From: an uncultured Erythrobacter sp.
GTDB lineage: Bacteria > Pseudomonadota > Alphaproteobacteria > Sphingomonadales > Sphingomonadaceae
Length of the DNA: 64,000 nucleotides
Assembly: GCA_947501215.1 (NCBI GenBank)
Contig: CANMUS010000002.1
Span: 558,001-622,000, forward strand
Direction of reading: 5' to 3'
Part shown: positions 1-64,000 of the stretch, piece by piece
How the letters are laid out: each line of letters opens with the position of its first letter
How positions within the stretch are numbered: the stretch's first letter is position 1
Notes under the pieces: generated by a model
Told to the model about the DNA's origin: nothing
What the model saw: the letters and a program-made list of their open reading frames with translations, nothing else
Database searches by the model: none
Position numbers and translations under genes: made by a program

Positions 1-718
1 AGGGCGCGGCCCATTTGCCGAGACTCTGTTCGTAACGCGGGATCATGCCGTTGGGCTGGTCGGGCCCTTCGAAACCCGGCGTCAGGCCGAAACTGCTGGT
101 GAGGATCGGGACGAGCTTGGGGTTCTTCGCCACCGCCTTCATCGTCTCGGTGAGGCTGGCGACAGTCCCGCCCGACGCGCTGCCGGCCATCCCGCGCACG
201 CGCCCTTTCACGCGCGGTGCGGCGGAGCCGAACCGCTTCTCGGCCTCCTTCTGCGCCATCAGCACGCCGAGATCGAAGGGGATGGAGTCGAAGCCGGACG
301 AAAAGCAAATGCGCGCGCCGCTGGCCTTGGCGGCCTCCATGTGCTCGTCGATCTTCTGCCGCATCCAGACCGGCTCGCCGCACAGGTCGGCATAGTCGGT
401 GCCGGCCTTGACGCAGGCCGCGACAAGCTCGTCGCCGTAGAGCTGGTAGGGGCCGACGGTCGTCAGCACGACCTTGGTGCGGTTGCACATCGCCTCGAGT
501 CTGGCCGGATCGGACGCATCGGCGACGATCATCGGCGTGGTCGAAGGGGCGCCGATCTCGTCGCGCACCGCCGTCAGCTTGTCTTCGCTGCGGCCCGCCA
601 TCGCCCATTTGGGGCTATCGTCGCGGGTGCCGTATTCGCGAAAGAAATGCTCGGCGACGAGGCGCCCGGTGTAACCGGTTGCGCCATAGACCACGATGTC
701 GAATTCCCTGTCGGCCAT
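1..718 (-). CDS. Trans-acting enoyl reductase / saccharopine dehydrogenase-like protein (3' end outside window)
   Basis: The 239 visible N-terminal residues open with a Rossmann fold, VVYGATGYTGR at about residues 9-19, followed by saccharopine-dehydrogenase-type segments such as ADASDP, TTVGPYQ, Y-DLCGE and SSGFDSIPFD. This matches the NAD(P)-binding family that includes mycobacterial trans-acting enoyl reductases and eukaryotic SCCPDH. The family reduces enoyl or lipid intermediates, but the substrate cannot be read from sequence. The ATG start lies just past a REP-like repeat. The gene runs off the left edge, so the C-terminal part is missing (family about 390-410 residues). The exact role is inferred only from the family. 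Confidence 0.85.
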   Translation of the reverse strand, partial: MADREFDIVVYGATGYTGRLVAEHFFREYGTRDDSPKWAMAGRSEDKLTAVRDEIGAPSTTPMIVADASDPARLEAMCNRTKVVLTTVGPYQLYGDELVAACVKAGTDYADLCGEPVWMRQKIDEHMEAAKASGARICFSSGFDSIPFDLGVLMAQKEAEKRFGSAAPRVKGRVRGMAGSASGGTVASLTETMKAVAKNPKLVPILTSSFGLTPGFEGPDQPNGMIPRYEQSLGKWAAP

Positions 719-730
719 GTTTCTCTCCCA

Positions 731-810
731 TCGTCCCAGCGAAAGCTGGGATCGCTTTCGATTTGGCTGGAGCGGATTGAAGAGCGATGCCAGCTTTCGC
801 TGGCATGACG
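731..810. repeat. REP-like extragenic palindrome doublet (two inverted copies)
   Basis: Two palindromes face each other: ATCCCAGC-type at 731-756 (core CCAGCGAAAGCTGG) and its inverted near copy at 783-810 (core CCAGCTTTCGCTGG). Both are flanked by GCGAT/CGTC. Translated, they give the peptide patterns MPAKAG and PAFAGT that are typical of dispersed REP sequences in proteobacterial genomes. The element fills the gap between dcd and the enoyl-reductase gene, both on the minus strand, and could form a cruciform or RNA hairpin that stabilises or ends transcripts. No RAYT transposase is in the window. Confidence 0.7.
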
Positions 811-817
811 CAAGGGG

Positions 818-1372
818 CTAGAGCCGCGGTAGGGTGACTCCGCGCTGGCCCATATATTTGCCGGCCCGGTCGGAATATGTGACTTCGGGCCGCTCATTGC
901 CCTGCAGGAACAGGAACTGGCACGCGCCTTCATTGGCGTAGATTTTTGCGGGCAGCGGTGTGGTGTTGGAAAATTCCAGCGTCACATGGCCTTCCCAGCC
1001 CGGTTCCAGCGGGGTGACGTTCACGATAATCCCGCACCGCGCATAAGTGCTCTTGCCGAGGCAGATGACCAGCACGTCCTCCGGGATGCGGAAATATTCG
1101 ACAGTGCGCGCCAGCGCGAAGCTGTTGGGCGGGATCACACAGACGTCGGTATCGCGATCGACGAAGCTGTTGCTGGCGAAATCCTTGGGATCGACGACCG
1201 CGCTGTCGACATTGGTGAAGATCTTGAATTCGGGCGCGACCCGCGCGTCGTAGCCGAAGCTCGACAGCCCGTAGGAAATGCACCCCTCGCGTCGCTGCGC
1301 CTCCACGAAGGGCTCGATCATGCCCTCGTTCGTCGCCTTGTCGCGGATCCACTTGTCGGAAAGAATCGCCAT
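818..1372 (-). CDS. dcd: dCTP deaminase
   Basis: A 184-residue protein starting [10 protein letters not shown]. It deaminates dCTP to dUTP, supplying dUMP for thymidylate synthesis. Diagnostic segments are [12 protein letters not shown], the KSTYAR loop that contains the catalytic arginine, and the conserved [17 protein letters not shown] stretch carrying the catalytic glutamate, followed by CQFLFLQG. Length matches monofunctional Dcd. The same reading frame stays open far upstream, antisense-free but through putA, so the start was placed at the ATG where family similarity begins. It lies 59 bp downstream of putA on the same strand and may share its transcript. Confidence 0.95.
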
Positions 1373-1431
1373 GCCGCGACGATTCCCGAGCCGCGCCTTC
1401 ACGGCAAGCGGCCCGGGAATTTTATCCGCTT

Positions 1432-4400
1432 CTAGCTGGCCAGCAGCGTCGCGTTTCCGCCTGCCGCGGTTGTGTCGATGCAGACCACGCGCTCGGTCGC
1501 GAAGCGGGCGACATAGTGCGGTCCGCCGGCCTTGGGTCCGGTGCCGGACAGGCCTTCGCCGCCGAAGGGCTGGCTTTCGACCACCGCACCGATCTGGTTG
1601 CGGTTGACGTAGAAATTGCCGACCTTCGCGCGGCTTTCGACGAAGGCGCGCGTGTCGTCGTTGCGGCTGTGGAGGCCAAGCGTCAGGCCGTATCCGGTCG
1701 CATTGATGTCTTCCACCACGCGGCCGAGATCGCTCGCCTTGTAGCGCACGACATGGAGGATCGGGCCGAAGTTCTCGCGCTTCAGGTCGAGGATCGAATC
1801 GAGCTCGATGATGGTCGGCGCGACGAAGCAACCAGCGGCTGCCCCGCGATGGAGGCGGCGGCGCCAGACGTTGCTGCTGCCCTTCTTGCGGCGCGCGACG
1901 TGGCGTTCGAGCGAGCTTTTCGCGTCGGGATCGATGACCGGGCCGATGTCGGTGGCGAGGTGTTCGGGATTGCCGATGTGCAGCGCTTCGAATGCGCCGC
2001 GGATCATGGTCAGCATCTCGTCGTAGACGTCCTCCTGGATATGGAGGACACGCAGGGCCGAGCAGCGCTGGCCCGCGCTCTGGAACGCGCTGGCGACGAC
2101 ATCGCGCGTCACCTGTTCGGGCAGCGCGGTGGAATCGACGATCATCGCGTTCTGCCCGCCGGTCTCGGCGATCAGCGTGGCGATCGGCCCGTCGCGCGCG
2201 GCGAGGCTGCGATTGATCGCCTGCGCGGTCTGGGTCGAGCCGGTGAAGGCGACACCGGCGATGCGCGGATCGGAGGTGATAAGCTCTCCGACTTCGCCTG
2301 CGCCCGGCAGCAGCTGGAAGGCTTCCTCGGGAATGCCGGCCTCGTGGCACAGACGCACGGCGAGCGCCGCAATCAACGGAGTCTGCTCGGCGGGTTTGGC
2401 CACCACCGTATTGCCCGCAGCCAGTGCGGCGGCGGGGGTGCCGATGAAGATCGCCAGCGGGAAGTTCCACGGGCTGATGCATGCGAAGACGCCGCGACCG
2501 TTCAGGGTCAGGCGGTTTTCCTCACCCGTCGGGCCGGGCAGCGGCATGGGCCCGCTGAACTGGCGGCGCGCCTCGTTTGCATAGAAGCGCAGGAAGTCGA
2601 CCGCCTCGCGCAGCTCCAGCACGGCATCGAGCAGTGTCTTGCCCGCCTCGCGCTGGCAGAGTGAGAGAAACTCGTCGGTATGCTCCTCGAACAGGTCGGC
2701 TGCGGCTTCCAGCAGCAGCGCGCGCTTTTCGCCACCGAGCGCGTTCCAGCCCGGCTGGATATCCTCGGCGCGCGTGATTGCTTCCTCGACCTCGAAGTCT
2801 AATGCGTCGCGGCGCGTGCCGACTTCGGCGGAAAGATCGTGCGGCTTGTTGATCGGGGCGATTTCACCCTCCGCACCCGAGCAGAAGGTCGGCTCCGCGC
2901 GCCAGTGCTTGCGGTCGAGCTCGGCCAGACGGCCCAGCAGGGGTTCGAGCACCAGCGGGTCCGACAGATCGATGCCCGCCGAATTCTTCCGGTCCGGGAA
3001 GATGTCTTCCGGCAGCGGGATCGTCGGGTTGCGATAGGGGTCGAGCGCGGACAGCTCGGCGACCGGATCGGTAGCCAGATCTGCCGCCGGAACGCCGGCA
3101 TCCGCCATGCGATTGACGAAGCTGCTATTCGCCCCGTTCTCAAGCAGGCGGCGGACGAGATAGGCGAGCAGGTCCTTATGCGTGCCGGTGGGCGCATAGA
3201 TGCGCACATTGGTCCGCCGGTTGCCCTCCATCTGCGCAAGCGCGCCATAGACTTCCTCGCCCATGCCGTGCAGCCGCTGGAATTCGAAGGTTTTCCCCTC
3301 TCCCATCGCCTTGATGGAGCCGATCGTATAGGCATTGTGCGTCGCAAATGCAGGATAGATCGCATCGTTTGCGGCGAGCAATTTGCCCGCGCAGGCAAGG
3401 AAGCTGACGTCGGTCGCGATCTTGCGGGTGAAGACCGGGAAGTCGCTTAGCCCGCCGACATGGGCGAGCTTGATTTCCGTGTCCCAATAGGCGCCTTTGA
3501 CGAGGCGCACGAAGAATTTGCGATCGTGCTTGCGAGCAAGGCGCGCGACCCATTCGCACAGCGGTACGCCGCGCTTCTGATAGGCCTGGATCGCCATGCC
3601 GAAGCCTTCCCAGCGGGTGCCGTCGGCGCGGGTGAACAGGCTGTCGTCGCGTGCCAGCGCTTCGATGATGTCCATCGACATCTCTAGCCGGTCGGCTTCC
3701 TCGGCATCGATGGTGAAATGGATATTCGCATCGCGCGCCATTTCCGCCAGGTCGCGCACGATCGGCAGGAGGTCGGCGATGGCGAGATCGGCATGCATGA
3801 AGGTGTATTTCGGATGCAGCGCCGACAGCTTGACCGAGATTCCGGGCGAAGTCGCGAGATTGCCGGTGGACTCGCGCGCCAAGCGCTCGATGGCCTTCTG
3901 GTAGTTGACCCGATATCGCTCGGCATCGGCATAGGTCATGGCCGCCTCGCCCAGCATGTCGAAACTGTGCGTGAGGCCGCGGGCGCGTTCCGGCGCGGCG
4001 CGCTTCAGCGATTCCTGGATCGTCCGGCCATAGACGAACTGGCCGCCGAGGATGCGCATGGCCTGCAAGGTGGCCTTGCGGATCACCGGCTCGCCGAGGC
4101 GATTGACCGCACCCTTGAGTGTGCGGCGCATGCCCTTCTGCGCTTCTTCCGGGCGCTCCAGCACTTCGCCCGTCAGCATCAGCGAGAAGGTGGCGGCGTT
4201 GACGAAGGTGGAAGAGCTTTCGCCCATGTGCTCCGCCCAGTCGATATCGCCGATCTTGTCGCGGATCAGCGCGTCGGCGGTGGCCGCATCGGGCACGCGC
4301 AGCAGCGCTTCGGCAAGGCACATCAGCGCCACGCCTTCTTCTGTCGCCAGACCGTATTGATGGAGGAAAGCATCGATGCCCGAGGCCTTGCGCTTGCGCG

Positions 4401-4566
4401 CATCCTCGATCAGCCGGATCGCAATGCCCGCAGCCTCGTCATGCAGTTTGGATGCCCGCGACGCTTCGGCGAGACGCTGAGCGACGCAGGCGTTCTCTTC
4501 GGCGCGATAGGCGACGCGCACATCGTTGCGGGAAATAGACTTGGGGGCTGGATCTTTCAGGGCCAT
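1432..4566 (-). CDS. putA: Bifunctional proline dehydrogenase / L-glutamate gamma-semialdehyde dehydrogenase
   Basis: A 1044-residue PutA that oxidises proline to glutamate in two steps, FAD-dependent then NAD-dependent. The N-terminal half carries the PRODH barrel (for example [13 protein letters not shown] and [22 protein letters not shown]). The second half is an aldehyde dehydrogenase with [10 protein letters not shown], the general base in ETGGQNAM at about residue 801 and catalytic cysteine in GQRCSAL at about 835. It starts directly with the domain that precedes PRODH and lacks the ribbon-helix-helix DNA-binding region found in enterobacterial PutA, so autogenous repression is not expected. 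No Lrp-type putR is adjacent. Confidence 0.96.
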
Positions 4567-4621
4567 TCGACTCGCTTATGGTCAGAGGAAGCGCCCCACT
4601 TGGACCTGCAACCTCCTGCTT

Positions 4622-6130
4622 TCAAGCGAAGTCGGCGGTTTGCGTAGCGTTGGCGGCCATCCACTCGCCCACCCGTGCCTGCGCATCGGCGGGCAGGTGC
4701 AGCCCCAGCTTGCTGCGCCGCCAGAGCACGTCTTCGGCGGTGCGCGCAAATTCGTGGCGCACGAGGTAGCGGAGCTCCGCCTCGTAAAGATTTGCGCCGA
4801 GGCATTGCCCCAGGTCGTCGAGGCTTTCGGCGCCTTGCAGGATTTGCGCCAGACGTGTCCCATAGGCGCGGGCCAGTCGCAGCAGCATCTCCGGCGGCAC
4901 GAACGGGTAGTGCTCGCTCGATTGCCAGAGGAAGCGAGCGAAATCGCCGTCCTCGAACTCCCCGCCCGGCAGCGATGCAGTCGCAGTCCACGGCTCGCCG
5001 GGAACGGTCATCGCTTCGCCCAGCTTCTCCAGCGCATGCTCGGCCAGCTTGCGGAATGTGGTGATCTTGCCGCCGTAGATCGACAGGATCGGTGCACCGC
5101 CGTCGGCCTCCAGCTCGAAGACATAATCGCGCGTGACCGTGCTGTTGCTGGCCGCATTGTCCTCGTAGAGCGGGCGCACGCCGGAATAGGTGGAGACGAT
5201 CTCCTCGCGCGCCACCTGGCTGACGAAATAGCGCGAGGCGGCCTCGCAGAGATAATCGATTTCCTCAGCCGCAATGCGGACCTCGTCGAGATCGCCTTCG
5301 TAGAGCAGATCGGTGGTGCCGATCAGCGTGAAATCCCGCTCGTAGGGGATGGCGAAAACGATCCGGCCATCTGGCTGCTGGAAGATATAGGCATGCTCGT
5401 CCGGGAAGCGCCGCGAGAGGACGATGTGGCTGCCCTTGACCAGCCGCAGGTGCGAAGGTGTGCTGCTGCCGAGCGCGGCCTCCGCGAGCCGGTCCACGAA
5501 AGGTCCCGCCGCATTCACGACGGCTCGCGCCTCTATCTCGCGGTCCCCTCCCGGTGCCTGCAATGTCGCCCGCCAGCCGTCCGCCGATCGCGCCAGCGCG
5601 GTGCATTCGGTGCGGGTCAGCACGGTCGCGCCGCGTGCCTCGGCGTCCATCGCAGCGAGCAGGACGAGGCGGGAATCCTCGACCCAGCAGTCGGAATATT
5701 CGAAGCCTTTCTTCAGGCGATCCTGCAGCACGCCGCGGTGCGGCGGCACGGTCAGGTCGACCGCCTTGCTTCGCGGCAAGCTCATCCGCCCGCCGATATG
5801 ATCGTAGAGGAACAGGCCGGCGCGCAGCATCCAGCGCGGGCGCATGCTCGGTTCGTGCGGCATCACGAAGCGCAGCGGCCAGATGATATGCGGCGCGGCC
5901 CGCAGCAGCACTTCCCGCTCACGCAGGGATTCCGCCACCAGCCGGAATTCGTACATTTCTAGGTATCGCAGGCCGCCATGAACCAGCTTCGTGCTAGCCG
6001 AAGAAGTATGCGAGGCGAGATCGTCTTTCTCGACCAGCAGCACGCGCATGCCGCGTCCCGCCGCATCGCGCGCGATGCCCGCGCCATTGATGCCGCCGCC
6101 GACGACCAGCAGGTCGTAAGCTTGGCTCAT
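4622..6130 (-). CDS. glpD: Glycerol-3-phosphate dehydrogenase (aerobic, FAD)
   Basis: A 502-residue flavoenzyme of the inner membrane surface that oxidises sn-glycerol-3-phosphate to dihydroxyacetone phosphate and passes electrons to quinone. The N-terminal FAD dinucleotide site VVGGGINGAGIARD is at about residues 9-22. It is followed by STKLVHGGLRYLE, VNAAGPFVD, KGSHIVLSRRF and the DYVFELE/SIYGGKITTFRKLAE segment, all standard GlpD signatures. The start codon overlaps the mtnP stop by 4 bp (ATGA), so translation is coupled to mtnP. No glpK, glpF or glpR is nearby. Confidence 0.96.
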   Translation of the reverse strand: MSQAYDLLVVGGGINGAGIARDAAGRGMRVLLVEKDDLASHTSSASTKLVHGGLRYLEMYEFRLVAESLREREVLLRAAPHIIWPLRFVMPHEPSMRPRWMLRAGLFLYDHIGGRMSLPRSKAVDLTVPPHRGVLQDRLKKGFEYSDCWVEDSRLVLLAAMDAEARGATVLTRTECTALARSADGWRATLQAPGGDREIEARAVVNAAGPFVDRLAEAALGSSTPSHLRLVKGSHIVLSRRFPDEHAYIFQQPDGRIVFAIPYERDFTLIGTTDLLYEGDLDEVRIAAEEIDYLCEAASRYFVSQVAREEIVSTYSGVRPLYEDNAASNSTVTRDYVFELEADGGAPILSIYGGKITTFRKLAEHALEKLGEAMTVPGEPWTATASLPGGEFEDGDFARFLWQSSEHYPFVPPEMLLRLARAYGTRLAQILQGAESLDDLGQCLGANLYEAELRYLVRHEFARTAEDVLWRRSKLGLHLPADAQARVGEWMAANATQTADFA

Positions 6131-6999
6131 CCCCTGCCCAGCAGGCGGCCTGCCACCGCATCCAGCTTGGCGACCAGCGCCTTGTCGTGTTTGTCCGGGG
6201 CCGTAATCACCGCGTCGGCGAGCGCCTGGTCGATCGGCGAGGGATTGCGCTTTTTCGGCAGGCCTTTGCAGAAAATCTCGACCGCCTTGCGCGCGATGGC
6301 CGCATTGGCATTCATCTGCTTGACGATCTCCGCGACATCGACGCTTTCCGCATCGTCACGCCAGCTGTCGTAATCGGTGACCATGGCAAGCAGGGCGTAG
6401 GGCAGCTCCGCTTCCCGCGCGAGTTTCGCTTCGGGCATGCCCGTCATGCCGATAACCTCGGCGCCCCAATGCCGGTAGAGCTTGCTCTCCGCGCGGCTGG
6501 AGAACTGCGGGCCCTCCATAGCCAAGTAAGTCGCTCCCTCGCTGCAGCCGCCGCCTGCTTTCTCGACCGCCTTGAGCGCGTGTTTCGACAGGCGCGGGCA
6601 GACCGGTTCGGCCATGCTGACGTGGGTCACGAAACCGTCGCCGTAGAAGCTCGACGGGCGGCCCTTGGTGTTGTCGATGAACTGGTCGACGGTCACGAAG
6701 CGGCCGGGCGGCAGCTCTTCGGACAGCGAACCGACCGCGCTGATCGCGAGAATGTCGGTGCAGCCCGCCCGCTTGAGCGCATCGATATTGGCGCGCGCGT
6801 TGATGCTCGATGGCGCGATGCGGTGGCCGCGCCCGTGCCGGGGCAGGAAGCGCACGCGAACATGGCCGATCGTGCCGCACAGTATTTCGTCCGACGGCTC
6901 GCCCCAGGGCGACTTGACCGAAATCCACTGCGCATCCTCGAGCGCATCCATCGCATAGAGCCCGGAGCCGCCGATAATTCCGATGGTCCAGTCGCTCAT
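6127..6999 (-). CDS. mtnP: S-methyl-5'-thioadenosine phosphorylase
   Basis: 290 residues starting MSDWTIGIIGGSGLY. It phosphorolyses methylthioadenosine (from polyamine, quorum-signal and ethylene-type reactions) to adenine and 5-methylthioribose-1-phosphate, feeding methionine salvage. Family signatures are the phosphate-binding GGSGLY, RHGRGH, AISAVGSL, MEGPQFSSRAESKLYR, IGMTGMPEAKLAREAEL and the purine-site TDYDSW. The aspartate in TDYD is typical of MTA rather than hypoxanthine/guanine phosphorylases. The frame is open for another 73 codons upstream, but that sequence is not family-like. It is the first gene of a pair with glpD. Confidence 0.95.
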   Translation of the reverse strand: MSDWTIGIIGGSGLYAMDALEDAQWISVKSPWGEPSDEILCGTIGHVRVRFLPRHGRGHRIAPSSINARANIDALKRAGCTDILAISAVGSLSEELPPGRFVTVDQFIDNTKGRPSSFYGDGFVTHVSMAEPVCPRLSKHALKAVEKAGGGCSEGATYLAMEGPQFSSRAESKLYRHWGAEVIGMTGMPEAKLAREAELPYALLAMVTDYDSWRDDAESVDVAEIVKQMNANAAIARKAVEIFCKGLPKKRNPSPIDQALADAVITAPDKHDKALVAKLDAVAGRLLGRG

Positions 7000-7192
7000 G
7001 CCCGTCGTTCCATTGCTTGCATCATGCGCGCATCGGTGAAGCTTCGTACCCGCGCTGTCCAGCCCCTTGCGGACCTTGCTGCAACCAGTGCGCGCCGCAT
7101 GCGTATTCATGGACAACGGGGGCGCGCCCGCCTTGACTTGCGCGGCGCATTCCCGCCGAACGGATCGCGATTTTATGCCGGAGGACACCCGA

Positions 7193-9973
7193 ATGCCCGA
7201 CCAGACGCTTGCCATCACGCTTGCTGGCCTCAGCGAGAGATTGCAGGAGCTTCATCGGCAGACGGCGCTGACCCCGCTGTTCAATCCCGTGTTCCAGCTG
7301 TCGCTCGACCTGTCGCGGCGGCTCGAGCGGGACGAGATCGGCATTGCGGACCTCTCCAAGCTGATCGAGGAACTGGAAGCCAAGTCGCTCGATGCGCGGG
7401 CCGAGCGGCTCCGCTGCCTCGTTGTGCCGGAAGAGGCCGAACAGCGGCTCGATCGCCAGACCTGGGCGGATGGCGAGTTCGACGCGTTCCGCAATTTCTG
7501 GGAGCACCCGCACATGCATGCGGTGTTCACCGCGCATCCGACCTTCCTGCTCACACCGGATCAGTCCGCTGCGGTGGCGCAGGCGGCCTCGCACGGGGGC
7601 GGAATTGCGCCCGGCAAGAGCGGGGAGCGGCCCGAGATCACGCTGCGTTACGAACACGAGAGGGCGATGTCCGCCATCGCCAACGCGCAGGATGCGCGCG
7701 ACCGCATCGTGAGCGAAGCGCTGGATACCGCGCATGAAAAATGGCCGAGCCGCTGGTTCGATTTCACCCCCCTGCCGTTTCGCTTTGCGACCTGGGTTGG
7801 CTACGACATGGATGGCCGGACCGATATCAAGTGGTATACCTCGATCGCTTTCCGCCTTGCAGAGAAAGCGCAGCGGCTGGGGCGCTATGCTGCGCAACTG
7901 GAAGCGATCGACGACGACCACGAATTGCTCGGGACGCTGCGGGCCGCGGCGACGCGGACGCAGGCGAGCGCGGACGAGTTCGCCGGAGACCTTTCGGACG
8001 CGGGCGACCTGTCGGCAGCGGCCAACCGGCTGACCGAGGACGACGAAGGCAAACTGCTGTCCCTGCGCCAGACCATCGCGCAGCTCGAAGGCGAGGCGGC
8101 ATCCTCCACCGCGGAAAAAGCCATCGCCCTGCGGACCCTCACTGCGGCGATGCGCGCCGACGGGCTCGGCATGGGGTGGATTCACTTCCGCGTGAACGCC
8201 AAGCAGCTGCACAATGCGATCCGCACGCGGCTGGGCGACGCGGCGGACATCGACCTCGGCAGTCGCGGAGCGCTTGCCGCTTTGCGCGAACTGATCGCCA
8301 ACGTGAAACCTGCCAGCGCCAACTTTGCCAGCCTCGCGGTCGAAAGCTCGACTGCCGTGCGGCAATTCCTCGCGATGACACAGATCCTCAAGCACATCGA
8401 CGCCGATGCGCCGATCCGCATGCTGGTGGCCGAATGCGAACAGCCCGCGACCGTGCTCGCCGCGCTCTATTTCGCCAAGCTGTTCGGGATCGAGGACAAG
8501 GTCGACGTCTCGCCGCTGTTCGAGACCGAGACCGCGCTTGAACACGGCGGCCGTTTCCTCGACGCGCTGCTGGCCGAGGACGAATATCGCACATACGCCA
8601 AGCGCCGCGGTCGGATCGCCATCCAGACCGGATTCTCGGATGCTGGGCGCTTTGTCGGGCAGATCCCGGCCAGCCTTGCGATCGAGCGCCTGCAAGGCCG
8701 CCTGGCGCAGGCGATGGAGAATAACGGGCTGGCCGATGTCGCCGCGCTGATCTTCGATACGCATGGCGAGGGGATGGGCCGCGGCGCGCACCCCTCCAGT
8801 TTCGAGGACCGGATCGAATGGCCGCTGTCGTCCTGGTCGCAGCGCCGGTTCGCGCGCGCGGGTATCCGGTTGGAGCCGGAGGCAAGCTTCCAGGGCGGCG
8901 ATGGCTATCTGTTCTTCGCCACGCCCGAGTTGGCCCTCGCGACGCTGACCAAGATCGTCGAGCACACGCCAGCGCACACCGATGCTGAAGTGCCGACCGA
9001 TCCCTTCTATCGGCGCACCGACCTCAGCCTCGATTTCTATCGCGCGATCAAGGAACATCAGCGCGACCATCTGGAAAGCCGCACCTACAGCCGCGCCGTG
9101 ACAGCCTTCGGCCTCGGCCTGCTGAACAAGACCGGCAGCCGCGTATCGCGCCGCCAGTCGGACCTTTCCGCCGATCGCGAGATGAGCTTGCGGCAGATCC
9201 GAGCGATCCCGCATAATTCGATCCTCCAGCAACTCGGCTATCCGGTGAATATCATCGCCGGGATCGGCAGCGCGGCGGAAGGCAATATCGAGGATATCGC
9301 CACGTTGCTCAACGAAAGCGAGCGCGGGCGGCAGATCATGCGGCTGGTCCGCGCCTCCAATTCGCTCGCCAGCATCAAGACCGTGGCTGCCTATGGCGAG
9401 CTGTTCAATTCGGCGTACTGGGCGAGCCGGCCTTACCGCGGGACCGAAGATCACCTTGGCGAGGCCTGCGAGGCGCTGGCGGAATATCTCATTTCGGACG
9501 ATCGCAACGGTGTGTTCCGTCGCCTCGCCTCGCGCCTGCGTGTCGACGCGCTCAAGCTCCACCGCCTGTTCGAACTCGTGCGCAACGAGGAGCCGCATCC
9601 GGATCGCGAGAATGTGCGCCGGATCATCGGTGTGCTCCAGGCCGTGCGCCTCGCACTGCTCCAGCATATGTTCCTGAAGGCGGTCTCGGTCCCTGCCTTC
9701 AGCCGGGCGAACGACATCAGCCGGACCGACGTGCTGGAAATGGTCTTCTCCCTCCGCATCGACGATGCGCTGGCGCAACTGCGCCGCGCCTATCCGGTCA
9801 GCTTCCCGCGTAAGGATGATTTCAACATGGACGAGGCGGGTGAGTATCCCCGCGGACAGGGCGAAGGCTATGCCGACATCCGCGAACGCTATATCAACCC
9901 GATCGACGATGCCTATGCGCTTTGCCTGCGCATTTCGACCTGCATCGCCAATGAGTTCGGCGCGCACGGCTGA
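7193..9973 (+). CDS. ppc: Phosphoenolpyruvate carboxylase homologue, divergent at active-site motifs
   Basis: 926 residues from the ATG preceded by GGAGG eight bases upstream. Overall length and motif order follow PEPC, which makes oxaloacetate from PEP and bicarbonate. The TAHPT histidine is at about residue 115, QTGFSDAGR occupies the place of YSDSxKD, THGEGMGRGA the place of HGRGGSxGRGG, and GSRVSRR plus LRQIRAIPH correspond to GSRPAKR and LRAIPW. The lysine of YSDSxKD and the first arginine of the GRGG loop appear absent, so activity is less sure than for a standard PEPC. It is divergent from mtnP across 193 bp. The frame extends upstream to 7067, but that part is not conserved-looking. 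Confidence 0.8.
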   Translation: MPDQTLAITLAGLSERLQELHRQTALTPLFNPVFQLSLDLSRRLERDEIGIADLSKLIEELEAKSLDARAERLRCLVVPEEAEQRLDRQTWADGEFDAFRNFWEHPHMHAVFTAHPTFLLTPDQSAAVAQAASHGGGIAPGKSGERPEITLRYEHERAMSAIANAQDARDRIVSEALDTAHEKWPSRWFDFTPLPFRFATWVGYDMDGRTDIKWYTSIAFRLAEKAQRLGRYAAQLEAIDDDHELLGTLRAAATRTQASADEFAGDLSDAGDLSAAANRLTEDDEGKLLSLRQTIAQLEGEAASSTAEKAIALRTLTAAMRADGLGMGWIHFRVNAKQLHNAIRTRLGDAADIDLGSRGALAALRELIANVKPASANFASLAVESSTAVRQFLAMTQILKHIDADAPIRMLVAECEQPATVLAALYFAKLFGIEDKVDVSPLFETETALEHGGRFLDALLAEDEYRTYAKRRGRIAIQTGFSDAGRFVGQIPASLAIERLQGRLAQAMENNGLADVAALIFDTHGEGMGRGAHPSSFEDRIEWPLSSWSQRRFARAGIRLEPEASFQGGDGYLFFATPELALATLTKIVEHTPAHTDAEVPTDPFYRRTDLSLDFYRAIKEHQRDHLESRTYSRAVTAFGLGLLNKTGSRVSRRQSDLSADREMSLRQIRAIPHNSILQQLGYPVNIIAGIGSAAEGNIEDIATLLNESERGRQIMRLVRASNSLASIKTVAAYGELFNSAYWASRPYRGTEDHLGEACEALAEYLISDDRNGVFRRLASRLRVDALKLHRLFELVRNEEPHPDRENVRRIIGVLQAVRLALLQHMFLKAVSVPAFSRANDISRTDVLEMVFSLRIDDALAQLRRAYPVSFPRKDDFNMDEAGEYPRGQGEGYADIRERYINPIDDAYALCLRISTCIANEFGAHG

Positions 9974-10032
9974 TTGATTCGCCAGCGGTTTGGCCTATCC
10001 TGCCCGAAATCCATCGGGTGGGGGACCGGATT

Positions 10033-11370
10033 GTGATCGATATTCTTATCTGCATTGGCGCAGTAACGCTGGGCCTCGCCCTTATTCTTGCGATTGCGTT
10101 CAAGATCGTGCGGCGGGGCGCGCTGACTTTCGAGATCGACGGTTTCTACACCCATGTGATGGACGGGGATCCCGGCCCGATCATCCGCGATGTCCAGCGC
10201 GACGCGACTGCCGTGCTGGAATGCAAGCTCGACGATCCGATGAGCTGTTCCATCAAGGAAGCGGTGGAATGCCATGTCGAGGCCGAGGCGCCGGAGTGCA
10301 ACGTGCTTTTGCTCTCGGGCGGCGGCCAGTGGGGCGCTTTCGGCGCGGGGTTGTTCAAGCGATTGAGCGAACAGAGCGGGGCGAAGGAACTGGGCCTCGA
10401 AGGGATCGGCGTGATCACCGGTATCTCGACCGGTTCGCTGCAGGCGCTAATGATGATGGTGGCGCTCGATCCCAAGCAGACGCCCGTAATGCGTCGTCAT
10501 GCGATCGACCGGCTGGTCTGGGGCTATTCGCCCGAGAAGGAGAGCGAGGTCGTGCGCCATACGGGCCTCGCGCTGGTGCCGTTCTTCGGCTCGGCCGCAG
10601 GCACCGCGCCACTGCGCAAGCGGATCATCGAAGCGCTGTGCCCCGATGGCGACTGCAGACTGGTTGAAGCGATCGGGAACTCCAGCATCGCAGGCTACGC
10701 TGGCTTCGTCGAAGCCGACGACGGCAGCTTCCGCTACGCCGATTTGCGCGAACTGGTGAACAAGGCGCCGAGCCTGGAGAAAGCGGCGGAGGCGCTGGCG
10801 GCAGCCACCATGGCATCGTCGGCCATGCCGGTCTTCCACCAGCAACTGCGGGTGGCCGGATCGGACGGCAAGGCAGTGTCGCTATACGACGGCGGGGTGC
10901 GGCGGTCGGTCTTCTTCGACCGGACCATGGCGATCGTCGATCGGCAAGTGCGCAAGGAGATGGCGTCGCATGGAGTGACCAAGGCCTCCACTACGTCGCA
11001 GGAAAACTTTGCCGAGGAATATCGCAAGACCGCGCCCAAGGTTTACGTCGTTCGTAACGGGCCGACGGTGCGCAAGCCTGCGCCCGAGCTTAATCGCAAG
11101 TCCGGTCCGCTCAAGAATGGCCAGCGCGGGTACGACCTGCTCGTCAACGAAAGCGAGATCGGCGCGATCGCTGCGCTGCGCCTTGGCAATCCCTATGGCG
11201 AGATCCTGCTGACCACGGCCGACATGTACGATACCTTCCCGAGCACTGTCGGCGAGAACTTCAAGGACGACGAGATGTTCAAGCCCGCCTTCATGGCGCG
11301 GCTGCGCGACCTCGGCCGGTTCAAGGCTGATCGCAAGGACGGCCCCTGGTGGGCGCTCAGCACGCTCTGA
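10033..11370 (+). CDS. Membrane-anchored patatin-like phospholipase
   Basis: About 445 residues. An N-terminal hydrophobic helix (roughly residues 2-25) is followed by a patatin domain: glycine-rich oxyanion loop LLSGGGQWGAFGAG, nucleophile elbow GISTGS (Ser at about 131), and DGG with the catalytic aspartate at about residue 290. The family hydrolyses acyl esters of phospholipids or other lipids, and the topology suggests an enzyme tethered to the inner membrane. Two GTG codons compete. 10033 has GGGGGA seven bases upstream, and 10018 would add five residues. Cysteines at about 75-93 (MSCS, ECHVE, PECN) between anchor and domain could form a disulfide outside the cytoplasm. Confidence 0.85.
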   Translation: MIDILICIGAVTLGLALILAIAFKIVRRGALTFEIDGFYTHVMDGDPGPIIRDVQRDATAVLECKLDDPMSCSIKEAVECHVEAEAPECNVLLLSGGGQWGAFGAGLFKRLSEQSGAKELGLEGIGVITGISTGSLQALMMMVALDPKQTPVMRRHAIDRLVWGYSPEKESEVVRHTGLALVPFFGSAAGTAPLRKRIIEALCPDGDCRLVEAIGNSSIAGYAGFVEADDGSFRYADLRELVNKAPSLEKAAEALAAATMASSAMPVFHQQLRVAGSDGKAVSLYDGGVRRSVFFDRTMAIVDRQVRKEMASHGVTKASTTSQENFAEEYRKTAPKVYVVRNGPTVRKPAPELNRKSGPLKNGQRGYDLLVNESEIGAIAALRLGNPYGEILLTTADMYDTFPSTVGENFKDDEMFKPAFMARLRDLGRFKADRKDGPWWALSTL

Positions 11371-11402
11371 AGGTAAGGATCGGGTATGCGGACAAAGACT
11401 GT

Positions 11403-11490
11403 TGGTGCGGTCGAGAAGACTCGAACTTCCACGGGTTATTCACCCACAACGACCTCAACGTTGCGCGTCTACCAGTTCCGCCACGACCGC
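11403..11490 (-). tRNA. tRNA-Leu (anticodon GAG)
   Basis: Read on the minus strand, the acceptor stem GCGGTCG/CGACCGC encloses a D-arm, an anticodon stem CAACG/CGTTG with loop TTGAGGT (anticodon GAG), the long variable arm typical of leucine tRNAs, and a T-arm with GTTCGAGTC. The 3' CCA is encoded. The 88-nt length suits a class II tRNA. It reads CUC and CUU codons. It lies alone between a patatin gene and the zinc-ribbon gene, with no integrase or attachment-site duplication nearby. Confidence 0.97.
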
Positions 11491-11602
11491 ACACAGTCTG
11501 CATCGGGAGCGCGTGAATCGCACGCCGTCCCGCCGGTAGGAGCGCGCCATTAGCAGCGCCGCCACGCCCTCGCAAGCATGTTTGTGAGGTGGTTCGGCCC
11601 GC

Positions 11603-12484
11603 TCAGCGCGGGGCCCAACCGATATCCGCGAAGACGGCCGATTTCGGCACGTCGGTCACGGCCTCGTTGATCGTCATTTCCTCGCCCGGAGCCAGCGTCG
11701 GCTGTGGCGGGTTGACGACCCAGCTGTAAACCTGCCGCTCCCGCTGGTCGAGCAGCACGATCAGGATCGGCGGGACGTTGCGGCTTTCGCGCGCAGTGTT
11801 GCTCACCACGATCTTCGCGCCGAAGAATTCCGTGCCGTTGGGCAGTGTGCGCCGCTCCTGCTCCTCGACCGGAAAGGACAGTTCGAGATCGGGCTGCGCC
11901 TGGCCGAACAGCGGCTTCGACACCGGCACCCAGTCCGGCAGGCCGACGTAATTCACCGTGAGGATCGTTCCTACCGCCAGCAAGGCGAAGACCGCCGCGG
12001 CGATCGTCCACATCTTGGTGATGTTGCGGCGCGGGCGGAACGGCGGGGCATGGTCGAAGCTGGACGCGCTGTCGTCCGTATCTTGGGGTTCGGGCGCGGG
12101 CGGCAAATCGTCCTGCACCTCACCATAGGGTGGTTCAGCCTCGTCGAAATCCGGCCCGTCGCGCTGTTCCTTTGCTGCAGGGGCGGCACCGCCATAGCTG
12201 ACGTCCGAGGCGGCGGTGGCTGGTGCGTCCGCATTCGTGGTGGCCGGCTGGGGGACAGGCGCGGGCTCGGGGGCCGGTCTCGGAGCCGGAGCCGGAGTTG
12301 GCGTGGCGGCAGCAGGGGGAGGCGGCGCAGGCACCGCAGCGGCCGCTGCGATCTGCTCTGCGTCGGGTCCGTCCTGGTACCAGCTGTGCTTGCATTTCGC
12401 GCAGCGCACCGTCCGGCCTTCGATCCCGATGGCGCTATCGGGCACCACATATCGGGTCGAACAGGCGGGACAGGCGATGATCAT
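11603..12484 (-). CDS. MJ0042-type zinc-ribbon membrane protein
   Basis: 293 residues. The N-terminus has a zinc ribbon with CPAC at about 5-8 and CAKC at about 28-31, of the MJ0042 type (CPxC, RCxxC, HSW). A long Ala/Pro-rich linker (about 45-150) follows, then one transmembrane helix at about 160-180 and a C-terminal extracytoplasmic domain (about 195-293) that looks like DUF3426. Many alphaproteobacteria keep such a protein next to ftsEX, transcribed divergently, as here. Function is unknown. The ribbon may bind nucleic acid or protein, while the outer domain may sense the envelope. Confidence 0.85.
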
Positions 12485-12640
12485 GGTGAATGCCTGCTTA
12501 GGGCGGCAGGCGAATCACGACAAGCGAGAGGCCTGTTCGCAACCCCGCAGGGCGGCTTTTTTCCACATCGATGCGCGGTTATAGGCCTTGGCGACCATGA
12601 AAGGCGCCATCAAACCTCTCTCGATCCGGGCCGAACGCGC

Positions 12641-13366
12641 ATGAGCGCCCCGGAAAGCGAGATCGTGCAGTTCGACAATGTCGGCCTGCGCTACGGCACC
12701 GATCGCGAAATTCTCTCGAACATTTCCTTCACCCTGTTTCCGGGGCGATTCTATTTTCTCACCGGGGCGAGCGGGGCGGGCAAGACCTCGCTGCTCAAGC
12801 TGCTTTATCTCGCGCAGCGCCCGTCGCGCGGGGCGATCCGCATGTTCGGTACCGACGTGATTACCCTGCCGCGCGAGCGGCTGCCAGCCTATCGCAGGCG
12901 AATGGGCGTGGTATTCCAGGATTTCCGGCTGGTCGATCACCTGAGCGCTTTCGACAATATTGCGCTGCCGCTGCGCGTGTCGGGCGTGCGCGAAGCCGAT
13001 CTGCAGGGGCCGGTCACCGACATGCTCGAGTGGGTCGGGCTGGGCCACCGCGCCGAAGCGCGTCCGGCGACGCTGTCTGGCGGCGAGCAACAGCGAGTCG
13101 CAATTGCCCGCGCCGTTATCGGACGCCCGGACATGCTTGTGGCCGATGAGCCGACCGGCAACGTCGATCCGGAAATGGCCCTCAAGCTGATCCGCCTCTT
13201 CGAAGCGCTCAATCGCCTGGGCACGACGGTGGTGGTCGCAACGCACGACGTCCACCTCATTCGCAAAGTGCCGGATTCGCTCATTATGCGGCTCGACAAG
13301 GGCACGCTCGCCGACCCGACGGGTGCCTTGCGCTATCCGCCCCGACGGGTCGAGGCTGGGCGATGA
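12641..13366 (+). CDS. ftsE: Cell division ATP-binding protein FtsE
   Basis: 241 residues. ABC ATPase that with FtsX forms the divisome complex activating periplasmic peptidoglycan hydrolases. Walker [11 protein letters not shown]-loop [12 protein letters not shown], signature [14 protein letters not shown], Walker [12 protein letters not shown] and the switch histidine THDVHL are all intact. Start ATG 12641 was chosen because similarity begins shortly after, even though the frame is open far upstream. The stop overlaps the ftsX start by 4 bp (ATGA), showing a translationally coupled pair. Confidence 0.96.
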
Positions 13367-14295
13367 AGCGCCCCCCAGTCGTCACGCGCGCAGTCGAGCG
13401 CGGACTCTCGCCCTTCCGCGGGAAGCGGGCGGCACATCTTCTGCCGCGCGCCCGGTTGGGTGGGCCGATGCCCTGGGTCATCGCGATCATGGTCGCCATC
13501 ACGGTCCTCGCGACGGCTGGCGGGCTGGCGCTCTCCAATCTCGTGGCGCGCGCGAGCGGAGATCTCGCCAGTAGCGCGACGGTGCAGATCGTCGACCCCG
13601 ATCCCCGCACGCGTAGCGCGCAAGCGGAGGCCGCGCGCGATCTCCTTGCTTCAGATCCGGTCGTCGTGAGTGTCGCTGTTCTCCCCGAAGATGAGGTAGA
13701 GGCCTTGCTCGAACCTTGGCTTGGTGCCGGGGCCGAGGACGATGCCCTCCCGATCCCGGCTTTGATCGAGTTGCGTTTGCGCGACGGCTCGAGCGAAACG
13801 GAACTGGCCCGGCTCGCCGATCTGTTGGCAGAGGCTGCGCCCGACGCGCGGATCGATGCCCAGTCGGACTGGCTTGCGCCAGTGCTCTCCGCCCTTTCCA
13901 CGCTGCGCTGGATGGCGTTCGGCCTCATCGCCCTGCTTGCCTTCACCGGCGCAGCCGCCGTCTGGCTGGCAGCCCGCAATGCGCTCGGCTCCAATCGCGA
14001 CACGATCGAAATCGTCCATCTGCTCGGCGGAAGCGACGACCAGATCGCGCGTATCTTCCAGCGCTCGATCCTGCTGGATGCGCTGGTCGGCGGTTTGCTT
14101 GGCCTGTTGGCCGGATTTGCGGCCGTGCTGCTGATGGGGGCGCAGTTCGCGGTACTCGATTCTGGTCTCGTCGCGGGTGGCGGGCTTGATCGGCTCGACT
14201 GGATGCTGCTTGCGCTGGTTCCGCTTTTCGCCATCGCGATTGCCGTCTACACGGCGCGCATGACCGTCCTCTCGTCCCTCAGGAAGATGCTGTGA
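13363..14295 (+). CDS. ftsX: Cell division protein FtsX
   Basis: 310 residues. Inner-membrane partner of FtsE. A basic cytoplasmic N-terminus is followed by a first transmembrane helix (about 37-58), a periplasmic domain of roughly 100 residues, and three C-terminal helices with the family segment LLGGSDDQIARIFQRS between the second and third. That segment is the typical FtsX cytosolic loop. The gene overlaps both neighbours by 4 bp (ATGA with ftsE, GTGA with the DUF218 gene), so the operon is tightly coupled. Confidence 0.94.
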   Translation: MKRPPVVTRAVERGLSPFRGKRAAHLLPRARLGGPMPWVIAIMVAITVLATAGGLALSNLVARASGDLASSATVQIVDPDPRTRSAQAEAARDLLASDPVVVSVAVLPEDEVEALLEPWLGAGAEDDALPIPALIELRLRDGSSETELARLADLLAEAAPDARIDAQSDWLAPVLSALSTLRWMAFGLIALLAFTGAAAVWLAARNALGSNRDTIEIVHLLGGSDDQIARIFQRSILLDALVGGLLGLLAGFAAVLLMGAQFAVLDSGLVAGGGLDRLDWMLLALVPLFAIAIAVYTARMTVLSSLRKML

Positions 14296-14822
14296 TCCTG
14301 CGTTTCGTCGCTGCCGTAGTCCTTGTCTATGCTTTCGGATTCATTGGATTTGCGATGACGCTGCCCCAGCCGCTCGCCGGTGAGCCGACCGACGCGGTCA
14401 TCGTCCCGACCGGCGGTCCCGGGCGGATCGCGCGCGGTCTCGATATCGTCGATCGGGGCCTGGCCAAGGAATTGTTCGTATCCGGCGTCGATCCCGAGGT
14501 GACGACGGAAGAGTTCGCCGCCGAATTCGACGTGTCGTCGAGAACGATGGATTGCTGCGTCACGCTGGGCCGCCTTGCGGTCGATACCCGCAGCAATGCG
14601 GGAGAGGCGGCGGAATGGCTCAAGGAGCACGACTTTTCCTCCGTCCGCCTCGTGACCACGGATTGGCATATGGCCCGTGCGGCCAATGAATTCAGCGGAG
14701 CGCTGCCGGATGGCACGGTGATCGAAAAGGATGCAGTGGTCTCTTCGCCCGAGCTTGCAACGCTGTTTCTCGAATATAACAAGCTGATTGCGGCGGCAGT
14801 CTCGCAAGGCCTACCCGTCTGA
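14292..14822 (+). CDS. YdcF/DUF218 family membrane-anchored protein
   Basis: 176 residues, GTG start overlapping the ftsX stop. An N-terminal signal anchor (about 4-22) precedes a DUF218 core: DAVIVPTGGPGRIARGLDIV, KELFVSGVD, DTRSNAGEAAEWLKEH and LVTTDWHMARA. This is the pattern of the SanA/ElyC/YdcF group, which is linked to envelope or peptidoglycan integrity in enterobacteria. Catalysis is not established for the family. Position between ftsX and an acyltransferase gene supports an envelope role. Confidence 0.9.
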   Translation: MILRFVAAVVLVYAFGFIGFAMTLPQPLAGEPTDAVIVPTGGPGRIARGLDIVDRGLAKELFVSGVDPEVTTEEFAAEFDVSSRTMDCCVTLGRLAVDTRSNAGEAAEWLKEHDFSSVRLVTTDWHMARAANEFSGALPDGTVIEKDAVVSSPELATLFLEYNKLIAAAVSQGLPV

Positions 14823-14829
14823 CGCTGTC

Positions 14830-15510
14830 ATGCGATACTTGCGCAATTTCGCCTTCTATCCGGCCTTCTACCTCGGTTCGCTGTTGATTACGTCTGCGTC
14901 GCTGGTCGCCCTGCCGTTCAGCGTCGACCGGTTCCGCTATTTCGTACGTATGTGGTCGAACTGGCAGCGCTGGTGCCTGACGCACCTGCTTGGCTGCGAG
15001 ATCGTGATCGAAGGCAGCGGCCCGCTCGACGAGCCGGTGCTCTACGCGATCAAGCACGAGAGCTTTTTCGAGGCGATCGATGCGCCTGCGCTGTTCGACA
15101 CCCCCAGCGTATTCGCGAAGGAGGAGCTATTCCGCATCCCGCTCTGGGGTCGTGCGGCCGCTGCGTTCGGGCTCGTCCCCGTGCAGCGCAATGCCGGCGC
15201 GCGGGCGCTGATGCAGATGATCCGCTCGGCCAAGGCGCTGGTGGCGGACGGGCGGCCGCTGGTCATCTTTCCCGAAGGCACCCGCGTTCCGCACGGCGAA
15301 GCCAGACCGCTTCAGTCGGGCTTTGCGGGACTTTACAAGATGCTCGGCCTGCCGGTCGTGCCGGTGGCAGTCGATAGCGGGCCGGTCTATCACCGCGGCC
15401 TGAAAAAGCCGGGCCGGATTACCTATCGCTTCGGCGAGCCGATCCCGCCGGGTCTCCCGCGCGACGAGATCGAAGTCCGCGTGCGCGAAGCGATCAACGC
15501 GCTGAACTGA
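14830..15510 (+). CDS. plsC: 1-acyl-sn-glycerol-3-phosphate acyltransferase
   Basis: 226 residues from the ATG at 14830. Acylates lysophosphatidic acid to phosphatidic acid, the second step of phospholipid synthesis, at the inner membrane. An N-terminal hydrophobic segment (about 8-32) precedes the catalytic motif KHESFFE (a variant of HX4D with glutamate in the last place) and the substrate motif FPEGTR; GLPVVPVAVDSG is also typical. It follows the DUF218 gene by 7 bp. The HX4E form is seen in some alphaproteobacterial PlsC proteins. Confidence 0.92.
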   Translation: MRYLRNFAFYPAFYLGSLLITSASLVALPFSVDRFRYFVRMWSNWQRWCLTHLLGCEIVIEGSGPLDEPVLYAIKHESFFEAIDAPALFDTPSVFAKEELFRIPLWGRAAAAFGLVPVQRNAGARALMQMIRSAKALVADGRPLVIFPEGTRVPHGEARPLQSGFAGLYKMLGLPVVPVAVDSGPVYHRGLKKPGRITYRFGEPIPPGLPRDEIEVRVREAINALN

Positions 15511-15517
15511 CCGCGGC

Positions 15518-16303
15518 TCAGGACCCGGTGAATGCGGCCTTGCGCTTCTGCAGGAAGGCCATACCGCCCTCCATCGCGTCCTTTGTGCCGCCGGCGATCT
15601 TCTGCGTTTCGGCTTCGGCGCGAAGCGTGCTGCCGAAGTCGGACTGTAGCCCGTTGCGCAGCGTCTGCTTCATCAGGCCGAGCGCCACGGTCGGCCCATT
15701 GGCTAATCTTTCGACCAGGGCATTGGCCTCGTCCATCAGCGCATCGTCCTCGACGCATTTGTAGATCAGGCCGATCCGCTCGGCCTCCTCGCCGTGGATT
15801 TTCTCGCCCAGCATCATCATCCGCGTTGCCTGTGCCGTGCCGACGAGGCGCGGGAGCATCCAGCTCGATCCGCCATCCGGCACCAAGCCGATATTGACGA
15901 AGGCCTGCAGGAAATAGCCGCTCTTGCCGGCCAGCACGAAATCGGCCGCCAGCGCGATCGAGCAGCCGACACCGGCGGCAGGCCCCTGCACGGCCGAAAC
16001 CACCGGCACCGGCAGGCTGGCAAGCGTCTGCACCATCGGATTGTAGTGCTGGGTCAGCGAGCGGAATGCGCCTTCGCCACCGGTGATCGAACGTTCGCCG
16101 CGCGCAGAGAGGTCGGCACCCGAACAAAAAGCGCGACCTTCGCCGGTCAGCAGGACGGCGCGCGCATCGTCCAGATTGCGGATCGCGTCGAAAATCTCGT
16201 CTGCCATTTCGGGCGGGCAGGCGTTGAGGCGTTCCGGTCGGTTGAGCGTGACCTTGAGGACATTGCCGGTCTTTTCGGTTTTGATCGTCTGGTAATCGCT
16301 CAT
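15518..16303 (-). CDS. Enoyl-CoA hydratase/isomerase (crotonase) family protein
   Basis: 261 residues starting MSDYQTIKTEK. Crotonase fold, with RPERLNACPPEM, the oxyanion-hole segment GRAFCSGADLSARG, VQGPAAGVGCSIALAADFVLA and LPRLVG. A typical hydratase carries glutamates at the second and third sites. Here the region reads NIGLVPDGGSSWMLPR with Asp at the PDGG position, closer to PaaG-type isomerases/hydratases. It is convergent with plsC and divergent from the racemase gene, with which it probably shares regulation in acyl-CoA catabolism. Confidence 0.88.
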   Translation of the reverse strand: MSDYQTIKTEKTGNVLKVTLNRPERLNACPPEMADEIFDAIRNLDDARAVLLTGEGRAFCSGADLSARGERSITGGEGAFRSLTQHYNPMVQTLASLPVPVVSAVQGPAAGVGCSIALAADFVLAGKSGYFLQAFVNIGLVPDGGSSWMLPRLVGTAQATRMMMLGEKIHGEEAERIGLIYKCVEDDALMDEANALVERLANGPTVALGLMKQTLRNGLQSDFGSTLRAEAETQKIAGGTKDAMEGGMAFLQKRKAAFTGS

Positions 16304-16363
16304 TGGTCGGCCTCTCTCGTCTCGTTCGTTGCGGTTTCGCGGTCTGCGCAATCGCGTTCGTAA

Positions 16364-16400
16364 TTGCAACCCATCGCGCAGCTTGGCATGCAGGTTGCAA
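16364..16400. promoter_or_regulatory. Inverted repeat TTGCAACC...GGTTGCAA between crotonase and racemase genes
   Basis: A perfect 8-bp inverted repeat (16364-16371 and 16393-16400) with a 21-bp gap sits in the 118-bp divergent promoter region. The half-site matches the one repeated upstream of the HxlR-type gene at 37899. It could be an operator for a dimeric or tetrameric repressor that controls both acyl-CoA genes. No T-tract follows, so a terminator is unlikely. Confidence 0.4.
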
Positions 16401-16421
16401 AGCGAGAGGAGAAATACGCAT

Positions 16422-17510
16422 ATGACCGATACCGCTAGCCACGGCCCGCTCACCGGCCTCAAGGTCGTCGAATTCCAGGGAATCGGGCCAGGCCCGCATG
16501 TCGCCATGCTACTCGCCGACATGGGGGCCGAGGTCGTGCGAATCGAGCGGCAGGGCTACCAGCCGATGAACCCAGTGGTCGAACGCGCGCGGCACCGCGT
16601 CGCCGTTGATCTCAAGAGCGAGGATGGTAAGCAGTTCTGCCGCGATGCGCTGGGGAAGGCCGACGTGCTGATCGAAGGATTCCGGCCCGGTGTGATGGAG
16701 CGGCTCGGCCTCGGTCCCGATGCGCTGCTCGAAGCCAATCCGCGCCTCGTCTATGGCCGCATGACCGGCTGGGGGCAGGATGGGCCGCTGGCGCAGGCGG
16801 CCGGGCACGACCTCAACTATATCGCTATCACCGGCGCGCTCGACGCGATCGGCAAGAAGGGCGATTTGCCCATCCCGCCGCAGAACCTGGTCGGCGACTT
16901 CGGCGGCGGGTCCATGTATTGTGCGCTCGGCATCCTCGCCGCGCTCCACGAACGGGAGCGTAGCGGGAAGGGGCAGGTGGTCGATGCAGCGATCGTCGAT
17001 GGCGTGACCAGCCTGATGAGCTTCTTCTTCGGCCAGCCGCCCAGTTCGATCCGCACCACCGAACGCGGCACCGGCCTGCTCGGCGGCGCGGCGCATTTCT
17101 ATCGCTGCTACGAATGTGCGGACGGCAAGGAAATCAGCGTCGGCGCGATCGAACCGCAGTTCTATGCCGAATTGCTCCAGCGCGCCGATGCGCCGGAAAA
17201 GCTGCGCGACGGACAGATGAACCCGTCAAATTGGGACGATTACACGCAAGACCTAGCCGCCATGTTCAAGACGAAAACGCAGGCCGAATGGGTCGAGCTG
17301 CTCGAAGGTACCGATGCTTGCTTCGCCCCGGTCGTGCCGATGGACGAGGCGCGCGAGCATCCGCACATGAAGGCGCGCAATGCCTATGTCGAACACGGCG
17401 GGCGCTGGCATACCGCACCCGCACCGCGTTTCGACCGGACGCCGAACACCATCCGCGATGCGGCGCAGGACGGTGAAGAGGTGGTGGCGCGCTGGCGCGA
17501 AGGGGGCTAG
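16422..17510 (+). CDS. Alpha-methylacyl-CoA racemase (CaiB/BaiF CoA-transferase family)
   Basis: 362 residues, with AGAGGAGA about 9 bases before the ATG. It matches the AMACR branch of family III CoA transferases, which epimerises 2-methylacyl-CoAs by 1,1-proton transfer. The three catalytic positions of the mycobacterial enzyme are recognisable: His in AGHDLNYI, Asp in GDFGGGSMY and Glu in GAIEPQF. It heads a run with an aldehyde dehydrogenase and a MaoC protein, suggesting breakdown of branched-chain or isoprenoid/steroid side-chain acyl-CoAs. Confidence 0.92.
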   Translation: MTDTASHGPLTGLKVVEFQGIGPGPHVAMLLADMGAEVVRIERQGYQPMNPVVERARHRVAVDLKSEDGKQFCRDALGKADVLIEGFRPGVMERLGLGPDALLEANPRLVYGRMTGWGQDGPLAQAAGHDLNYIAITGALDAIGKKGDLPIPPQNLVGDFGGGSMYCALGILAALHERERSGKGQVVDAAIVDGVTSLMSFFFGQPPSSIRTTERGTGLLGGAAHFYRCYECADGKEISVGAIEPQFYAELLQRADAPEKLRDGQMNPSNWDDYTQDLAAMFKTKTQAEWVELLEGTDACFAPVVPMDEAREHPHMKARNAYVEHGGRWHTAPAPRFDRTPNTIRDAAQDGEEVVARWREGG

Positions 17511-17537
17511 TGGCTGCGCGCATAGAGGAGATACCCC

Positions 17538-18956
17538 ATGCGCGACTGCACCAAGTTCTACATCGACGGCCAATGGGTCGATCCGGTCACGGAAAACACC
17601 CAGCCGGTCGAGAACCCGGCGACCGAAGACACAATCGGCCACATCAGCTTCGGCACCAAGGCCGATGTCGACAAGGCCGTCGCCGCGGCACGCCGTGCAT
17701 TCGAGAGCTTCTCGCAGACGAGCAAGGAAGAGCGGCTCACGCTGCTGCGCGCGATCCAGGCCGAGATCGATACCCGCAAGGAAGAGCTCGCCACCGCGGT
17801 CAGCGACGAGATGGGCGCGCCGATGAGCCTCGCCAATGGCCCGCATGTCGGCCTGCTCGCCGGGCACTGCGCGAAGGCCATCGAAGTGCTTGAGGGGTTT
17901 TCGTTCGAGCGGCAGGATGGTCCGACGCTGCATGTATGGGAGCCGGTCGGCGTGGTCGGCATGATCACCCCGTGGAACTGGCCGCTGAACCAGATCGCCT
18001 GCAAGGTTTTCCCCGCGCTGGCGACCGGCAATACCATGGTGCTGAAGCCGAGCGAGATCGCGCCTTTCAACGCCTATATCTTTGCCGAGATCATGGATGC
18101 GGCCGGCGTTCCGGCAGGCGTGTTCAACCTCGTCAACGGCGACGGGCCGGGTGTGGGCGAGGCGATCAGCGGTCATCCCGATATCGACATGGTCAGCTTC
18201 ACCGGATCGACCCGTGCGGGCGTGCTGATCGCCAAGAACGCCGCCGACACGGTCAAGCGCGTGGCGCAGGAACTGGGCGGGAAAAGCCCCAATATCGTGC
18301 TCGACGACAGCGCTTTCGCCAAATCGGTCGCAAAGGGGACCGTCGGCATGATGGGCAATTCGGGCCAGACCTGCACCGCGCCGAGCCGCATGCTGGTGCC
18401 GCATGCGCGCATGGAAGAGGCCAAGGCGGCCGCCAAGGAAGCCGCCGAGGGCGTGATGCCCGGCGATCCCAAGGGCAATGCCGCCATCGGTCCGGTGGTC
18501 AGCCGCACGCAGTGGGACAAGATTCAGGGCCTGATCGAAAAGGGTATCGAGGAAGGCGCGACGCTGGTCGCAGGCGGCCCCGGCAAGCCCGAGGGGCTGG
18601 AGACCGGCCACTACGTCAAGCCCACTGTCTTCGCCGATGTCGACAACAACATGACCATCGCCCGCGAGGAAATCTTCGGGCCGGTCCTGACCATCATCGG
18701 TTACGAGGACTACGACGATGCGATCCGCATCGCCAACGACACCGAATACGGCCTCGCCAGCGCAATCACCGGCGAGGATATCGAACAGGCCCGCAGTCTC
18801 GCCAAGCGCATCCGCGCAGGCCGGGTTGCGATCAATGGCGGCTACGACATGAATGCGGCCTTCGGCGGCTACAAGAAGTCGGGGAACGGCCGCGAATGGG
18901 GCGAGTGGGGCTTCCACGACTTCCTCGAAGTGAAAGCCGTGATGGGGCATAGCTGA
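17538..18956 (+). CDS. NAD(P)-dependent aldehyde dehydrogenase
   Basis: 472 residues. Standard ALDH layout: [12 protein letters not shown] and KPSEIAP for cofactor binding, FTGSTRAG, general base in QELGGKSPN, nucleophile in [19 protein letters not shown], and the C-terminal [16 protein letters not shown]. It oxidises an aldehyde to the acid; the substrate is not evident. It lies 27 bp after the racemase and overlaps the MaoC gene (TGATG), so it is expected to be expressed with them. The C-terminal GNGRE sequence is common in sphingomonad ALDHs placed near acyl-CoA genes. Confidence 0.93.
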
Positions 18957-19408
18957 TGGCGGGCCGGCATTTCGACGAATGGCAGGTGGGTGACCGGATC
19001 GAGCACGAGATTCGGCGCACCGTCACCGAAACGGACAATCTGCTCTTCACCACCATGACGCACAATCCGCAGCCGCTGCATCTCGATGCCGAGGCGGCGA
19101 AGGCAAGCGAGTTCGGCCAGATCCTCGTCAACGGCACCTTCACCTTCTCGCTGATGGTGGGACTCTCCGTCGGAGACACCACGCTCGGCACGCTGGTCGC
19201 CAATCTCGGTTACGACAAGCTGGTGATGCCCAAGCCCGTGTTCATCGGCGATACCCTGCATGCGACGAGCGAGGTGATCGGCCTGCGCGAAAGCAAGTCG
19301 CGGCCCGGATCGGGCATCGTCACTTTCGTGCACGAGGCGATCAACCAGCGCGGCGAAACCGTCTGCCGGTGCGAGCGTTCGGCCTTGTTGAAGTCCGCAG
19401 CTACCTGA
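18956..19408 (+). CDS. MaoC family (R)-specific enoyl-CoA hydratase-like protein
   Basis: 150 residues, hot-dog fold. The hydratase-2 motif is visible around [18 protein letters not shown], which supplies the Asn/His pair in place of the classical D-x5-H, followed by [17 protein letters not shown]. The family hydrates trans-2-enoyl-CoA or acts on related thioesters such as mesaconyl-CoA. Start ATG overlaps the ALDH stop. It completes the three-gene acyl-CoA module and probably works on the same pathway intermediate. Confidence 0.88.
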
Positions 19409-19460
19409 CAGCGAACAACTTTTTCGCTTCTTGCGTGTTATGGGCGCTGAGGAGAGCAGG

Positions 19461-20117
19461 ATGAGCAAGGAGGAGCCCGAGGGCGTCGAGGAAGTTCTCG
19501 GACAGCTCGACGACCTGACGACGAAGTCGGGCAAGGTCTGTATCAGCGACGTGCTCGACGATTTTGGCGGGCGCAGCTTCGGCCCGTTCATCATGCTGTC
19601 GGCGCTGCTCGAGCTAACTCCGGTGGGCGGTATTCCCGGCGTTCCGACCTTCCTGGCCGCCCTGATCGCGCTCGTGGCCCTGCAGCTCCTCATCGGAAAG
19701 GAGCACATATGGATGCCCGGCTTTCTCCAGAACCGGGCGGTCGAAAGCAAGAAACTGCACAAGGGCATCGCCAAGCTGCGTGGCATCGCGCACTGGCTCG
19801 ACGAACACAGCCACGGGCGGCTGAAACCGATGACGCAGGGCGTGTGGGTCAAGATCGCCGCGCTTGTGGTGATCTTGCTGTGCATGACCGTCCCGCCGCT
19901 CGAAGTCCTTCCGTTTGCCAGTAGCGGACCCATGCTGGCGATTGCCGCGATCGGCCTGGCGCTGACAGTGCGCGACGGCGTCGTCATGCTGATCGCCTTG
20001 GCGCTCGGCATCGCGGCGATCGGAGGGGGCACCTATTACTACTACGCCTCCGACGAGGAAGAGAGCAGCGGCGAGACGGCGATGACTTCCAATGTGATCG
20101 AGCATCTCTCTGCCTGA
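19461..20117 (+). CDS. ExoD family exopolysaccharide-synthesis membrane protein
   Basis: 218 residues from the ATG at 19461, preceded by GGAGAGCAGG; a TTG at 19431 is possible but less likely. The sequence matches ExoD: a cytosolic N-terminus with [30 protein letters not shown] in two pieces, then about four transmembrane helices (to residue 200), including [10 protein letters not shown] and [13 protein letters not shown]. ExoD affects exopolysaccharide production and alkali tolerance in rhizobia; the mechanism is unknown. It ends 80 bp before ftsH. Confidence 0.85.
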
Positions 20118-20144
20118 GAGCGAAAATATCGCGGGCGCAGTCAA

Positions 20145-20173
20145 CTTGCCATTCACCGCAGCGATCCTACATT
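20145..20173 (+). promoter_or_regulatory. Candidate sigma-32 (heat shock) promoter of ftsH
   Basis: CTTG at 20145-20148 and CCTACATT at 20166-20173 are separated by 17 bp. This agrees with the alphaproteobacterial RpoH pattern CTTG-N17/18-CYTATNT with one mismatch. It can also be read as a weak sigma-70 box pair (TTGCCA-16-TACATT). ftsH is a classical heat-shock gene, which supports the reading. Confidence 0.45.
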
Positions 20174-20197
20174 ACCGGCGATGAAAGGATTCCGCGC

Positions 20198-22156
<1,959 letters not shown>

Positions 22157-22206
22157 TCCGCCGACAGATTGCCAGGCGTTTTTGGCATTCAGCAAACATC
22201 ATAGAA

Positions 22207-22240
22207 GGCTCCGTTCCTGATCCAGGGACGGAGCCTTTTT
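22207..22240 (+). terminator. Rho-independent terminator after ftsH
   Basis: A 12-bp stem, GGCTCCGTTCCT paired with AGGGACGGAGCC (one G-U pair), is followed by five T residues about 50 bp after the ftsH stop. It is a canonical intrinsic terminator on the plus strand. Confidence 0.85.
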
Positions 22241-22308
22241 CCATGCACACTTGCTTTGTGAAGGGCCGCGCTGATCCGCGAATATCCCTGCCGATCCCGG
22301 CCTCCCCG

Positions 22309-22334
22309 GAAACGCGAAAGGCAATTCGCGCGTT
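22309..22334 (+). promoter_or_regulatory. Candidate EcfG-type promoter (one mismatch) of the small lipoprotein gene
   Basis: GAAAC at 22309-22313 (consensus GGAAC) and CGTT at 22331-22334 are separated by 17 bp, 37 bp before the lipoprotein start. This fits the alphaproteobacterial general-stress sigma factor consensus GGAAC-N16/17-CGTT apart from one base. Confidence 0.35.
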
Positions 22335-22371
22335 ATAGGGCCAGAACACCAGGATTTATGAGGAAATCGCC

Positions 22372-22653
22372 ATGAACCGTCTCGCCATAGCCAGCCTTGC
22401 CGCCGTCGCTCTCACGGGCGTCACTGCCTGCTCCGAGCAAACCCAGCAGGATGCCGCGCGTACGGCCGATCTCGCCGAGGACGATGCGCAGGCAAACCTC
22501 GAAGTTGCCGGGGAAGCGATCGAGGAAGGGGCGATCGAAGCCTCCGACGCGGTGAGCGAGGGAGCGGCAAACTTGCACGACAATTTGGAAGCTGGCGACA
22601 CCGAGGAACCCGGACCCGCCCCGATTACCGGCGGCGAACCGGCGCGGGACTAG
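22372..22653 (+). CDS. Small acidic lipoprotein, hypothetical
   Basis: 93 residues with a lipoprotein signal peptide; the lipobox LTGVTAC puts the modified cysteine at about residue 20. The mature part is short, rich in Ala, Glu and Asp, and probably helical (repeated AxxxA patterns such as AARTADLAEDDAQANLEVAG), resembling entericidin-like or small envelope stress lipoproteins. It has no catalytic motif. It is convergent with the DUF3667 gene and the two genes share the CTAG that supplies both stop codons. Confidence 0.75.
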   Translation: MNRLAIASLAAVALTGVTACSEQTQQDAARTADLAEDDAQANLEVAGEAIEEGAIEASDAVSEGAANLHDNLEAGDTEEPGPAPITGGEPARD

Positions 22654-23729
22654 AACGCTCCCAGCAGAAGAAGCAGTTGCAGGAAAAGAACGGCGACGAT
22701 GTTGATGAACACCATGAGCACCGTCAGTCGCCAGATCGCCGATCTGCGGCGCAAGTCGTAGGCTCCGCGCAATTGCTTGTAGATATGTATCGGAGGAACG
22801 AAGGCGATCATCGTGCCGTAAAGCCATTCGGGCGCGCCGATCTTCACCAGCACCGAAATCACGATGAACAGCAGCGACATGAAGGCGATCGAATAGGTCA
22901 CGAAGATTGCGTGGTCGTATGCTCCGAAGCGTCGCTTCCAGAAGAAGAGCAGCCACACGAAGGGCACCGATAGCGGGATCAGAAGCCAGCTGAATTTGTA
23001 GCTGTTGGCCTGCAGCTTGTAGAGCATGAGGCCGGGGTTGCTGCGCCATTTTTTCACGATCCCCTGATCGATCAGATCGATACCGGTCAGGTTGATCGAC
23101 TGGCTTTGCCGGTTTCCCTCCTTGTCGCGGAAAGCATAGTTCTCGCCGGCATCAATGGCTTCGATGGCCGTGGCCAAACCGTCGATCTGGTCGTCGATCT
23201 CGGCAAGGCGCTCGGGATTGCTGTCGCCGAGTGCACCGCGTTCCTGCTCGAGGGCGGCTTTCGCCTCGACCGCCTTGGCCCGCGCGGAAAAGCCTGCCTG
23301 ATCGATATCGCTCGGCGCGGTCAGGCCGACGACCTGGAATACGGCGAACATCAGGAAGATAGAGAACAGGAACAGGGCCATCGGGCTGACGAAGCGCTTG
23401 CGTTCGCCTTCGATATAGCGCCGGGTGAGTTCGCCGGGCTTGAACGCCAGCATCGGCAAGGTCTTCCACGTTTTGCCTTCGAAATGATGCGCACCGTGCA
23501 GCAGATCGTGCATGAATGCGCCGAGCGTGCGGTGCAGATGCGCTTTTTGCCCGCAGGAGTGGCAGTGACTGCCAATCAGCTCGGTGCCGCAATTGAGGCA
23601 GGCACCTTCCGTGAAATGCCCGTCCTCCAGCTCGCGGTGTTCGGGCTGGGCCTGGCTGCTCTTGCCGACCGCTTTTGCAAACAGGCCGCCCTCTACGGCC
23701 GTGCCGAATGCGTCACCGATTTCGCTCAT
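22650..23729 (-). CDS. DUF3667 domain membrane protein
   Basis: 359 residues from the ATG preceded by GGAGGT (a GTG 15 bases upstream is an alternative). An N-terminal zinc-ribbon-like segment ACLNCGTELIGSHCHSCGQK (CxxC...CxxC at about 44-62) is followed by TLGAFMHDLLHG and the DUF3667 hallmark KTWKTLPMLAFKPGELTRRYIEGERKRF in two halves. After that come a transmembrane helix, a coiled-coil-rich soluble stretch (about 145-215) and four more helices. Function is unknown. The layout suggests an integral membrane protein with a cytosolic metal knuckle. Confidence 0.85.
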   Translation of the reverse strand: MSEIGDAFGTAVEGGLFAKAVGKSSQAQPEHRELEDGHFTEGACLNCGTELIGSHCHSCGQKAHLHRTLGAFMHDLLHGAHHFEGKTWKTLPMLAFKPGELTRRYIEGERKRFVSPMALFLFSIFLMFAVFQVVGLTAPSDIDQAGFSARAKAVEAKAALEQERGALGDSNPERLAEIDDQIDGLATAIEAIDAGENYAFRDKEGNRQSQSINLTGIDLIDQGIVKKWRSNPGLMLYKLQANSYKFSWLLIPLSVPFVWLLFFWKRRFGAYDHAIFVTYSIAFMSLLFIVISVLVKIGAPEWLYGTMIAFVPPIHIYKQLRGAYDLRRRSAIWRLTVLMVFINIVAVLFLQLLLLLGAF

Positions 23730-23790
23730 GCCCACCTCCGGCACCCGTCATAAGAAACCGCGGGCCGCAGGTCATCCCTCAACTTCAACA

Positions 23791-23815
23791 GGAACATTTT
23801 GGGAACATCGCTGTT
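23791..23815 (+). promoter_or_regulatory. Candidate EcfG-type general stress promoter of the DUF3072 gene
   Basis: GGAAC at 23791-23795 and TGTT at 23812-23815 are 16 bp apart, giving GGAAC-N17-GTT. A start site a few bases further on would leave a leader of about 20 nt carrying the AAAGGAG ribosome site. This matches the consensus used by EcfG/SigT in alphaproteobacteria. Confidence 0.55.
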
Positions 23816-23839
23816 GGTTCGGCAAAGGAGAATTCCATC

Positions 23840-24073
23840 ATGACTGCAACGAAGCCAGCCGAACGTCCCAAGACCGACCCCGTCTCCAATGCGGAGAAGG
23901 ATCCCGACAACTGGACCACCGGCGATGAACGCATGACCGGCGCGCAAGCAAGCTATCTCAAGACCCTGTGCGAAGAAGCCGGTTGCCCTGATCGCTACGA
24001 TCCCGAGTTGACCAAGGCCGACGCATCTAAGTTGATCGACGAATTGCAGGCCGAAACCGGGCGCGGGCAATAA
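23840..24073 (+). CDS. DUF3072 family small protein
   Basis: 77 residues, AAAGGAG seven to eight bases before the ATG. The sequence DNWTTGDERMTGAQASYLKTLCEEAG followed by LTKADASKLIDELQ (given here in two parts of the same run) is the DUF3072 pattern: a short helical, SAP- or LEM-like hairpin after a disordered, charged N-terminus (about 1-28). Biochemical function is unknown; relatives are often stress-inducible. The upstream EcfG-like promoter supports that here. A bidirectional terminator follows directly. Confidence 0.85.
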   Translation: MTATKPAERPKTDPVSNAEKDPDNWTTGDERMTGAQASYLKTLCEEAGCPDRYDPELTKADASKLIDELQAETGRGQ

Positions 24074-24083
24074 CCTCCAAACG

Positions 24084-24111
24084 AAAAAGGCCGCCCATGA
24101 GGCGGCCTTTT
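24084..24111. terminator. Bidirectional terminator between DUF3072 gene and rpoZ
   Basis: A perfect stem GGCCGCC/GGCGGCC (24089-24095 with 24101-24107) is flanked by A and T tracts that extend the helix and provide U-runs in both directions. It serves the convergent genes on each side. Confidence 0.85.
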
Positions 24112-24134
24112 CATTCGTACACTGTATTCTGCAA

Positions 24135-24479
24135 TCAGCCGTCGTAATCGGCACCGATCGAGGTGGAGCGGGTCGGCGCCGAAGCGGTGATGCGCAGGGC
24201 TTCGGCCGACTGGCTGAGCGAGCCGACCTCATCGATCTCGTCATCGTCGTCCGGCAGGATCTTCTGCAGATTGGTGACCGCTGCTTCCTGCAGGTCCTTC
24301 GGCTTGACCGACTGCTCGGCAATTTCGCGCAGGGCGACGACCGGGTTCTTGTCGCGATCGCGATCGATGGTCAGTTCCGCACCGCCGGAAATTTCGCGCG
24401 CGCGCTGGGCAGCCAGCAGGACGAGATCGAAACGGTTGGGGACCTTATCTACACAGTCTTCGACGGTAACGCGCGCCAT
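24135..24479 (-). CDS. rpoZ: DNA-directed RNA polymerase subunit omega
   Basis: 114 residues starting [21 protein letters not shown], the conserved omega N-terminus, then [11 protein letters not shown] and [11 protein letters not shown]. Omega helps assemble RNA polymerase around the beta-prime subunit and, in many proteobacteria, completes a ppGpp site. The tail after residue 75 is acidic and then Ser/Thr-rich, longer than in E. coli (91 residues) but usual for sphingomonads. It stands alone here; spoT is not adjacent. Confidence 0.95.
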
Positions 24480-24591
24480 GGGGCACTCCGATGCAAATCA
24501 AGTGATTCCGGGAAAGAGCGCGACATAGGTGCGGCGCGGCTTTTCGTCAAGGAATTGCGCCGCGCCGCCAGCCGTTCTAGGCCGGTAGCGC

Positions 24592-25782
24592 ATGGGGAGC
24601 GATCAACACTACGCGCAGCAGGATGCGCAGGTTGTCTGGCAGGACGACGAGCCCTTCCATGTCGAAGCGCAGGGGCATAGCCTCACCATCTACCCCGCAG
24701 GCGAAGATCGGCTCCAAGCATTGGTAGAGATGATAAACGGCGCGCAAAGCTCGCTCAGGCTGTTCTACTACATGTTCGTCGACGACGAGATCGGCACCCG
24801 TGTTCGCGATGCGCTGGTCGAAGCGGCCCGGCGCGGGGTTTCGGTCACGTTGATCGTTGACGGCTTCGGCGAAGACGTGGCCGAAGATTTCTTCGATGGC
24901 TTCAAGGAAGTCGGCGGGCAATACGACCGCTTCATGGCCAAATGGTCGCGCCGCGCGCTGATCCGCAATCACCAGAAGATGGCGATCGTCGACGAAAAAG
25001 TCGCGATGATCGGCGGCTTCAATATCGAAAAGGCCTATTTCGAAGGCCCGGAAGCGAACGGCTGGCACGATCTGGGCGTGAAACTGGAAGGCCAGGCGGT
25101 CGAGCAGCTCCTTGCCTGGTGGGACGAGCTGGCCGACTGGGTGGCACAGCCGCGCGCGCAGTTTCGCTCCATCGTTAGCAAGGTCACCAAGTGGAGCCCG
25201 CCAAAAGGGCCAGTACGCCTGTTGATCGGCGGGCCGACCAAGGGCCTGTCCAGCTGGGCGCGCTGCGTTTCGGAGGATCTCGAGAAGGGCGACTGCCTCG
25301 ACATGGTGATGGCCTATTTCTCGCCCTCGAAGAAAATGCTCCGGCGGATCGGACAGACCGCTCTGCGAGGCGAGGCGCGGCTGGTGATGGCCGCCAAATC
25401 CGACAATGGCGCGACCATCGGCGCGACCCGCTCGCTTTACCATTACCTGCTCAACAAGAACGCCAAGATCTGGGAATTCCGCCCCTGCAAGCTGCACATG
25501 AAGCTGCTGGTGATCGACGATGCGGTCTATCTCGGCAGCGCCAATTTCGACATGCGCAGCCTCTATGTGAACCTGGAACTGATGCTGCGGATAGAGGACG
25601 CGGACTTCGCCGACCGCATGCGCGACTTTATCGCGCAGCATCACACCGCGTCAAAGCAGATCACTGCTAAAGAGCACCGCAAGCATTCGACGCTGTGGAA
25701 CCGCATCCGCTGGAACCTCAGCTGGTTCCTCGTCGCGGTGGTCGACTACAACGTGGCGCGCAGGCTCAATCTCGGCCTGTGA
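24592..25782 (+). CDS. Phospholipase D superfamily protein, probable cardiolipin synthase
   Basis: 396 residues with two HKD motifs: NHQKMAIVDEK (His at about 126) and LHMKLLVIDD (His at about 301), each followed by the GG/GSANFD turn. The order and spacing match bacterial ClsB-type synthases, which condense two phosphatidylglycerols or related phospholipids. There is no N-terminal membrane hairpin as in ClsA. The C-terminus (about 355-396) is basic and hydrophobic (WNRIRWNLSWFLVAVVDYNV), likely a membrane-binding segment. The stop is 3 bp from the convergent dnaB stop. Confidence 0.87.
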   Translation: MGSDQHYAQQDAQVVWQDDEPFHVEAQGHSLTIYPAGEDRLQALVEMINGAQSSLRLFYYMFVDDEIGTRVRDALVEAARRGVSVTLIVDGFGEDVAEDFFDGFKEVGGQYDRFMAKWSRRALIRNHQKMAIVDEKVAMIGGFNIEKAYFEGPEANGWHDLGVKLEGQAVEQLLAWWDELADWVAQPRAQFRSIVSKVTKWSPPKGPVRLLIGGPTKGLSSWARCVSEDLEKGDCLDMVMAYFSPSKKMLRRIGQTALRGEARLVMAAKSDNGATIGATRSLYHYLLNKNAKIWEFRPCKLHMKLLVIDDAVYLGSANFDMRSLYVNLELMLRIEDADFADRMRDFIAQHHTASKQITAKEHRKHSTLWNRIRWNLSWFLVAVVDYNVARRLNLGL

Positions 25783-25785
25783 CCT

Positions 25786-27306
25786 CTAGTCGTAATCCTC
25801 GTAATTGCGCACGTCGGGGCTACTGAACTTGGTATACTCGCTGTGGAACAGCAGCGGCACATTGCCGGTCGAGCCGTGACGTTGCTTGGCGACGATCAGC
25901 GTCGCCTTGTTGACCAGCTCCAAATGGCGAGCCTCCCATTCGGCATATTTCATGCGCACTTCCTCGGAGGAGGTTTCGTCCGGCGTGTCGGGCTTGGTGG
26001 CGTTGTGATAATATTCGGCGCGGAAAATGAACCACACCATGTCGGCATCCTGCTCGATCGAGCCGGATTCGCGCAGATCGGCGAGTTGCGGGCGCTTGTC
26101 CTCGCGCTGTTCGACCTGGCGCGATAGCTGCGACAGGGCGATCACCGGAACATGCAGCTCCTTGGCGAGCGTCTTGAGACCGCGGCTGATTTCCGAAATC
26201 TCGTTCACCCGGTTGTCGCTCGCGCGGCCCGAGCCTTGCAGTAGCTGCAGGTAATCGACCACCACAAGCCCGATATCGTGCCGGCGCTTCAGCCGACGCG
26301 CACGGGTCCGCAATGCACCGATGGTCAGTGCGGGCGTGTCGTCAATATACAGGGGAAGATCGGTCAGTTCCTGGCTGGCGAATGACAGGCGCTGGAACTC
26401 CTCGCGGCTGAGCTTGCCCGAGCGCAGCTTCTCGCTGGAAATCTCCGCCTGTTCGGCCAGGATACGTGTGGCGAGCTGGTCGGCACTCATCTCCAGGCTG
26501 AAGAAGGCCACGCCCGCGCCGGGGGAATCCGCGCGTTCGATCCCGTCGCGCTCGTCGCGCATCAGGCGTGAAGCGGCGTTGAAGGCGATATTGGTCGCGA
26601 GCGAGGTCTTGCCCATCGCCGGACGACCCGCAAGGATCACGAGGTCCGAATTGTGGAGACCGCTGGTCTTGTCGTTGATCGTGTCGAGGCCAGTGGTCTT
26701 GCCCGAGAACCTGCCGCCCGAATTCATCGCCGCCTGTACCACCTGCAATGCGCCGAACGCGGCGGTACGGAAGCTTTGCGCTTCGCTGCCGGTGCTCGCC
26801 CCTTCGGCCACGCGATAGAGATCGGCCTCGGCCTGCTCGATCTTGCGCAACGGTTCTACCTCGTCCGACGTATCGAGCGCCCCTTCGACCAGCGTGCGGC
26901 CGACGCTGACCAGTTGGCGCAGCAGTGCGAGATCGTAGATCTGGTCGGCCAGTTCGCGCGGGTGCAGCAGGCCCTGACCGTCGGCGGTAAGCTGCGCCAG
27001 ATAGGTCGTGCCGCCAAGCTGCTTGAGCGCTTCGTCGCTTTCGAAATAGGGCTTAAGCGTAACCGGCGTCGCCACCGAATTGCGGTCCAGCAGCTTGAGC
27101 ACCCGCTCGTAGATCCGCTGGTGCACCGGCTCGTGGAAATGATCGGGGACCAGCGGGGTGGTAAGTTCCTCGATTACCTTGTTGTCGATCAGCACCGCGC
27201 CGAGAAACGCAGCCTCCGCCTCGAGGTTGGCGGGCAGCTGCGTGCCCTTGTCCGCCTTGTCGGCAGTCGAATCGTCGGCGGGGAAGAGGAGATCGGTATC
27301 GGCCAT
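25786..27306 (-). CDS. dnaB: Replicative DNA helicase DnaB
   Basis: 506 residues. Hexameric 5'-3' helicase of the replication fork. The N-terminal collar (LPANLEAEAAFLGAVLIDN onward) and the RecA-like C-terminal domain are complete: Walker A GRPAMGKTS at about residue 215, then FFSLEMSADQLATR, VVVDYLQLL and the DLRESGSIEQDAD arginine/sensor region. Start MADTDLLFP was chosen; the frame continues 12 codons further upstream without support. No intein is present, although DnaB is a frequent intein host. Confidence 0.97.
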   Translation of the reverse strand: MADTDLLFPADDSTADKADKGTQLPANLEAEAAFLGAVLIDNKVIEELTTPLVPDHFHEPVHQRIYERVLKLLDRNSVATPVTLKPYFESDEALKQLGGTTYLAQLTADGQGLLHPRELADQIYDLALLRQLVSVGRTLVEGALDTSDEVEPLRKIEQAEADLYRVAEGASTGSEAQSFRTAAFGALQVVQAAMNSGGRFSGKTTGLDTINDKTSGLHNSDLVILAGRPAMGKTSLATNIAFNAASRLMRDERDGIERADSPGAGVAFFSLEMSADQLATRILAEQAEISSEKLRSGKLSREEFQRLSFASQELTDLPLYIDDTPALTIGALRTRARRLKRRHDIGLVVVDYLQLLQGSGRASDNRVNEISEISRGLKTLAKELHVPVIALSQLSRQVEQREDKRPQLADLRESGSIEQDADMVWFIFRAEYYHNATKPDTPDETSSEEVRMKYAEWEARHLELVNKATLIVAKQRHGSTGNVPLLFHSEYTKFSSPDVRNYEDYD

Positions 27307-27434
27307 CGGGTCCTGATGACGGGCTGGGCCCCCTGCTGGCAAGTTGCAATGCAGTCACTTGGGCTGTGGATATCGGGGACTATTCGCCAAGCCCTTGCCC
27401 CGGCCCGCATAAACCTGCGAAAGCGGGCGCAAGC

Positions 27435-27938
27435 ATGACCGATTCCGCTTCCACCAGTTCCGATCACCGCATCGCCAAGGTCGACCTCGACGAGGAGACG
27501 ATCATCTGGCGCAACGCCGATATCGAGCAGGAGAGGAAGATCGCGATCTTCGACCTGATCGAGGAAAACACCTTCAAGCCGCTGCGCGCAGCCGAGCGCG
27601 GGGCGAGCGGCCCCTACCACCTGCGGCTGGCGGTACGCGACGGGCGGCTGTTGATGACGATCGCTGATACGAAGGACGAGCTGCTCGAGGAACTGCTGCT
27701 CGGCCTGGCCCGCTTCCGCCGCCCGATCCGCGAATATTTCGCCATTTGCGACAGCTATTACCAGGCGATCCGTAAGGCCACGCCGGCCGAGATCGAGACG
27801 ATCGATATGGCCCGCCGAGGGGTGCACAACCGCGCGGCCGAGCTGCTGCTGGAGCGGCTGGAAGGCAAGATCGAAACCGACTTCGCCACAGCACGGCGGC
27901 TGTTCACGCTGATCTGCGTGCTGCACATCAAGGGCTGA
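27435..27938 (+). CDS. UPF0262 family protein
   Basis: 167 residues from ATG 27435. Recognised by RIAKVDLDEETIIWRNADIEQER (in two parts), AIFDLIEENTFKP and PIREYFAICDSYYQAIR, which define the alphaproteobacterial UPF0262 family (about 160 residues). The family has no known function and no catalytic motif is apparent; it is mixed alpha/beta and cytosolic. The stop is 4 bp before the GH25-like gene, so the two are probably cotranscribed. The upstream frame is open to 27366, but similarity starts only at about residue 10 of the chosen start. Confidence 0.85.
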   Translation: MTDSASTSSDHRIAKVDLDEETIIWRNADIEQERKIAIFDLIEENTFKPLRAAERGASGPYHLRLAVRDGRLLMTIADTKDELLEELLLGLARFRRPIREYFAICDSYYQAIRKATPAEIETIDMARRGVHNRAAELLLERLEGKIETDFATARRLFTLICVLHIKG

Positions 27939-27942
27939 TCGG

Positions 27943-28668
27943 GTGGCTCGCGGCAAGCGCAAACGCAAGGCGAAGCGGCAGGGACTGTCCGGCGGTGCCA
28001 AGGCGGCGCTGTTCCTGTTGTTCATCGTCGGCATCGGCTTCGCGTATTTGTGGTACGACCGGCGCGACTGGCGCCCGGACGAGGCGGAATGGCCGGATCA
28101 GGGGGCCATCATTGCCATCAGCGACGGGCCGGTCGCTTTCGACACGCTGAAGGGGTTGGGAGCCAGCTTCGCCTATCTCGAGGCCAGCGACGGCAGCGAG
28201 GGCCGCGATATCGCCTTTGGACAGAATTTCTCGCGGGCAAGGGCGGCAGGTCTCGAGGTCGGCGCCGCGCATCGCTTCGATCCTTGCGAGGTGGCGGACG
28301 GGCAATCGGCAAATTTCGTTACGATGGTGCCGCGCGATGCGAGCCTGTTGCCGCCGGCCATTCTGCTGGAACGCACGGCAGCGGACTGCCCGGAACGAGT
28401 CTCCGAAGCGGCGGTCCAGAGCGAGCTGATGACGCTGGTCAACCAGATCGAGGCGCATTCCGGCAAAGCCGCGATCCTCGCGCCGACCGAAGAATTCGAG
28501 GAAGCCTACGGCGTTTCGCGCCGCATCGACCGGCAATTGTGGCTCACCAGTAGCTGGTTCGAACCCGAATATGGCGCGCGGCCCTGGCTGATGTGGACAG
28601 CCAACCGCTGGTACAAGAGCGAGGCTGCGGATTCGCCGCTCCGCTGGGTCGTGGTGCGCCCCCTGTGA
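27943..28668 (+). CDS. Membrane-anchored GH25-like (lysozyme fold) protein with degraded catalytic motif
   Basis: 241 residues, GTG start. A basic N-terminus (KRKRKAKR) leads into one transmembrane helix (about 20-38), placing the rest in the periplasm. The fold is that of glycoside hydrolase 25: ASFAYLEASDG corresponds to the family FAYIKATEG, and LWLTSSW and PRLMW-like strands follow. GH25 muramidases need an N-terminal Asp (xVDVS) and a DxE pair. Here the first reads IIAIS and the second ILLE, so both aspartates seem lost while the glutamate is kept. It may bind rather than cut glycan. It is 4 bp after the UPF0262 gene and 10 bp before cdd. Confidence 0.7.
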   Translation: MARGKRKRKAKRQGLSGGAKAALFLLFIVGIGFAYLWYDRRDWRPDEAEWPDQGAIIAISDGPVAFDTLKGLGASFAYLEASDGSEGRDIAFGQNFSRARAAGLEVGAAHRFDPCEVADGQSANFVTMVPRDASLLPPAILLERTAADCPERVSEAAVQSELMTLVNQIEAHSGKAAILAPTEEFEEAYGVSRRIDRQLWLTSSWFEPEYGARPWLMWTANRWYKSEAADSPLRWVVVRPL

Positions 28669-28678
28669 CGAGGATGAA

Positions 28679-29083
28679 ATGACCGACGACGACCTGATCG
28701 CAGCTGCGCGCGGCGCTGCCGAGCATTCCTATTCGCCCTATTCGCAATTCGCGGTGGGAGCGGCGCTGCGCTTTGCCAACGGCAGCGTGGTGACCGGAAC
28801 CAATATCGAAAACGCCAGCTATGGCCTGGCGTTGTGCGCGGAGACGGTCGCGGTCTCGAAGGCCATGGCCGATGGGGCTCGCGGCGGGCTGGAAGCGGTC
28901 GCGGTGACCGGCCCCGGCGCCGCGCCGATTACCCCGTGCGGTCGCTGTCGCCAGGTGCTCAACGAATTGGCGCAACTGGGCGGCACCGACCCCGAGATCT
29001 TGTGCGTGGGTCCGGACAGCGTGCGTCGCGTTCGGCTGTCGCAACTGCTGCCCGACGCGTTCGGACCGGCCAGCCTGGTATGA
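28679..29083 (+). CDS. cdd: Cytidine deaminase
   Basis: 134 residues, the length of the tetrameric one-domain enzymes. Converts (deoxy)cytidine to (deoxy)uridine in pyrimidine salvage. Zinc ligands and the proton-shuttling glutamate are in CAETVA at about residue 53-58 and PCGRCRQVL at about 88-96; YSPYSQFAVGAAL and NIENASYGL are substrate-binding segments. An ATG five bases upstream runs into a stop at once, so 28679 is the start. The stop overlaps the next gene by 4 bp. Confidence 0.95.
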   Translation: MTDDDLIAAARGAAEHSYSPYSQFAVGAALRFANGSVVTGTNIENASYGLALCAETVAVSKAMADGARGGLEAVAVTGPGAAPITPCGRCRQVLNELAQLGGTDPEILCVGPDSVRRVRLSQLLPDAFGPASLV

Positions 29084-30099
29084 TCGACCGGCGGCAGGTG
29101 CTCGGCAGCATGGGCGGCGCGCTGCTTGCCACTGCACTGCCTGCCCCAGTGAGCGCCGCCGTCGCACGAAAAGCGCCGCGCTTGCGCGTCGGCGACACGG
29201 TCGGCCTCGTCGCGCCGGCCAGCGCGCTGACGCTGCCGTGGGAACTCGACCGGGCGCAGCACTGGATCAGGGGGATGGGTCTGGTGCCCAAGCTCGGCCA
29301 GCATGTGCGCGAGCAGAACGGGTATCTTGCCGGGACCGACGCGCAGCGGGCCGAGGACTACATGGCGATGGTCGCCGATCCGGACGTGCGCGGCATTTTT
29401 GCCGTGCGTGGCGGCTGGGGCGGGGCGCGTATCCTGCCGCTGCTCGACTGGGATGCCATACGCGCCGATCCCAAGCTGTTGATCGGCTATTCGGATACGA
29501 CCGCGTTGCATCTCGCGATCGCGGCGCGGGCGGGTTTCCCGACGATCCATGGCCCCAATGCCGCCAGCCGGTGGGAGCGGGAAAGCTGGGAAAGCCTGTG
29601 GCGGCTGGCCTTCGCTGCGGACACGCCGGTGCTGGGTGGTGCCCAAGCCGAGCAGGCAAGCGGTCGGGCCGGGCGGACGATCGCCGGTGGCACGGCGAGG
29701 GGCCGCTTGCTCGGCGGAAACCTGACCATCCTCTCGACCCTGATGGGCACGCCGTGTTTGCCCAGCTTCGACGGCGCGGTGCTGTTTCTCGAAGACGTCA
29801 ACGAGGACGTCTATCGCGTTGACCGGATGCTTCAGCAGCTGCGGCTGGCGGGCATACTCGGCAAGCTGTCGGGCATCGCGTTCGGCCAATGCACGAGGTG
29901 CGAACCCGAAACGCAAGAGCAGTCCGGTTTTACGCTCGACGACATTCTCGACCATCATCTCGGTGCGCTCGGCATCCCGGTCTTTACCGGCGCGAATGTC
30001 GGCCACGTCACCAACCAGCTTGCCATGCCGCATGGGGCGCAAGTCGAGCTCGATGCCGATGCGCGTACGCTCCGCCTGCTGGAGCCGGTCGTCGCCTGA
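29080..30099 (+). CDS. LD-carboxypeptidase (peptidase S66), Tat-exported
   Basis: 339 residues. The N-terminus has a twin-arginine signal (DRRQVLG then a hydrophobic stretch ending PVSAAVA at about 30). The S66 core has VGLVAPAS, the serine nucleophile in IGYSDTTAL (about 136), the glutamate in FLEDVNED (about 236) and histidine in VGHVTNQ (about 307). S66 enzymes cut the L,D bond of murein tetrapeptides in recycling; cytosolic ones lack a signal, so this is a periplasmic version. It is coupled to cdd by ATGA overlap, although the two act on unrelated substrates. Confidence 0.93.
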   Translation: MIDRRQVLGSMGGALLATALPAPVSAAVARKAPRLRVGDTVGLVAPASALTLPWELDRAQHWIRGMGLVPKLGQHVREQNGYLAGTDAQRAEDYMAMVADPDVRGIFAVRGGWGGARILPLLDWDAIRADPKLLIGYSDTTALHLAIAARAGFPTIHGPNAASRWERESWESLWRLAFAADTPVLGGAQAEQASGRAGRTIAGGTARGRLLGGNLTILSTLMGTPCLPSFDGAVLFLEDVNEDVYRVDRMLQQLRLAGILGKLSGIAFGQCTRCEPETQEQSGFTLDDILDHHLGALGIPVFTGANVGHVTNQLAMPHGAQVELDADARTLRLLEPVVA

Positions 30100-30154
30100 T
30101 CGGGCTTGCGGGGGCGCGATCCGGCGCTAGTGTGGTGCGTCGAGGGAGTGTTTC

Positions 30155-31459
30155 ATGATTTCAACCGCAATTCGCACAGGCGCTATCGGCGCCTGCTCTG
30201 CATTGGCGCTTTGGGCTAGCGTTGCTCAGGCGCAGGAACGGGCCGTGGCTTTCGAAGGCGCGACCATTCATACCATGGCCGGCCCAGCGCTCGACGATGC
30301 CACGTTGGTGGTCGAGGGCGGCAAGATCGTTGCAGTGGGCACCAATGTGGCCGTTCCCCCCGATGCCGAGCGCCGCGATGCGAGCGGCATGGTTATCATG
30401 CCGGGTATTGTCGATACGCACTCGCACATCGGCTCGGTAGCGGGTGCCGACAGCAGCTCGCCGATCCAGCCCGAAGTGCGCGCCATGGATTCGATCAATC
30501 CCCGCGATGCCAGCATCGCCAAGGCACGCTCTGGCGGGGTCACGACGGCCAATGTCATGCCCGGCTCGGGCTGGCTGGTGAGCGGGCAAACCTTCTACAT
30601 GCGCCTGCGCGATGGCGAGACGATCGAGGATATCGCGTGGTTCTTCCCGGACGGTTCGGTGATGGGCGGCTTGAAGATGGCCAACGGCACCAATCCGATC
30701 CGCGAGACGCCCGGTTTCCCGACCACCCGCGCCAAGTCCGCTGCGCTGGTCCGCGCTGCCTTCACCGAGGCAAAAGCCTATTGCGGCGGCGACAAGAAGA
30801 CAGTCGATCTCGGCAAGGAAGTGCTGTGCGAAGTGCTGTCGGGCAAGCGGCTGGTGCATCACCACACGCACCGCGCCGACGACATCATGACCGTGCTGCG
30901 CTTGCAACGCGAGTTCGGTTTCAAGGTGCTGATCCAGCACGGAATGGAAGCCTGGAAGGTCGCCGAGGAACTGGCGGCGGCCGGTATCCCTGTCTCCAAC
31001 ATTCTCGTCGACAGCCCGGGCGGCAAGCTGGAAGCGCAGGAATCGCGGCTCAATACCGCCGCCACGCTGGAGCGGGCCGGCGTGCTGACCTCGCTGCATT
31101 CCGATGACGGCATCATCGATTCGCGCCTCATGTTCCGCCAGGCCGGCATCGCCGTGCGGGGCGGGATGAGCCGAGAGGGCGCGCTGCGGGCGCTCACCAT
31201 CAATGGCGCGAAACAGCTGGGGCTGGACGATCGCGTTGGCAGCCTCGAAGTCGGCAAGGACGCCGATTTCCTCGTGCTCTCTGGCGATCCGCTGTCGGTC
31301 TATACCGATGTAATGGAGACGTGGGTCGAAGGGGAAAAGCTATTCGACCGCACAACCGAGGAAGGCAAGCTGCTGGCCGAAGGCGGCTATGGCGCGGGCA
31401 GCCCGATGGCGCTCTCGCATCACCACTGGGAAGCAGCCGAAGCGGAGACCGGCCAATGA
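30155..31459 (+). CDS. Secreted metal-dependent amidohydrolase
   Basis: 434 residues with a cleavable signal peptide ending ASVAQAQ at about residue 27. The amidohydrolase barrel keeps the metal-binding histidines: VDTHSHIG at about 86-93, HHTHRADD at about 235-242, IQHGMEAW at about 261, and the aspartate in LHSDDG at about 316. A C-terminal VGSLEVGKDADFLVLSGDPL gives the typical second half of the urease-like beta-sandwich. Substrate is unknown; secreted members include dipeptidases/imidazolonepropionase-like enzymes. Overlaps the next gene by 4 bp. Confidence 0.9.
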   Translation: MISTAIRTGAIGACSALALWASVAQAQERAVAFEGATIHTMAGPALDDATLVVEGGKIVAVGTNVAVPPDAERRDASGMVIMPGIVDTHSHIGSVAGADSSSPIQPEVRAMDSINPRDASIAKARSGGVTTANVMPGSGWLVSGQTFYMRLRDGETIEDIAWFFPDGSVMGGLKMANGTNPIRETPGFPTTRAKSAALVRAAFTEAKAYCGGDKKTVDLGKEVLCEVLSGKRLVHHHTHRADDIMTVLRLQREFGFKVLIQHGMEAWKVAEELAAAGIPVSNILVDSPGGKLEAQESRLNTAATLERAGVLTSLHSDDGIIDSRLMFRQAGIAVRGGMSREGALRALTINGAKQLGLDDRVGSLEVGKDADFLVLSGDPLSVYTDVMETWVEGEKLFDRTTEEGKLLAEGGYGAGSPMALSHHHWEAAEAETGQ

Positions 31460-32694
31460 TCAAGCATATCGCCAAATCGCTCGCCGCAGCCGTCCTTGTG
31501 CTGGCCCCCACCCATCTCGCCGCGCAGGATGTCGCCGTGCGCGCCGAAACGCTGCACACCATGGATGGCGCGGCGATCAACGACGGTATCGTCGTGATCC
31601 GCGGCGGCAAGATCGTAAGCGTCGGCCCCGCTGCCAGCACCGGTGTGCCCGAAGGTATGGAAGTGCTGACCGCCAAGGTGGCGACGCCCGGCTTCGTCGA
31701 TGCGCGCACGGTGGTCGGCCTTGCCGGCTATCTCAACCAGTTCGACGACCAGGACCAGCTTGACACGGGCGCTGCGCTCCAACCGCAGCTGCGCGCGATC
31801 GACGGCTATAATCCGGACGAGACGCTGGTCGATTGGGTCCGCTCTTTCGGGGTCACCACCGTCCATACCGGCCACGGGCCCGGCACGGTCGTTTCCGGCC
31901 AGACCATGGTGGCCAAGACATGGGCCAAGACGGCCGATGTGGCGGCGATCGTCCCGCGCGCGATGATCGCAGCCAATCTCGGACCCAATGCGCTCGACAG
32001 CGACAAGGGCCCCGGCACGCGGCCCAAGCAGATGGCGCTGCTCCGCGCCGCGCTGACCGCGGCGCGTGCGGGGCAGGTCCCGGACGAGGCGCAGAAGAGG
32101 CGCGCGCAGGAGGAAGAAAACGACCTCGGCACGATCAAGCTCGATGTCCGCGTCTGGCGGGACGTACTGGCGCGCCGCGTGCCGCTGATGGTCACCGCCA
32201 ACCGTTCGCAGGACATCATGAGCGCGCTGCGCCTCAAGGAAGAGTTCGACATCGATCTGGTCATCGACGGCGGGGCTGAAAGCTATCGCCTGCTCGACCA
32301 GTTGCGCGAGGCCGGGGTCACCGTGATCCTGCACCCGACCATGGGCAGGCACTATGGCGACATGGAGAACGCCAGCTTCACGACCGCTGCCACCCTGCGC
32401 GAAGCGGGCATCCCATTCGCGCTGCAATCCGGCTACGAGGCCTATGTGCCCAAGACCCGCGTCATCTTGTGGGAAGCGGGCTGGGCGGTGGCCAACGGCC
32501 TGGCGCCCCAGCATGCGCTGGCCTCGATCACGATCGACGCGGCGCGTGCCATCGGCGTGGGAGAGCGGGTCGGCTCGCTCACCGTCGGCAAGGATGGCGA
32601 TGTCGTGCTGTTCGATGGAGACCCGCTGGAATACACCAGCCATGTCACCGGCGTCGTGATCGACGGGCGCGTGGCGAGCCGGGAGGTGCGCTGA
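31456..32694 (+). CDS. Secreted amidohydrolase paralogue lacking the metal ligands (probable pseudoenzyme)
   Basis: 412 residues with signal peptide ending THLAAQ at about residue 22. Paralogue of the preceding protein over its whole length, ending with VGSLTVGKDGDVVLFDGDPL. At the four metal positions, however, it reads VDARTVVG (no HxH), MVTANRSQDI (no His pair), VIDGGAESY (His replaced) and LQSGYEA (Asp replaced). It should not bind the usual zinc pair. Coupled translation (ATGA) with the intact paralogue suggests the two form a heteromer in the periplasm, one catalytic and one structural. Confidence 0.85.
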   Translation: MIKHIAKSLAAAVLVLAPTHLAAQDVAVRAETLHTMDGAAINDGIVVIRGGKIVSVGPAASTGVPEGMEVLTAKVATPGFVDARTVVGLAGYLNQFDDQDQLDTGAALQPQLRAIDGYNPDETLVDWVRSFGVTTVHTGHGPGTVVSGQTMVAKTWAKTADVAAIVPRAMIAANLGPNALDSDKGPGTRPKQMALLRAALTAARAGQVPDEAQKRRAQEEENDLGTIKLDVRVWRDVLARRVPLMVTANRSQDIMSALRLKEEFDIDLVIDGGAESYRLLDQLREAGVTVILHPTMGRHYGDMENASFTTAATLREAGIPFALQSGYEAYVPKTRVILWEAGWAVANGLAPQHALASITIDAARAIGVGERVGSLTVGKDGDVVLFDGDPLEYTSHVTGVVIDGRVASREVR

Positions 32695-32712
32695 ACCGAG
32701 CGCCGGTCCGGC

Positions 32713-33069
32713 TCAGTTCTCCTTGCAGCGGATCCAGTGGGTCTTCCCGGCCCAGGTGACCTGCCCGTCGTAAGTCCAGCCATTGCGCTTCGTGCGCATG
32801 ACCAGCAGCGTGCTCATCATGTCGGCATCGGTGAGTTCGAGGCGCATTTCCTCGTCGTCCAGCCACCATTGCGGCGCTTGGACGGCGATCTTCTTGCCAT
32901 CGACCCACAGATGTTTGGCGACGATCGGTGCGCCGGGGACGTGACCGAAGCCGATGGAGACCTTGATCTCCGGTTTCGCTGCCGTCGTACAGAGAAGACC
33001 GCCGGTCGCGGCTGCCGGACTGGCGGCGAATGCAGCGGTCATTGCGGCGATGGATAGTGACTTACGCAT
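32713..33069 (-). CDS. Secreted hypothetical protein
   Basis: 118 residues with a signal peptide cleaved near SPAAATG (about 22). The mature part of about 95 residues has two cysteines (LLCTT near its start and HWIRCKEN at its end) that could pair, and several tryptophans (QWWLDD, GWTYDG). I do not recognise a domain. It is convergent with the second amidohydrolase gene across 18 bp. It seems a small soluble periplasmic beta-protein. Confidence 0.7.
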   Translation of the reverse strand: MRKSLSIAAMTAAFAASPAAATGGLLCTTAAKPEIKVSIGFGHVPGAPIVAKHLWVDGKKIAVQAPQWWLDDEEMRLELTDADMMSTLLVMRTKRNGWTYDGQVTWAGKTHWIRCKEN

Positions 33070-33168
33070 TGACCCACAGTGCCATGCGCTAGCTGAATTT
33101 TCGCTGTCCGGAATTAACCATTGCGTACCGCCTGGTGCACTAGCCTCACCGCATCAGGAGATGATTCG

Positions 33169-33357
33169 ATGAAATTCGTGAAACTGGAATCGCGCGGCGG
33201 CAATTACCTCGTCGTCGCCAGCAATATTGCATGGCTCAGAACTGCCGAGAACGGCCAGACCAATGTCGGCATGGTCGGCGGCCAGCCGCTGCTCGTCACC
33301 GGGTCCATCGAAGAGGTCGCCCAGAAAGTACTCGACGGCATCGCCGCCGCCGCTTGA
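33169..33357 (+). CDS. Small conserved-looking protein, 62 residues
   Basis: Starts MKFVKLESRGGNYLVVASNIAWLR, with CAGGAG eight bases upstream; an ATG at 33161 hits a stop after three codons. Sequence suggests two or three beta strands (NYLVVASNIAWLRT, QPLLVTGS) and a terminal helix (IEEVAQKVLDGIAA), the pattern of a LytTR-free strand-helix protein similar to small cytosolic YvlB-like repeats. No known domain is identified. Codon use and the ribosome site make it a real gene. Confidence 0.65.
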   Translation: MKFVKLESRGGNYLVVASNIAWLRTAENGQTNVGMVGGQPLLVTGSIEEVAQKVLDGIAAAA

Positions 33358-33396
33358 TTCCAAGGCCGGGGCTGCATCGCGGCAGCCCGGCCCACC

Positions 33397-34536
33397 TCAG
33401 CCCTTGTCGCTATCCAGCCATTCGAGCAGGCTGGCAAGGCAGTCGCGCGCCAGCATCTTGCACCGCTCAGGGCTCCATCCCTGCTCGGGCTCGGGGCTGG
33501 CCGGATTGTCCTTGTAAGGCATTTCCAGGGTCATCGCCGTCGCGCCGAAGCGCTCGGCGACCTGATTGGTGCTCATCGACAGATTGGCCTTGCCCGGTGC
33601 CGACTTGGTATAGCCCTGCTCGGTCTGGAAATCGGGCGTGCGCCGGTCGAGAATGCGCTCGTACAGATAAAAGCGTTCACCGTGCTCGTCGGTCCAGCTG
33701 GGGATACCCTCGTATCCGGCGAGGAAGGCGACCGGGATCGCTTCGTCGCCATGCACGTCCATTGCGAAATGCACGCCGGTCTCGTCCATCGCATTGCGGA
33801 TGGCGAGCACTTCGGGGCTCTTTTCCGCAGTCGGATTTTCCCATTCGCGGTTGAGATTGGTGCCCACCGCATTGGTGCGCAGGTGCCCGCGTTTCGATCC
33901 GTCGGGATTGGCATTGGGCACGACATGCAAGCGGCAGCGCTGGCGCAGTAGGCGGCCGACGCTGTCGGTGGGGTCGGTCAGCAATTCGAGCGCGCCTTCC
34001 ATCCACCATTCGGCCTGCGTCTCGCCCGGATGCTGGCGCGCATAGAGCCACACCTGCGTCTCCCCTTCGCCCATCGACAGGCAGTCGATCGGCTGCCCGT
34101 CGAGTGTTGTGCCGAGGCGCTTGTAATGCACGCCCTCGCTAGATGCGGCTTCGGCAACGAGATCGTGGTGACGGTCCATCGAATAGGGCGTGAAATAGGC
34201 GAAATAGGCAATGTCGCTGGCGGGGGTGTAACGGATCGTCAGCGTGCCGTTGTCGGCACTTTCGTCCCAGCTCGATGCCGCACGGCCCCAATAGTCGCGA
34301 TCTTCCGACACGCAGGCATCATATTGCGGCCAGCCGCCGGGATAGGCGCTTTCCTTGAGGCCTGTAATCTTCAGTTCGAGCTCGCGCCCCGCAGCGCCGC
34401 TGACGCGGAAGTGGAACCACTGCGCAAATTCGCTCTGGTGGTCCTTGCGGATAGCCAGCTTGGCACTGGCGCCGTCGACGGACAGGACTTCGATATTGCC
34501 GCTGTCGAATGCGCAATCGATATGGATGTCGTTCAC
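33397..34536 (-). CDS. M14 family zinc carboxypeptidase, bacterial cytosolic-carboxypeptidase (CCP) type
   Basis: 379 residues from a GTG that overlaps the upstream lipoprotein stop (GTGA). An N-terminal beta-sandwich domain (about 1-130) carries the CCP-type WFHFRVSG and PYSMDRH segments. The M14 catalytic domain has [10 protein letters not shown] (zinc ligands His about 168 and Glu about 171), [19 protein letters not shown], the third zinc ligand in DVHGDE (about 256) and the general base in LEMPYKD (about 341). CCPs remove C-terminal acidic residues in eukaryotes; bacterial substrates are mostly unknown. Confidence 0.9.
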
Positions 34537-35144
34537 TCGGGTACCTTCACTTCGATCGTTTCGCCATTGTTGCCGGGAAACTCCCGGAACAGCGCGGAGG
34601 CGACCGTCTGGGCGTTCGCCGTGCCGCGCGCAAGGGGTGAGTCTTCCGGCGGGCTGAAATCCGCACGGCCTTCCCACAAGCTCGCGCCGCTCGCGGCTTC
34701 GCTGATGCGGACCGACAGTTCCGTGCCGAGCCGATCCTTCTCGCCCCCGCCAAGATTGATGCCGATCCCGACGCCCACGCCCGAACCATAATAGCCGCCC
34801 GTTCGCCCGCCGACGCCGACGCTGACGGGGCTGCGGCGGCCGTTCGATCCGATGACGTAACCGTCGACACCGACCTGGGCGATCTGGCTGGCGCTGGCGC
34901 GGTCGGTCTCGACATAGCCGAGCGCGACGAGTTCGCGCGCCACGGCGGCCTTGTAGGGCGCCATGGCCAGGCTGTCGCCATCGGTGCCGGGCATGGTCTC
35001 AACGAAGATGGTACCCTGGCCGAGCCGGGCGGCACTGTCGGGAGCGACGAAGCGGGTCACTTCGACCGGACCCGGCGGTGTCGCACATCCAGCAAGGGCA
35101 AGCGCGGCGCACAGGCCGCTTACGGAGATCATCGGTTTCATCAT
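34533..35144 (-). CDS. DUF4136-type lipoprotein
   Basis: 203 residues. Lipobox LALAGCA with the cysteine at about residue 20. The mature chain fits DUF4136: [29 protein letters not shown] and, near the end, [19 protein letters not shown], with a Gly-rich insertion (about 110-135, [13 protein letters not shown]). Such lipoproteins sit in the outer membrane or periplasm and lack known activity. Translation is coupled with the downstream CCP-type carboxypeptidase. A second in-frame ATG lies three codons later. Confidence 0.82.
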
Positions 35145-35275
35145 GCGATCCTTTCACGTCTCGTCGCCAGACTGCGACAGTTGCCCAACGCATGGGCAGA
35201 GCAATCCGCTCCGGGACGTGGCGGCAGGCTCTCTAGAGCGTTGCCGTTACCAATTCGTATGCTAGGGCGCGGGCG

Positions 35276-36289
35276 ATGGACAGCGCAGACAAAATTCCCG
35301 TGCTGGTGACCGGCGGGGCAGGCTATATCGGTAGCCACGCGGTGCTCGGCCTGCGCGATGCAGGTTGGCCTGTGGCGGTGATCGACAACCTCTCGACCGG
35401 CTCTGCCTTCGCGGTACCGGAAGAGGTGCCGCTCTATGAAGGCGACATCGCCGACACGATCCTGCTGGAGCAGATTTTCCTCGAACAGGGAATCGGTGCG
35501 ATCATGCATTTTGCCGGATCGATCATCGTGCCGGAGTCGGTCGAGAACCCGCTCAAGTATTACGACAACAACACGGTGAAAAGCCGCGCGCTGATCGAGG
35601 CTGCGATCGATGGCGGGGTCGGGCATTTCATCTTCAGCTCGACCGCCGCGACCTATGGCACGCCCGATGTCGAGCAGGTGAGCGAAGACACGCCGAAGCA
35701 ACCGATCAATCCCTATGGCTGGTCGAAGCTCATGACCGAGCAGATGTTAGCCGACGCCAGCGCAGCGCATGATTTCAACCATTGCGCGCTGCGCTATTTT
35801 AACGTCGCCGGTGCCGATCCCGAAGGTCGGACCGGCCAGTCGACCGCCGGCGCGACGCATCTGATCAAGGTCGCCTGCGAGGCGGCAACCGGCAAACGCG
35901 ATCACATCGCGGTCTTCGGCACCGATTTCGAGACGCCCGACGGCACCGGCGTGCGCGACTATATCCATGTAAGCGACTTGGCGAAGGCGCATCTGATGGC
36001 CCTCGAGACATTGATCGCGCAGCCCGACCGCTCGCTGACGATGAATTGCGGATATGGCCGCGGGTTTTCGGTGCTCGAAGTGCTCGACGCAGTGGACCGG
36101 GTGACCAACCAGACCATCGACCGCCGCATGCAGCCGCGCCGCGCGGGCGATCCGGGCAAGCTTATCTCGGATCCCTCTCGCATTCGAAAGACGCTCCCGT
36201 GGAAGCCGCAGTTTGCGGATCTCGATACGATCGTGAGCCACGCGCTGCAGTGGGAACGGCGGCTGGCGGAGATCAGGGGAGAGGGGTAA
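35276..36289 (+). CDS. galE: UDP-glucose 4-epimerase
   Basis: 337 residues, short-chain dehydrogenase fold. Interconverts UDP-glucose and UDP-galactose for polysaccharide or lipopolysaccharide synthesis. NAD motif GGAGYIGSH at about residues 13-21, SSTAATYG with the catalytic Ser/Thr, YGWSKLMTE with Tyr-xxx-Lys, and GVRDYIHVSDLA are all present. It stands alone between the lipoprotein gene and rpmJ. Lack of gal operon partners suggests a biosynthetic rather than galactose-catabolic role. Confidence 0.95.
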   Translation: MDSADKIPVLVTGGAGYIGSHAVLGLRDAGWPVAVIDNLSTGSAFAVPEEVPLYEGDIADTILLEQIFLEQGIGAIMHFAGSIIVPESVENPLKYYDNNTVKSRALIEAAIDGGVGHFIFSSTAATYGTPDVEQVSEDTPKQPINPYGWSKLMTEQMLADASAAHDFNHCALRYFNVAGADPEGRTGQSTAGATHLIKVACEAATGKRDHIAVFGTDFETPDGTGVRDYIHVSDLAKAHLMALETLIAQPDRSLTMNCGYGRGFSVLEVLDAVDRVTNQTIDRRMQPRRAGDPGKLISDPSRIRKTLPWKPQFADLDTIVSHALQWERRLAEIRGEG

Positions 36290-36306
36290 GGGCTTTTGTA
36301 ACGTGC

Positions 36307-36328
36307 GGTCAGGACATCCGTCCTGACC
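36307..36328 (+). terminator. Perfect hairpin after galE
   Basis: GGTCAGGAC and GTCCTGACC form a perfect 9-bp stem with a 4-base loop 18 bp after the galE stop. The following sequence is TTGCC, so the U-tract is weak; it may be a Rho-assisted or attenuating hairpin rather than a full intrinsic terminator. Confidence 0.45.
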
Positions 36329-36452
36329 TTGCCTGTTCCATCCCACGCCCCCAATCACCCTTGACCGGAATCACCCCTGCCGCTAACGGGCGCCCTTGAA
36401 TTTGCCGCGTCGGGGCTTATCTCCGGCGCGTATTTATTTGACGAGACAAATC

Positions 36453-36578
36453 ATGAAGATCCGCAACAGCCTCAAGTCCCTCAAGGGCCGCCATCGCGAT
36501 TGCCGCGTCATCCGCCGTCGCGGGCGCACCTATGTGATCAACAAGACCAACCGCCGATTCAAGGCCCGCCAGGGCTAA
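36453..36578 (+). CDS. rpmJ: Ribosomal protein L36, zinc-free (type B) form
   Basis: 41 residues, [20 protein letters not shown] onward, ending [11 protein letters not shown]. Large-subunit protein. It lacks the CxxC-C-H zinc knuckle of type A L36 and has a single cysteine at about residue 17. This is the form found as the only L36 in many alphaproteobacteria. It is a single-gene unit upstream of a HAD gene. The start region has only a weak purine tract (GAGAC). Confidence 0.95.
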
Positions 36579-36681
36579 TTCGGCGCGCTGCCGCACCGGC
36601 AGCGTGGTTGTTCAAGGCCGGCCCGGCCCCGCAGGGGGTACGGGCCGTTCGCATTTGGGCTAAGCGCATGAAGGTGATGCA

Positions 36682-37287
36682 ATGACCGTGGAAGCCGTCG
36701 TATTCGATGTCGGGCGCGTGCTTTACCAATGGCAGCTGTCGCATTTGTTCGAGCGGATCGTCGACGATTCCGCGCGCCTGGACTTCCTGCTTTCCGAGGT
36801 CGTGACCGAAAAATGGCATTTCGAGCATGATCGCGGCCGTGCGCTGGTCGATATGGTGCCCGAGAGGATCGCGCTCTACCCAGAATACGAAGCCGAGATC
36901 CGCGCCTATGCGACGCGGTTCAACGAGACGATCCCCGGCCCGGTTCCCGGAAGCATCGAACTGGTCGAGCGATTGGCGGCGCGCGACGTCCCGCTGTACG
37001 CGATCACCAATTTCGGCGCCGAATTTTGGGCGCGCTTCCGGCCGACTGCGCCGGTGTTCGAGCGGTTCCGCGACATCGTGGTGTCCGGCGAAGAGAAGCT
37101 AGCGAAGCCCGATCCCGCAATCTTCGATCTCGCCCGCAAGCGCTTCGGTCATGACGCAGGGGCGATGCTGTTCATTGACGACAATGCGGCCAATATCGCG
37201 TCGGCCAGAGAACTTGGTTGGCAGGTCCACCATTTCAGCGATGCCGCGAAGCTTGAAGTCGATCTCACCGCGCGAGAGTTGATCTGA
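36682..37287 (+). CDS. HAD-superfamily (subfamily IA) hydrolase
   Basis: 201 residues, AAGGTGA five bases before the ATG. Motif I is FDVGRVL (nucleophile Asp at about 9; the usual second Asp is Gly, as in YihX-like phosphatases). Motif II is in YAITNFG, motif III is the Lys of KPDPAIF, and motif IV is LFIDDNAANIASA. The cap is the small helical type. Likely acts on a sugar phosphate or nucleotide; the substrate is not predictable. It stands between rpmJ and the terminator of the CC_3452 gene. Confidence 0.9.
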   Translation: MTVEAVVFDVGRVLYQWQLSHLFERIVDDSARLDFLLSEVVTEKWHFEHDRGRALVDMVPERIALYPEYEAEIRAYATRFNETIPGPVPGSIELVERLAARDVPLYAITNFGAEFWARFRPTAPVFERFRDIVVSGEEKLAKPDPAIFDLARKRFGHDAGAMLFIDDNAANIASARELGWQVHHFSDAAKLEVDLTARELI

Positions 37288-37294
37288 CATCAGG

Positions 37295-37324
37295 AAAAAG
37301 GGCCCCCACGATGACGCGGGGGCC
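37295..37324 (-). terminator. Terminator of the CC_3452-family gene
   Basis: On the minus strand, GGCCCCC and GGGGGCC form a 7-bp stem, and CTTTTTCC follows. It lies 47 bp after the CC_3452 gene stop and just after the stop of the convergent HAD gene, whose mRNA would also contain the hairpin. Confidence 0.8.
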
Positions 37325-37370
37325 GATGAGTAGTCCCCACGATGGAGAGGGCGGGGAGGGACGGGAGGGA

Positions 37371-37712
37371 TCAGCCGTTGCACTTCGCCAGCTTGTCGTC
37401 GGCCAGCGCTTCGCCCTTGGCGGTGAAGCCGGCGATCTCGCCGACATCGCGCTGGAGTTCGCGACACATGCGCATCGGGCGGGAAGTGCCTTTGACGGCG
37501 ATGCAGGTAGTGCCGTTGCACTGCCAGGCGACGCCGCCGGCGACGATCACGCGATCCTTGGCCGGCTGAGCCAATTCGGCGGTGTAGAACGGTGCGTTGG
37601 GGGCGGCGGTGGCGGGCGCGGGTGCAAGCGCCGCACCGAAGCTGGCGGTGGTCCAGGCGACGGCACCGACGATGGCACCAAGATTGACCGAGCGGGGGAG
37701 GGAGAGGGTCAT
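37371..37712 (-). CDS. CC_3452 family secreted protein
   Basis: 113 residues from the ATG preceded by AAGGA (a TTG five codons upstream is possible). Signal peptide ends near APATAAP (about 37). The mature part matches CC_3452 family proteins of sphingomonads and Caulobacter: FYTAELAQPA, VAWQCNGTTCIAVKGTSRP and CRELQRDVGEI, ending ADDKLAKCNG. Four cysteines (QCNGTTC, MCREL, KCNG) suggest two disulfides in the periplasm. Function is unknown. It is divergent from an HxlR regulator with an operator array between them. Confidence 0.85.
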   Translation of the reverse strand: MTLSLPRSVNLGAIVGAVAWTTASFGAALAPAPATAAPNAPFYTAELAQPAKDRVIVAGGVAWQCNGTTCIAVKGTSRPMRMCRELQRDVGEIAGFTAKGEALADDKLAKCNG

Positions 37713-37781
37713 GAGAGGGTCCTTCAAAAGTTTCAGTTCTGATCAACCGGGCTTGCCATTCGAACTATCAGGTTTCAAAAA

Positions 37782-37883
37782 GCAACCAGTTGCGAATAGC
37801 CACCTATGACTTTAAGTTGCATGTAGCAACCTATGTTTTGAAATATTTTGGATTTGCGGCAATTTGCGCTAGATAGGTTGCAA
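37782..37883. promoter_or_regulatory. Operator array between the CC_3452 gene and the HxlR regulator
   Basis: The 186-bp gap holds repeated GCAAC/GTTGC half-sites. There is a palindrome GCAACCAGTTGC (37782-37793), then GCCACCTAT (37799-37807), GTTGC-5-GCAAC (37816-37830) whose right arm continues as GCAACCTAT to 37834, and the inverse ATAGGTTGCAA at 37873-37883, just 15 bp before the hxlR-type start. The gap is also AT-rich relative to its neighbours. The most natural reading is autoregulation and control of the divergent gene by the HxlR protein. Confidence 0.6.
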
Positions 37884-37898
37884 GAAGGGAACTGATCT

Positions 37899-38453
37899 AT
37901 GGGCGATATCCGCGAACCGCTGCGCGAACTGACCGAATGCGGGCTGCCGCAGGCGCTCGAAGTCATGGGGGAGCGCTGGTCCTTCATGATCCTGCGCGCC
38001 AGCTTCAATGGCCTGCATCATTTCGAGGAGTTCCTCAGCGAGCTCGGGATCGCCCGCAACATCCTCTCCAATCGTCTCGCCAAGCTGGTCGAGAACGGCA
38101 TCCTCCGCCGCGATCCCTGCCCGGATGATCGCCGCAAAATCGAATATCGGCTGACCGACAAAGGCTTCGACCTGCTGCCCGCCATGGTGGCGCTGCGGCA
38201 GTGGGGCCAGAAATACGGTGCCGAAGTGGTGGAGAACCCCGTACTCGTAGACGAGCGGGATCGTCTGCCGATCGGCCCGACTTCTATCCTCAGCCACGAT
38301 GGCCGCATCCTCGGCCCGCAGGATCTCGCCCTGGTCGAACGCTCCGATCTCGGCGTGCGTGCCGATGGAAGCCAGGCGGACCAGGAGGGTTCCCTCGGCC
38401 TTGGCGAGGTAATCGACATCGAAAGCCTTCGCCGCGCCAAATCCGCCGCCTGA
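37899..38453 (+). CDS. HxlR (DUF24) family transcriptional regulator
   Basis: 184 residues. Winged-helix domain in the first 105: CGLPQALEVMGERWSFMILRAS, HHFEEFLSELGIARNILSNRLAKLVENGIL (shown in parts of one run) and the wing RRKIEYRLTDKG. The N-terminal cysteine at about residue 14 occupies the place of the redox-sensing Cys of the YodB/HypR group. The C-terminal 75 residues extend beyond the usual 110-residue HxlR length, with a hinge after VVENPV; their role is unknown. Operators upstream suggest autoregulation and control of the CC_3452 gene. Confidence 0.9.
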   Translation: MGDIREPLRELTECGLPQALEVMGERWSFMILRASFNGLHHFEEFLSELGIARNILSNRLAKLVENGILRRDPCPDDRRKIEYRLTDKGFDLLPAMVALRQWGQKYGAEVVENPVLVDERDRLPIGPTSILSHDGRILGPQDLALVERSDLGVRADGSQADQEGSLGLGEVIDIESLRRAKSAA

Positions 38454-38493
38454 GCGCACGCACGACGGGCGCTATATTGTCGTTCGCGGCCGC

Positions 38494-38775
38494 TTGTGGC
38501 GCGCGAGCAATCCGCACCTGCCGGAGGACGAGCGCCAGCGGCACGTGAATGCATTGATGGATGCGCGCCGTGCGGTCGGCGCTGCCAAACGCAACGGCGA
38601 TCCCGCTGCGGAAAAAGCCGCGCGCGCGAAAGTCCACCAAGCGAAAGTCGCGCTTGGCGAACGCGGAAGGGTATGGTGGGACGACGGCGCTCCCGACTAC
38701 AACCGCCACCTGCTCAAGAATACGCCCTATGCCGACGAGGACGACGCGGATCAGGGCTCGCGCCGCAGCTCGTAG
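38494..38775 (+). CDS. Small conserved hypothetical protein, start codon unclear
   Basis: From the TTG at 38494 the product has 93 residues: basic and helical (VNALMDARRAVGAAKRNGDP, AEKAARAKVHQAKVALGERG), ending DDGAPDYNRHLLKNTPYA and a variable tail. The open frame continues back to 38413 and there encodes DGRYIVVRGRLW, which looks like the true start of this protein family as I remember it. No ATG, GTG or TTG lies in that stretch, so translation may begin at a rare codon (ACG 38458, ATT 38476) or the gene has lost its start. The last 25 bp overlap the convergent TonB-like gene. Confidence 0.6.
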   Translation: MWRASNPHLPEDERQRHVNALMDARRAVGAAKRNGDPAAEKAARAKVHQAKVALGERGRVWWDDGAPDYNRHLLKNTPYADEDDADQGSRRSS

Positions 38776-39551
38776 TCTATCCGGATGCGTACCCACTCGC
38801 CCACCTGCGGCTGCCCGGCGATCTGCGGTGGGCGGACCTTGAACTGCCACGCCGCCGCCAGCACCGCCCGCCCGATCTGCGAGCCGCTGGGCCATTCGTC
38901 GACCAGAACGCAGTTCTCGACCCGGAATTGCGGCGCGGTCTGGCAATTGATCAGGCCCCAGCCGGGCCCACTGGCCGTCGAAAGATAGCCTGCCAACTCT
39001 CCATTGGTCGGCTCGCGATACCAGCGCGCGGCATAGAGCGGTTCGCCGTTTGGCCCGCTCCCGGCAATGCGCTGCGAATCGCCCGGTCGCGGCGTGAATG
39101 CCGGACCGATCGGACCTGCGCGCTGCCTATTTTGTGCCTGCGGTTGCTGCGCGAGATCGAAGCTCGGTGAAGACGCTGGTGCGGTCCGCAGCAGGGCAGG
39201 CGGCGGGGTCGGCTGCGGAACGGGCTGGTCGGGTACAGGCTCCGGCGGGGACACTTGCGATTGCGCTGTCGCAGGGGCGGGCGCGGGCTCCGCCAGTGCT
39301 TCGTCGGCCTCTTCCCGCGCATCACCCACATCGAAGGTGGACACCGCGTCCCGCATCGGCACCGGATCGCGGTTCACCAGTCCGAGCGACAACAGCAGAA
39401 GCAGCAGCAGGGCTTCCAGCAGGAGCGCGAACACCAGGCCGCCAGCCTTGCGCCGCGCATCGTCATCGAGCGCGTGCCACCAGTCGCGCAGCCGCGAGAT
39501 CGCGCCGTATGACGCCCTTCGCTCGGCGGGTTCGGTGGGGGCGAGAGGCAT
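38751..39551 (-). CDS. TonB-like single-pass periplasmic protein, hypothetical
   Basis: 266 residues. Cytosolic N-terminus (about 1-35), one strongly hydrophobic helix (about 38-60), a Pro/Ala/Gln-rich periplasmic linker (about 85-150), and a compact C-terminal domain (about 165-266) with GEPLYAARWYREPT, CQTAPQFRVENC (possible disulfide), AAWQFKVRPP and VGEWVRIRIDYE. This layout copies energy transducers such as TonB, but there is no ExbB/ExbD gene nearby and the C-terminal domain is not clearly TonB. It is divergent from the 39693 gene. Confidence 0.75.
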   Translation of the reverse strand: MPLAPTEPAERRASYGAISRLRDWWHALDDDARRKAGGLVFALLLEALLLLLLLSLGLVNRDPVPMRDAVSTFDVGDAREEADEALAEPAPAPATAQSQVSPPEPVPDQPVPQPTPPPALLRTAPASSPSFDLAQQPQAQNRQRAGPIGPAFTPRPGDSQRIAGSGPNGEPLYAARWYREPTNGELAGYLSTASGPGWGLINCQTAPQFRVENCVLVDEWPSGSQIGRAVLAAAWQFKVRPPQIAGQPQVGEWVRIRIDYELRREP

Positions 39552-39579
39552 GAGGTTCAGGAAAACAGCAGGTGTTGCG

Positions 39580-39613
39580 TGACGTCACATGCCAGCGTGG
39601 CTGCGTGACGTCA
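39580..39613. promoter_or_regulatory. Tandem TGACGTCA palindromes in the divergent promoter region
   Basis: The 12-mer TGCGTGACGTCA occurs twice (cores 39580-39587 and 39606-39613), 26 bp centre to centre. Each core is a perfect 8-bp palindrome, and the first extends to GTGACGTCAC. Spacing of about 2.5 helical turns is suitable for cooperative binding of a dimeric regulator. The sites lie between the divergent TonB-like gene and the 39693 gene. Confidence 0.5.
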
Positions 39614-39692
39614 TCGTTAAAGTGATCTCAACCCGTCGCCCCTAGTGCAGAGTCGTATTCGCGAATCTGAATAACTAGGCCGGACCAATTTC

Positions 39693-40040
39693 GTGATCGA
39701 TATCGAAGTTCAGAACGAGACCCACCAGACGGTGTTCACCATCAAGGCCGTCACCGTGCCGCGCATCGGCGAAGGCATCCGCCTGCAGGAGCCGGGCGGC
39801 AACTGGGCCTCCTACGACGTGCTCGACGTGTGGTACCAGAAGGCCGAATACGGCGACGTCTGGCTCCCCTATGTCCACGTCCGCATGACGCCCGACGAGC
39901 TGAAAGCCGTCGAGATGGCGAAATCGAACCCGATGGTTGACAAGGCTCAGCAGGTTCCGATCGAGGACTTCCTGAAGAAGTTCGAAGGCGACCACGAGCA
40001 CGAGACGGTCAAGCTCAACCTCGACATGACCGAGGATTGA
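39693..40040 (+). CDS. Conserved hypothetical protein, 115 residues
   Basis: GTG start, no strong ribosome site. The sequence begins with a beta-rich half (IEVQNETHQTVFTIKAVTVP, GNWASYDVLDVWYQKAEYG) and continues with a charged helical half (DELKAVEMAKSNPMVDKAQQ, IEDFLKKFEGDHEHETVKL). No motif or membrane segment is seen; it is cytosolic and acidic. I do not recognise the family. Lack of a ribosome site and the TGACGTCA repeats upstream hint at tight regulation. Confidence 0.7.
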   Translation: MIDIEVQNETHQTVFTIKAVTVPRIGEGIRLQEPGGNWASYDVLDVWYQKAEYGDVWLPYVHVRMTPDELKAVEMAKSNPMVDKAQQVPIEDFLKKFEGDHEHETVKLNLDMTED

Positions 40041-40050
40041 CCGCTCCCCC

Positions 40051-41559
40051 TCAAGCCCGCGGCGCCTGCCTGCGATAGCTAAGCGCTTCTGCCACATGGA
40101 TGCGACCGACCTGCTCCGCTCCGGCGAGGTCGGCGATGGTGCGGGCGACTCGCAGCATGCGCGTGTAGCTGCGGGCCGAGAGGCGCATGGCGGTGGCGGC
40201 CTGCATCAGCAATTGGCGGCCCGGTTCGTCGGGGGTGGCGAAGGTCTCGAGCGCGTCGCCGTCGAGGTCGGAATTGCTGCGCACGCCGGTCTGCTCTGCG
40301 CGGGCGGTCTGGCGTTGACGGGCGGCCAGCACCCGCGCGGCGACCTCTTCACTGCCCTCGGCGGGCGGCGGCAGGGCGAGGTCTGCGGCGCTGACGGGAT
40401 CGACCTCCACATGCAGGTCGATGCGGTCGAGCATCGGGCCGCTGACCTTGCTCTGGTAATCGGCGGCGCAGCGCGGCGCGCGGCTGCAGGCGAGCGCCGG
40501 ATCGCCGAGATGGCCGCAGCGGCACGGGTTCATCGCCGCGATTAGCTGGACGTTGGCGGGGAATGTTACATGCGCATTGGCGCGCGCCACATCGACCGAT
40601 CCGATCTCCAGCGGCTGGCGCAGCGAATCCAGCACGGCGCGCTGGAACTCGGGTAGCTCGTCGAGGAACAGCACGCCCAGATGCGCGAGGCTCACCTCGC
40701 CCGGCTTCACCCGCAGGCCGCCGCCGGTCAGTGCCGCCATGCTGGCCGAATGGTGCGGCGCGCGGAACGGACGGGCGCGGCTGATGCGGCCTTCCTCCAG
40801 CGTTCCGGCGACCGATTGCACCATGCTGACCTCCAGCGCCTCGGGGGGCGTAAGAGGCGGCAAGATGCCCGGCAGGCAGCTCGCCAGCAGCGATTTGCCT
40901 GCACCCGGCGGACCGATCATCAAGAGGTTGTGCCCGCCGGCCGCGGCGATCTCCAGCGCGCGCTTGGCAGTTTCTTGGCCCTTGACCTGTTTCAGGTCCG
41001 GCCCGCGCGCAGGCTCCTCCACCTCGCCCCGTTCGGGCGGGGGCAATTGCTGCGTGCCTTTCAGATGGTTGAGCAGGCTGGCGAGATCGGGCGCTGCGCA
41101 GATCGGCACCTCGCTTGCCCAGCGGGCCTCCGCTCCCTGCGCTTTCGGGCAGATCAGCCCGCAATCGGCCTCACTCGCATGGATGGCCGCCAGCAACACA
41201 CCGGGTGAGGGCACGATCCGCGCATCGAGCGCCAGCTCTCCCACGGCAATCCATTCGGTCAGCTGCTCTGCATCGGTCACACCCATCGCCGCCAGCAGCG
41301 CCAGCGCGATCGGCAGATCGTAATGCGAGCCTTCCTTGGGCAGGTCGGCGGGCGAGAGATTGATGGTGATCCGCTTGGGCGGCAAGGCGAGGCCCATGCT
41401 GGATAGCGCGGCGCGCACTCGCTCCTTGCTTTCGCCCACCGCCTTGTCCGCCAGACCGACGATGTTGAATTTGGGCAGGCCGGGCGCGACCGAGCACTGC
41501 ACTTCCACCGCGCGCGCTTCCAGCCCCAGATAGGCGACCGTCCGAACCAGAGCTACCAG
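40051..41559 (-). CDS. comM: YifB/ComM family AAA helicase (Mg-chelatase-like), CTG start likely
   Basis: 502 residues if translation begins at CTG 41559 (LVALVRTVAYLGLEARAVEV). The family normally begins with exactly this segment after Met. Upstream codons stay open to a GTG at 41676 but look unlike the family. The lon-like N-terminal domain is followed by Walker A GPPGAGKS, Walker B FLDELPEF, and the zinc-like C-CGHLGDPALAC region. ComM is a hexameric branch-migration helicase used in natural transformation. GGGGA lies nine bases before the CTG. It is divergent from the 41721 gene. Confidence 0.88.
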   Translation of the reverse strand: MVALVRTVAYLGLEARAVEVQCSVAPGLPKFNIVGLADKAVGESKERVRAALSSMGLALPPKRITINLSPADLPKEGSHYDLPIALALLAAMGVTDAEQLTEWIAVGELALDARIVPSPGVLLAAIHASEADCGLICPKAQGAEARWASEVPICAAPDLASLLNHLKGTQQLPPPERGEVEEPARGPDLKQVKGQETAKRALEIAAAGGHNLLMIGPPGAGKSLLASCLPGILPPLTPPEALEVSMVQSVAGTLEEGRISRARPFRAPHHSASMAALTGGGLRVKPGEVSLAHLGVLFLDELPEFQRAVLDSLRQPLEIGSVDVARANAHVTFPANVQLIAAMNPCRCGHLGDPALACSRAPRCAADYQSKVSGPMLDRIDLHVEVDPVSAADLALPPPAEGSEEVAARVLAARQRQTARAEQTGVRSNSDLDGDALETFATPDEPGRQLLMQAATAMRLSARSYTRMLRVARTIADLAGAEQVGRIHVAEALSYRRQAPRA

Positions 41560-41720
41560 CGTTAATCCCCACCGCGTGACGTACCGGGCGGGGATGGCCA
41601 GAACGGATTGATTTGTCGAGGGGAAACCCGGTCCATCGTGGTGGAGAACGAAAAGCGTAAAGACGGTCTTCACCAATCACTTTGGCAGTTCGGCAAGACC
41701 CGCGCGCACACAGCGGCGAC

Positions 41721-42662
41721 ATGCTTCGCATCCTCGCTTCGCTGCTATCGCTTGTCGGACTGGCGCTGTCCGGTCCCGCAGCGGCGCAGTCGCTGGGGCT
41801 GGTGGCCATGCCGGTCGTGTTCGTATCGACGCCGGTGGTGCAGCCGATCGAGGGCGCGCCGTTCTACGATTCGCGCGAGGGGCAAAAGGTGCTGGCCGAG
41901 GCCGTCGCGCTTCCCGCGCCGCTCCCGCCGCGCCGCGGTGCGGACTTCATCGGGATCCGCCCGCAGGCGGAGCTGTCCGTGTCGGACGCGCCGCGCTGGC
42001 AGGCTCCGCATGCCATCGACCGCAGCCGCCGCGACTATCGCCGGGGAATCGCCCGCTTCGGCCCGTTCCTCGTGCTCGACCAGCGCCGCGTGGCCTTGCT
42101 GGGCGAAACGGACCGCGCAACGCCAGCTGCCTTTGCTGCCATGCTGCGCGACTTCCCCGGCCTCGCGCAGATCGACATGGTCGAATGCCCCGGCACGCAG
42201 GACGATATCGCCAATATGAAGCTCGGCCGGATGATCCGCTCTGCGCGGCTGGTAACCCATGTGCCGACCAATGGCTCGGTGCGGTCGGGCGCAGTCGAAC
42301 TGTTTCTCGCCGGTGTCGAGCGCGACATCTCCGACGGTGCCGAATTCGCCGTGCACAGCTGGATGGACGATTACGGCCGCGAGGCTTCCGATTTCGCTGC
42401 CGATGCGCCGGAGAACCGCAAGTACCTCGCCTATTATCGCGAGATGGGGATGAGTGAGGGGCAGGCGCGCGCCTTTTACGACTTTACCAATTCGGTCCCG
42501 CATCGCTCCGCGCGCTGGCTCGGCGCGCGCGACATGCGGCGCCTGACCGCTGCGGGTCTGCGCCACGCGAACGAAATGCGCGAGCCCAAGCCCGTCCCGT
42601 CTGCTCGCGAGGCGGCAGAACCGGCGCCGAAACTCACCTATGCGGCCATGACTTTTTCTTGA
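41721..42662 (+). CDS. Periplasmic protein with ClpP/crotonase-like fold (COG3904-type)
   Basis: 313 residues with a signal peptide ending GPAAAQS at about 23. The region after residue 150 resembles the periplasmic serine-protease-like COG3904 group: MVECPGTQDDIANMKLGRMIR, THVPTNGSVRSGAVELFLAG and EFAVHSWMDDYG correspond to the ClpP-type strand/helix around the nucleophile serine (GSVRSG) and the HSW motif. Whether it is catalytic is unknown. The N-terminal 100 residues are variable and Pro/Arg-rich. It ends with an intrinsic terminator before rpmH. Confidence 0.72.
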   Translation: MLRILASLLSLVGLALSGPAAAQSLGLVAMPVVFVSTPVVQPIEGAPFYDSREGQKVLAEAVALPAPLPPRRGADFIGIRPQAELSVSDAPRWQAPHAIDRSRRDYRRGIARFGPFLVLDQRRVALLGETDRATPAAFAAMLRDFPGLAQIDMVECPGTQDDIANMKLGRMIRSARLVTHVPTNGSVRSGAVELFLAGVERDISDGAEFAVHSWMDDYGREASDFAADAPENRKYLAYYREMGMSEGQARAFYDFTNSVPHRSARWLGARDMRRLTAAGLRHANEMREPKPVPSAREAAEPAPKLTYAAMTFS

Positions 42663-42701
42663 CGCGCAGCGCCCGTGTGGGTATGCGCGCGCCATTCAAG
42701 C

Positions 42702-42728
42702 GGTCACCCCGCCCGGGTGGCCCTTTTT
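42702..42728 (+). terminator. Terminator of the 41721 gene
   Basis: GGTCACCC pairs with GGGTGGCC (8 bp, one G-U pair) across a short loop, followed by CTTTTT. It lies about 40 bp after the stop and separates this gene from the rpmH operon. Confidence 0.8.
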
Positions 42729-42783
42729 ATTGGTGGCAGCCGGATGGCGCCGCCGGACACTGTAAGACTTAAGGACCTATCCG

Positions 42784-42918
42784 ATGAAGCGGACTTTCCA
42801 GCCCTCGAACCTCGTGCGCCAGCGTCGCCACGGTTTCTTCGCACGCAAGGCGACTCCGGGCGGCCGCAAGGTCCTCCGCGCCCGCCGCGCCCGCGGCCGC
42901 AAGAACCTCTGCGCGTGA
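42784..42918 (+). CDS. rpmH: Ribosomal protein L34
   Basis: 44 residues, [22 protein letters not shown] onward, ending KNLCA. Small basic large-subunit protein at the head of the conserved rpmH-rnpA-yidD-yidC-engB cluster. Start has AAGGACC nine bases upstream. The usual L34 ends in SA; here the last residues are LCA. Confidence 0.96.
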
Positions 42919-42965
42919 TGTGATCCGCTGCGCTCCCGGCGCGGCGATCATCCGGTAGTTGCAAG

Positions 42966-42990
42966 CGGGCTCCCAACGGGGGCCCGTTTT
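42966..42990 (+). terminator. Terminator/attenuator between rpmH and rnpA
   Basis: CGGGCTCCC pairs with GGGGGCCCG (9 bp, one G-U pair) around a 3-base loop, followed by TTTT. It would reduce transcription of rnpA relative to rpmH, matching the large difference in protein need. Confidence 0.7.
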
Positions 42991-43005
42991 GCGTATCTGG
43001 CATCC

Positions 43006-43389
43006 ATGCACCCGAGCATCTCCGTCATCCGCAAACGTAGCGATTTCCTTGCGGCGAATCGCGGGCTGCGCGTGGCGCGCCCGGGCTTCGTCCTGCTCGC
43101 TCGGCCCAACGACGGGCAGGGGAAGCGCTATGGCATCACGGTTACGAAGAAGATCGGCAATGCCGTGGTGCGCAACCGCATGAAGCGGCGCTTTCGCGAG
43201 CTGCTATGGAGCGCGCTGCCGGACAGCGGCCTGCCAGATCACGACCACATACTGATCGGCCGCGAAGGCGGGGTCGAACGCGACTTTGCGCAGCTGCGCG
43301 AGGAACTCGGCGCAGCGCTCACCCGGGCTGCCGAGGGCAAGGGCGATGCCGCGCGCGGTCCGCGCAAGCGCCGGAGTCGCCGGGCGTGA
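43006..43389 (+). CDS. rnpA: Ribonuclease P protein component
   Basis: 127 residues. Basic subunit that binds the 5' leader of pre-tRNA and helps the RNase P RNA cut it. The signature [17 protein letters not shown] (RNR motif) is at about residues 46-62, after FLLA-type strand FVLLARP. The tail is long and Arg/Lys-rich ([10 protein letters not shown]). Start ATG at 43006 has no clear ribosome site, fitting low expression. Overlaps yidD (GTGA). Confidence 0.94.
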
Positions 43390-43595
43390 AGCACATCTTC
43401 ATCTTCATCGCGCGCCTGTGGCAATGGGGGCCGAGCCGGATCCTTCCGCCGACCTGCCGCTATGCGCCATCATGCAGCGAATATGCCGTGCAGGCGCTGG
43501 GCAAATACGGTGCGATCAAGGGTGGATGGCTGGCGCTTAAGCGTATAATGCGCTGCCACCCATGGGGCGGGCATGGCTACGACCCGGTGCCCTAG
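43386..43595 (+). CDS. yidD: Membrane protein insertion efficiency factor YidD
   Basis: 69 residues, GTG start within the rnpA stop. Amphipathic N-terminal helix ([13 protein letters not shown]) and the family core [50 protein letters not shown], here cited as the motifs [17 protein letters not shown] and [14 protein letters not shown]. It helps YidC insert inner-membrane proteins. Three conserved cysteines are intact. Length matches the family. Confidence 0.95.
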
Positions 43596-43664
43596 CGCCG
43601 CTGTCTTGACTATATAACACACCTCCCCAAATACCGAACACGACTGACTACGACGGGACCGACC

Positions 43665-45437
43665 TTGGAAAACCAGCGCAATCTGATCCTGGCGATCGCT
43701 CTTTCCTTCCTGCTGCTGATCGGGTGGGATTATGCGATGCAGTATTTCTACCCGCAGCCGGAAGAGGCGCTGGTGGAAGAGGTCGCCGATACGCCGGCCT
43801 CGCGCGCTGCCGAGGCCACGCAGCACTCGCGCACTGGCGGACTGGTCGATCCAGCATTGCAGGCGCAGGAGGAAGTCGATGTTGCGCGGGCTCTCGCCTC
43901 GCCCGACCGCCTGCCGATCGACGCGCCGCGCGTGGCGGGTTCGATCAACCTGCGCGGCGGCTTGATCGACGATATCGTCCTCAAGGATCACACCGAGACG
44001 ACGGATGAAGACAGCGGCCCCGTCCGCCTGTTCTCGCCCAACGGAACGCCCGCGCAATATTTCGCGCAGTTCGGCTGGGTCGGCTCGAATATCCGCGTGC
44101 CCGGCGTGCAGACGTTGTGGGAGGCGGATGGCGAGCGCCTGACGCCCGAGACACCGGTGACGCTGAGCTGGAACAATGGCCAGGGCCTGACCTTCGAAGT
44201 CACCTATGCCATCGACGACAATTACATGATCACGGCCGAGCAGGCGGTCAGCAACACCTCCGGCAATCAGGTCGTCGTCGAGCCCTTCGGTCTCGTCAAT
44301 CGCACCAGCCGCACCGCCAGCCAGGATATCTTCAACGCGCATTCGGGCCCGATGGGCGTGTTCGGCGACACGGCCGACTACGATGTCGATTACGAGGACG
44401 TGGACGAGGCAGGCGTCGTGCGCCCGCAGGGCCGCACGCGGTGGGCGGGCTTCGCCGATATCTACTGGCTCGCCGCCCTTGTCCCGCAAGATGGCAGCGC
44501 ACCGGCGACCAGCTATCGCGCGCTCGGCAACGAAACCTATCGGGCCGATGTGATCTACGAGCCGATGACCGTTCCGGCCGGTCGCAAGTTCACCACCACC
44601 TCGCGGCTTTATGCGGGCGCGAAAGAAAGCGTGGTGCTCGACCAGTATCAGGATGCCGGAATCGAGAAGTTCGGTTTCGCGATCGACTGGGGCTGGTTCC
44701 GCTGGTTCGAAAAGCCGATCCTGTGGCTGCTGCGCACGCTGTTCGACGCGGTCGGCAACTTCGGCGTCGCCATCATCATCCTGACCGTCATCGTGCGCGG
44801 CCTGATGTTCCCCATCGCACAGAAGGGCTTTGCCAGCATGGCCGCGATGAAGGCCATCCAGCCCAAGATGAAGGAGCTGCAGGAGAAGTATAAGGACGAC
44901 AAGCCGAAGCAGCAGCAGGAGATCATGGAGCTCTACAAGCGAGAGAAGGTCAATCCGCTTGCCGGCTGCCTGCCGATGCTGCTCCAGATCCCGGTGTTCT
45001 TCGCGCTCTACAAGGTGCTGATCCTGGCGGTCGAGATGCGGCACGAGAAATTCGCCTGGATCGACGACCTCTCAGCGCCCGATCCGGCCAACCTCGCCAA
45101 TGCGCTGGCCTATGTCGGCATCGATGTGCCCGGCTGGCTGATGATCATCTTCGGCCTCGGCGTACTCGCCGTGCTGCTGGGCTTCACCATGTGGCTGACA
45201 TTCAAGCTCAATCCCAGTGCGATGGATCCGATGCAGCAGAAGATCTTCGACATCATGCCGTGGATCCTGATGTTCGTGATGGCCCCGTTCGCGGCGGGCC
45301 TGCTGCTCTACTGGGTCACCTCCAACGTGCTGACGCTGGCACAGCAGAAATATCTCTATTCCAAGCATCCGCAAATGCGCGCGATGATCGAGGAAGAGAA
45401 AAAGAAGAAGGCGGCCGAGGCGGCCAAGGCCACCTGA
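43665..45437 (+). CDS. yidC: Membrane protein insertase YidC
   Basis: 590 residues, TTG start (MENQRNLILAIALS). Inner-membrane insertase acting alone or with SecYEG. N-terminal signal anchor at about 5-23, a large periplasmic beta domain (about 60-350), and five helices at the C-terminal end (about 355-575) with the conserved MFPIAQKGFASMAAMKAIQPKMKELQEKYKDD region (motifs AQKGFASMAAM and KMKELQEKY) and PMLLQIPVFFALYKVL. Stop overlaps engB start (TGATG). The gene sits 69 bp after yidD. Confidence 0.97.
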   Translation: MENQRNLILAIALSFLLLIGWDYAMQYFYPQPEEALVEEVADTPASRAAEATQHSRTGGLVDPALQAQEEVDVARALASPDRLPIDAPRVAGSINLRGGLIDDIVLKDHTETTDEDSGPVRLFSPNGTPAQYFAQFGWVGSNIRVPGVQTLWEADGERLTPETPVTLSWNNGQGLTFEVTYAIDDNYMITAEQAVSNTSGNQVVVEPFGLVNRTSRTASQDIFNAHSGPMGVFGDTADYDVDYEDVDEAGVVRPQGRTRWAGFADIYWLAALVPQDGSAPATSYRALGNETYRADVIYEPMTVPAGRKFTTTSRLYAGAKESVVLDQYQDAGIEKFGFAIDWGWFRWFEKPILWLLRTLFDAVGNFGVAIIILTVIVRGLMFPIAQKGFASMAAMKAIQPKMKELQEKYKDDKPKQQQEIMELYKREKVNPLAGCLPMLLQIPVFFALYKVLILAVEMRHEKFAWIDDLSAPDPANLANALAYVGIDVPGWLMIIFGLGVLAVLLGFTMWLTFKLNPSAMDPMQQKIFDIMPWILMFVMAPFAAGLLLYWVTSNVLTLAQQKYLYSKHPQMRAMIEEEKKKKAAEAAKAT

Positions 45438-46081
45438 TGGACGAGGCCGAACTCGAGACGCTGGAAAAGCGCGCGACCAAGCTGTTCTCGGGCCGGGTGG
45501 AATTCCTGCTGTCCGCGCCGCAGCTCAAGTTCCTGCCCGAGCCGGACGTGCCGGAAATCGCCTTTTGCGGGCGGTCGAACGTCGGCAAGAGCACGCTGCT
45601 CAATGCGCTGACCGGTCGCAAGGCGATTGCGCGCGCGTCCGTCACACCGGGGCGCACGCAGGAGCTGAACTTCTTCGAAGTTGGTGATCCGACGCTGTTT
45701 CGCCTCGTCGATATGCCGGGCTACGGCTTCGCCAAGGCGCCGGTGAAGGTGGTCGAGCGCTGGAAGAACCTCGTGAAGACCTACCTGCGCGGCCGCGCGG
45801 TGCTGGCCCGAACGCTGGTCTTGGTCGATGCCCGCCACGGTCCGAAAGAGGTCGATCGCGAGATGATGACGATGCTCGACGAAGCAGCGGTCGGCTATCG
45901 CGTCGTCCTGACCAAGGCGGACAAAATCAAGGCGAGCGAACTCGAAAAGGTCGTCGCCGCGACCGAGGCGGAAGCGCGCGAGCATGTCGCCGCCTATCCG
46001 GAAATCCAGGTGACCAGCGCGGAAAAGGGCATGGGCATCGGCGCGCTTAGAGCAGCGGTGCTGGCCGACGCGGGCGTTTAG
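45437..46081 (+). CDS. engB: Ribosome biogenesis GTP-binding protein EngB (YihA/YsxC)
   Basis: 214 residues from the ATG overlapping the yidC stop. Circular GTPase fold with G1 GRSNVGKST (about residues 44-52), G2 TPGRTQ, G3 DMPGYG and G4 TKAD. It is essential for 50S subunit assembly. The stop TAG overlaps the convergent small gene at 46078. Completes the conserved rpmH-to-engB block. Confidence 0.95.
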   Translation: MDEAELETLEKRATKLFSGRVEFLLSAPQLKFLPEPDVPEIAFCGRSNVGKSTLLNALTGRKAIARASVTPGRTQELNFFEVGDPTLFRLVDMPGYGFAKAPVKVVERWKNLVKTYLRGRAVLARTLVLVDARHGPKEVDREMMTMLDEAAVGYRVVLTKADKIKASELEKVVAATEAEAREHVAAYPEIQVTSAEKGMGIGALRAAVLADAGV

Positions 46082-46296
46082 CTGGACGCGATCGCTTCTG
46101 CCGCAGCACGCTTTTCGGCGCTAACCTGAAGCGCCTTCTCGCGTTGCGTCTTTACCTTGCGCGCCTGAATCGCGAGGCCGCGCCAGGTTTGTTCTGCCCG
46201 CAGGCTGCGTTCCCGGACATTATCGAGAGTAGCGGCCTTGGCTTCCGCAGCGGCCTCTTTTGCGCGCGCGTCGTAGAATTCGAATGTCTGGCTCAT
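46078..46296 (-). CDS. Small helical hypothetical protein
   Basis: 72 residues, MSQTFEFYDARAKEAAAEAK onward. It is almost entirely predicted helical, rich in Ala, Glu, Arg and Lys, with the segment SLRAEQTWRGLAIQARKVKT near the middle. I know such proteins from sphingomonads but no function. It lies downstream of cspA on the same strand (about 83 bp, including a hairpin) and shares its last four bases with engB. Confidence 0.7.
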   Translation of the reverse strand: MSQTFEFYDARAKEAAAEAKAATLDNVRERSLRAEQTWRGLAIQARKVKTQREKALQVSAEKRAAAEAIASS

Positions 46297-46332
46297 GCTC
46301 GATCTCTCGCCGGAGGGAAGGTGTGCGAAATT

Positions 46333-46363
46333 CCCCCGCACGCACACGATGCGCGTGCGGGGG
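46333..46363 (-). terminator. GC-rich hairpin after the cold-shock gene
   Basis: A perfect 11-bp stem, CCCCCGCACGC with GCGTGCGGGGG, lies 15 bp after the cspA stop on the minus strand. The sequence after it is AATTTCG, so the U-tract is poor; it may be a processing or mRNA-stabilising hairpin, or a weak terminator that lets some transcript reach the 46078-46296 gene. Confidence 0.5.
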
Positions 46364-46378
46364 ATGGTCTTGTCGGCC

Positions 46379-46591
46379 TTAGTCGGCAGCCGAGAGGTTC
46401 ACGGCGCTGGCCTTGCCATTGCGGCCGGTCTCGACTTCGTAGTTGAGACGCTGGTCCTTATCGAGCGACTGCATGCCTGCGGCCTGCACGGCGCTGATGT
46501 GGACGAAGCTGTCGTCCGAGCCGTCGTCGGGCTGGATGAAGCCATAGCCCTTGTCGGCGTTGAAGAATTTGACTGTTCCGGTCTTGCTCAT
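46379..46591 (-). CDS. Cold-shock protein
   Basis: 70 residues with RNP1-like KGYGFIQPD at about 16-24 and RNP2-like DSFVHISAV at about 29-37. Single-domain OB-fold RNA chaperone of the CspA family, one of several expected in the genome. GAAAGGA lies ahead of the ATG. The 217 bp upstream (to 46808) hold no other gene, consistent with the long leaders typical of csp mRNAs. Confidence 0.94.
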   Translation of the reverse strand: MSKTGTVKFFNADKGYGFIQPDDGSDDSFVHISAVQAAGMQSLDKDQRLNYEVETGRNGKASAVNLSAAD

Positions 46592-46808
46592 GATGGTTCC
46601 TTTCAAGAACGCATGGGTTTCTCTCGCCGCGACATGCGGCGTGGTCGTGCTTAAAATCGTCCGATGAAAGGAAGTCGAAGTCTGGGTTGCGCCTGCACAC
46701 GCGGGGGGGTGTCGGGCGGTCGTCAAAAGCCGAAGTCCGTCGCATAATTCGACGTCAGCGAGATCGCCCTAGCACGGCACTTGGCATTTACCTAATTGGC
46801 ATTGGTCG

Positions 46809-47228
46809 TCAGGTCGCAAACAGCATCGCGTCGTCGGCGAAAGCCTTCATTTCCAGCGCGTTTCCGCTGGGATCGCGGAAGAACATCGTCGCCTGTTCGC
46901 CGGGCTGGCCCTTGAAGCGGATGGTCGGTTCGATGGCGAAATCGACATTCGCCGCGCGCAGCCGCTCGGCGAGCGCCTGCCAGTCATCCATCCGTAGGAC
47001 GATCCCGAAATGCGGCACCGGCACGCCATGCCCGTCGACATGGTTGCTCGCCCGATCGCCCGATCCGCCCGGCGCGAGATGGGCGACGATCTGATGGCCG
47101 TAAAAGTCGAAATCGATCCACTCGTCGCTACTGCGCCCCTCGGCGCAGCCCATGGTCTCGCCATAGAAGCGGCGGGCTTCGGCGAGGTCGTCGACGGGAA
47201 AGGCTAGGTGGAAGGGGCGCAGGCTCAT
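46809..47228 (-). CDS. VOC (glyoxalase/bleomycin-resistance) family protein
   Basis: 139 residues, two-repeat beta-alpha-beta fold. Metal-type ligands are visible: His in [10 protein letters not shown] (about 7), His in VPHFGIVL (about 75), and Glu in GNALEMKAF (about 125), the usual VOC positions. [16 protein letters not shown] is a family segment. Substrate is unknown; such proteins act as dioxygenases, isomerases or resistance proteins. Monocistronic between csp and the GST gene. Confidence 0.88.
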
Positions 47229-47334
47229 GCCGCCCGTCTAGCCCAGCCGTCGTTCGTCGCAAAGCCACTTCGTTCAGCCTCGACACTGCCAAGCTGAACC
47301 TCTACCGCGCAGGCGAAACAGGTGGGACACGCGC

Positions 47335-47994
47335 ATGAAACTCGTCATCGGCAACAAGAACTATTCCAGCTGGAGCCTGCGCGGCTGGCTCGCGGCCAAG
47401 CAGTCGGGCCTCTCCTTCGAAGAGATCGTGGTTCCGCTGTTCGGCGAGAACTGGGAAGCCGACAAGCAAAGCGGCGAAATTCGCCCGTCGAGCGGCAAGG
47501 TCCCGCTGCTGTGGGACGACGAGGTGGTCGTGTGGGACAGCCTCGCCATCCTTGAATATCTTGCCGACAAGGTCGGGCGCGACCGCTTCTGGCCCAAGGA
47601 CGATGTGGCGCGCGGCATGGCGCGATCGATGGTCGCCGAAATGCATTCCAGCTTCCAGGCACTGCGCGGCGAATGCCCGATGAACGTGCGCAAGCGCTTC
47701 GACGAGTTCGAGCCGAGCGAGGCGTGCACGGCCGACATCATCCGCATCCTCGGCCTGTGGGCGGAAGCACGCAGCCGCTTCGGCAGCGGCGGCCCGTTCC
47801 TGTTCGGCACCTTCGGCGCGGCGGATGTGTTCTTCGCGCCGGTGGTCAGCCGCTTCATCAGCTACCAGATCGCCGTCCCCGGCTTCGCCGCTGCCTACAT
47901 GCAGGCGCTGTGGGAGCATGAGTGGATGCAGGGCTGGATCGAGGCCTCGGAAAACGAGGAGTGGGTGATCGAGCAATACGAGACCGTCGGCTGA
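47335..47994 (+). CDS. Glutathione S-transferase family protein
   Basis: 219 residues. Thioredoxin-like N-domain with NKNYSSWSLRGWLAAKQSG (possible catalytic Ser at about 10-12) and the cis-Pro KVPLLWDD, then WDSLAILEYLAD and an all-helical C-domain with SEACTADI and GTFGAADVFFAPV. It resembles the beta/zeta-like bacterial GSTs (maleylacetoacetate-isomerase-like). Stop overlaps the S1/P1 nuclease start (TGATG). Confidence 0.9.
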   Translation: MKLVIGNKNYSSWSLRGWLAAKQSGLSFEEIVVPLFGENWEADKQSGEIRPSSGKVPLLWDDEVVVWDSLAILEYLADKVGRDRFWPKDDVARGMARSMVAEMHSSFQALRGECPMNVRKRFDEFEPSEACTADIIRILGLWAEARSRFGSGGPFLFGTFGAADVFFAPVVSRFISYQIAVPGFAAAYMQALWEHEWMQGWIEASENEEWVIEQYETVG

Positions 47995-48863
47995 TGCGGT
48001 TCGTTGCTATTCTCGCGGCGCTGCTCGCGCTGTTGCCGGCACAGGCGAAAGCCTGGGGCTATTACGCGCACACCGTTACGGCCGAGATCGCCGAGGCGAA
48101 TGTCGAACCCGAAACGCGCGCCAAGATCGAGCGGCTGCTGCGCGCCTCGCCGCAACTGGGCACGCCCGACTGCCCGCTCGCCAGCATCGAGGACGCAGCG
48201 GTGTGGCCCGATTGCCTGCGCGGGGCCTACTGGCGCTGGGGCTATACCTTCGCCTGGCATTACCAGACCGAGCCGATCACCGAGGAATACAGCGCCCGCA
48301 AGAACTGCTCCGGGGGCGCCTGCGTCAGCGCGCAGGTGGAGCGCAACCAGCGCATCCTCGCCGACGAGAGCCTGCCCGACAATGTCCGGCTGGAAGCGCT
48401 TGCCTTCATGGTTCACTTTATCGGCGACATTCACATGCCGCTGCATTCGGGCGACAAGGACGATCGCGGTGGCAACGATCGCACCGCCGCCTATGGCATC
48501 GTGCCGGGGCTGAATCTGCACTGGGTGTGGGACGGGCCACTGGCGGAGCGCGCGATCAGCGGCGATCCGCCGGTCGTGCGCCGTTATTCCGCCGCCGAGC
48601 GCGCCGAGCTGGCGGGCGGCCGCGCGGCGGACTGGGGCCGCGAGAGCTGGCAGCTTTCGCGGGACTTCGTCTATCCGCAGGCCTTCGGCTGCAATCCCTG
48701 CGACGGCGAGCTGCCCGACGAAACCGTGCTGTCGCAGGACGTGCTCGACCGCTCGATCCCCATCGCCCGCCGCCGCGTCTTGCAGGCCGGCCTGCGCATG
48801 GCGGAATATCTCGACGAGGCCTTCGCGCCCGGCCCGCTGCCCGAGCAGGAGCGGGACTCATGA
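47994..48863 (+). CDS. S1/P1 family secreted nuclease
   Basis: 289 residues. Signal peptide ends AQAKAW; the mature protein must start at the Trp, which is a zinc ligand in P1 nuclease. Zinc histidines follow in YYAHTVTAEIAE, WHYQTEP, MVHFIGDIHMPLHSGD (key HFxGDxHxPLH) and LHWVWDG. The Asp in DCL and the C-terminal DETVLSQDVL match the phospholipase C/P1 nuclease superfamily. It cuts single-stranded DNA or RNA in the periplasm. Four-base overlaps tie it to the GST gene and dapE. Confidence 0.92.
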   Translation: MRFVAILAALLALLPAQAKAWGYYAHTVTAEIAEANVEPETRAKIERLLRASPQLGTPDCPLASIEDAAVWPDCLRGAYWRWGYTFAWHYQTEPITEEYSARKNCSGGACVSAQVERNQRILADESLPDNVRLEALAFMVHFIGDIHMPLHSGDKDDRGGNDRTAAYGIVPGLNLHWVWDGPLAERAISGDPPVVRRYSAAERAELAGGRAADWGRESWQLSRDFVYPQAFGCNPCDGELPDETVLSQDVLDRSIPIARRRVLQAGLRMAEYLDEAFAPGPLPEQERDS

Positions 48864-49993
48864 GCGCGCTCGACCTTGCGAAGCAGCTGATGGCTGCGCA
48901 CAGCGTCACGCCCGCGCGCGGGCAGGTGTTCGATGCGATGGAAGCCATGCTGACGCCGCTCGGCTTCGAGGTTACGCGCTTCACCCGTGGCGAGGGCGAA
49001 CAAGGCACGCCGGAGGAAGCGGTCGAGAACCTCTTCGCGATACGGCGCGGGCCGGCAGGCTCGAGGCATTTCGCTTTCGCCGGGCACCTCGACGTGGTGC
49101 CGCCCGGCGACGGCTGGATCAGTGACGCCTTCGAGCCGGAGGAGCGGGGCGAATTGCTCTACGGGCGCGGCGCGGTGGACATGAAGGGCTCGATCGCTTG
49201 CATGGTCGATGCGGTGGCGAATGTGCCGGCCGAAGCCGGGACGATCAGCTTCATCATCACCGGCGACGAGGAAGGCCCGGCGCTCCACGGCACGCGCGCG
49301 CTGATTGATTACATGAAGGCCGAGGGCATCCGGCCCGACCTGTGCCTCGTCGGCGAGCCGACATCGGTAAACCGGCTCGGCGACATGATGAAGATCGGGC
49401 GGCGCGGTTCGGTGAACATCTGGCTGGAGGTCCAGGGGACGCAGGGCCACGTCGCCTATCCGCACCTTGCCGACAATCCGATCCCTAAGCTGGTCGCCAT
49501 GCTGGCGGAACTGGACGCCCTGGTGCTGGATGAAGGCACCGACTGGTTCCAGCCGAGCAATCTCGAGATTACCGAGATCGACATTCCCAACCATGCGCAC
49601 AATGTAATCCCGGCCAGGGCCAAGGCGCGCCTTTCAATCCGCTTCAACGATACGCATTCGGGCGCCTCGCTGTCTGAGAAAATCGGTGCGATTGCGGAGA
49701 AGCACGGCGGCACCGCGCTGCCGATCATCTCGGGCGAGCCCTTCCTGACGCCGCCCGGCGAATTCAGCGATATCATTGCCGGTGCGGTGAAGGCGGAAAC
49801 CGGGATCGATCCCGAGCCCTCCACCACCGGGGGAACCTCGGACGCGCGCTTCCTGCGTGCCGTATGCCCGGTGATCGAATTCGGACTCTGCAACGCAACC
49901 ATGCACAAGCGCGACGAGGCTGTAGCCATCGAGGACCTTTCGACGCTAAGCCGCATCTATGCGCGCATCGCGAAGGACGCGCTGGCCCCTTAG
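48860..49993 (+). CDS. dapE: Succinyl-diaminopimelate desuccinylase
   Basis: 377 residues, M20 metallopeptidase. Hydrolyses N-succinyl-LL-diaminopimelate in the lysine/DAP pathway. Zinc ligands in GHLDVVPPGD (His and Asp), DMKGS, DEEGPA (general base and ligand), GEPT, and the C-terminal CNATMHKRDE are all present. ATG overlaps the nuclease stop. dapB is 2.7 kb further on the opposite strand. Confidence 0.95.
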   Translation: MSALDLAKQLMAAHSVTPARGQVFDAMEAMLTPLGFEVTRFTRGEGEQGTPEEAVENLFAIRRGPAGSRHFAFAGHLDVVPPGDGWISDAFEPEERGELLYGRGAVDMKGSIACMVDAVANVPAEAGTISFIITGDEEGPALHGTRALIDYMKAEGIRPDLCLVGEPTSVNRLGDMMKIGRRGSVNIWLEVQGTQGHVAYPHLADNPIPKLVAMLAELDALVLDEGTDWFQPSNLEITEIDIPNHAHNVIPARAKARLSIRFNDTHSGASLSEKIGAIAEKHGGTALPIISGEPFLTPPGEFSDIIAGAVKAETGIDPEPSTTGGTSDARFLRAVCPVIEFGLCNATMHKRDEAVAIEDLSTLSRIYARIAKDALAP

Positions 49994-50017
49994 AGGCCGA
50001 GTTGGGGAGGGATCGCC

Positions 50018-51256
50018 GTGCTGAAGACCTGGTTCGAAATTCCGCTGTGGCAGCGCGTCATCACCGCGCTCATCCTGGGCGTGCTGACCGGCTGGGCCTG
50101 GGGGCCGGATGCGGAAAGCATCAAGTGGATCGGCGATTTCTTCATCAAGGCGATCAAGATGCTGGTCGTCCCGCTGATCTTCTTCAGCCTCGTTTCCGGC
50201 GTGGCGGCTATCGGAGACTTGCGGAAGCTCGGCGCGGTCGGCGGGCGGGCGATGATCCTGTTCGTGGTGACGGGGCAGATCGCAGTATGGCTCGGCCTCG
50301 GCCTCGGCACGGTGCTCGCTCCGGGGGCGGGCGTCGATACCAGCGCGATCCAGCGCGGCGAGACGCCGGTGCCCAACGAGACCACGGCGGTCGACATGAT
50401 CCTTTCCATCGTGCCCGAAAGCCCGGTGCAGGTGATGGCAGACGTAGCGGTGCTGCCGCTGATCGTCTTCTCGCTCCTGATCGGCATCGGCATTTTGATG
50501 GCGAAGGAAGAGGGCGTGCCGGTCCAGAAGGTGTTCGATAGCGGCGCGGTGATCATGCAGAAGGTCACCATGATCGTGATGGAGCTCACCCCGTTCGGCG
50601 TCTTCGCGCTGATGGCCTGGGTGGCGGGTACGCTGGGGCTCGATGCGCTGGTCAGCCTCGCCAAGCTGGTGGGCCTCAACTACCTCGGCTGCCTGCTGAT
50701 CATCGCCTTCATCTATGGCGGCATGATCAAGTTCCTCGCCAAGCTGCCGGTGCGCGATTTCTTCCGCGGCATCGTCGATGCGATGGCGGTGAGCTATTCC
50801 ACCGCCAGCTCCAATGCGACGCTGCCGGTGACCTTGCGCTGTGCGGAGCGCAATCTGGGCGTCTCGAACTCGGTCGCGGCCTTCGTGATCTCGCTTGGCG
50901 CGACGATCAACATGAACGGCACCGCGATGTATCTCGGCCTCGCCACGCTGTTCGGCGCGCAGATCTTCGGCGTCGACCTGTCGATGGGCGACTATTTCCT
51001 GATCTCGATCCTCGCGACGCTGGGCGCAGTCGGGGCGGCGGGCATTCCGGGCGCGGGCCTCATCATGATGGCTCTGGTCTTCGGCGCGGTCGGCGTGCCG
51101 CTCGAGACGATCGCCTTCGTGGCAGGCGTGGACCGGATCATGGACATGATGCGCACCACAACGAACGTCAGCGGCGACGCCGCTGTGGCAACGACGGTGG
51201 CGGTGATGACGGGTGAAATCGACCGGGGCGAGATGGTCTCGGCGGATGATGTTTAG
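50018..51256 (+). CDS. Dicarboxylate/amino acid:cation symporter (DAACS family)
   Basis: 412 residues, GTG start with GGGAGGGA upstream. Eight transmembrane segments and two re-entrant loops of the GltP/DctA type: SYSTASSNATLPVTL is hairpin 1, NMNGTAMYLGLATLF the sodium/substrate motif in TM7, and DRIMDMMRTTTNVSGDA TM8, where the arginine after the MM normally contacts the substrate side-chain carboxylate. It is sodium- or proton-driven uptake of dicarboxylates or glutamate. It follows dapE by 24 bp and precedes a GFA gene by 9 bp. Confidence 0.9.
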   Translation: MLKTWFEIPLWQRVITALILGVLTGWAWGPDAESIKWIGDFFIKAIKMLVVPLIFFSLVSGVAAIGDLRKLGAVGGRAMILFVVTGQIAVWLGLGLGTVLAPGAGVDTSAIQRGETPVPNETTAVDMILSIVPESPVQVMADVAVLPLIVFSLLIGIGILMAKEEGVPVQKVFDSGAVIMQKVTMIVMELTPFGVFALMAWVAGTLGLDALVSLAKLVGLNYLGCLLIIAFIYGGMIKFLAKLPVRDFFRGIVDAMAVSYSTASSNATLPVTLRCAERNLGVSNSVAAFVISLGATINMNGTAMYLGLATLFGAQIFGVDLSMGDYFLISILATLGAVGAAGIPGAGLIMMALVFGAVGVPLETIAFVAGVDRIMDMMRTTTNVSGDAAVATTVAVMTGEIDRGEMVSADDV

Positions 51257-51265
51257 GATGACGCA

Positions 51266-51664
51266 ATGACATTGGAATGCCTGTGCGGGCAGATGTCGAT
51301 CAGCTTCGATGGCCGCCCCGATTTCGTTCACGAATGCAATTGTACGCTCTGCCGGAAAAGCGGGGCGCAGTGGAGTTATCTCGCTCCTGATGCGGTGAAA
51401 GTGAATGGCGAGACGACTGGTTTTCGGCGCGCCGATAAAGCTATGCCTGCTGCCGAAACGCATTCCTGCAGCAAGTGCGCCGCGACCACCCACTTCGTCC
51501 TCACGGAGGCAGTGATCTCCGAGCATGGGAATACGATGATGGGCGTGAACATGAGACTGGCCGACGCTGCCAACTTGCGGGGTATGGAAATACGGTATCC
51601 GGATGGCGCTGCGTGGGAGGGAGCAGGCGAGTTCGGCTACGTCCGCAGTTCTTCGACGCTCTGA
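51266..51664 (+). CDS. GFA family zinc-binding protein
   Basis: 132 residues. CENP-V/GFA fold with the zinc clusters CLCG (about 5-8), HECNCTLCRKSGA (about 23-35) and SCSKCAATTHF (about 67-77). Members include S-(hydroxymethyl)glutathione synthase-like proteins, but most have no known substrate. Start ATG lies 9 bp after the symporter stop. Convergent with nth. Confidence 0.85.
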   Translation: MTLECLCGQMSISFDGRPDFVHECNCTLCRKSGAQWSYLAPDAVKVNGETTGFRRADKAMPAAETHSCSKCAATTHFVLTEAVISEHGNTMMGVNMRLADAANLRGMEIRYPDGAAWEGAGEFGYVRSSSTL

Positions 51665-51668
51665 AGGG

Positions 51669-52319
51669 TCACCGCCCCTTCGGCTTCTCCAGCACTTTTG
51701 TCCGGTAACTGCACAGATCCACCACATTGCATCGCCAGCACTCGGGCGTGCGCGCCTTGCAGACATAGCGGCCATGCAGGATCAGCCAGTGATGCGCCCC
51801 TAGCCGGAAGGGCTGGGGCACGCGCTTTTCGAGTTTCGCCTCGACCTGCTCGGGCGTCTTGCCCTTGGCGAGGCCGGTGCGGTTGCCGACGCGCAGGATA
51901 TGCGTGTCGACCGCGAAGGTCTCCTGACCGAACCAGCAGTTGAGCACGACATTGGCTGTTTTGCGGCCCACGCCGGGCAGCCGCACGAGGTCTTCGCGCG
52001 TGTCGGGAACCTCGCCGCCATACTCGTCGACCAGCAACTGGCTGAGCGCGATCACGTTCTTGGCCTTGGAATTGAACAGGCCGATGGTCTTGATGTGTTC
52101 TTTCAGGCCCTCCTCGCCCAGCGCCAGCATCTGCTGCGGCGTCTCGACCTCGCGGAATAACGCGCGCGTCGCCTTGTTGACGCCGACGTCGGTGGCCTGC
52201 GCGGAAAGCGCCACGGCCACCACCAGCTGGTAGGAATTGCCGTATTCCAGCTCGGTCTCGGGCGAGGGATTGTCCTCGGCGAGGCGGCGGAAGAATTCGA
52301 AGATCTGGTCCTTGGTCAT
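51669..52319 (-). CDS. nth: Endonuclease III
   Basis: 216 residues. Base-excision glycosylase/AP lyase for oxidised pyrimidines. The helix-hairpin-helix LPGVGRKTANVVL has the catalytic lysine, AVDTHILRV the catalytic aspartate, and the C-terminal cluster site C-x6-C-x2-C-x5-C (CKARTPECWRCNVVDLC) is intact. The frame is open upstream but similarity begins at MTKDQIFEF. Its start overlaps the 52316 gene by 4 bp (ATGA), so it is coupled to dapB and the membrane gene. Confidence 0.96.
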   Translation of the reverse strand: MTKDQIFEFFRRLAEDNPSPETELEYGNSYQLVVAVALSAQATDVGVNKATRALFREVETPQQMLALGEEGLKEHIKTIGLFNSKAKNVIALSQLLVDEYGGEVPDTREDLVRLPGVGRKTANVVLNCWFGQETFAVDTHILRVGNRTGLAKGKTPEQVEAKLEKRVPQPFRLGAHHWLILHGRYVCKARTPECWRCNVVDLCSYRTKVLEKPKGR

Positions 52320-52666
52320 CGTTTGCTGGCCGTCCGGATAAAGGGGAAGGCCGCGACGCTCCACAGCACGCCCCAGACGATCATCCGCCCGCCATGGGCA
52401 GCCTGGAGGTCCGGGTTCGACAGGAACGGCAGCGCCAGAGCGACGAGCACCGCCAGCATTACTCCGAAGCTGATCAGTCCGAGCTGCCACGGGGCCGGAG
52501 TCTGCACCAGCGACGCATACCCTGCGGGAAGCCCGACCACCGATGCCAGGCCTGCCCATAGCGGCCAAGAATAGGCCACGCCTGCCTCCGGTATGCTCAT
52601 CACGTAACCGATCGCACTGAACAGGATGGCCAGCGCCAGGCCGCAACCGATGGCGAAACCCTTCAA
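52316..52666 (-). CDS. Small integral membrane protein, hypothetical
   Basis: 116 residues with four likely transmembrane helices (about 1-22, 30-48, 58-80, 95-112). No motif is recognised. It sits between dapB and nth, overlapping both by 4 bp, so it is part of their operon. Such a conserved-context gene may be lineage specific. Confidence 0.75.
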   Translation of the reverse strand: MKGFAIGCGLALAILFSAIGYVMSIPEAGVAYSWPLWAGLASVVGLPAGYASLVQTPAPWQLGLISFGVMLAVLVALALPFLSNPDLQAAHGGRMIVWGVLWSVAAFPFIRTASKR

Positions 52667-53391
52667 AGCCCCAGCACCTGCTCCATCGTGTAGCGGCCCG
52701 GCTCCCGACCCTTCAGCCAGTCGGCAGCCTTGACCGCGCCTCGGGCAAAGATTTCCCGGTTCTCGGCGCTGTGGGAGAGGGTGATGCGCTCCTGCTCGCC
52801 CGCCAGGATCACGCTGTGCTCGCCCGCCACGGTCCCTCCGCGCAGAGCCGCGAAGCCGATTGCCCCGCGCTCGCGCGCACCGGTCTGCCCGTTGCGACCG
52901 CTCTCGCGGTTCGTGGCAAGATCGATCCCGCGCCCTTGCGCCGCAGCCTCGCCCAGCAGGATTGCAGTGCCGCTGGGCGCATCGACCTTGCGGCGATGGT
53001 GCATCTCGACGATCTCGATATCCCAGTCCGGCCCGAGCCGCGCGGCGGCCTCCTGCACCAGATGCGCCAGCAGGGTCACACCGAGCGAGGTATTGCCTGT
53101 TTGCAGGACCGGTACCGCCCGCGCGGCATGGTCGATCGCTTCGTGATGGCTCTGTTCCAGCCCCGTGGTCCCGATCACGATCGGCACGCCCGCGCCGATC
53201 GCTGCGTGGAGGTTCGCCTGCAGCGCTGCCGGGGCGGAGAAGTCGACCAGCACATCGCTCACATCGGCCAGATCGCCCACGTCGTCGCCCTTGTCGACGC
53301 CGCCGGCATAATCATGGCCCGAGGCCTCGATCACGCGCCGCAGCACCTCGCCCATGGCGCCCTTGCTGCCGATTACGCCGATATTCGCCAT
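52663..53391 (-). CDS. dapB: 4-hydroxy-tetrahydrodipicolinate reductase
   Basis: 242 residues. Reduces the dihydrodipicolinate-type intermediate with NAD(P)H in DAP/lysine synthesis. NAD motif GSKGAMGEVLR at about 8-18, GTTGL, and the catalytic EMHHRRKVDAPSGTA at about 146-160 (His-His and Lys-xx-SGT) are present. First gene of the dapB-membrane protein-nth run. It is a little shorter than enterobacterial DapB (273). Confidence 0.95.
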   Translation of the reverse strand: MANIGVIGSKGAMGEVLRRVIEASGHDYAGGVDKGDDVGDLADVSDVLVDFSAPAALQANLHAAIGAGVPIVIGTTGLEQSHHEAIDHAARAVPVLQTGNTSLGVTLLAHLVQEAAARLGPDWDIEIVEMHHRRKVDAPSGTAILLGEAAAQGRGIDLATNRESGRNGQTGARERGAIGFAALRGGTVAGEHSVILAGEQERITLSHSAENREIFARGAVKAADWLKGREPGRYTMEQVLGL

Positions 53392-53464
53392 TGGTCCTCG
53401 TCGCCCTACCGCTTCGCTGCTTGAGGGCGGTTGATCGCCTCACTGCCTTCGCTACTTGAGAGGA

Positions 53465-54166
53465 ATGGCTGAAATACGCAACATCGTGATCCTGACCGGT
53501 GCGGGGATATCGGCCGAGAGCGGCATCGACACCTTCCGCGCCGAGGGCGGGTTGTGGGAACAACACAAGGTCGAGGACGTCGCCACGCCCGAAGGCTTCG
53601 CGCGCGATCCCGATCTGGTGCTGCGCTTCTACGACATGCGGCGCGAGGCGATCCAGACGAAGAGGCCCAACCCCGCGCATGACGCGCTCGCCCGACTGGA
53701 CGAGCACTGGGAGGGCAACCTCCTGATCGTCACGCAGAATGTCGACGACCTGCATGAGCGCGCCGGCGCGAAGCGGGTGTTGCACATGCATGGCACCCAT
53801 CTCAACGCCTGGTGCACCGCTTGCGATGCGAAGAACCCGTGGACCGGCACACTTGCGGACCGTCCGCCATGCCCCGCCTGCGGGACGAATGCGCTGCGAC
53901 CCGATGTCGTCTGGTTCGGCGAGATGCCTTACGAGATGGAGCGCATCTACTCTGCGCTTCGCACTGCGGACCTGTTCGTCAGCATCGGCACCTCCGGCGC
54001 GGTCTATCCCGCCGCCGGTTTCGTACGCGATGCGCGCAGCCTGGGTGCGCGCACGCTGGAACTCAATCTCGAGCGCAGTCAGGGTTCGGGCTGGTTCGAC
54101 GAAAGTAGGCAGGGCAGGGCGAGCGAGCTGGTTCCCGAGTGGGTCGACACGCTGCTGGATAAGTGA
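53465..54166 (+). CDS. cobB: NAD-dependent deacylase (class III sirtuin, CobB type)
   Basis: 233 residues. GAGISAESGIDTFR binds NAD; QNVDDLHERAG and MHGTH carry the catalytic His; the zinc ribbon is CTACDAKN...CPACG. The pair Tyr-xx-Arg in RFYDMRRE (about 57-64) matches the SIRT5/CobB desuccinylase signature, so it probably removes succinyl, malonyl and acetyl groups from lysines. An alternative TTG lies three codons upstream. The gene is divergent from dapB. Confidence 0.93.
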   Translation: MAEIRNIVILTGAGISAESGIDTFRAEGGLWEQHKVEDVATPEGFARDPDLVLRFYDMRREAIQTKRPNPAHDALARLDEHWEGNLLIVTQNVDDLHERAGAKRVLHMHGTHLNAWCTACDAKNPWTGTLADRPPCPACGTNALRPDVVWFGEMPYEMERIYSALRTADLFVSIGTSGAVYPAAGFVRDARSLGARTLELNLERSQGSGWFDESRQGRASELVPEWVDTLLDK

Positions 54167-54207
54167 GGCCTGTCGGAACGCTTGAGCGGCGACGGAATTC
54201 CAGCCCC

Positions 54208-54738
54208 ATGAAGCAGATTGCTAGCGCTGCCGCACTCGCCCTGACTCTCGCCGCCTGTTCCGGTCAGGAGCCGGCCGCCGAGCCCGAAGCCGATATGGCC
54301 GACGCGACGCCGAGCGCCTCGGCAAACGACAGCGAGATTGAGGACATGTCCGCCGGCGATGCGGACGCTGCCATGGATGCAATGGAGCGCGACGATGCCA
54401 CCGATGGCTCTACGGCAAACGCCAGCGCGCGCAGCGAGGTGCAAGCGATCCCGGCGGCTTTCCGCGGAATCTGGGCGACCTCTCTCGAAAACTGCTCCGC
54501 GCGCAGCTTCTACCGCGTGACGGTGAAGGACGACCGCGTGAATTTCTTCGAGGACGGTGGCTTTGCCAGCGATATTCGAGTGAACGGCAATGCGCTCGCC
54601 GTGACCTACCCCTTCGAGAATCCGAACGGCGAAACCGAAAACCACGTGGTCTATTTCGCCCGCGAGACGGAGGACGGCATCCGCATCCGACAGGGCGGCG
54701 GGGAAAGCCAGACTTATGTCGCCTGCCCCGATCAATAG
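54208..54738 (+). CDS. Lipoprotein, hypothetical
   Basis: 176 residues. Signal peptide and lipobox LTLAACS (Cys at about 17), an acidic disordered stretch (about 22-75, many Asp, Ala, Glu), then a folded beta-rich domain of about 90 residues with GIWATSLENCSARSFYRVTV, DDRVNFFEDGGFA, YPFENPNG, ETEDGIRIRQGG and a terminal Cys in VACPDQ. No known domain recognised. It begins 41 bp after cobB. Confidence 0.75.
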   Translation: MKQIASAAALALTLAACSGQEPAAEPEADMADATPSASANDSEIEDMSAGDADAAMDAMERDDATDGSTANASARSEVQAIPAAFRGIWATSLENCSARSFYRVTVKDDRVNFFEDGGFASDIRVNGNALAVTYPFENPNGETENHVVYFARETEDGIRIRQGGGESQTYVACPDQ

Positions 54739-54796
54739 GTCGGCGGGCGCTCGATGATTTGCCTGTAGTGCTTACCGCAATTCTGCTGCCTGCGTT

Positions 54797-55561
54797 TCAG
54801 GAGCACCCCTTGCAGGCAGGATCCTTTGCAATCGCGAAACTGCGCATGTCTGGCTTGAGTCCGTCGAGCAGGTAGACCCTCCCCCAGTCTATGTCCGGCA
54901 TGTTGCCCGACGGCCCCAGCAACGCTCGCACTGCCTGTAGCGCGGCGAAGGTCGCCGCCCAGCCGGCCATCGCGCCCAGCATGCCTTCCTCGGCGCAGGT
55001 GTCGCAGTCCTCCGCATCGAAGGCGTCGCCGACGAAACAGCGATAGCAGGCCTCGGTCGGCAAGTGACCCGCGAATGCGCCGACCTGGCCCTGGAAGCGG
55101 CCGACGGCGGCCGACAGCAGCGGCACGCGCTCGGCCACGCAAGCATCGGAAATCGCCAGGCGGGTCGCGAAATTGTCCGTCCCGTCGAGCACCAGATCGG
55201 CCCCGACGACGAGGCGATGCGCGTTCTCGCTGGTAATGCGCCGGTCACTGATCGTCACGTCGAGCGCGGGGTCGAAAGTGCTTACCCAGCGCTTGGCGAT
55301 CACCGCCTTGCCGTGGCCGATGTCGCGCGTGTTGAACAGCGTCTGGCGCTGCAGGTTGCTCGCCTCGACCTTGTCGTCGTCGACTAGTGTTAGCCGGCCA
55401 ATCCCTGCCGCGGCGAGATATTGCAGCGCCGGCGAGCCAATCCCTCCGAGGCCGACGAGCACGAGGTGCTTGCCAGCCAGCGCCACCTGCCCGGCGCCGC
55501 CGATCTCGGGCAGCACGATATGGCGAGCAAAGCGGTCGAGGCGATCTTCCGACAGGCTCAT
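54797..55561 (-). CDS. moeB: HesA/MoeB/ThiF family adenylyltransferase
   Basis: 254 residues, E1-like. Adenylates the C-terminal glycine of MoaD or ThiS-type sulfur carriers. ATP site VLVGLGGIGSPALQYLAAAG at about 34-53, arginine finger and D-N in VEASNLQRQTLF and LVLDGTDNFATR, zinc cysteines ACYRCF and ACKGCS, and CAEEGMLG with the catalytic cysteine are seen. No rhodanese domain. Lack of moa/thi neighbours leaves molybdopterin versus thiamine partner open. Overlaps the DUF983 gene by 4 bp. Confidence 0.9.
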   Translation of the reverse strand: MSLSEDRLDRFARHIVLPEIGGAGQVALAGKHLVLVGLGGIGSPALQYLAAAGIGRLTLVDDDKVEASNLQRQTLFNTRDIGHGKAVIAKRWVSTFDPALDVTISDRRITSENAHRLVVGADLVLDGTDNFATRLAISDACVAERVPLLSAAVGRFQGQVGAFAGHLPTEACYRCFVGDAFDAEDCDTCAEEGMLGAMAGWAATFAALQAVRALLGPSGNMPDIDWGRVYLLDGLKPDMRSFAIAKDPACKGCS

Positions 55562-55980
55562 CCGGCAGCGTCCTCGTCGGCGGCGGGGAGGCGCTCTTTG
55601 CGAAACCCGTGCATCCCGTTCCACCATTGCATTCCGATCACCGCGCCTTTCGACGGCTGGAGCAGGGCAACCAGCATTACGACGGCCACCGGGATGATGA
55701 TTGCGACGATCGCCATTGCGCCCAAGGCCAGTTCGGCGACGAGGAAAATCAGCACCGGAGCGAGCAGGTGGCCGGTCACGAACAGGGCGATATAGGCCGG
55801 GAAATCGTCCGCCCGCTGGCCCGAAATGTCGAGCTTGCAATGCGCGCAGTCATCAACCGGTTTGAGCCATTTGCGGAACAGCGTGCCTTCGCCGCAGCGC
55901 GGACACCGGCAGCGCGCTCCGCGCCAGAGCGTTTCGGCGAAGGAAGCAGGCAGGGCGTAGCGCGATGGGTCGGAGGCCAT
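55558..55980 (-). CDS. DUF983 family membrane protein
   Basis: 140 residues. An N-terminal zinc-binding region CRCPRCGEGTLFRKWLKPVDDCAHC (C-x2-C...C-x2-C in the order CPRC, CAHC) precedes two to three transmembrane helices (about 70-115) and KGAVIGMQWWNGMHGF. DUF983 proteins are widespread in alphaproteobacteria; no function is known, though some lie near cytochrome oxidase genes. ATG chosen at 55980. Overlaps moeB. Confidence 0.85.
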   Translation of the reverse strand: MASDPSRYALPASFAETLWRGARCRCPRCGEGTLFRKWLKPVDDCAHCKLDISGQRADDFPAYIALFVTGHLLAPVLIFLVAELALGAMAIVAIIIPVAVVMLVALLQPSKGAVIGMQWWNGMHGFRKERLPAADEDAAG

Positions 55981-56076
55981 GACCGCCCTTTGGCCGCTCG
56001 CACGCGCGCTGTCGACAACCCTGTGCAAAGGGCTGTCAATCAGACATGCATAACCTGTGGGTACGGAGGGGAGCGA

Positions 56077-57543
56077 TCAGCTCTCCAGCTGGCGCAGCAG
56101 GCTGCGCACATCGCCGTCCATATCGGCATCGCGCTGGCGCAGATCCTCGATCAGCCGCACGGCATGGATCACGGTCGAATGATCGCGTCCGCCGAACTTG
56201 CGCCCGATTTCGGGATAGCTGCGCGGCGTCAGCACCTTGGAGAGATACATCGCAACTTGCCGCGGGCGAACCACGGCGCGCGCGCGGCGCTTGCTGCTCA
56301 TTTCACTGCGGTCGATGCGATAGAACTGGCACACGGTCCGCTGGATTTCGTCGATCGTGATGCGGCGGCGATTAGCCGACAGGATATCGGTCAGCTGTTC
56401 CTCAGCCAGCTGGAGCGAGACTTCCTGCCCGGTCAGCTGGGCATAGGCGATCAGCTTGTTGAGGCCGCCGACCAGCTCGCGCACATTGCGCGTGATCGTG
56501 CGGGCGAGGAAGTCGAGCACGTCCTCGGGCACCTGGAGCGGTGCGAACTTGGTGAGCTTGGAGTGCAGGATTTTCTTGCGCAGTTCGATATCTGCCGCCT
56601 GGATGTCGGCGACGAGGCCCATCGAGAGGCGCGAGAGCAGGCGCGGCTCGACCCCGTCGAGCGCCTGTGGTGCCCGGTCTGCGGCGAAGACAAGGCGCTT
56701 GCCTTCGGCCAGCAGCGCATCGATCGTGTAGAGCAGTTCTTCCTGCGCCGAAGCCTTCCCAATGATGAACTGGATGTCGTCCACCAGCAGCAGATCGAAG
56801 CTGCGCAGGCGCGCCTTGAATTCCAGCATCTGGTTGGCTTTCAAGGCCTGCACGAACTCGACCATGAAGCGTTCGGCACTGCAGTAGAAGATGCGGCTGC
56901 GCGGATGGGCCTGCAGGAAAGTGTGGCCGATGGCGTGCAGCAGGTGCGTCTTGCCCTGTCCGGTCGCGCCCTTGAGGTAGAGCGGGCTGAACTGCGGCTT
57001 TTCCGTCGCGCTCATGCGCTGGGCTGCGTTGAAGGCGAGGATGTTGGCTTCACCGGTGATGAAGGCGGCGAAGGTCAGCGAGGGGTCGAGGCCGACGCTG
57101 GAGGTGAAGCCGCGGTCGCCCAGCGTGTCGGCGCTGATCGCCATCATCGAACTGTCGGCACCGTCATTCGCCGGGCGGCGACCGTCCGAATGCAGACGCA
57201 GGTCGGCGACCTGGCGGCGGCCCGGGTGTACCTGAATGTTGACGTGGCGCACGTCGCTGCACGCGATCTTCCAGGCAAGGCTCAGCCGGTCGGCGAAGCG
57301 GTCCTTGACCCAATTGGCGCTGAATTCGGTCGGCAGGAAGAGGTCGAGCGTGCCGGTTTCCTTGTCGATCCCGCCGACCTGGATCGGTTTGATCCACTGA
57401 CTGTGAAGCTGATGCCCGAGATCCTTGCGCAGGCCCTGGCTGATGTCCGACCAGTCGGCCGCCAGGTTTACAGCTTCACTATCTTCCATGAAATCGTCCC
57501 GATTTTTCTGTTTTGCTTTTGTCGCGTCGGCACCCTTGCCCAT
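56077..57543 (-). CDS. dnaA: Chromosomal replication initiator DnaA
   Basis: 488 residues from the ATG with GGGGGAAG nine bases upstream; an ATG at 57489 (470 residues) is also possible. Domain I (about 20-95), a linker, and AAA+ domain III with Walker A GATGQGKTHLL, Walker B LLLVDDIQF and sensor regions, then domain IV with the DnaA-box binding signature GRDHSTVIHA. It is upstream of rpsT (same strand) as in other alphaproteobacteria. No cluster of DnaA boxes is visible in the flanking 455 bp, so the origin is probably elsewhere. Confidence 0.96.
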   Translation of the reverse strand: MGKGADATKAKQKNRDDFMEDSEAVNLAADWSDISQGLRKDLGHQLHSQWIKPIQVGGIDKETGTLDLFLPTEFSANWVKDRFADRLSLAWKIACSDVRHVNIQVHPGRRQVADLRLHSDGRRPANDGADSSMMAISADTLGDRGFTSSVGLDPSLTFAAFITGEANILAFNAAQRMSATEKPQFSPLYLKGATGQGKTHLLHAIGHTFLQAHPRSRIFYCSAERFMVEFVQALKANQMLEFKARLRSFDLLLVDDIQFIIGKASAQEELLYTIDALLAEGKRLVFAADRAPQALDGVEPRLLSRLSMGLVADIQAADIELRKKILHSKLTKFAPLQVPEDVLDFLARTITRNVRELVGGLNKLIAYAQLTGQEVSLQLAEEQLTDILSANRRRITIDEIQRTVCQFYRIDRSEMSSKRRARAVVRPRQVAMYLSKVLTPRSYPEIGRKFGGRDHSTVIHAVRLIEDLRQRDADMDGDVRSLLRQLES

Positions 57544-57998
57544 AGTCACAAACTTCCCCCAAGCGCGGAAGCGCATCGGCCTCCGCGATCCTATAGTTCC
57601 CGTCGCGTGAAAGGGAGCGGACAAAGCTTCGCCCCACCCCGGAATCGGTGTTTTCCGGAGGTTCCCCTCTTGCAGTTCGTATGTGAGGCGCGGGCTGTCC
57701 CGTCCCGTGCCGGTGAAGATGTTTTAGGCAGGCGGGCGAATGAGTCGCAAGGGGGATAACTGCAATAAATCGGAAATAATCTTGTTGACTCGCCGCAAGC
57801 CCGCAGGCTGCCGTTCAAGCACCTGATTTACCTTCGTTTGGCTTCGTTGTGGCAGGCGAATCGCAGGAATCTCTAGCCTTGCTTGACGGTTCGATTGCGG
57901 CGTTGCGACGTAACGTGACCAGGATGCAACAAGGGGTCCGCGCGCGATGCGGCGGACCCCTGTCGAATTGCTACCGGGCGGGCCCGAAGGCCGGCGAA
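57544..57998. other. 455-bp intergenic stretch between dnaA and rpsT
   Basis: It holds the rpsT hairpin near its right end and otherwise no gene that I can support. The middle (57730-57790) is relatively AT-rich and could contain the dnaA promoter on the minus strand, but I see no clear box pair. DnaA boxes (TTATNCACA) were looked for and none was found in a cluster. Confidence 0.6.
57930..57960 (-). terminator. Terminator of rpsT
   Basis: On the minus strand, GGGGTCCG and CGGACCCC form a perfect 8-bp stem around a 12-base loop, followed by TTGTTGC. It lies 38 bp after the rpsT stop. The U-run is short. Confidence 0.65.
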
Positions 57999-58259
57999 TC
58001 AGAGCGCGGCGACGCGCTTGCTGAGACGGCTCATCTTGCGAGCGGCCGTGTTCTTGTGCATCACGCCGCGGGCTACACCGCGAGCAAGCTCGGGCTGCAT
58101 GGTCTTGAGCGCGTCCTGCGCGGCCGACTTGTCGCCGCCTTCGATCGCCACTTCGACCTTCTTCACATAGTTGCGAATGCGGCTCATGCGGGCGCCGTTG
58201 ATTTCGGCACGGCGTTCGTTGCGGCGGATGCGCTTCTTGGCTTGCGGCGTATTGGCCAT
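57999..58259 (-). CDS. rpsT: Ribosomal protein S20
   Basis: 86 residues, [20 protein letters not shown] onward, ending SKRVAAL. Small-subunit protein, fully helical and basic. The order rpsT-dnaA on one strand is usual in alphaproteobacteria. AGGACAG precedes the ATG. Confidence 0.97.
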
Positions 58260-58354
58260 ATCTGTCCTCGTCAGGCCGCGCCGAAAGTCTGCGCGGCGGA
58301 AAATCTCGTCTGGGCGTTTCGAAAAGGCAGCCCATGGGCCGCCGGAAAGCGGCG

Positions 58355-58383
58355 CACTTAGCTGCGCTCCCCCGAATCGTCAA
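58355..58383 (-). promoter_or_regulatory. Candidate sigma-70 promoter of rpsT
   Basis: On the minus strand, TTGACG (58383-58378) and TAAGTG (58360-58355) are separated by exactly 17 bp, about 95 bp before the rpsT start. The -35 box is near-perfect; the -10 box has three or four matches. Confidence 0.5.
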
Positions 58384-58413
58384 GCAATTGCTTGGCGCAT
58401 GCCAGGCTGCGGC

Positions 58414-58438
58414 GGAACGCTGGTCTGCCCTGTCTGTT
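58414..58438 (+). promoter_or_regulatory. Candidate EcfG-type general stress promoter of msrB
   Basis: GGAAC at 58414-58418 and TGTT at 58435-58438 are 16 bp apart (GGAAC-N17-GTT), 40 bp before the msrB GTG start. The pattern equals that found before the DUF3072 gene. Confidence 0.5.
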
Positions 58439-58478
58439 TGCCTAGATAAGAGCAAACGAAGCGAAGGGAAGACCGCCA

Positions 58479-58910
58479 GTGACAGAAAAGACGATCCGCA
58501 GCGACGCCGAATGGCGTGAGAAGCTGACGCCCGAGCAATATCACGTGCTGCGCGAGGCCGGCACCGAACGCGCCTTCACCGGCAAATACGACAAGCATTA
58601 CGACGAGGGCGAGTATTACTGCGCCGCCTGCGGACAGAAGCTGTTCGAGAGCGACGACAAATACAACAGCGGCTGCGGCTGGCCGGCCTTCGTTGCGCCG
58701 GCGGAAGGCGACGCGGTCGACGAGCACCGCGACACCAGTCACGGCATGATCCGCACCGAAGTCACCTGTTCCAATTGCGACGGCCATCTCGGCCATGTCT
58801 TCCCCGACGGTCCGCGCGATCGTGGCGGCATGCGGTATTGCATCAACAGCGCCGCGCTGACCTTTGAGCCGGAAGACGGTGAGGATGCTGCCTCGGAAGG
58901 GCAGAAATAG
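58479..58910 (+). CDS. msrB: Peptide-methionine (R)-S-oxide reductase
   Basis: 143 residues, GTG start with AGGGAAG upstream. Repairs methionine-R-sulfoxide in proteins. Zinc cysteines CAACGQ and [10 protein letters not shown], substrate segment SGCGWPAF, and the catalytic cysteine in RYCINSAAL at about residue 122. The usual second (resolving) cysteine is at GCGWP. Single gene upstream of the PBP gene; oxidative-stress control is suggested by the EcfG-like promoter. Confidence 0.95.
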
Positions 58911-58996
58911 CCCACCGTTCAGCGGGGGTTATCCCTCGCCATGCTTGATTGTGGCCGATATAGGGCGGCAAGCAGACAAGGGATGTCCCGCAAGGT

Positions 58997-61168
58997 ATGG
59001 ACAAGAGAGGTAGCCGCCGGAAAAAAGCGGCGCGCAGTGAAACGGCCCGTCGCGCCGCAGCCGACAAGCCGCAGGGCCGCTTCGGCTCCTGGTTAAAGCG
59101 GCTGGCCGTCTGGGGTGGTGCGCTTGCGCTTCTCGGTGCCTTGTTCATTGGCCTCGCTGTGGCCTTCGCCGTGCGCTCCATGCCGAGCTATTACCAGCTC
59201 AAGGCCACGCAGAACGCCCAGACGATCGTCGTGCGCGCGCGCGACGGTACCGAAATCGTCGAACTCGGCCCGTCCTTCGGCCAGTGGCTCACCCATGACC
59301 AGATCCCGCAGGTGATGAAGGATGCGATGATCTCGGTCGAGGATCGTCGTTATTATTCGCATTTCGGTATCGATCCCTATGGCCTGACCCGCGCGGTTTA
59401 CGAAGGCGTCACCGGCGACGACCGGATTTCGGCTACCTCCACCATCACGCAGCAGCTCGCCCGCAACGTTTTCCTCAACAACAACCGCTCGCTCGACCGC
59501 AAGGCGCGCGAGGCGATCCTGGCGTTGGCGCTGGAATGGAAGTTCTCGAAGGAGCAGATCCTCGAGCTCTATCTCAACAAGGTCTATTTCGGCGGCGGGG
59601 CCTATGGCGTCGATAGCGCCAGCCGCAAATTCTTTAGCCATCCGGCGACCGATCTCTCGGTTGCCGAGGCCGCCATCATCGCCGGGCTGGTGAAAGCACC
59701 CAGCCGCTATTCACCCACCGCCGATGTCGATGCCGCCGTGGGTAGAGCCAGCGTGGTGCTGCGGTTGATGAAGGAGCAGGGGCGCATCCCGTCCGATGTC
59801 ACCGTCGATCCCTCGGCGGTCAGGCTCAAGGAGGAGAAGGGTCAGAATTCGGTCCGCTACTTCACCGACTGGGCGCTGCCGCAGCTCGATATGTTGCTAC
59901 CTGAAACTTTCGAACCGATCGAGGTCTGGACTACGCTCGATGTCGGCATGCAGCGCGCGGCGACCGCAGCCATCCAGGGCAATACGCCCGGCGGCGCACA
60001 AGGTGCGCTCGTCAGCCTCGACCGCGACGGGGCGATCCTCGCGCTGGTGGGCGGCACCGATTATGTCGAGACGAGCTTCAACCGTGCCACCGATGCGTTG
60101 CGCCAGCCGGGGTCGAGCTGGAAGCTGTTCGTCTATCTGGCCGCGCTGGAAGCGGGCTACACTCCGGGCGACCGGGTGGTCGATACCCCGGTCACTATCG
60201 ACGGGTGGAGCCCGCGCAATTCCAGCGGGCGCAATGTCGGCGAAATCGACCTGCGCACTGCTTTTGCGTATTCGATCAACACGGTGGCGGCACAGCTTGG
60301 CAATGAAGTCGGCTTCGGCACGGTCGCTTCGATGGCGCGGCGCTTCGGCGTGACGACGCCGATCAACACCTATCCCTCCATGGTGCTGGGATCGAACGAG
60401 GTGCGCCTGCTCGACATGACGCGCGCCTTTGCGGCGATATCGGCCGAAGGGCAGTCGGTCGAACCCTATGGCATCGTGAAGGTGACGACGGCCGAGGGCG
60501 AGTTGCTCTACCAGCACCAGAATGCGCGGCGCAGCCAGCTGGTGCCCGACTATGTCGCGGCGGGTATCACCGACCTGCTGCAGACCGCCGTCAACACCGG
60601 CACCGGCCGTGCGGCGCAGATCGGGAGGCCGGTCGCTGGCAAGACCGGCACGACCAGCTCAAACAAGGACGGCTATTTCGTCGGCTTTTCCAGCGGGATC
60701 ACCACCGGCGTTTGGATGGGGCGGGACGACAATGCGCGGGTCGCAGGCTTGCAGGGCGGCACCGCGCCTGCGCGCGCCTTCGCCGCCTATATGCGCTATG
60801 CCGTAAAAGACCGGCCAGTCGAGGAATTCGACACCGATTTGCAATTGCCCGAATGGCAGCTGGAGCCGGACGATGAATACATGCTCGGCGATCCGGACGA
60901 CTATTACTTCATCGACGAGCAGGGCAATCTGATCGAGCCCGGCCGCGAGGACGGCGAGCGGCGCGATCCCTTCGGCGACGCTTTCCCGCAGCCCGGCGAT
61001 GGCGACCGTCCGCGTCAGCCGCAGGCACCGCAGCAGCCCGGACGCGGCGCCGATGGCGCACCGCAGGCGGTGGGAGACGATTTCCTCGACGAGGCGACCG
61101 GGGGTGCATCGCGCGGAACCCCGCGACCTTCACCGAGCCCGACGGTAACGGTCATCCGGCCTCAATAG
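58997..61168 (+). CDS. Class A penicillin-binding protein (transglycosylase/transpeptidase)
   Basis: 723 residues. Basic cytosolic tail, one transmembrane helix (about 37-58), GT51 glycosyltransferase domain (EDRRYYSHFGID with the catalytic glutamate at about residue 115, TITQQLARN, KEQILELYLNKVYFG) and a transpeptidase with SSWK (nucleophile Ser at about 372), SIN (about 422) and KTGTTSSNKDGYF (about 550). The tail (about 630-723) is Asp/Pro/Gln-rich and probably disordered. It makes peptidoglycan; the closest group is PBP1A/PbpC-like of alphaproteobacteria. Confidence 0.93.
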   Translation: MDKRGSRRKKAARSETARRAAADKPQGRFGSWLKRLAVWGGALALLGALFIGLAVAFAVRSMPSYYQLKATQNAQTIVVRARDGTEIVELGPSFGQWLTHDQIPQVMKDAMISVEDRRYYSHFGIDPYGLTRAVYEGVTGDDRISATSTITQQLARNVFLNNNRSLDRKAREAILALALEWKFSKEQILELYLNKVYFGGGAYGVDSASRKFFSHPATDLSVAEAAIIAGLVKAPSRYSPTADVDAAVGRASVVLRLMKEQGRIPSDVTVDPSAVRLKEEKGQNSVRYFTDWALPQLDMLLPETFEPIEVWTTLDVGMQRAATAAIQGNTPGGAQGALVSLDRDGAILALVGGTDYVETSFNRATDALRQPGSSWKLFVYLAALEAGYTPGDRVVDTPVTIDGWSPRNSSGRNVGEIDLRTAFAYSINTVAAQLGNEVGFGTVASMARRFGVTTPINTYPSMVLGSNEVRLLDMTRAFAAISAEGQSVEPYGIVKVTTAEGELLYQHQNARRSQLVPDYVAAGITDLLQTAVNTGTGRAAQIGRPVAGKTGTTSSNKDGYFVGFSSGITTGVWMGRDDNARVAGLQGGTAPARAFAAYMRYAVKDRPVEEFDTDLQLPEWQLEPDDEYMLGDPDDYYFIDEQGNLIEPGREDGERRDPFGDAFPQPGDGDRPRQPQAPQQPGRGADGAPQAVGDDFLDEATGGASRGTPRPSPSPTVTVIRPQ

Positions 61169-61183
61169 ATAGAGCAGACAGCA

Positions 61184-61218
61184 AAAGGGCCTCCCGCCAT
61201 TTCGGCAGGAGGCCCTTT
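61184..61218. terminator. Bidirectional terminator between the PBP gene and degP
   Basis: AAAGGGCCTCC and GGAGGCCCTTT form a perfect 11-bp stem that continues with GCC/GGC inside. U-tracts occur on both sides. It ends both convergent transcripts. Confidence 0.85.
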
Positions 61219-61240
61219 CTATTTCCATGCGCGAGGAAGC

Positions 61241-62791
61241 TTAGCGCAGCCGTACCGCGACATATTGCGGCGGACGGCCGCTGCGCTGGACACGCAGAAG
61301 CACCGCTTCACGGCCCTCGCGCTCGGCTTCATTCACGATGCCCTCGAGCTGAGAGAGCGTCGCGACCGGGCGGTAGTTGGCCGAAAGGATAATGTCGCGG
61401 CGCTGGAGGCCCTTGCGGGCAGCGTCGGAGTTAGGGTTCACGCCGGCAACGGCGAGGCCCTGCGTATCGGCGCTCACACCCAGCTGGCGGGCGATCTGCG
61501 CCGTGATCGGCAGCAGCTGGAGGCCGAGCCGTTCTTCGATCACCTCGTTCTCGCCCGGCTGCATCTCTTCCTCGTCGTCCATGTCCGGATCGAACATCTG
61601 CTGCTGGCGCAACTCATCTTCGCTCGGGCGCTTGCCGACGGTCACATTGATCCGGCGGCGTTCGCCATTGCGGATCAGCTCGATCGGAACGGTGGTGCCC
61701 GGCGCGATGTTGGCGACCAGGAAGGACAGGGTCTGCTCAGGCGTCACTTCGCGATTATTCACGCGCGTGACGATATCGCCGGCTTCGAGGCCCGCACGAT
61801 CGGCAGCCTGGCCCGACTGGACCGACTGGACGATCTCGCCGCGATTGCGTTCGAGCCCGAGCGAATCGGCCACGTCGTCGCTGACAGGCGCGATATTGAC
61901 GCCGAGATAGCCGCGTTCGATCTCAACCCCGTCGCGCAGCTTCTGGATGATCGGTGCGGCGATTTCCGCGGGAATGGCAAAGCCGATGCCGACGCTGCCG
62001 CCGGAGGGCGAGAAGATGGCGTTGTTGATGCCGATGACATTGCCCTGCATGTCGAACAGCGGGCCGCCCGAATTGCCGCGATTGATGGCGGCATCGGTCT
62101 GGATATAGCGGTCGTAGGCGCCGCCCGAACCGGTGTTGCGCTGGATCGCGGAGACGATCCCGCTGGTCACCGTGCCGCCGAGGCCGAAGGGATTGCCGAT
62201 CGCGACCACCCAGTCGCCCGGGCGCGCCTGGCGGCTGTCGCCGAATTCGACATAGGGGAAGGCCTCGCGCCGGTTGACCTTGAGCACGGCAAGGTCGGAC
62301 TGCGCATCGGTACCGACGAGTTCCGCCTCGTATTCGGTGCCGTCGGGCATGGTCACGGTGATCTCTTCCACCGTGCCGCGCCCGGTCGGGCTGACGACGT
62401 GGTTGTTGGTGACGACATATCCGTCTGCCGAGATGATGAAGCCCGAGCCGAGCGACTGGCCCTCGCGATACTGCGGCTCGCCCGGTTGCTGCTGGCCGCG
62501 ACGACCGAACAGCCCTTCGAAGGGTGTGCCGGCGAAGGGGTTGGCATTCTGCTGCACTTCGATCCGCTGGCGGGTCGAGATATTGACCACGGCGGGCTGC
62601 AGCTGCGCGGTCAGTTCGGCAAAGCTTTCGGGGGCACCGGCGAGCGGGACCACGCGGGCCATCTGCGCATCGTCGTTCTGGGCCACCTGGGCACCTGCCG
62701 GATAGCCGGTTGCCAGCGTGATCGCGGCACCTCCGACCAAAAGGGCACTCGTTACGGAATAGGCATATCGCACGGGCTTCACGTCCTTCAA
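61241..62791 (-). CDS. degP: Periplasmic serine protease DegP/DegQ (Do family)
   Basis: 516 residues from a TTG start; a GTG at 62773 (510 residues) has the better-placed GAAGGA and is a good alternative. Signal peptide ends GYPAGAQ. The trypsin-like domain has the triad His in TNNHVV, Asp in SDLAVLKV and Ser in GNSGGPL. Two PDZ domains follow (about 290-380 and 420-510). An acidic linker with many Met/Asp/Glu (residues about 395-415) is unusual. Together with hflC/hflK it forms an envelope quality-control cluster. Confidence 0.94.
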   Translation of the reverse strand: MKDVKPVRYAYSVTSALLVGGAAITLATGYPAGAQVAQNDDAQMARVVPLAGAPESFAELTAQLQPAVVNISTRQRIEVQQNANPFAGTPFEGLFGRRGQQQPGEPQYREGQSLGSGFIISADGYVVTNNHVVSPTGRGTVEEITVTMPDGTEYEAELVGTDAQSDLAVLKVNRREAFPYVEFGDSRQARPGDWVVAIGNPFGLGGTVTSGIVSAIQRNTGSGGAYDRYIQTDAAINRGNSGGPLFDMQGNVIGINNAIFSPSGGSVGIGFAIPAEIAAPIIQKLRDGVEIERGYLGVNIAPVSDDVADSLGLERNRGEIVQSVQSGQAADRAGLEAGDIVTRVNNREVTPEQTLSFLVANIAPGTTVPIELIRNGERRRINVTVGKRPSEDELRQQQMFDPDMDDEEEMQPGENEVIEERLGLQLLPITAQIARQLGVSADTQGLAVAGVNPNSDAARKGLQRRDIILSANYRPVATLSQLEGIVNEAEREGREAVLLRVQRSGRPPQYVAVRLR

Positions 62792-62925
62792 ATCCTCTTC
62801 ACTACTGTCGCGCGGCGCATCCGCTCGGTGAACCTACCGAGCAGCGGGCTGCGGGTTCCTGCCTGCAAGACTGCGCTGCGGCGCTGAATGCCGTTTGAAC
62901 GGCGCGGGGCACGCTCGACGAACGG

Positions 62926-63759
62926 TCAACGACGTCCGCGGAACTGCCGCAGATATTCATTGTCGGGCGACAGGATGATGTTGCTTTCCGCCCCGCCGTT
63001 CTCGGCGGCGAAAGTGGCGTCATAGCTCTGCATGGCGCGGTAGAAATCGTAGAACTCCGGATCCTTGCCGAAAGCATCGGCGTAGATGGAAGCGCTTTCG
63101 GCATCGGCATCGGCGCGAATGATCCGCGCGTCGCGCGAACCCTGCGCACGGATCGTGCGCGCTTCGCGTTCACGGTCCGATTCCATGCGGCGGAAGGCCG
63201 ATTGGAGCGGTGCTTCGGGCAGGTCGGTGCGCATGATCTTCACGTCCACCACCTCGGCCCCGTACTGGCGGGCCTGACGGTCGAGGTTTTCCCGCACATT
63301 GGCGAGGGCCGAGCCGCGTTCTGCCGTCAGCATCGACTGGAAGGTGCGGCGGCCCAGTTCCTGGCGCAGGACCGAGTTCAGGATCGGCTCCAGCGCGTTG
63401 CGGACGCCGTCGGTCGTGCCGGCGCGTTCCACCATGCGCACCGGATCGACGATCCGGAAGCGGGCATAGGCATTCACCAGCAGGCGCTGCTGGTCGGCGC
63501 TCAGCACTTCCTCATCGTTCATTTCGAGGTCGAGCAACCGCTTCTCGATCCGACGCACCGAATCGACGAAGGGCACGCGCAAGTAGATGCCTGCATTGCT
63601 GGAGCCGTCGGGCGTATTGACGGTGCCGATGGGATTACCCGTGCGGATAACGACCGCCTGCTCTTCCTCGGGCACCACATAGGCGCTGAGCATCAGGGCG
63701 ATGATTGCCAGTCCGATGACGATCAGCGTGTTGCGGTGGTCTTGCACGAAAGTGCTCAT
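62926..63759 (-). CDS. hflC: FtsH modulator HflC
   Basis: 277 residues, SPFH/band-7 fold. N-terminal transmembrane helix (about 10-27), then the prohibitin-like domain (EEQAVVIRTG onward) and an extended helical part with EREARTIRAQGSRDARIIRADADAE (cited in pieces REARTIRAQGSRDAR and IIRADADAE), typical of HflC. With HflK it encloses FtsH in the periplasmic space. Start is one base after the hflK stop, so they are an operon. Confidence 0.95.
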   Translation of the reverse strand: MSTFVQDHRNTLIVIGLAIIALMLSAYVVPEEEQAVVIRTGNPIGTVNTPDGSSNAGIYLRVPFVDSVRRIEKRLLDLEMNDEEVLSADQQRLLVNAYARFRIVDPVRMVERAGTTDGVRNALEPILNSVLRQELGRRTFQSMLTAERGSALANVRENLDRQARQYGAEVVDVKIMRTDLPEAPLQSAFRRMESDREREARTIRAQGSRDARIIRADADAESASIYADAFGKDPEFYDFYRAMQSYDATFAAENGGAESNIILSPDNEYLRQFRGRR

Positions 63760-63760
63760 C

Positions 63761-64000
63761 TTACTGGCCCTCCGGCGCGGTTACGGTGGTCGAGGGCTGC
63801 TGCTGTTGCTGCGACTGGTCGGCCCGGCGACGGATTTCGGGAAGCGGGAGATACGGCGTCACATTGTCCGTCTCCACGATGGTCTTGGGCGTCTGGCTCA
63901 GGACCCGCTCCATGGTTTCGTAATAGAGGCGCTGGCGCGTCACTTCGGGGGCGAGGCGATATTCCTCGTACACCTTGTCGAAGGCTTCGGCTTCACCCTG
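63761..64000 (-). CDS. hflK: FtsH modulator HflK (5' part outside window)
   Basis: Only the C-terminal 79 residues are visible, from QGEAEAFDKVYEEYRLAP to the end, with the HflK-characteristic RQRLYYETMERVL and then TKTIV-type segment, PYLPLPE, and a Gln-rich tail. The gene begins beyond the right edge. It is 1 bp upstream of hflC, the usual hflKC order. Confidence 0.93.
   Translation of the reverse strand, partial: QGEAEAFDKVYEEYRLAPEVTRQRLYYETMERVLSQTPKTIVETDNVTPYLPLPEIRRRADQSQQQQQPSTTVTAPEGQ

What the first reader, a model, noticed from the sequence alone, without database searches (positions are those of the whole stretch)
30155..32694. Tandem catalytic and pseudo amidohydrolase, both secreted and translationally coupled
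The first protein has the complete metal set (HSH, HTH, H, D). The second is a full-length paralogue in which every one of these positions is replaced (DAR, AN, DG, SG), yet signal peptide, barrel framework and C-terminal beta-sandwich are intact. ATGA overlap makes equal amounts of both. An obligatory heterodimer of enzyme and pseudoenzyme in the periplasm would explain conservation of the inactive copy. I know of no named system of this kind, so it is the best candidate in the window for a new functional unit.
Basis: partly seen in the sequence, partly recalled or inferred. Interest (0 to 1): 0.6.

Follow-up and report, generated by a model that had tools for sequence, protein, structure and literature searches.

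The report
Live-plus-dead exported amidohydrolase pair
Two neighbouring genes encode an exported metal-dependent hydrolase and a full-length copy of it with its metal site destroyed, and such live-plus-dead pairs are kept together, and sometimes fused into single proteins, across many bacterial phyla, which suggests that the dead copy is a built-in partner of the working enzyme.

Summary
A1 (30155-31459) has a complete amidohydrolase metal site. B1 (31456-32694) is a full-length paralogue with none of the six ligands, and the genes overlap by ATGA. The unit is ancient and widespread. The same genome has a second, distant live/dead pair with the same overlap. Of 80 named loci found with an A profile, 65 carry a B beside or fused to A, in ten NCBI phyla; 12 are solo A and 3 are cut by contig ends. 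Among domains spanning all six sites, 139 of 141 A-class have six ligands and 144 B-class have two or fewer. In 60 genomes of the genus, A1 and B1 orthologues occur in the same 13. Some planctomycetes fuse A and B; one fused protein models with pTM 0.90. Fifteen triples each hold one live and two dead domains. Best reading: an exported enzyme-pseudoenzyme heteromer that works like M16B peptidases but in the amidohydrolase fold. Complex formation, need for B and substrate are untested. Eight searches of the paper library listed no description.

The parts
30155..31459 (+). A1: catalytic amidohydrolase, 434 aa, exported
   Evidence: Pfam Amidohydro_3 E 5.6e-21 and Amidohydro_1 E 1.4e-19; solved relative 3ooq E 3.9e-61
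30155..30232 (+). A1 leader peptide (about residues 1-26, cleavage near AQA|QE, judged by eye)
   Evidence: Sequence; 38 of 45 unfused paired A rows of L070-L149 that could be anchored have a hydrophobic leader
30419..30427 (+). A1 metal motif H89-S-H91
30674..30676 (+). A1 K174, probably the carbamylated bridging lysine (inferred from the superfamily, recalled)
   Evidence: Invariant in the seven A rows; absent in 148 of 148 B-class domains
30863..30865 (+). A1 H237, metal ligand
30938..30940 (+). A1 H262, metal ligand
   Evidence: absent in 148 of 148 B-class domains
31103..31105 (+). A1 D317, catalytic aspartate
31340..31456 (+). A1 C-terminal tail, longer than in solo A relatives, with GGYGAG; possible tether to B (inferred)
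   Evidence: median 48 residues after the reference motif in 46 rows of L070-L131 (range 13-322, a few mis-anchored; one row is type 2), 28 in the 9 of 12 solo rows that could be measured
31444..31447 (+). GGAG, likely ribosome-binding site of B1 inside A1
   Evidence: Read by eye; 8 nt before the ATG
31456..31459 (+). ATGA overlap of B1 start and A1 stop
   Evidence: a possible B start overlapping the A stop by 4 nt is present in 68 of 98 two-gene entries
31456..32694 (+). B1: exported pseudo-amidohydrolase, 412 aa
   Evidence: model pLDDT 85.2, Z 48.0 to 3ooq
31735..31764 (+). B1 conserved loop NQFDDQDQLD (residues 94-103), conserved in type-1 B
   Evidence: pLDDT block mean 56 at 91-100 in B1 alone, 73 and 66 at 521-540 of the fused model
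32332..32352 (+). B1 conserved loop HPTMGRH (residues 293-299)
   Evidence: block means 61 and 60 in B1 alone, 82 and 90 in the fused model
32437..32460 (+). B1 motif EAYVPKTR (residues 328-335) where A has the loop after the catalytic Asp; E, Y, V, P invariant
   Evidence: Invariant in the 38 type-1 B rows and the 45 fused rows; block means 74 and 68 in B1 alone, 86 and 89 fused

Best explanation
The two genes encode one exported enzyme made of two homologous halves. A1 carries a complete metal site and does the chemistry. B1 is an old, selectively kept dead copy that packs against A1 as its partner and is needed for A1's assembly, stability or substrate handling. Shown by computation: complete versus destroyed metal site, intact B fold, strict co-occurrence in the genus, natural fusions, a confident single-chain model of a fused homologue, joint evolution. 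Inferred: that A1 and B1 form a heterodimer (or a dimer of such), that B1 is required, that the conserved B loops (HPTMxR, ExYVPxxR) face A1 or bind substrate, and that both sit in the periplasm. The substrate is unknown; a small peptide or cyclic amide is my guess, because the sister pair lies beside a POT-type transporter in some genomes and pair 1 lies between two probable peptidase genes.
For: Ligand counts are bimodal: of domains spanning all six sites, 139 of 141 A-class have six; 144 B-class have 0 (84), 1 (56) or 2 (4), and none of 148 B-class has the lysine or the H262 equivalent. A1 and B1 orthologues (E <= 1e-90) are in the same 13 of 60 genus genomes; 47 have neither. Of 80 named loci drawn with an A profile, 65 have B beside or fused to A, 12 are solo A, 3 are cut by contig ends. 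All 16 hit genomes among 200 of the phylum have B next to a live A (in two the A start lay outside the locus). In Bacteroidota 116 of 198 genomes have hits, each with two or more (adjacency not checked). In Acidobacteriota 40 of 80 genomes have hits in 61 clusters, 56 of which hold two or more. A-B fusions occur in 16 loci, and 31 listed matches, L121's own included, span both halves in one ORF under 1100 aa. The fused L121 protein models at pLDDT 89.1 and pTM 0.90, which for two equal domains I take to mean confident relative placement. Mirror trees: r = 0.91 over 57 pairs, 0 of 2000 permutations as high; types agree in 57 of 57. A|B split supported 98 in the quick tree and 100/98 in the careful one. 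B1 dN/dS 0.07-0.19 among four close species. Leaders in 38 of 45 paired A and 48 of 49 B rows.
Against: No biochemical evidence. A relatives occur without a full-length B in 10 of 10 solo genomes checked, and 3ooq was solved as one kind of chain (whether Thermotoga has a B was not checked), so the A fold does not need B in every lineage. Two lone dead domains in Acidobacteriota are not explained by contig ends: G672:C118 has about 1.8 kb upstream without an A (two other hits lie in one ORF on another contig), and G645:C23 stands apart from that genome's other cluster. B distances are on average 1.4 times those of A, and against the more distant L015 B1 dN/dS rises to 0.32-0.49 (A1 0.31-0.37). 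The pLDDT rise of B loops compares different proteins, alignments and block means only. Linked genes give mirror trees by shared descent alone. Neighbourhoods of type-1 pairs are not conserved.
Confidence: 0.73

Rival explanations
1. B is an exported binding protein that captures the substrate (or a cell-wall or peptide ligand) and hands it to A, without a stable A-B complex.
For: Type-1 B has its own conserved loops (DQDQ, HPTMxR, ExYVPxxR); both proteins appear exported.
Against: A-B fusions, three-domain chains, pTM 0.90 for a fused protein and the 4-nt overlaps favour a fixed stoichiometric complex.
Confidence: 0.13
2. B is not dead but has a rebuilt active site with different chemistry.
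For: E328, Y330, V331 and P332 are invariant in 38 type-1 B rows and at the matching places of 45 fused rows; H293 is nearly invariant.
Against: These residues are not shared by type-2 B; no B-class domain has the lysine or the H262 equivalent (0 of 148); at most two of six ligands remain in any of 144.
Confidence: 0.07
3. The heteromer exists, but the dead partner is only a relic of a former homodimer, kept because A now needs a dimer partner to fold (neutral ratchet), with no role in catalysis or substrate choice. Compatible with the best explanation, so the odds overlap.
For: B lies on one side of one branch, evolves faster, and type-2 B is poorly conserved.
Against: Type-1 B keeps strictly conserved loops at the former active-site side in 38 plus 45 rows, more than bare dimerisation would need.
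Confidence: 0.2
4. B1 is a decaying duplicate.
For: One relative (G002) shows one in-frame stop in its B1 match, on a 4-kb contig.
Against: B1 dN/dS 0.07-0.19 among close species, intact fold, presence in 13 of 13 genomes with A1, B domains in ten phyla.
Confidence: 0.01

Closest known systems
M16B metallopeptidases (mitochondrial processing peptidase alpha/beta, Sphingomonas SPH2681/SPH2682, Thermus TTHA1264/TTHA1265)
   Same: A metal-bearing subunit plus a homologous subunit without the metal motif, from separate (in the Thermus case neighbouring) genes; in M16A/C the two halves are one chain (passages of PMC12731061, and PMC11266112). Same separate-versus-fused pattern as here.
   Different: Other fold (clam shell) and metal motif HxxEH; here the fold is the amidohydrolase barrel with a beta-sandwich.
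PDB 3ooq, amidohydrolase of Thermotoga maritima
   Same: Closest solved relative by sequence of both A1 (E 3.9e-61) and B1 (E 4.3e-36); whole-domain match Z 52.9 for the A half of a fusion and 48.0 for B1.
   Different: Ten chains of one sequence, no dead partner in the entry; no function named; no paper found under its code.
Catalytically dead paralogues that activate an enzyme (trypanosome AdoMetDC prozyme, trypanosome deoxyhypusine synthase)
   Same: Dead paralogue as activating partner in a heteromer (abstract starts of PMC5201418 and PMC3663545).
   Different: Other enzyme families, in trypanosomatids; not an exported bacterial gene pair.
Pseudo-dihydroorotase of Pseudomonas ATCase, and CRMP/DPYSL proteins (recalled, not from a call)
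   Same: Inactive members of the amidohydrolase superfamily that act in complexes.
   Different: Partner is another enzyme (ATCase) or the proteins are neuronal; not an exported live/dead pair of one subfamily.

Membership tests
Amidohydrolase superfamily (Pfam Amidohydro_1/Amidohydro_3) | Profile match above the curated cut-off | tested here: met
   A1: 71 and 76 bits; B1: 43.1 and 32.7 bits; cut-offs 25 and 29.7
Amidohydrolase superfamily (Pfam Amidohydro_1/Amidohydro_3) | Barrel plus sandwich fold | tested here: met
   B1 model Z 48.0, 372 residues, rmsd 2.0 to 3ooq; A half of the L121 fusion Z 52.9, 382 residues. A1 itself was not modelled
Catalytic amidohydrolase (A1) | HxH, Lys, His, His, Asp metal set | tested here: met
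   All six present in A1
Catalytic amidohydrolase (B1) | HxH, Lys, His, His, Asp metal set | tested here: not met
   None of the six in B1
Xaa-Pro dipeptidase / imidazolonepropionase / other NCBIfam equivalogs | Score above the curated cut-off of an equivalog model | tested here: not met
   A1 76.3 bits against cut-off 500 and 59.3 against 298; B1 49.5 against 298; none of the 25 and 24 models shown reaches its cut-off; 47 weaker A1 matches are not shown
Enzyme-pseudoenzyme heteromer (M16B-like way of working) | Live and dead homologues encoded together | tested here: met
   13 of 13 genomes with either gene hold both in the genus; 16 of 16 hit genomes in the phylum sample; two unexplained lone dead domains in 40 Acidobacteriota genomes
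Enzyme-pseudoenzyme heteromer (M16B-like way of working) | Fused single-chain form in some lineages | tested here: met
   16 fused A-B loci, 31 spanning matches, four three-domain chains read (L187, L191, L192, L199)
Enzyme-pseudoenzyme heteromer (M16B-like way of working) | Physical complex in which the dead subunit is needed for activity | not testable with these tools
   Only indirect: pTM 0.90 for a fused homologue
M16 peptidase family | HxxEH motif and M16 fold | not tested
   Named only as a way of working; no M16 profile among the Pfam matches listed for A1 or B1, and the fold matched is amidohydrolase

The most novel reading that the evidence does not exclude
An undescribed, ancient class of exported amidohydrolase complexes built on a fixed recipe of one live plus one or two dead domains, in which the dead domain's rebuilt loop after the lost catalytic Asp (ExYVPxxR) and its HPTMxR loop reach over to complete or gate the partner's active site. 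It arose once by duplication of a leaderless solo enzyme and is now carried as two genes, three genes or fused chains in at least ten phyla.
Probability: 0.4. Interest if true: 0.78.

Novelty: new variant of a known kind. Interest (0 to 1): 0.64.

Why it matters
If true, many proteins now annotated simply as amidohydrolase are inactive halves of heteromeric enzymes, which would mislead functional transfer and single-gene expression. It would give the amidohydrolase superfamily its own counterpart of the M16B heterodimers, with separate, fused, double-dead and solo forms as a natural experiment on how enzymes come to depend on dead copies. The open question of why pseudoenzymes are conserved becomes directly testable by a two-gene expression experiment.

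Tried and rejected
Conserved neighbours as a clue to substrate: 50 flanking ORFs from 20 loci (ORFs picked mechanically, not by a gene caller) gave no shared family; no family was found in more than 2 of the 50 (25 of 88 families shown, most frequent first). Pair 1 lies between a probable S66 LD-carboxypeptidase and a probable M14 peptidase in the window and three close relatives (L213-L215) but not in L216 or L217; pair 2 has a POT-type transporter within the stretch read in the window genome and in 6 of 15 other type-2 loci (L200-L212, L218, L219). The S66, M14 and POT names are mine, from motifs seen in the translations, and were not tested by a profile search.

B alone: five single hits in Acidobacteriota were listed and four were fetched. 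G655:C2 and G659:C210 are dead domains within 0.9 kb of a contig end. G672:C118 is a B-class domain with about 1.8 kb upstream free of A; that genome's two other hits lie in one 1065-aa ORF on C159, which I did not read. G645:C23 is a lone dead domain in a genome with another cluster of two on C27. G635:C44 is a partial hit, not fetched. G672 and G645 remain as possible separated members.

A mixed alignment of fused chains with separate A and B rows apparently placed the B rows on the A half and was dropped. The VIA list for the fused model tests mainly the A half; the absence of separate B-half rows means nothing. An alternative metal site in B was considered: H137, H140 and H293 are each replaced in some type-1 B rows. 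A second origin of B was considered and is not supported, but the trees are unrooted.

Rows dropped or odd: L133_Bf1 (branch 2.64) was in the quick tree but left out of the careful tree; L113 (two pairs) was paired by hand. One search left out 4 N-truncated A rows and duplicate loci but counted L054 and L065, one locus, twice; removes L065 and sets aside 5 A and 2 B rows that do not span all six sites. The two A-class exceptions are dead L190 domains that score nearly alike on both profiles. Neither count includes L150-L179 or L200-L219. In one search the 'type 2' group holds L056 and L057, which are type 1, and the 'type 1' group holds a type-2 row of L113. In one search, 3 loci are counted twice (L009/L040, L010/L056, L012/L070), all with the overlap, so 65 of 95 without them; 17 of the other 30 entries have a possible start within 2 bases of the A stop, the remaining 13 lie further off or have none near; GTG and TTG starts were accepted. 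Paper searches matched 371 and 781 papers, of which 20 and 15 were listed.
Full report
OBSERVATION. A1 is 30155-31459 and B1 is 31456-32694 on the + strand, with ATGA at 31456-31459. A1 carries H89, H91, K174, H237, H262 and D317. B1 has none of them at the aligned positions. Both match Pfam amidohydrolase profiles above cut-off. None of the NCBIfam cut-offs shown is reached by either. The closest solved protein for both by sequence is 3ooq of Thermotoga maritima. B1 models well (pLDDT 85.2) and matches 3ooq over 372 residues at Z 48.0, so the framework is intact.

A SECOND PAIR IN THE SAME GENOME. G000:C2 holds another live/dead pair about 220 kb away (L009 5003-7755, minus strand). A2 looks like a lipoprotein (by eye) with the full metal set, B2 has lost it, and the two genes again overlap by ATGA. 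A1 and A2 are about 35% identical, B1 and B2 about 31%.

HOW FAR IT GOES. In 60 relatives plus the own genome, 56 of 61 matched B1 at 1e-5. Of the 31 loci read from these (L009-L039), 30 show the dead gene beside a live one; the other, L014, is a short contig cut before A. Among 200 genomes of the phylum, 16 had a B-profile match and all 16 showed B adjacent to a live A, two of them with the A start outside the locus. 49 of the 80 hold A and B as separate genes (some of them within triples), 16 as one chain, 12 hold a solo A, and 3 are cut by a contig end. By NCBI phylum the 49 are Planctomycetota 10, Pseudomonadota 9, Bacteroidota 9, Balneolota 6, Acidobacteriota 5, Verrucomicrobiota 3, Gemmatimonadota 3, Chlorobiota, Rhodothermota and Krumholzibacteriota 1 each, and 1 unassigned; the 16 fused are all Planctomycetota; the 12 solo are Actinomycetota 11 and Myxococcota 1. 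Among domain rows that span all six sites, 139 of 141 A-class rows have six ligands and the 144 B-class rows have 0, 1 or 2 (84, 56, 4). None of 148 B-class rows has the lysine or the equivalent of H262.

CO-OCCURRENCE. In the genus (60 genomes), A1 orthologues at 1e-90 occur in 13 and B1 orthologues in the same 13; 47 have neither. The unit is gained and lost as a whole. In 198 Bacteroidota genomes, 116 have hits and every one has at least two; adjacency was not checked there. In 80 Acidobacteriota genomes, 40 have hits forming 61 clusters: 37 of two, 18 of three, one of six and five singles. Two singles lie within 0.9 kb of a contig end, one is a partial hit not followed, and two (G672, G645) may be truly separated dead domains. 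In contrast, ten genomes with a solo A have one full-length A-type protein and no B; one of them has a further partial hit.

FUSIONS AND TRIPLES. In 16 planctomycete loci the two are one chain, live half first, dead half second, with roughly 30-60 residues between the matched domains. Other planctomycete loci keep two genes. A survey of 148 genomes of the class of L121 found matches in 120; 31 listed matches span both halves in one ORF below 1100 aa, and 37 listed matches span both halves in ORFs of 1372-1721 aa (the list was cut by the tool). Of the longer kind I read three. Twenty stretches were fetched. Fifteen hold a triple (L180-L189, L191-L194, L199), and each triple has one live and two dead domains, as three genes, as two genes, or as one chain of 1419-1684 aa (some first domains were matched in two pieces). 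L190 has six domains in a row, alternating live and dead, the last two fused.

STRUCTURE. A fused protein (L121, 869 residues, 45 fused rows) gave mean pLDDT 89.1 and pTM 0.90. For two halves of equal size I would expect a clearly lower pTM if their mutual placement were unsure (general knowledge), so I read it as a confident A-B arrangement. I had no coordinates and name no contact. Three loops conserved in type-1 B had low confidence when B1 was modelled alone: block means 56 at 91-100, 61 and 60 at 291-310, 74 and 68 at 321-340. The matching blocks of the fused model have 73 and 66, 82 and 90, 86 and 89. This hints that the HPTMxR and ExYVPxxR loops become ordered by A, but the alignments and proteins differ, so it is weak.

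EVOLUTION. A quick tree of 122 domains puts all 63 A on one side and all 59 B on the other (support 98). A careful tree of 64 domains without the longest branch gives 100/98 for the A side, 100/99 for type-1 B and 100/100 for type-2 B with the B of the triples. The A and B parts of the quick tree mirror each other: r = 0.91 over 57 pairs, 0.85 within type 1, 0.83 within type 2, none of 2000 permutations as high; type by A equals type by B in 57 of 57. If the root lies at the solo A proteins (assumed), B arose once, after the solo lineage split off and before types 1 and 2 parted. Shared descent alone also yields mirror trees for linked genes, so this shows joint inheritance rather than contact. 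B1 is under purifying selection: dN/dS 0.07-0.19 among four close species, against 0.04-0.15 for A1; 0.32-0.49 and 0.31-0.37 with the more distant L015, where dS is 0.7-1.0.

EXPORT AND TAIL. Of the unfused rows of L070-L149 that could be anchored, 38 of 45 paired A and 48 of 49 B have a hydrophobic leader by a simple hydropathy rule. Of 12 solo A rows three pass that rule, but by eye 10 of 12 have a Met within about 13 residues of the domain and the other two (L138, L146) show no hydrophobic leader. Paired A also carry a C-terminal extension, with GGxGAG in many type-1 rows and SDFELG in most type-2 rows shown, that the nine measured solo A lack. Duplication, export and a new tail thus appear to go together.

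COUPLING. 68 of 98 two-gene entries have a possible B start overlapping the A stop by 4 nt (65 of 95 without double-counted loci), and 17 of the other 30 have one within 2 bases.

FUNCTION. The substrate is open. Probable S66 and M14 peptidase genes beside pair 1 (window and three relatives, not two others) and a POT-type transporter near pair 2 (window genome and 6 of 15 other type-2 loci) point weakly to peptides.

KNOWN OR NEW. The nearest way of working is the M16B peptidases (passages of PMC12731061, and PMC11266112), where live and dead halves are separate or fused. The fold is different, so this is not a member. Eight paper searches listed no description of a live/dead pair of amidohydrolases; two of them were capped lists and the library lacks most subscription journals, so absence is not proven. 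Of the papers I saw search listings only, apart from passages of those two reviews.

Noticed in passing
L009:5003-7755 (G000:C2, about 365-368 kb), outside the window: Second live/dead pair (A2 lipoprotein-like, B2 dead) with the same ATGA overlap, beside a POT-type transporter gene.
   Followed up: yes
L190:670-8367: Six amidohydrolase domains in a row, alternating live and dead, the last two fused in one 835-aa ORF.
   Followed up: partly
L180-L189, L191-L194, L199: Triple version: one live and two dead domains as three genes, two genes or one chain of 1419-1684 aa; the extra dead domain is very divergent.
   Followed up: partly
L121 C-terminus; tails of A in L078, L083, L085: A Cys-Cys motif (GGxGxGCCLG) ends the fused planctomycete consensus, and a similar CC motif lies near the end of some unfused type-1 A proteins, as if the A tail motif had moved to the end of the fusion.
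   Followed up: no
L014 (G002:C48): B1 orthologue with an in-frame stop or frame break on a 4-kb contig, its A1 lying cut on another contig; assembly fault or decay not decided.
   Followed up: no
29077-30099 and 33397-34677: Pair 1 is flanked by a probable LD-carboxypeptidase (S66) upstream and a probable M14 carboxypeptidase (minus strand) downstream; the order is kept in three close relatives, not in two others.
   Followed up: partly
L134-L139, L141, L142, L146-L149: Solo A relatives without a hydrophobic leader, with a shorter C-terminus and, in the ten genomes searched, without any full-length B: a natural control for the pair.
   Followed up: partly
G672:C118 (L195) and G645:C23 (L196): Dead domains standing apart from a live A in Acidobacteriota genomes; could be real separations or assembly effects.
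   Followed up: partly
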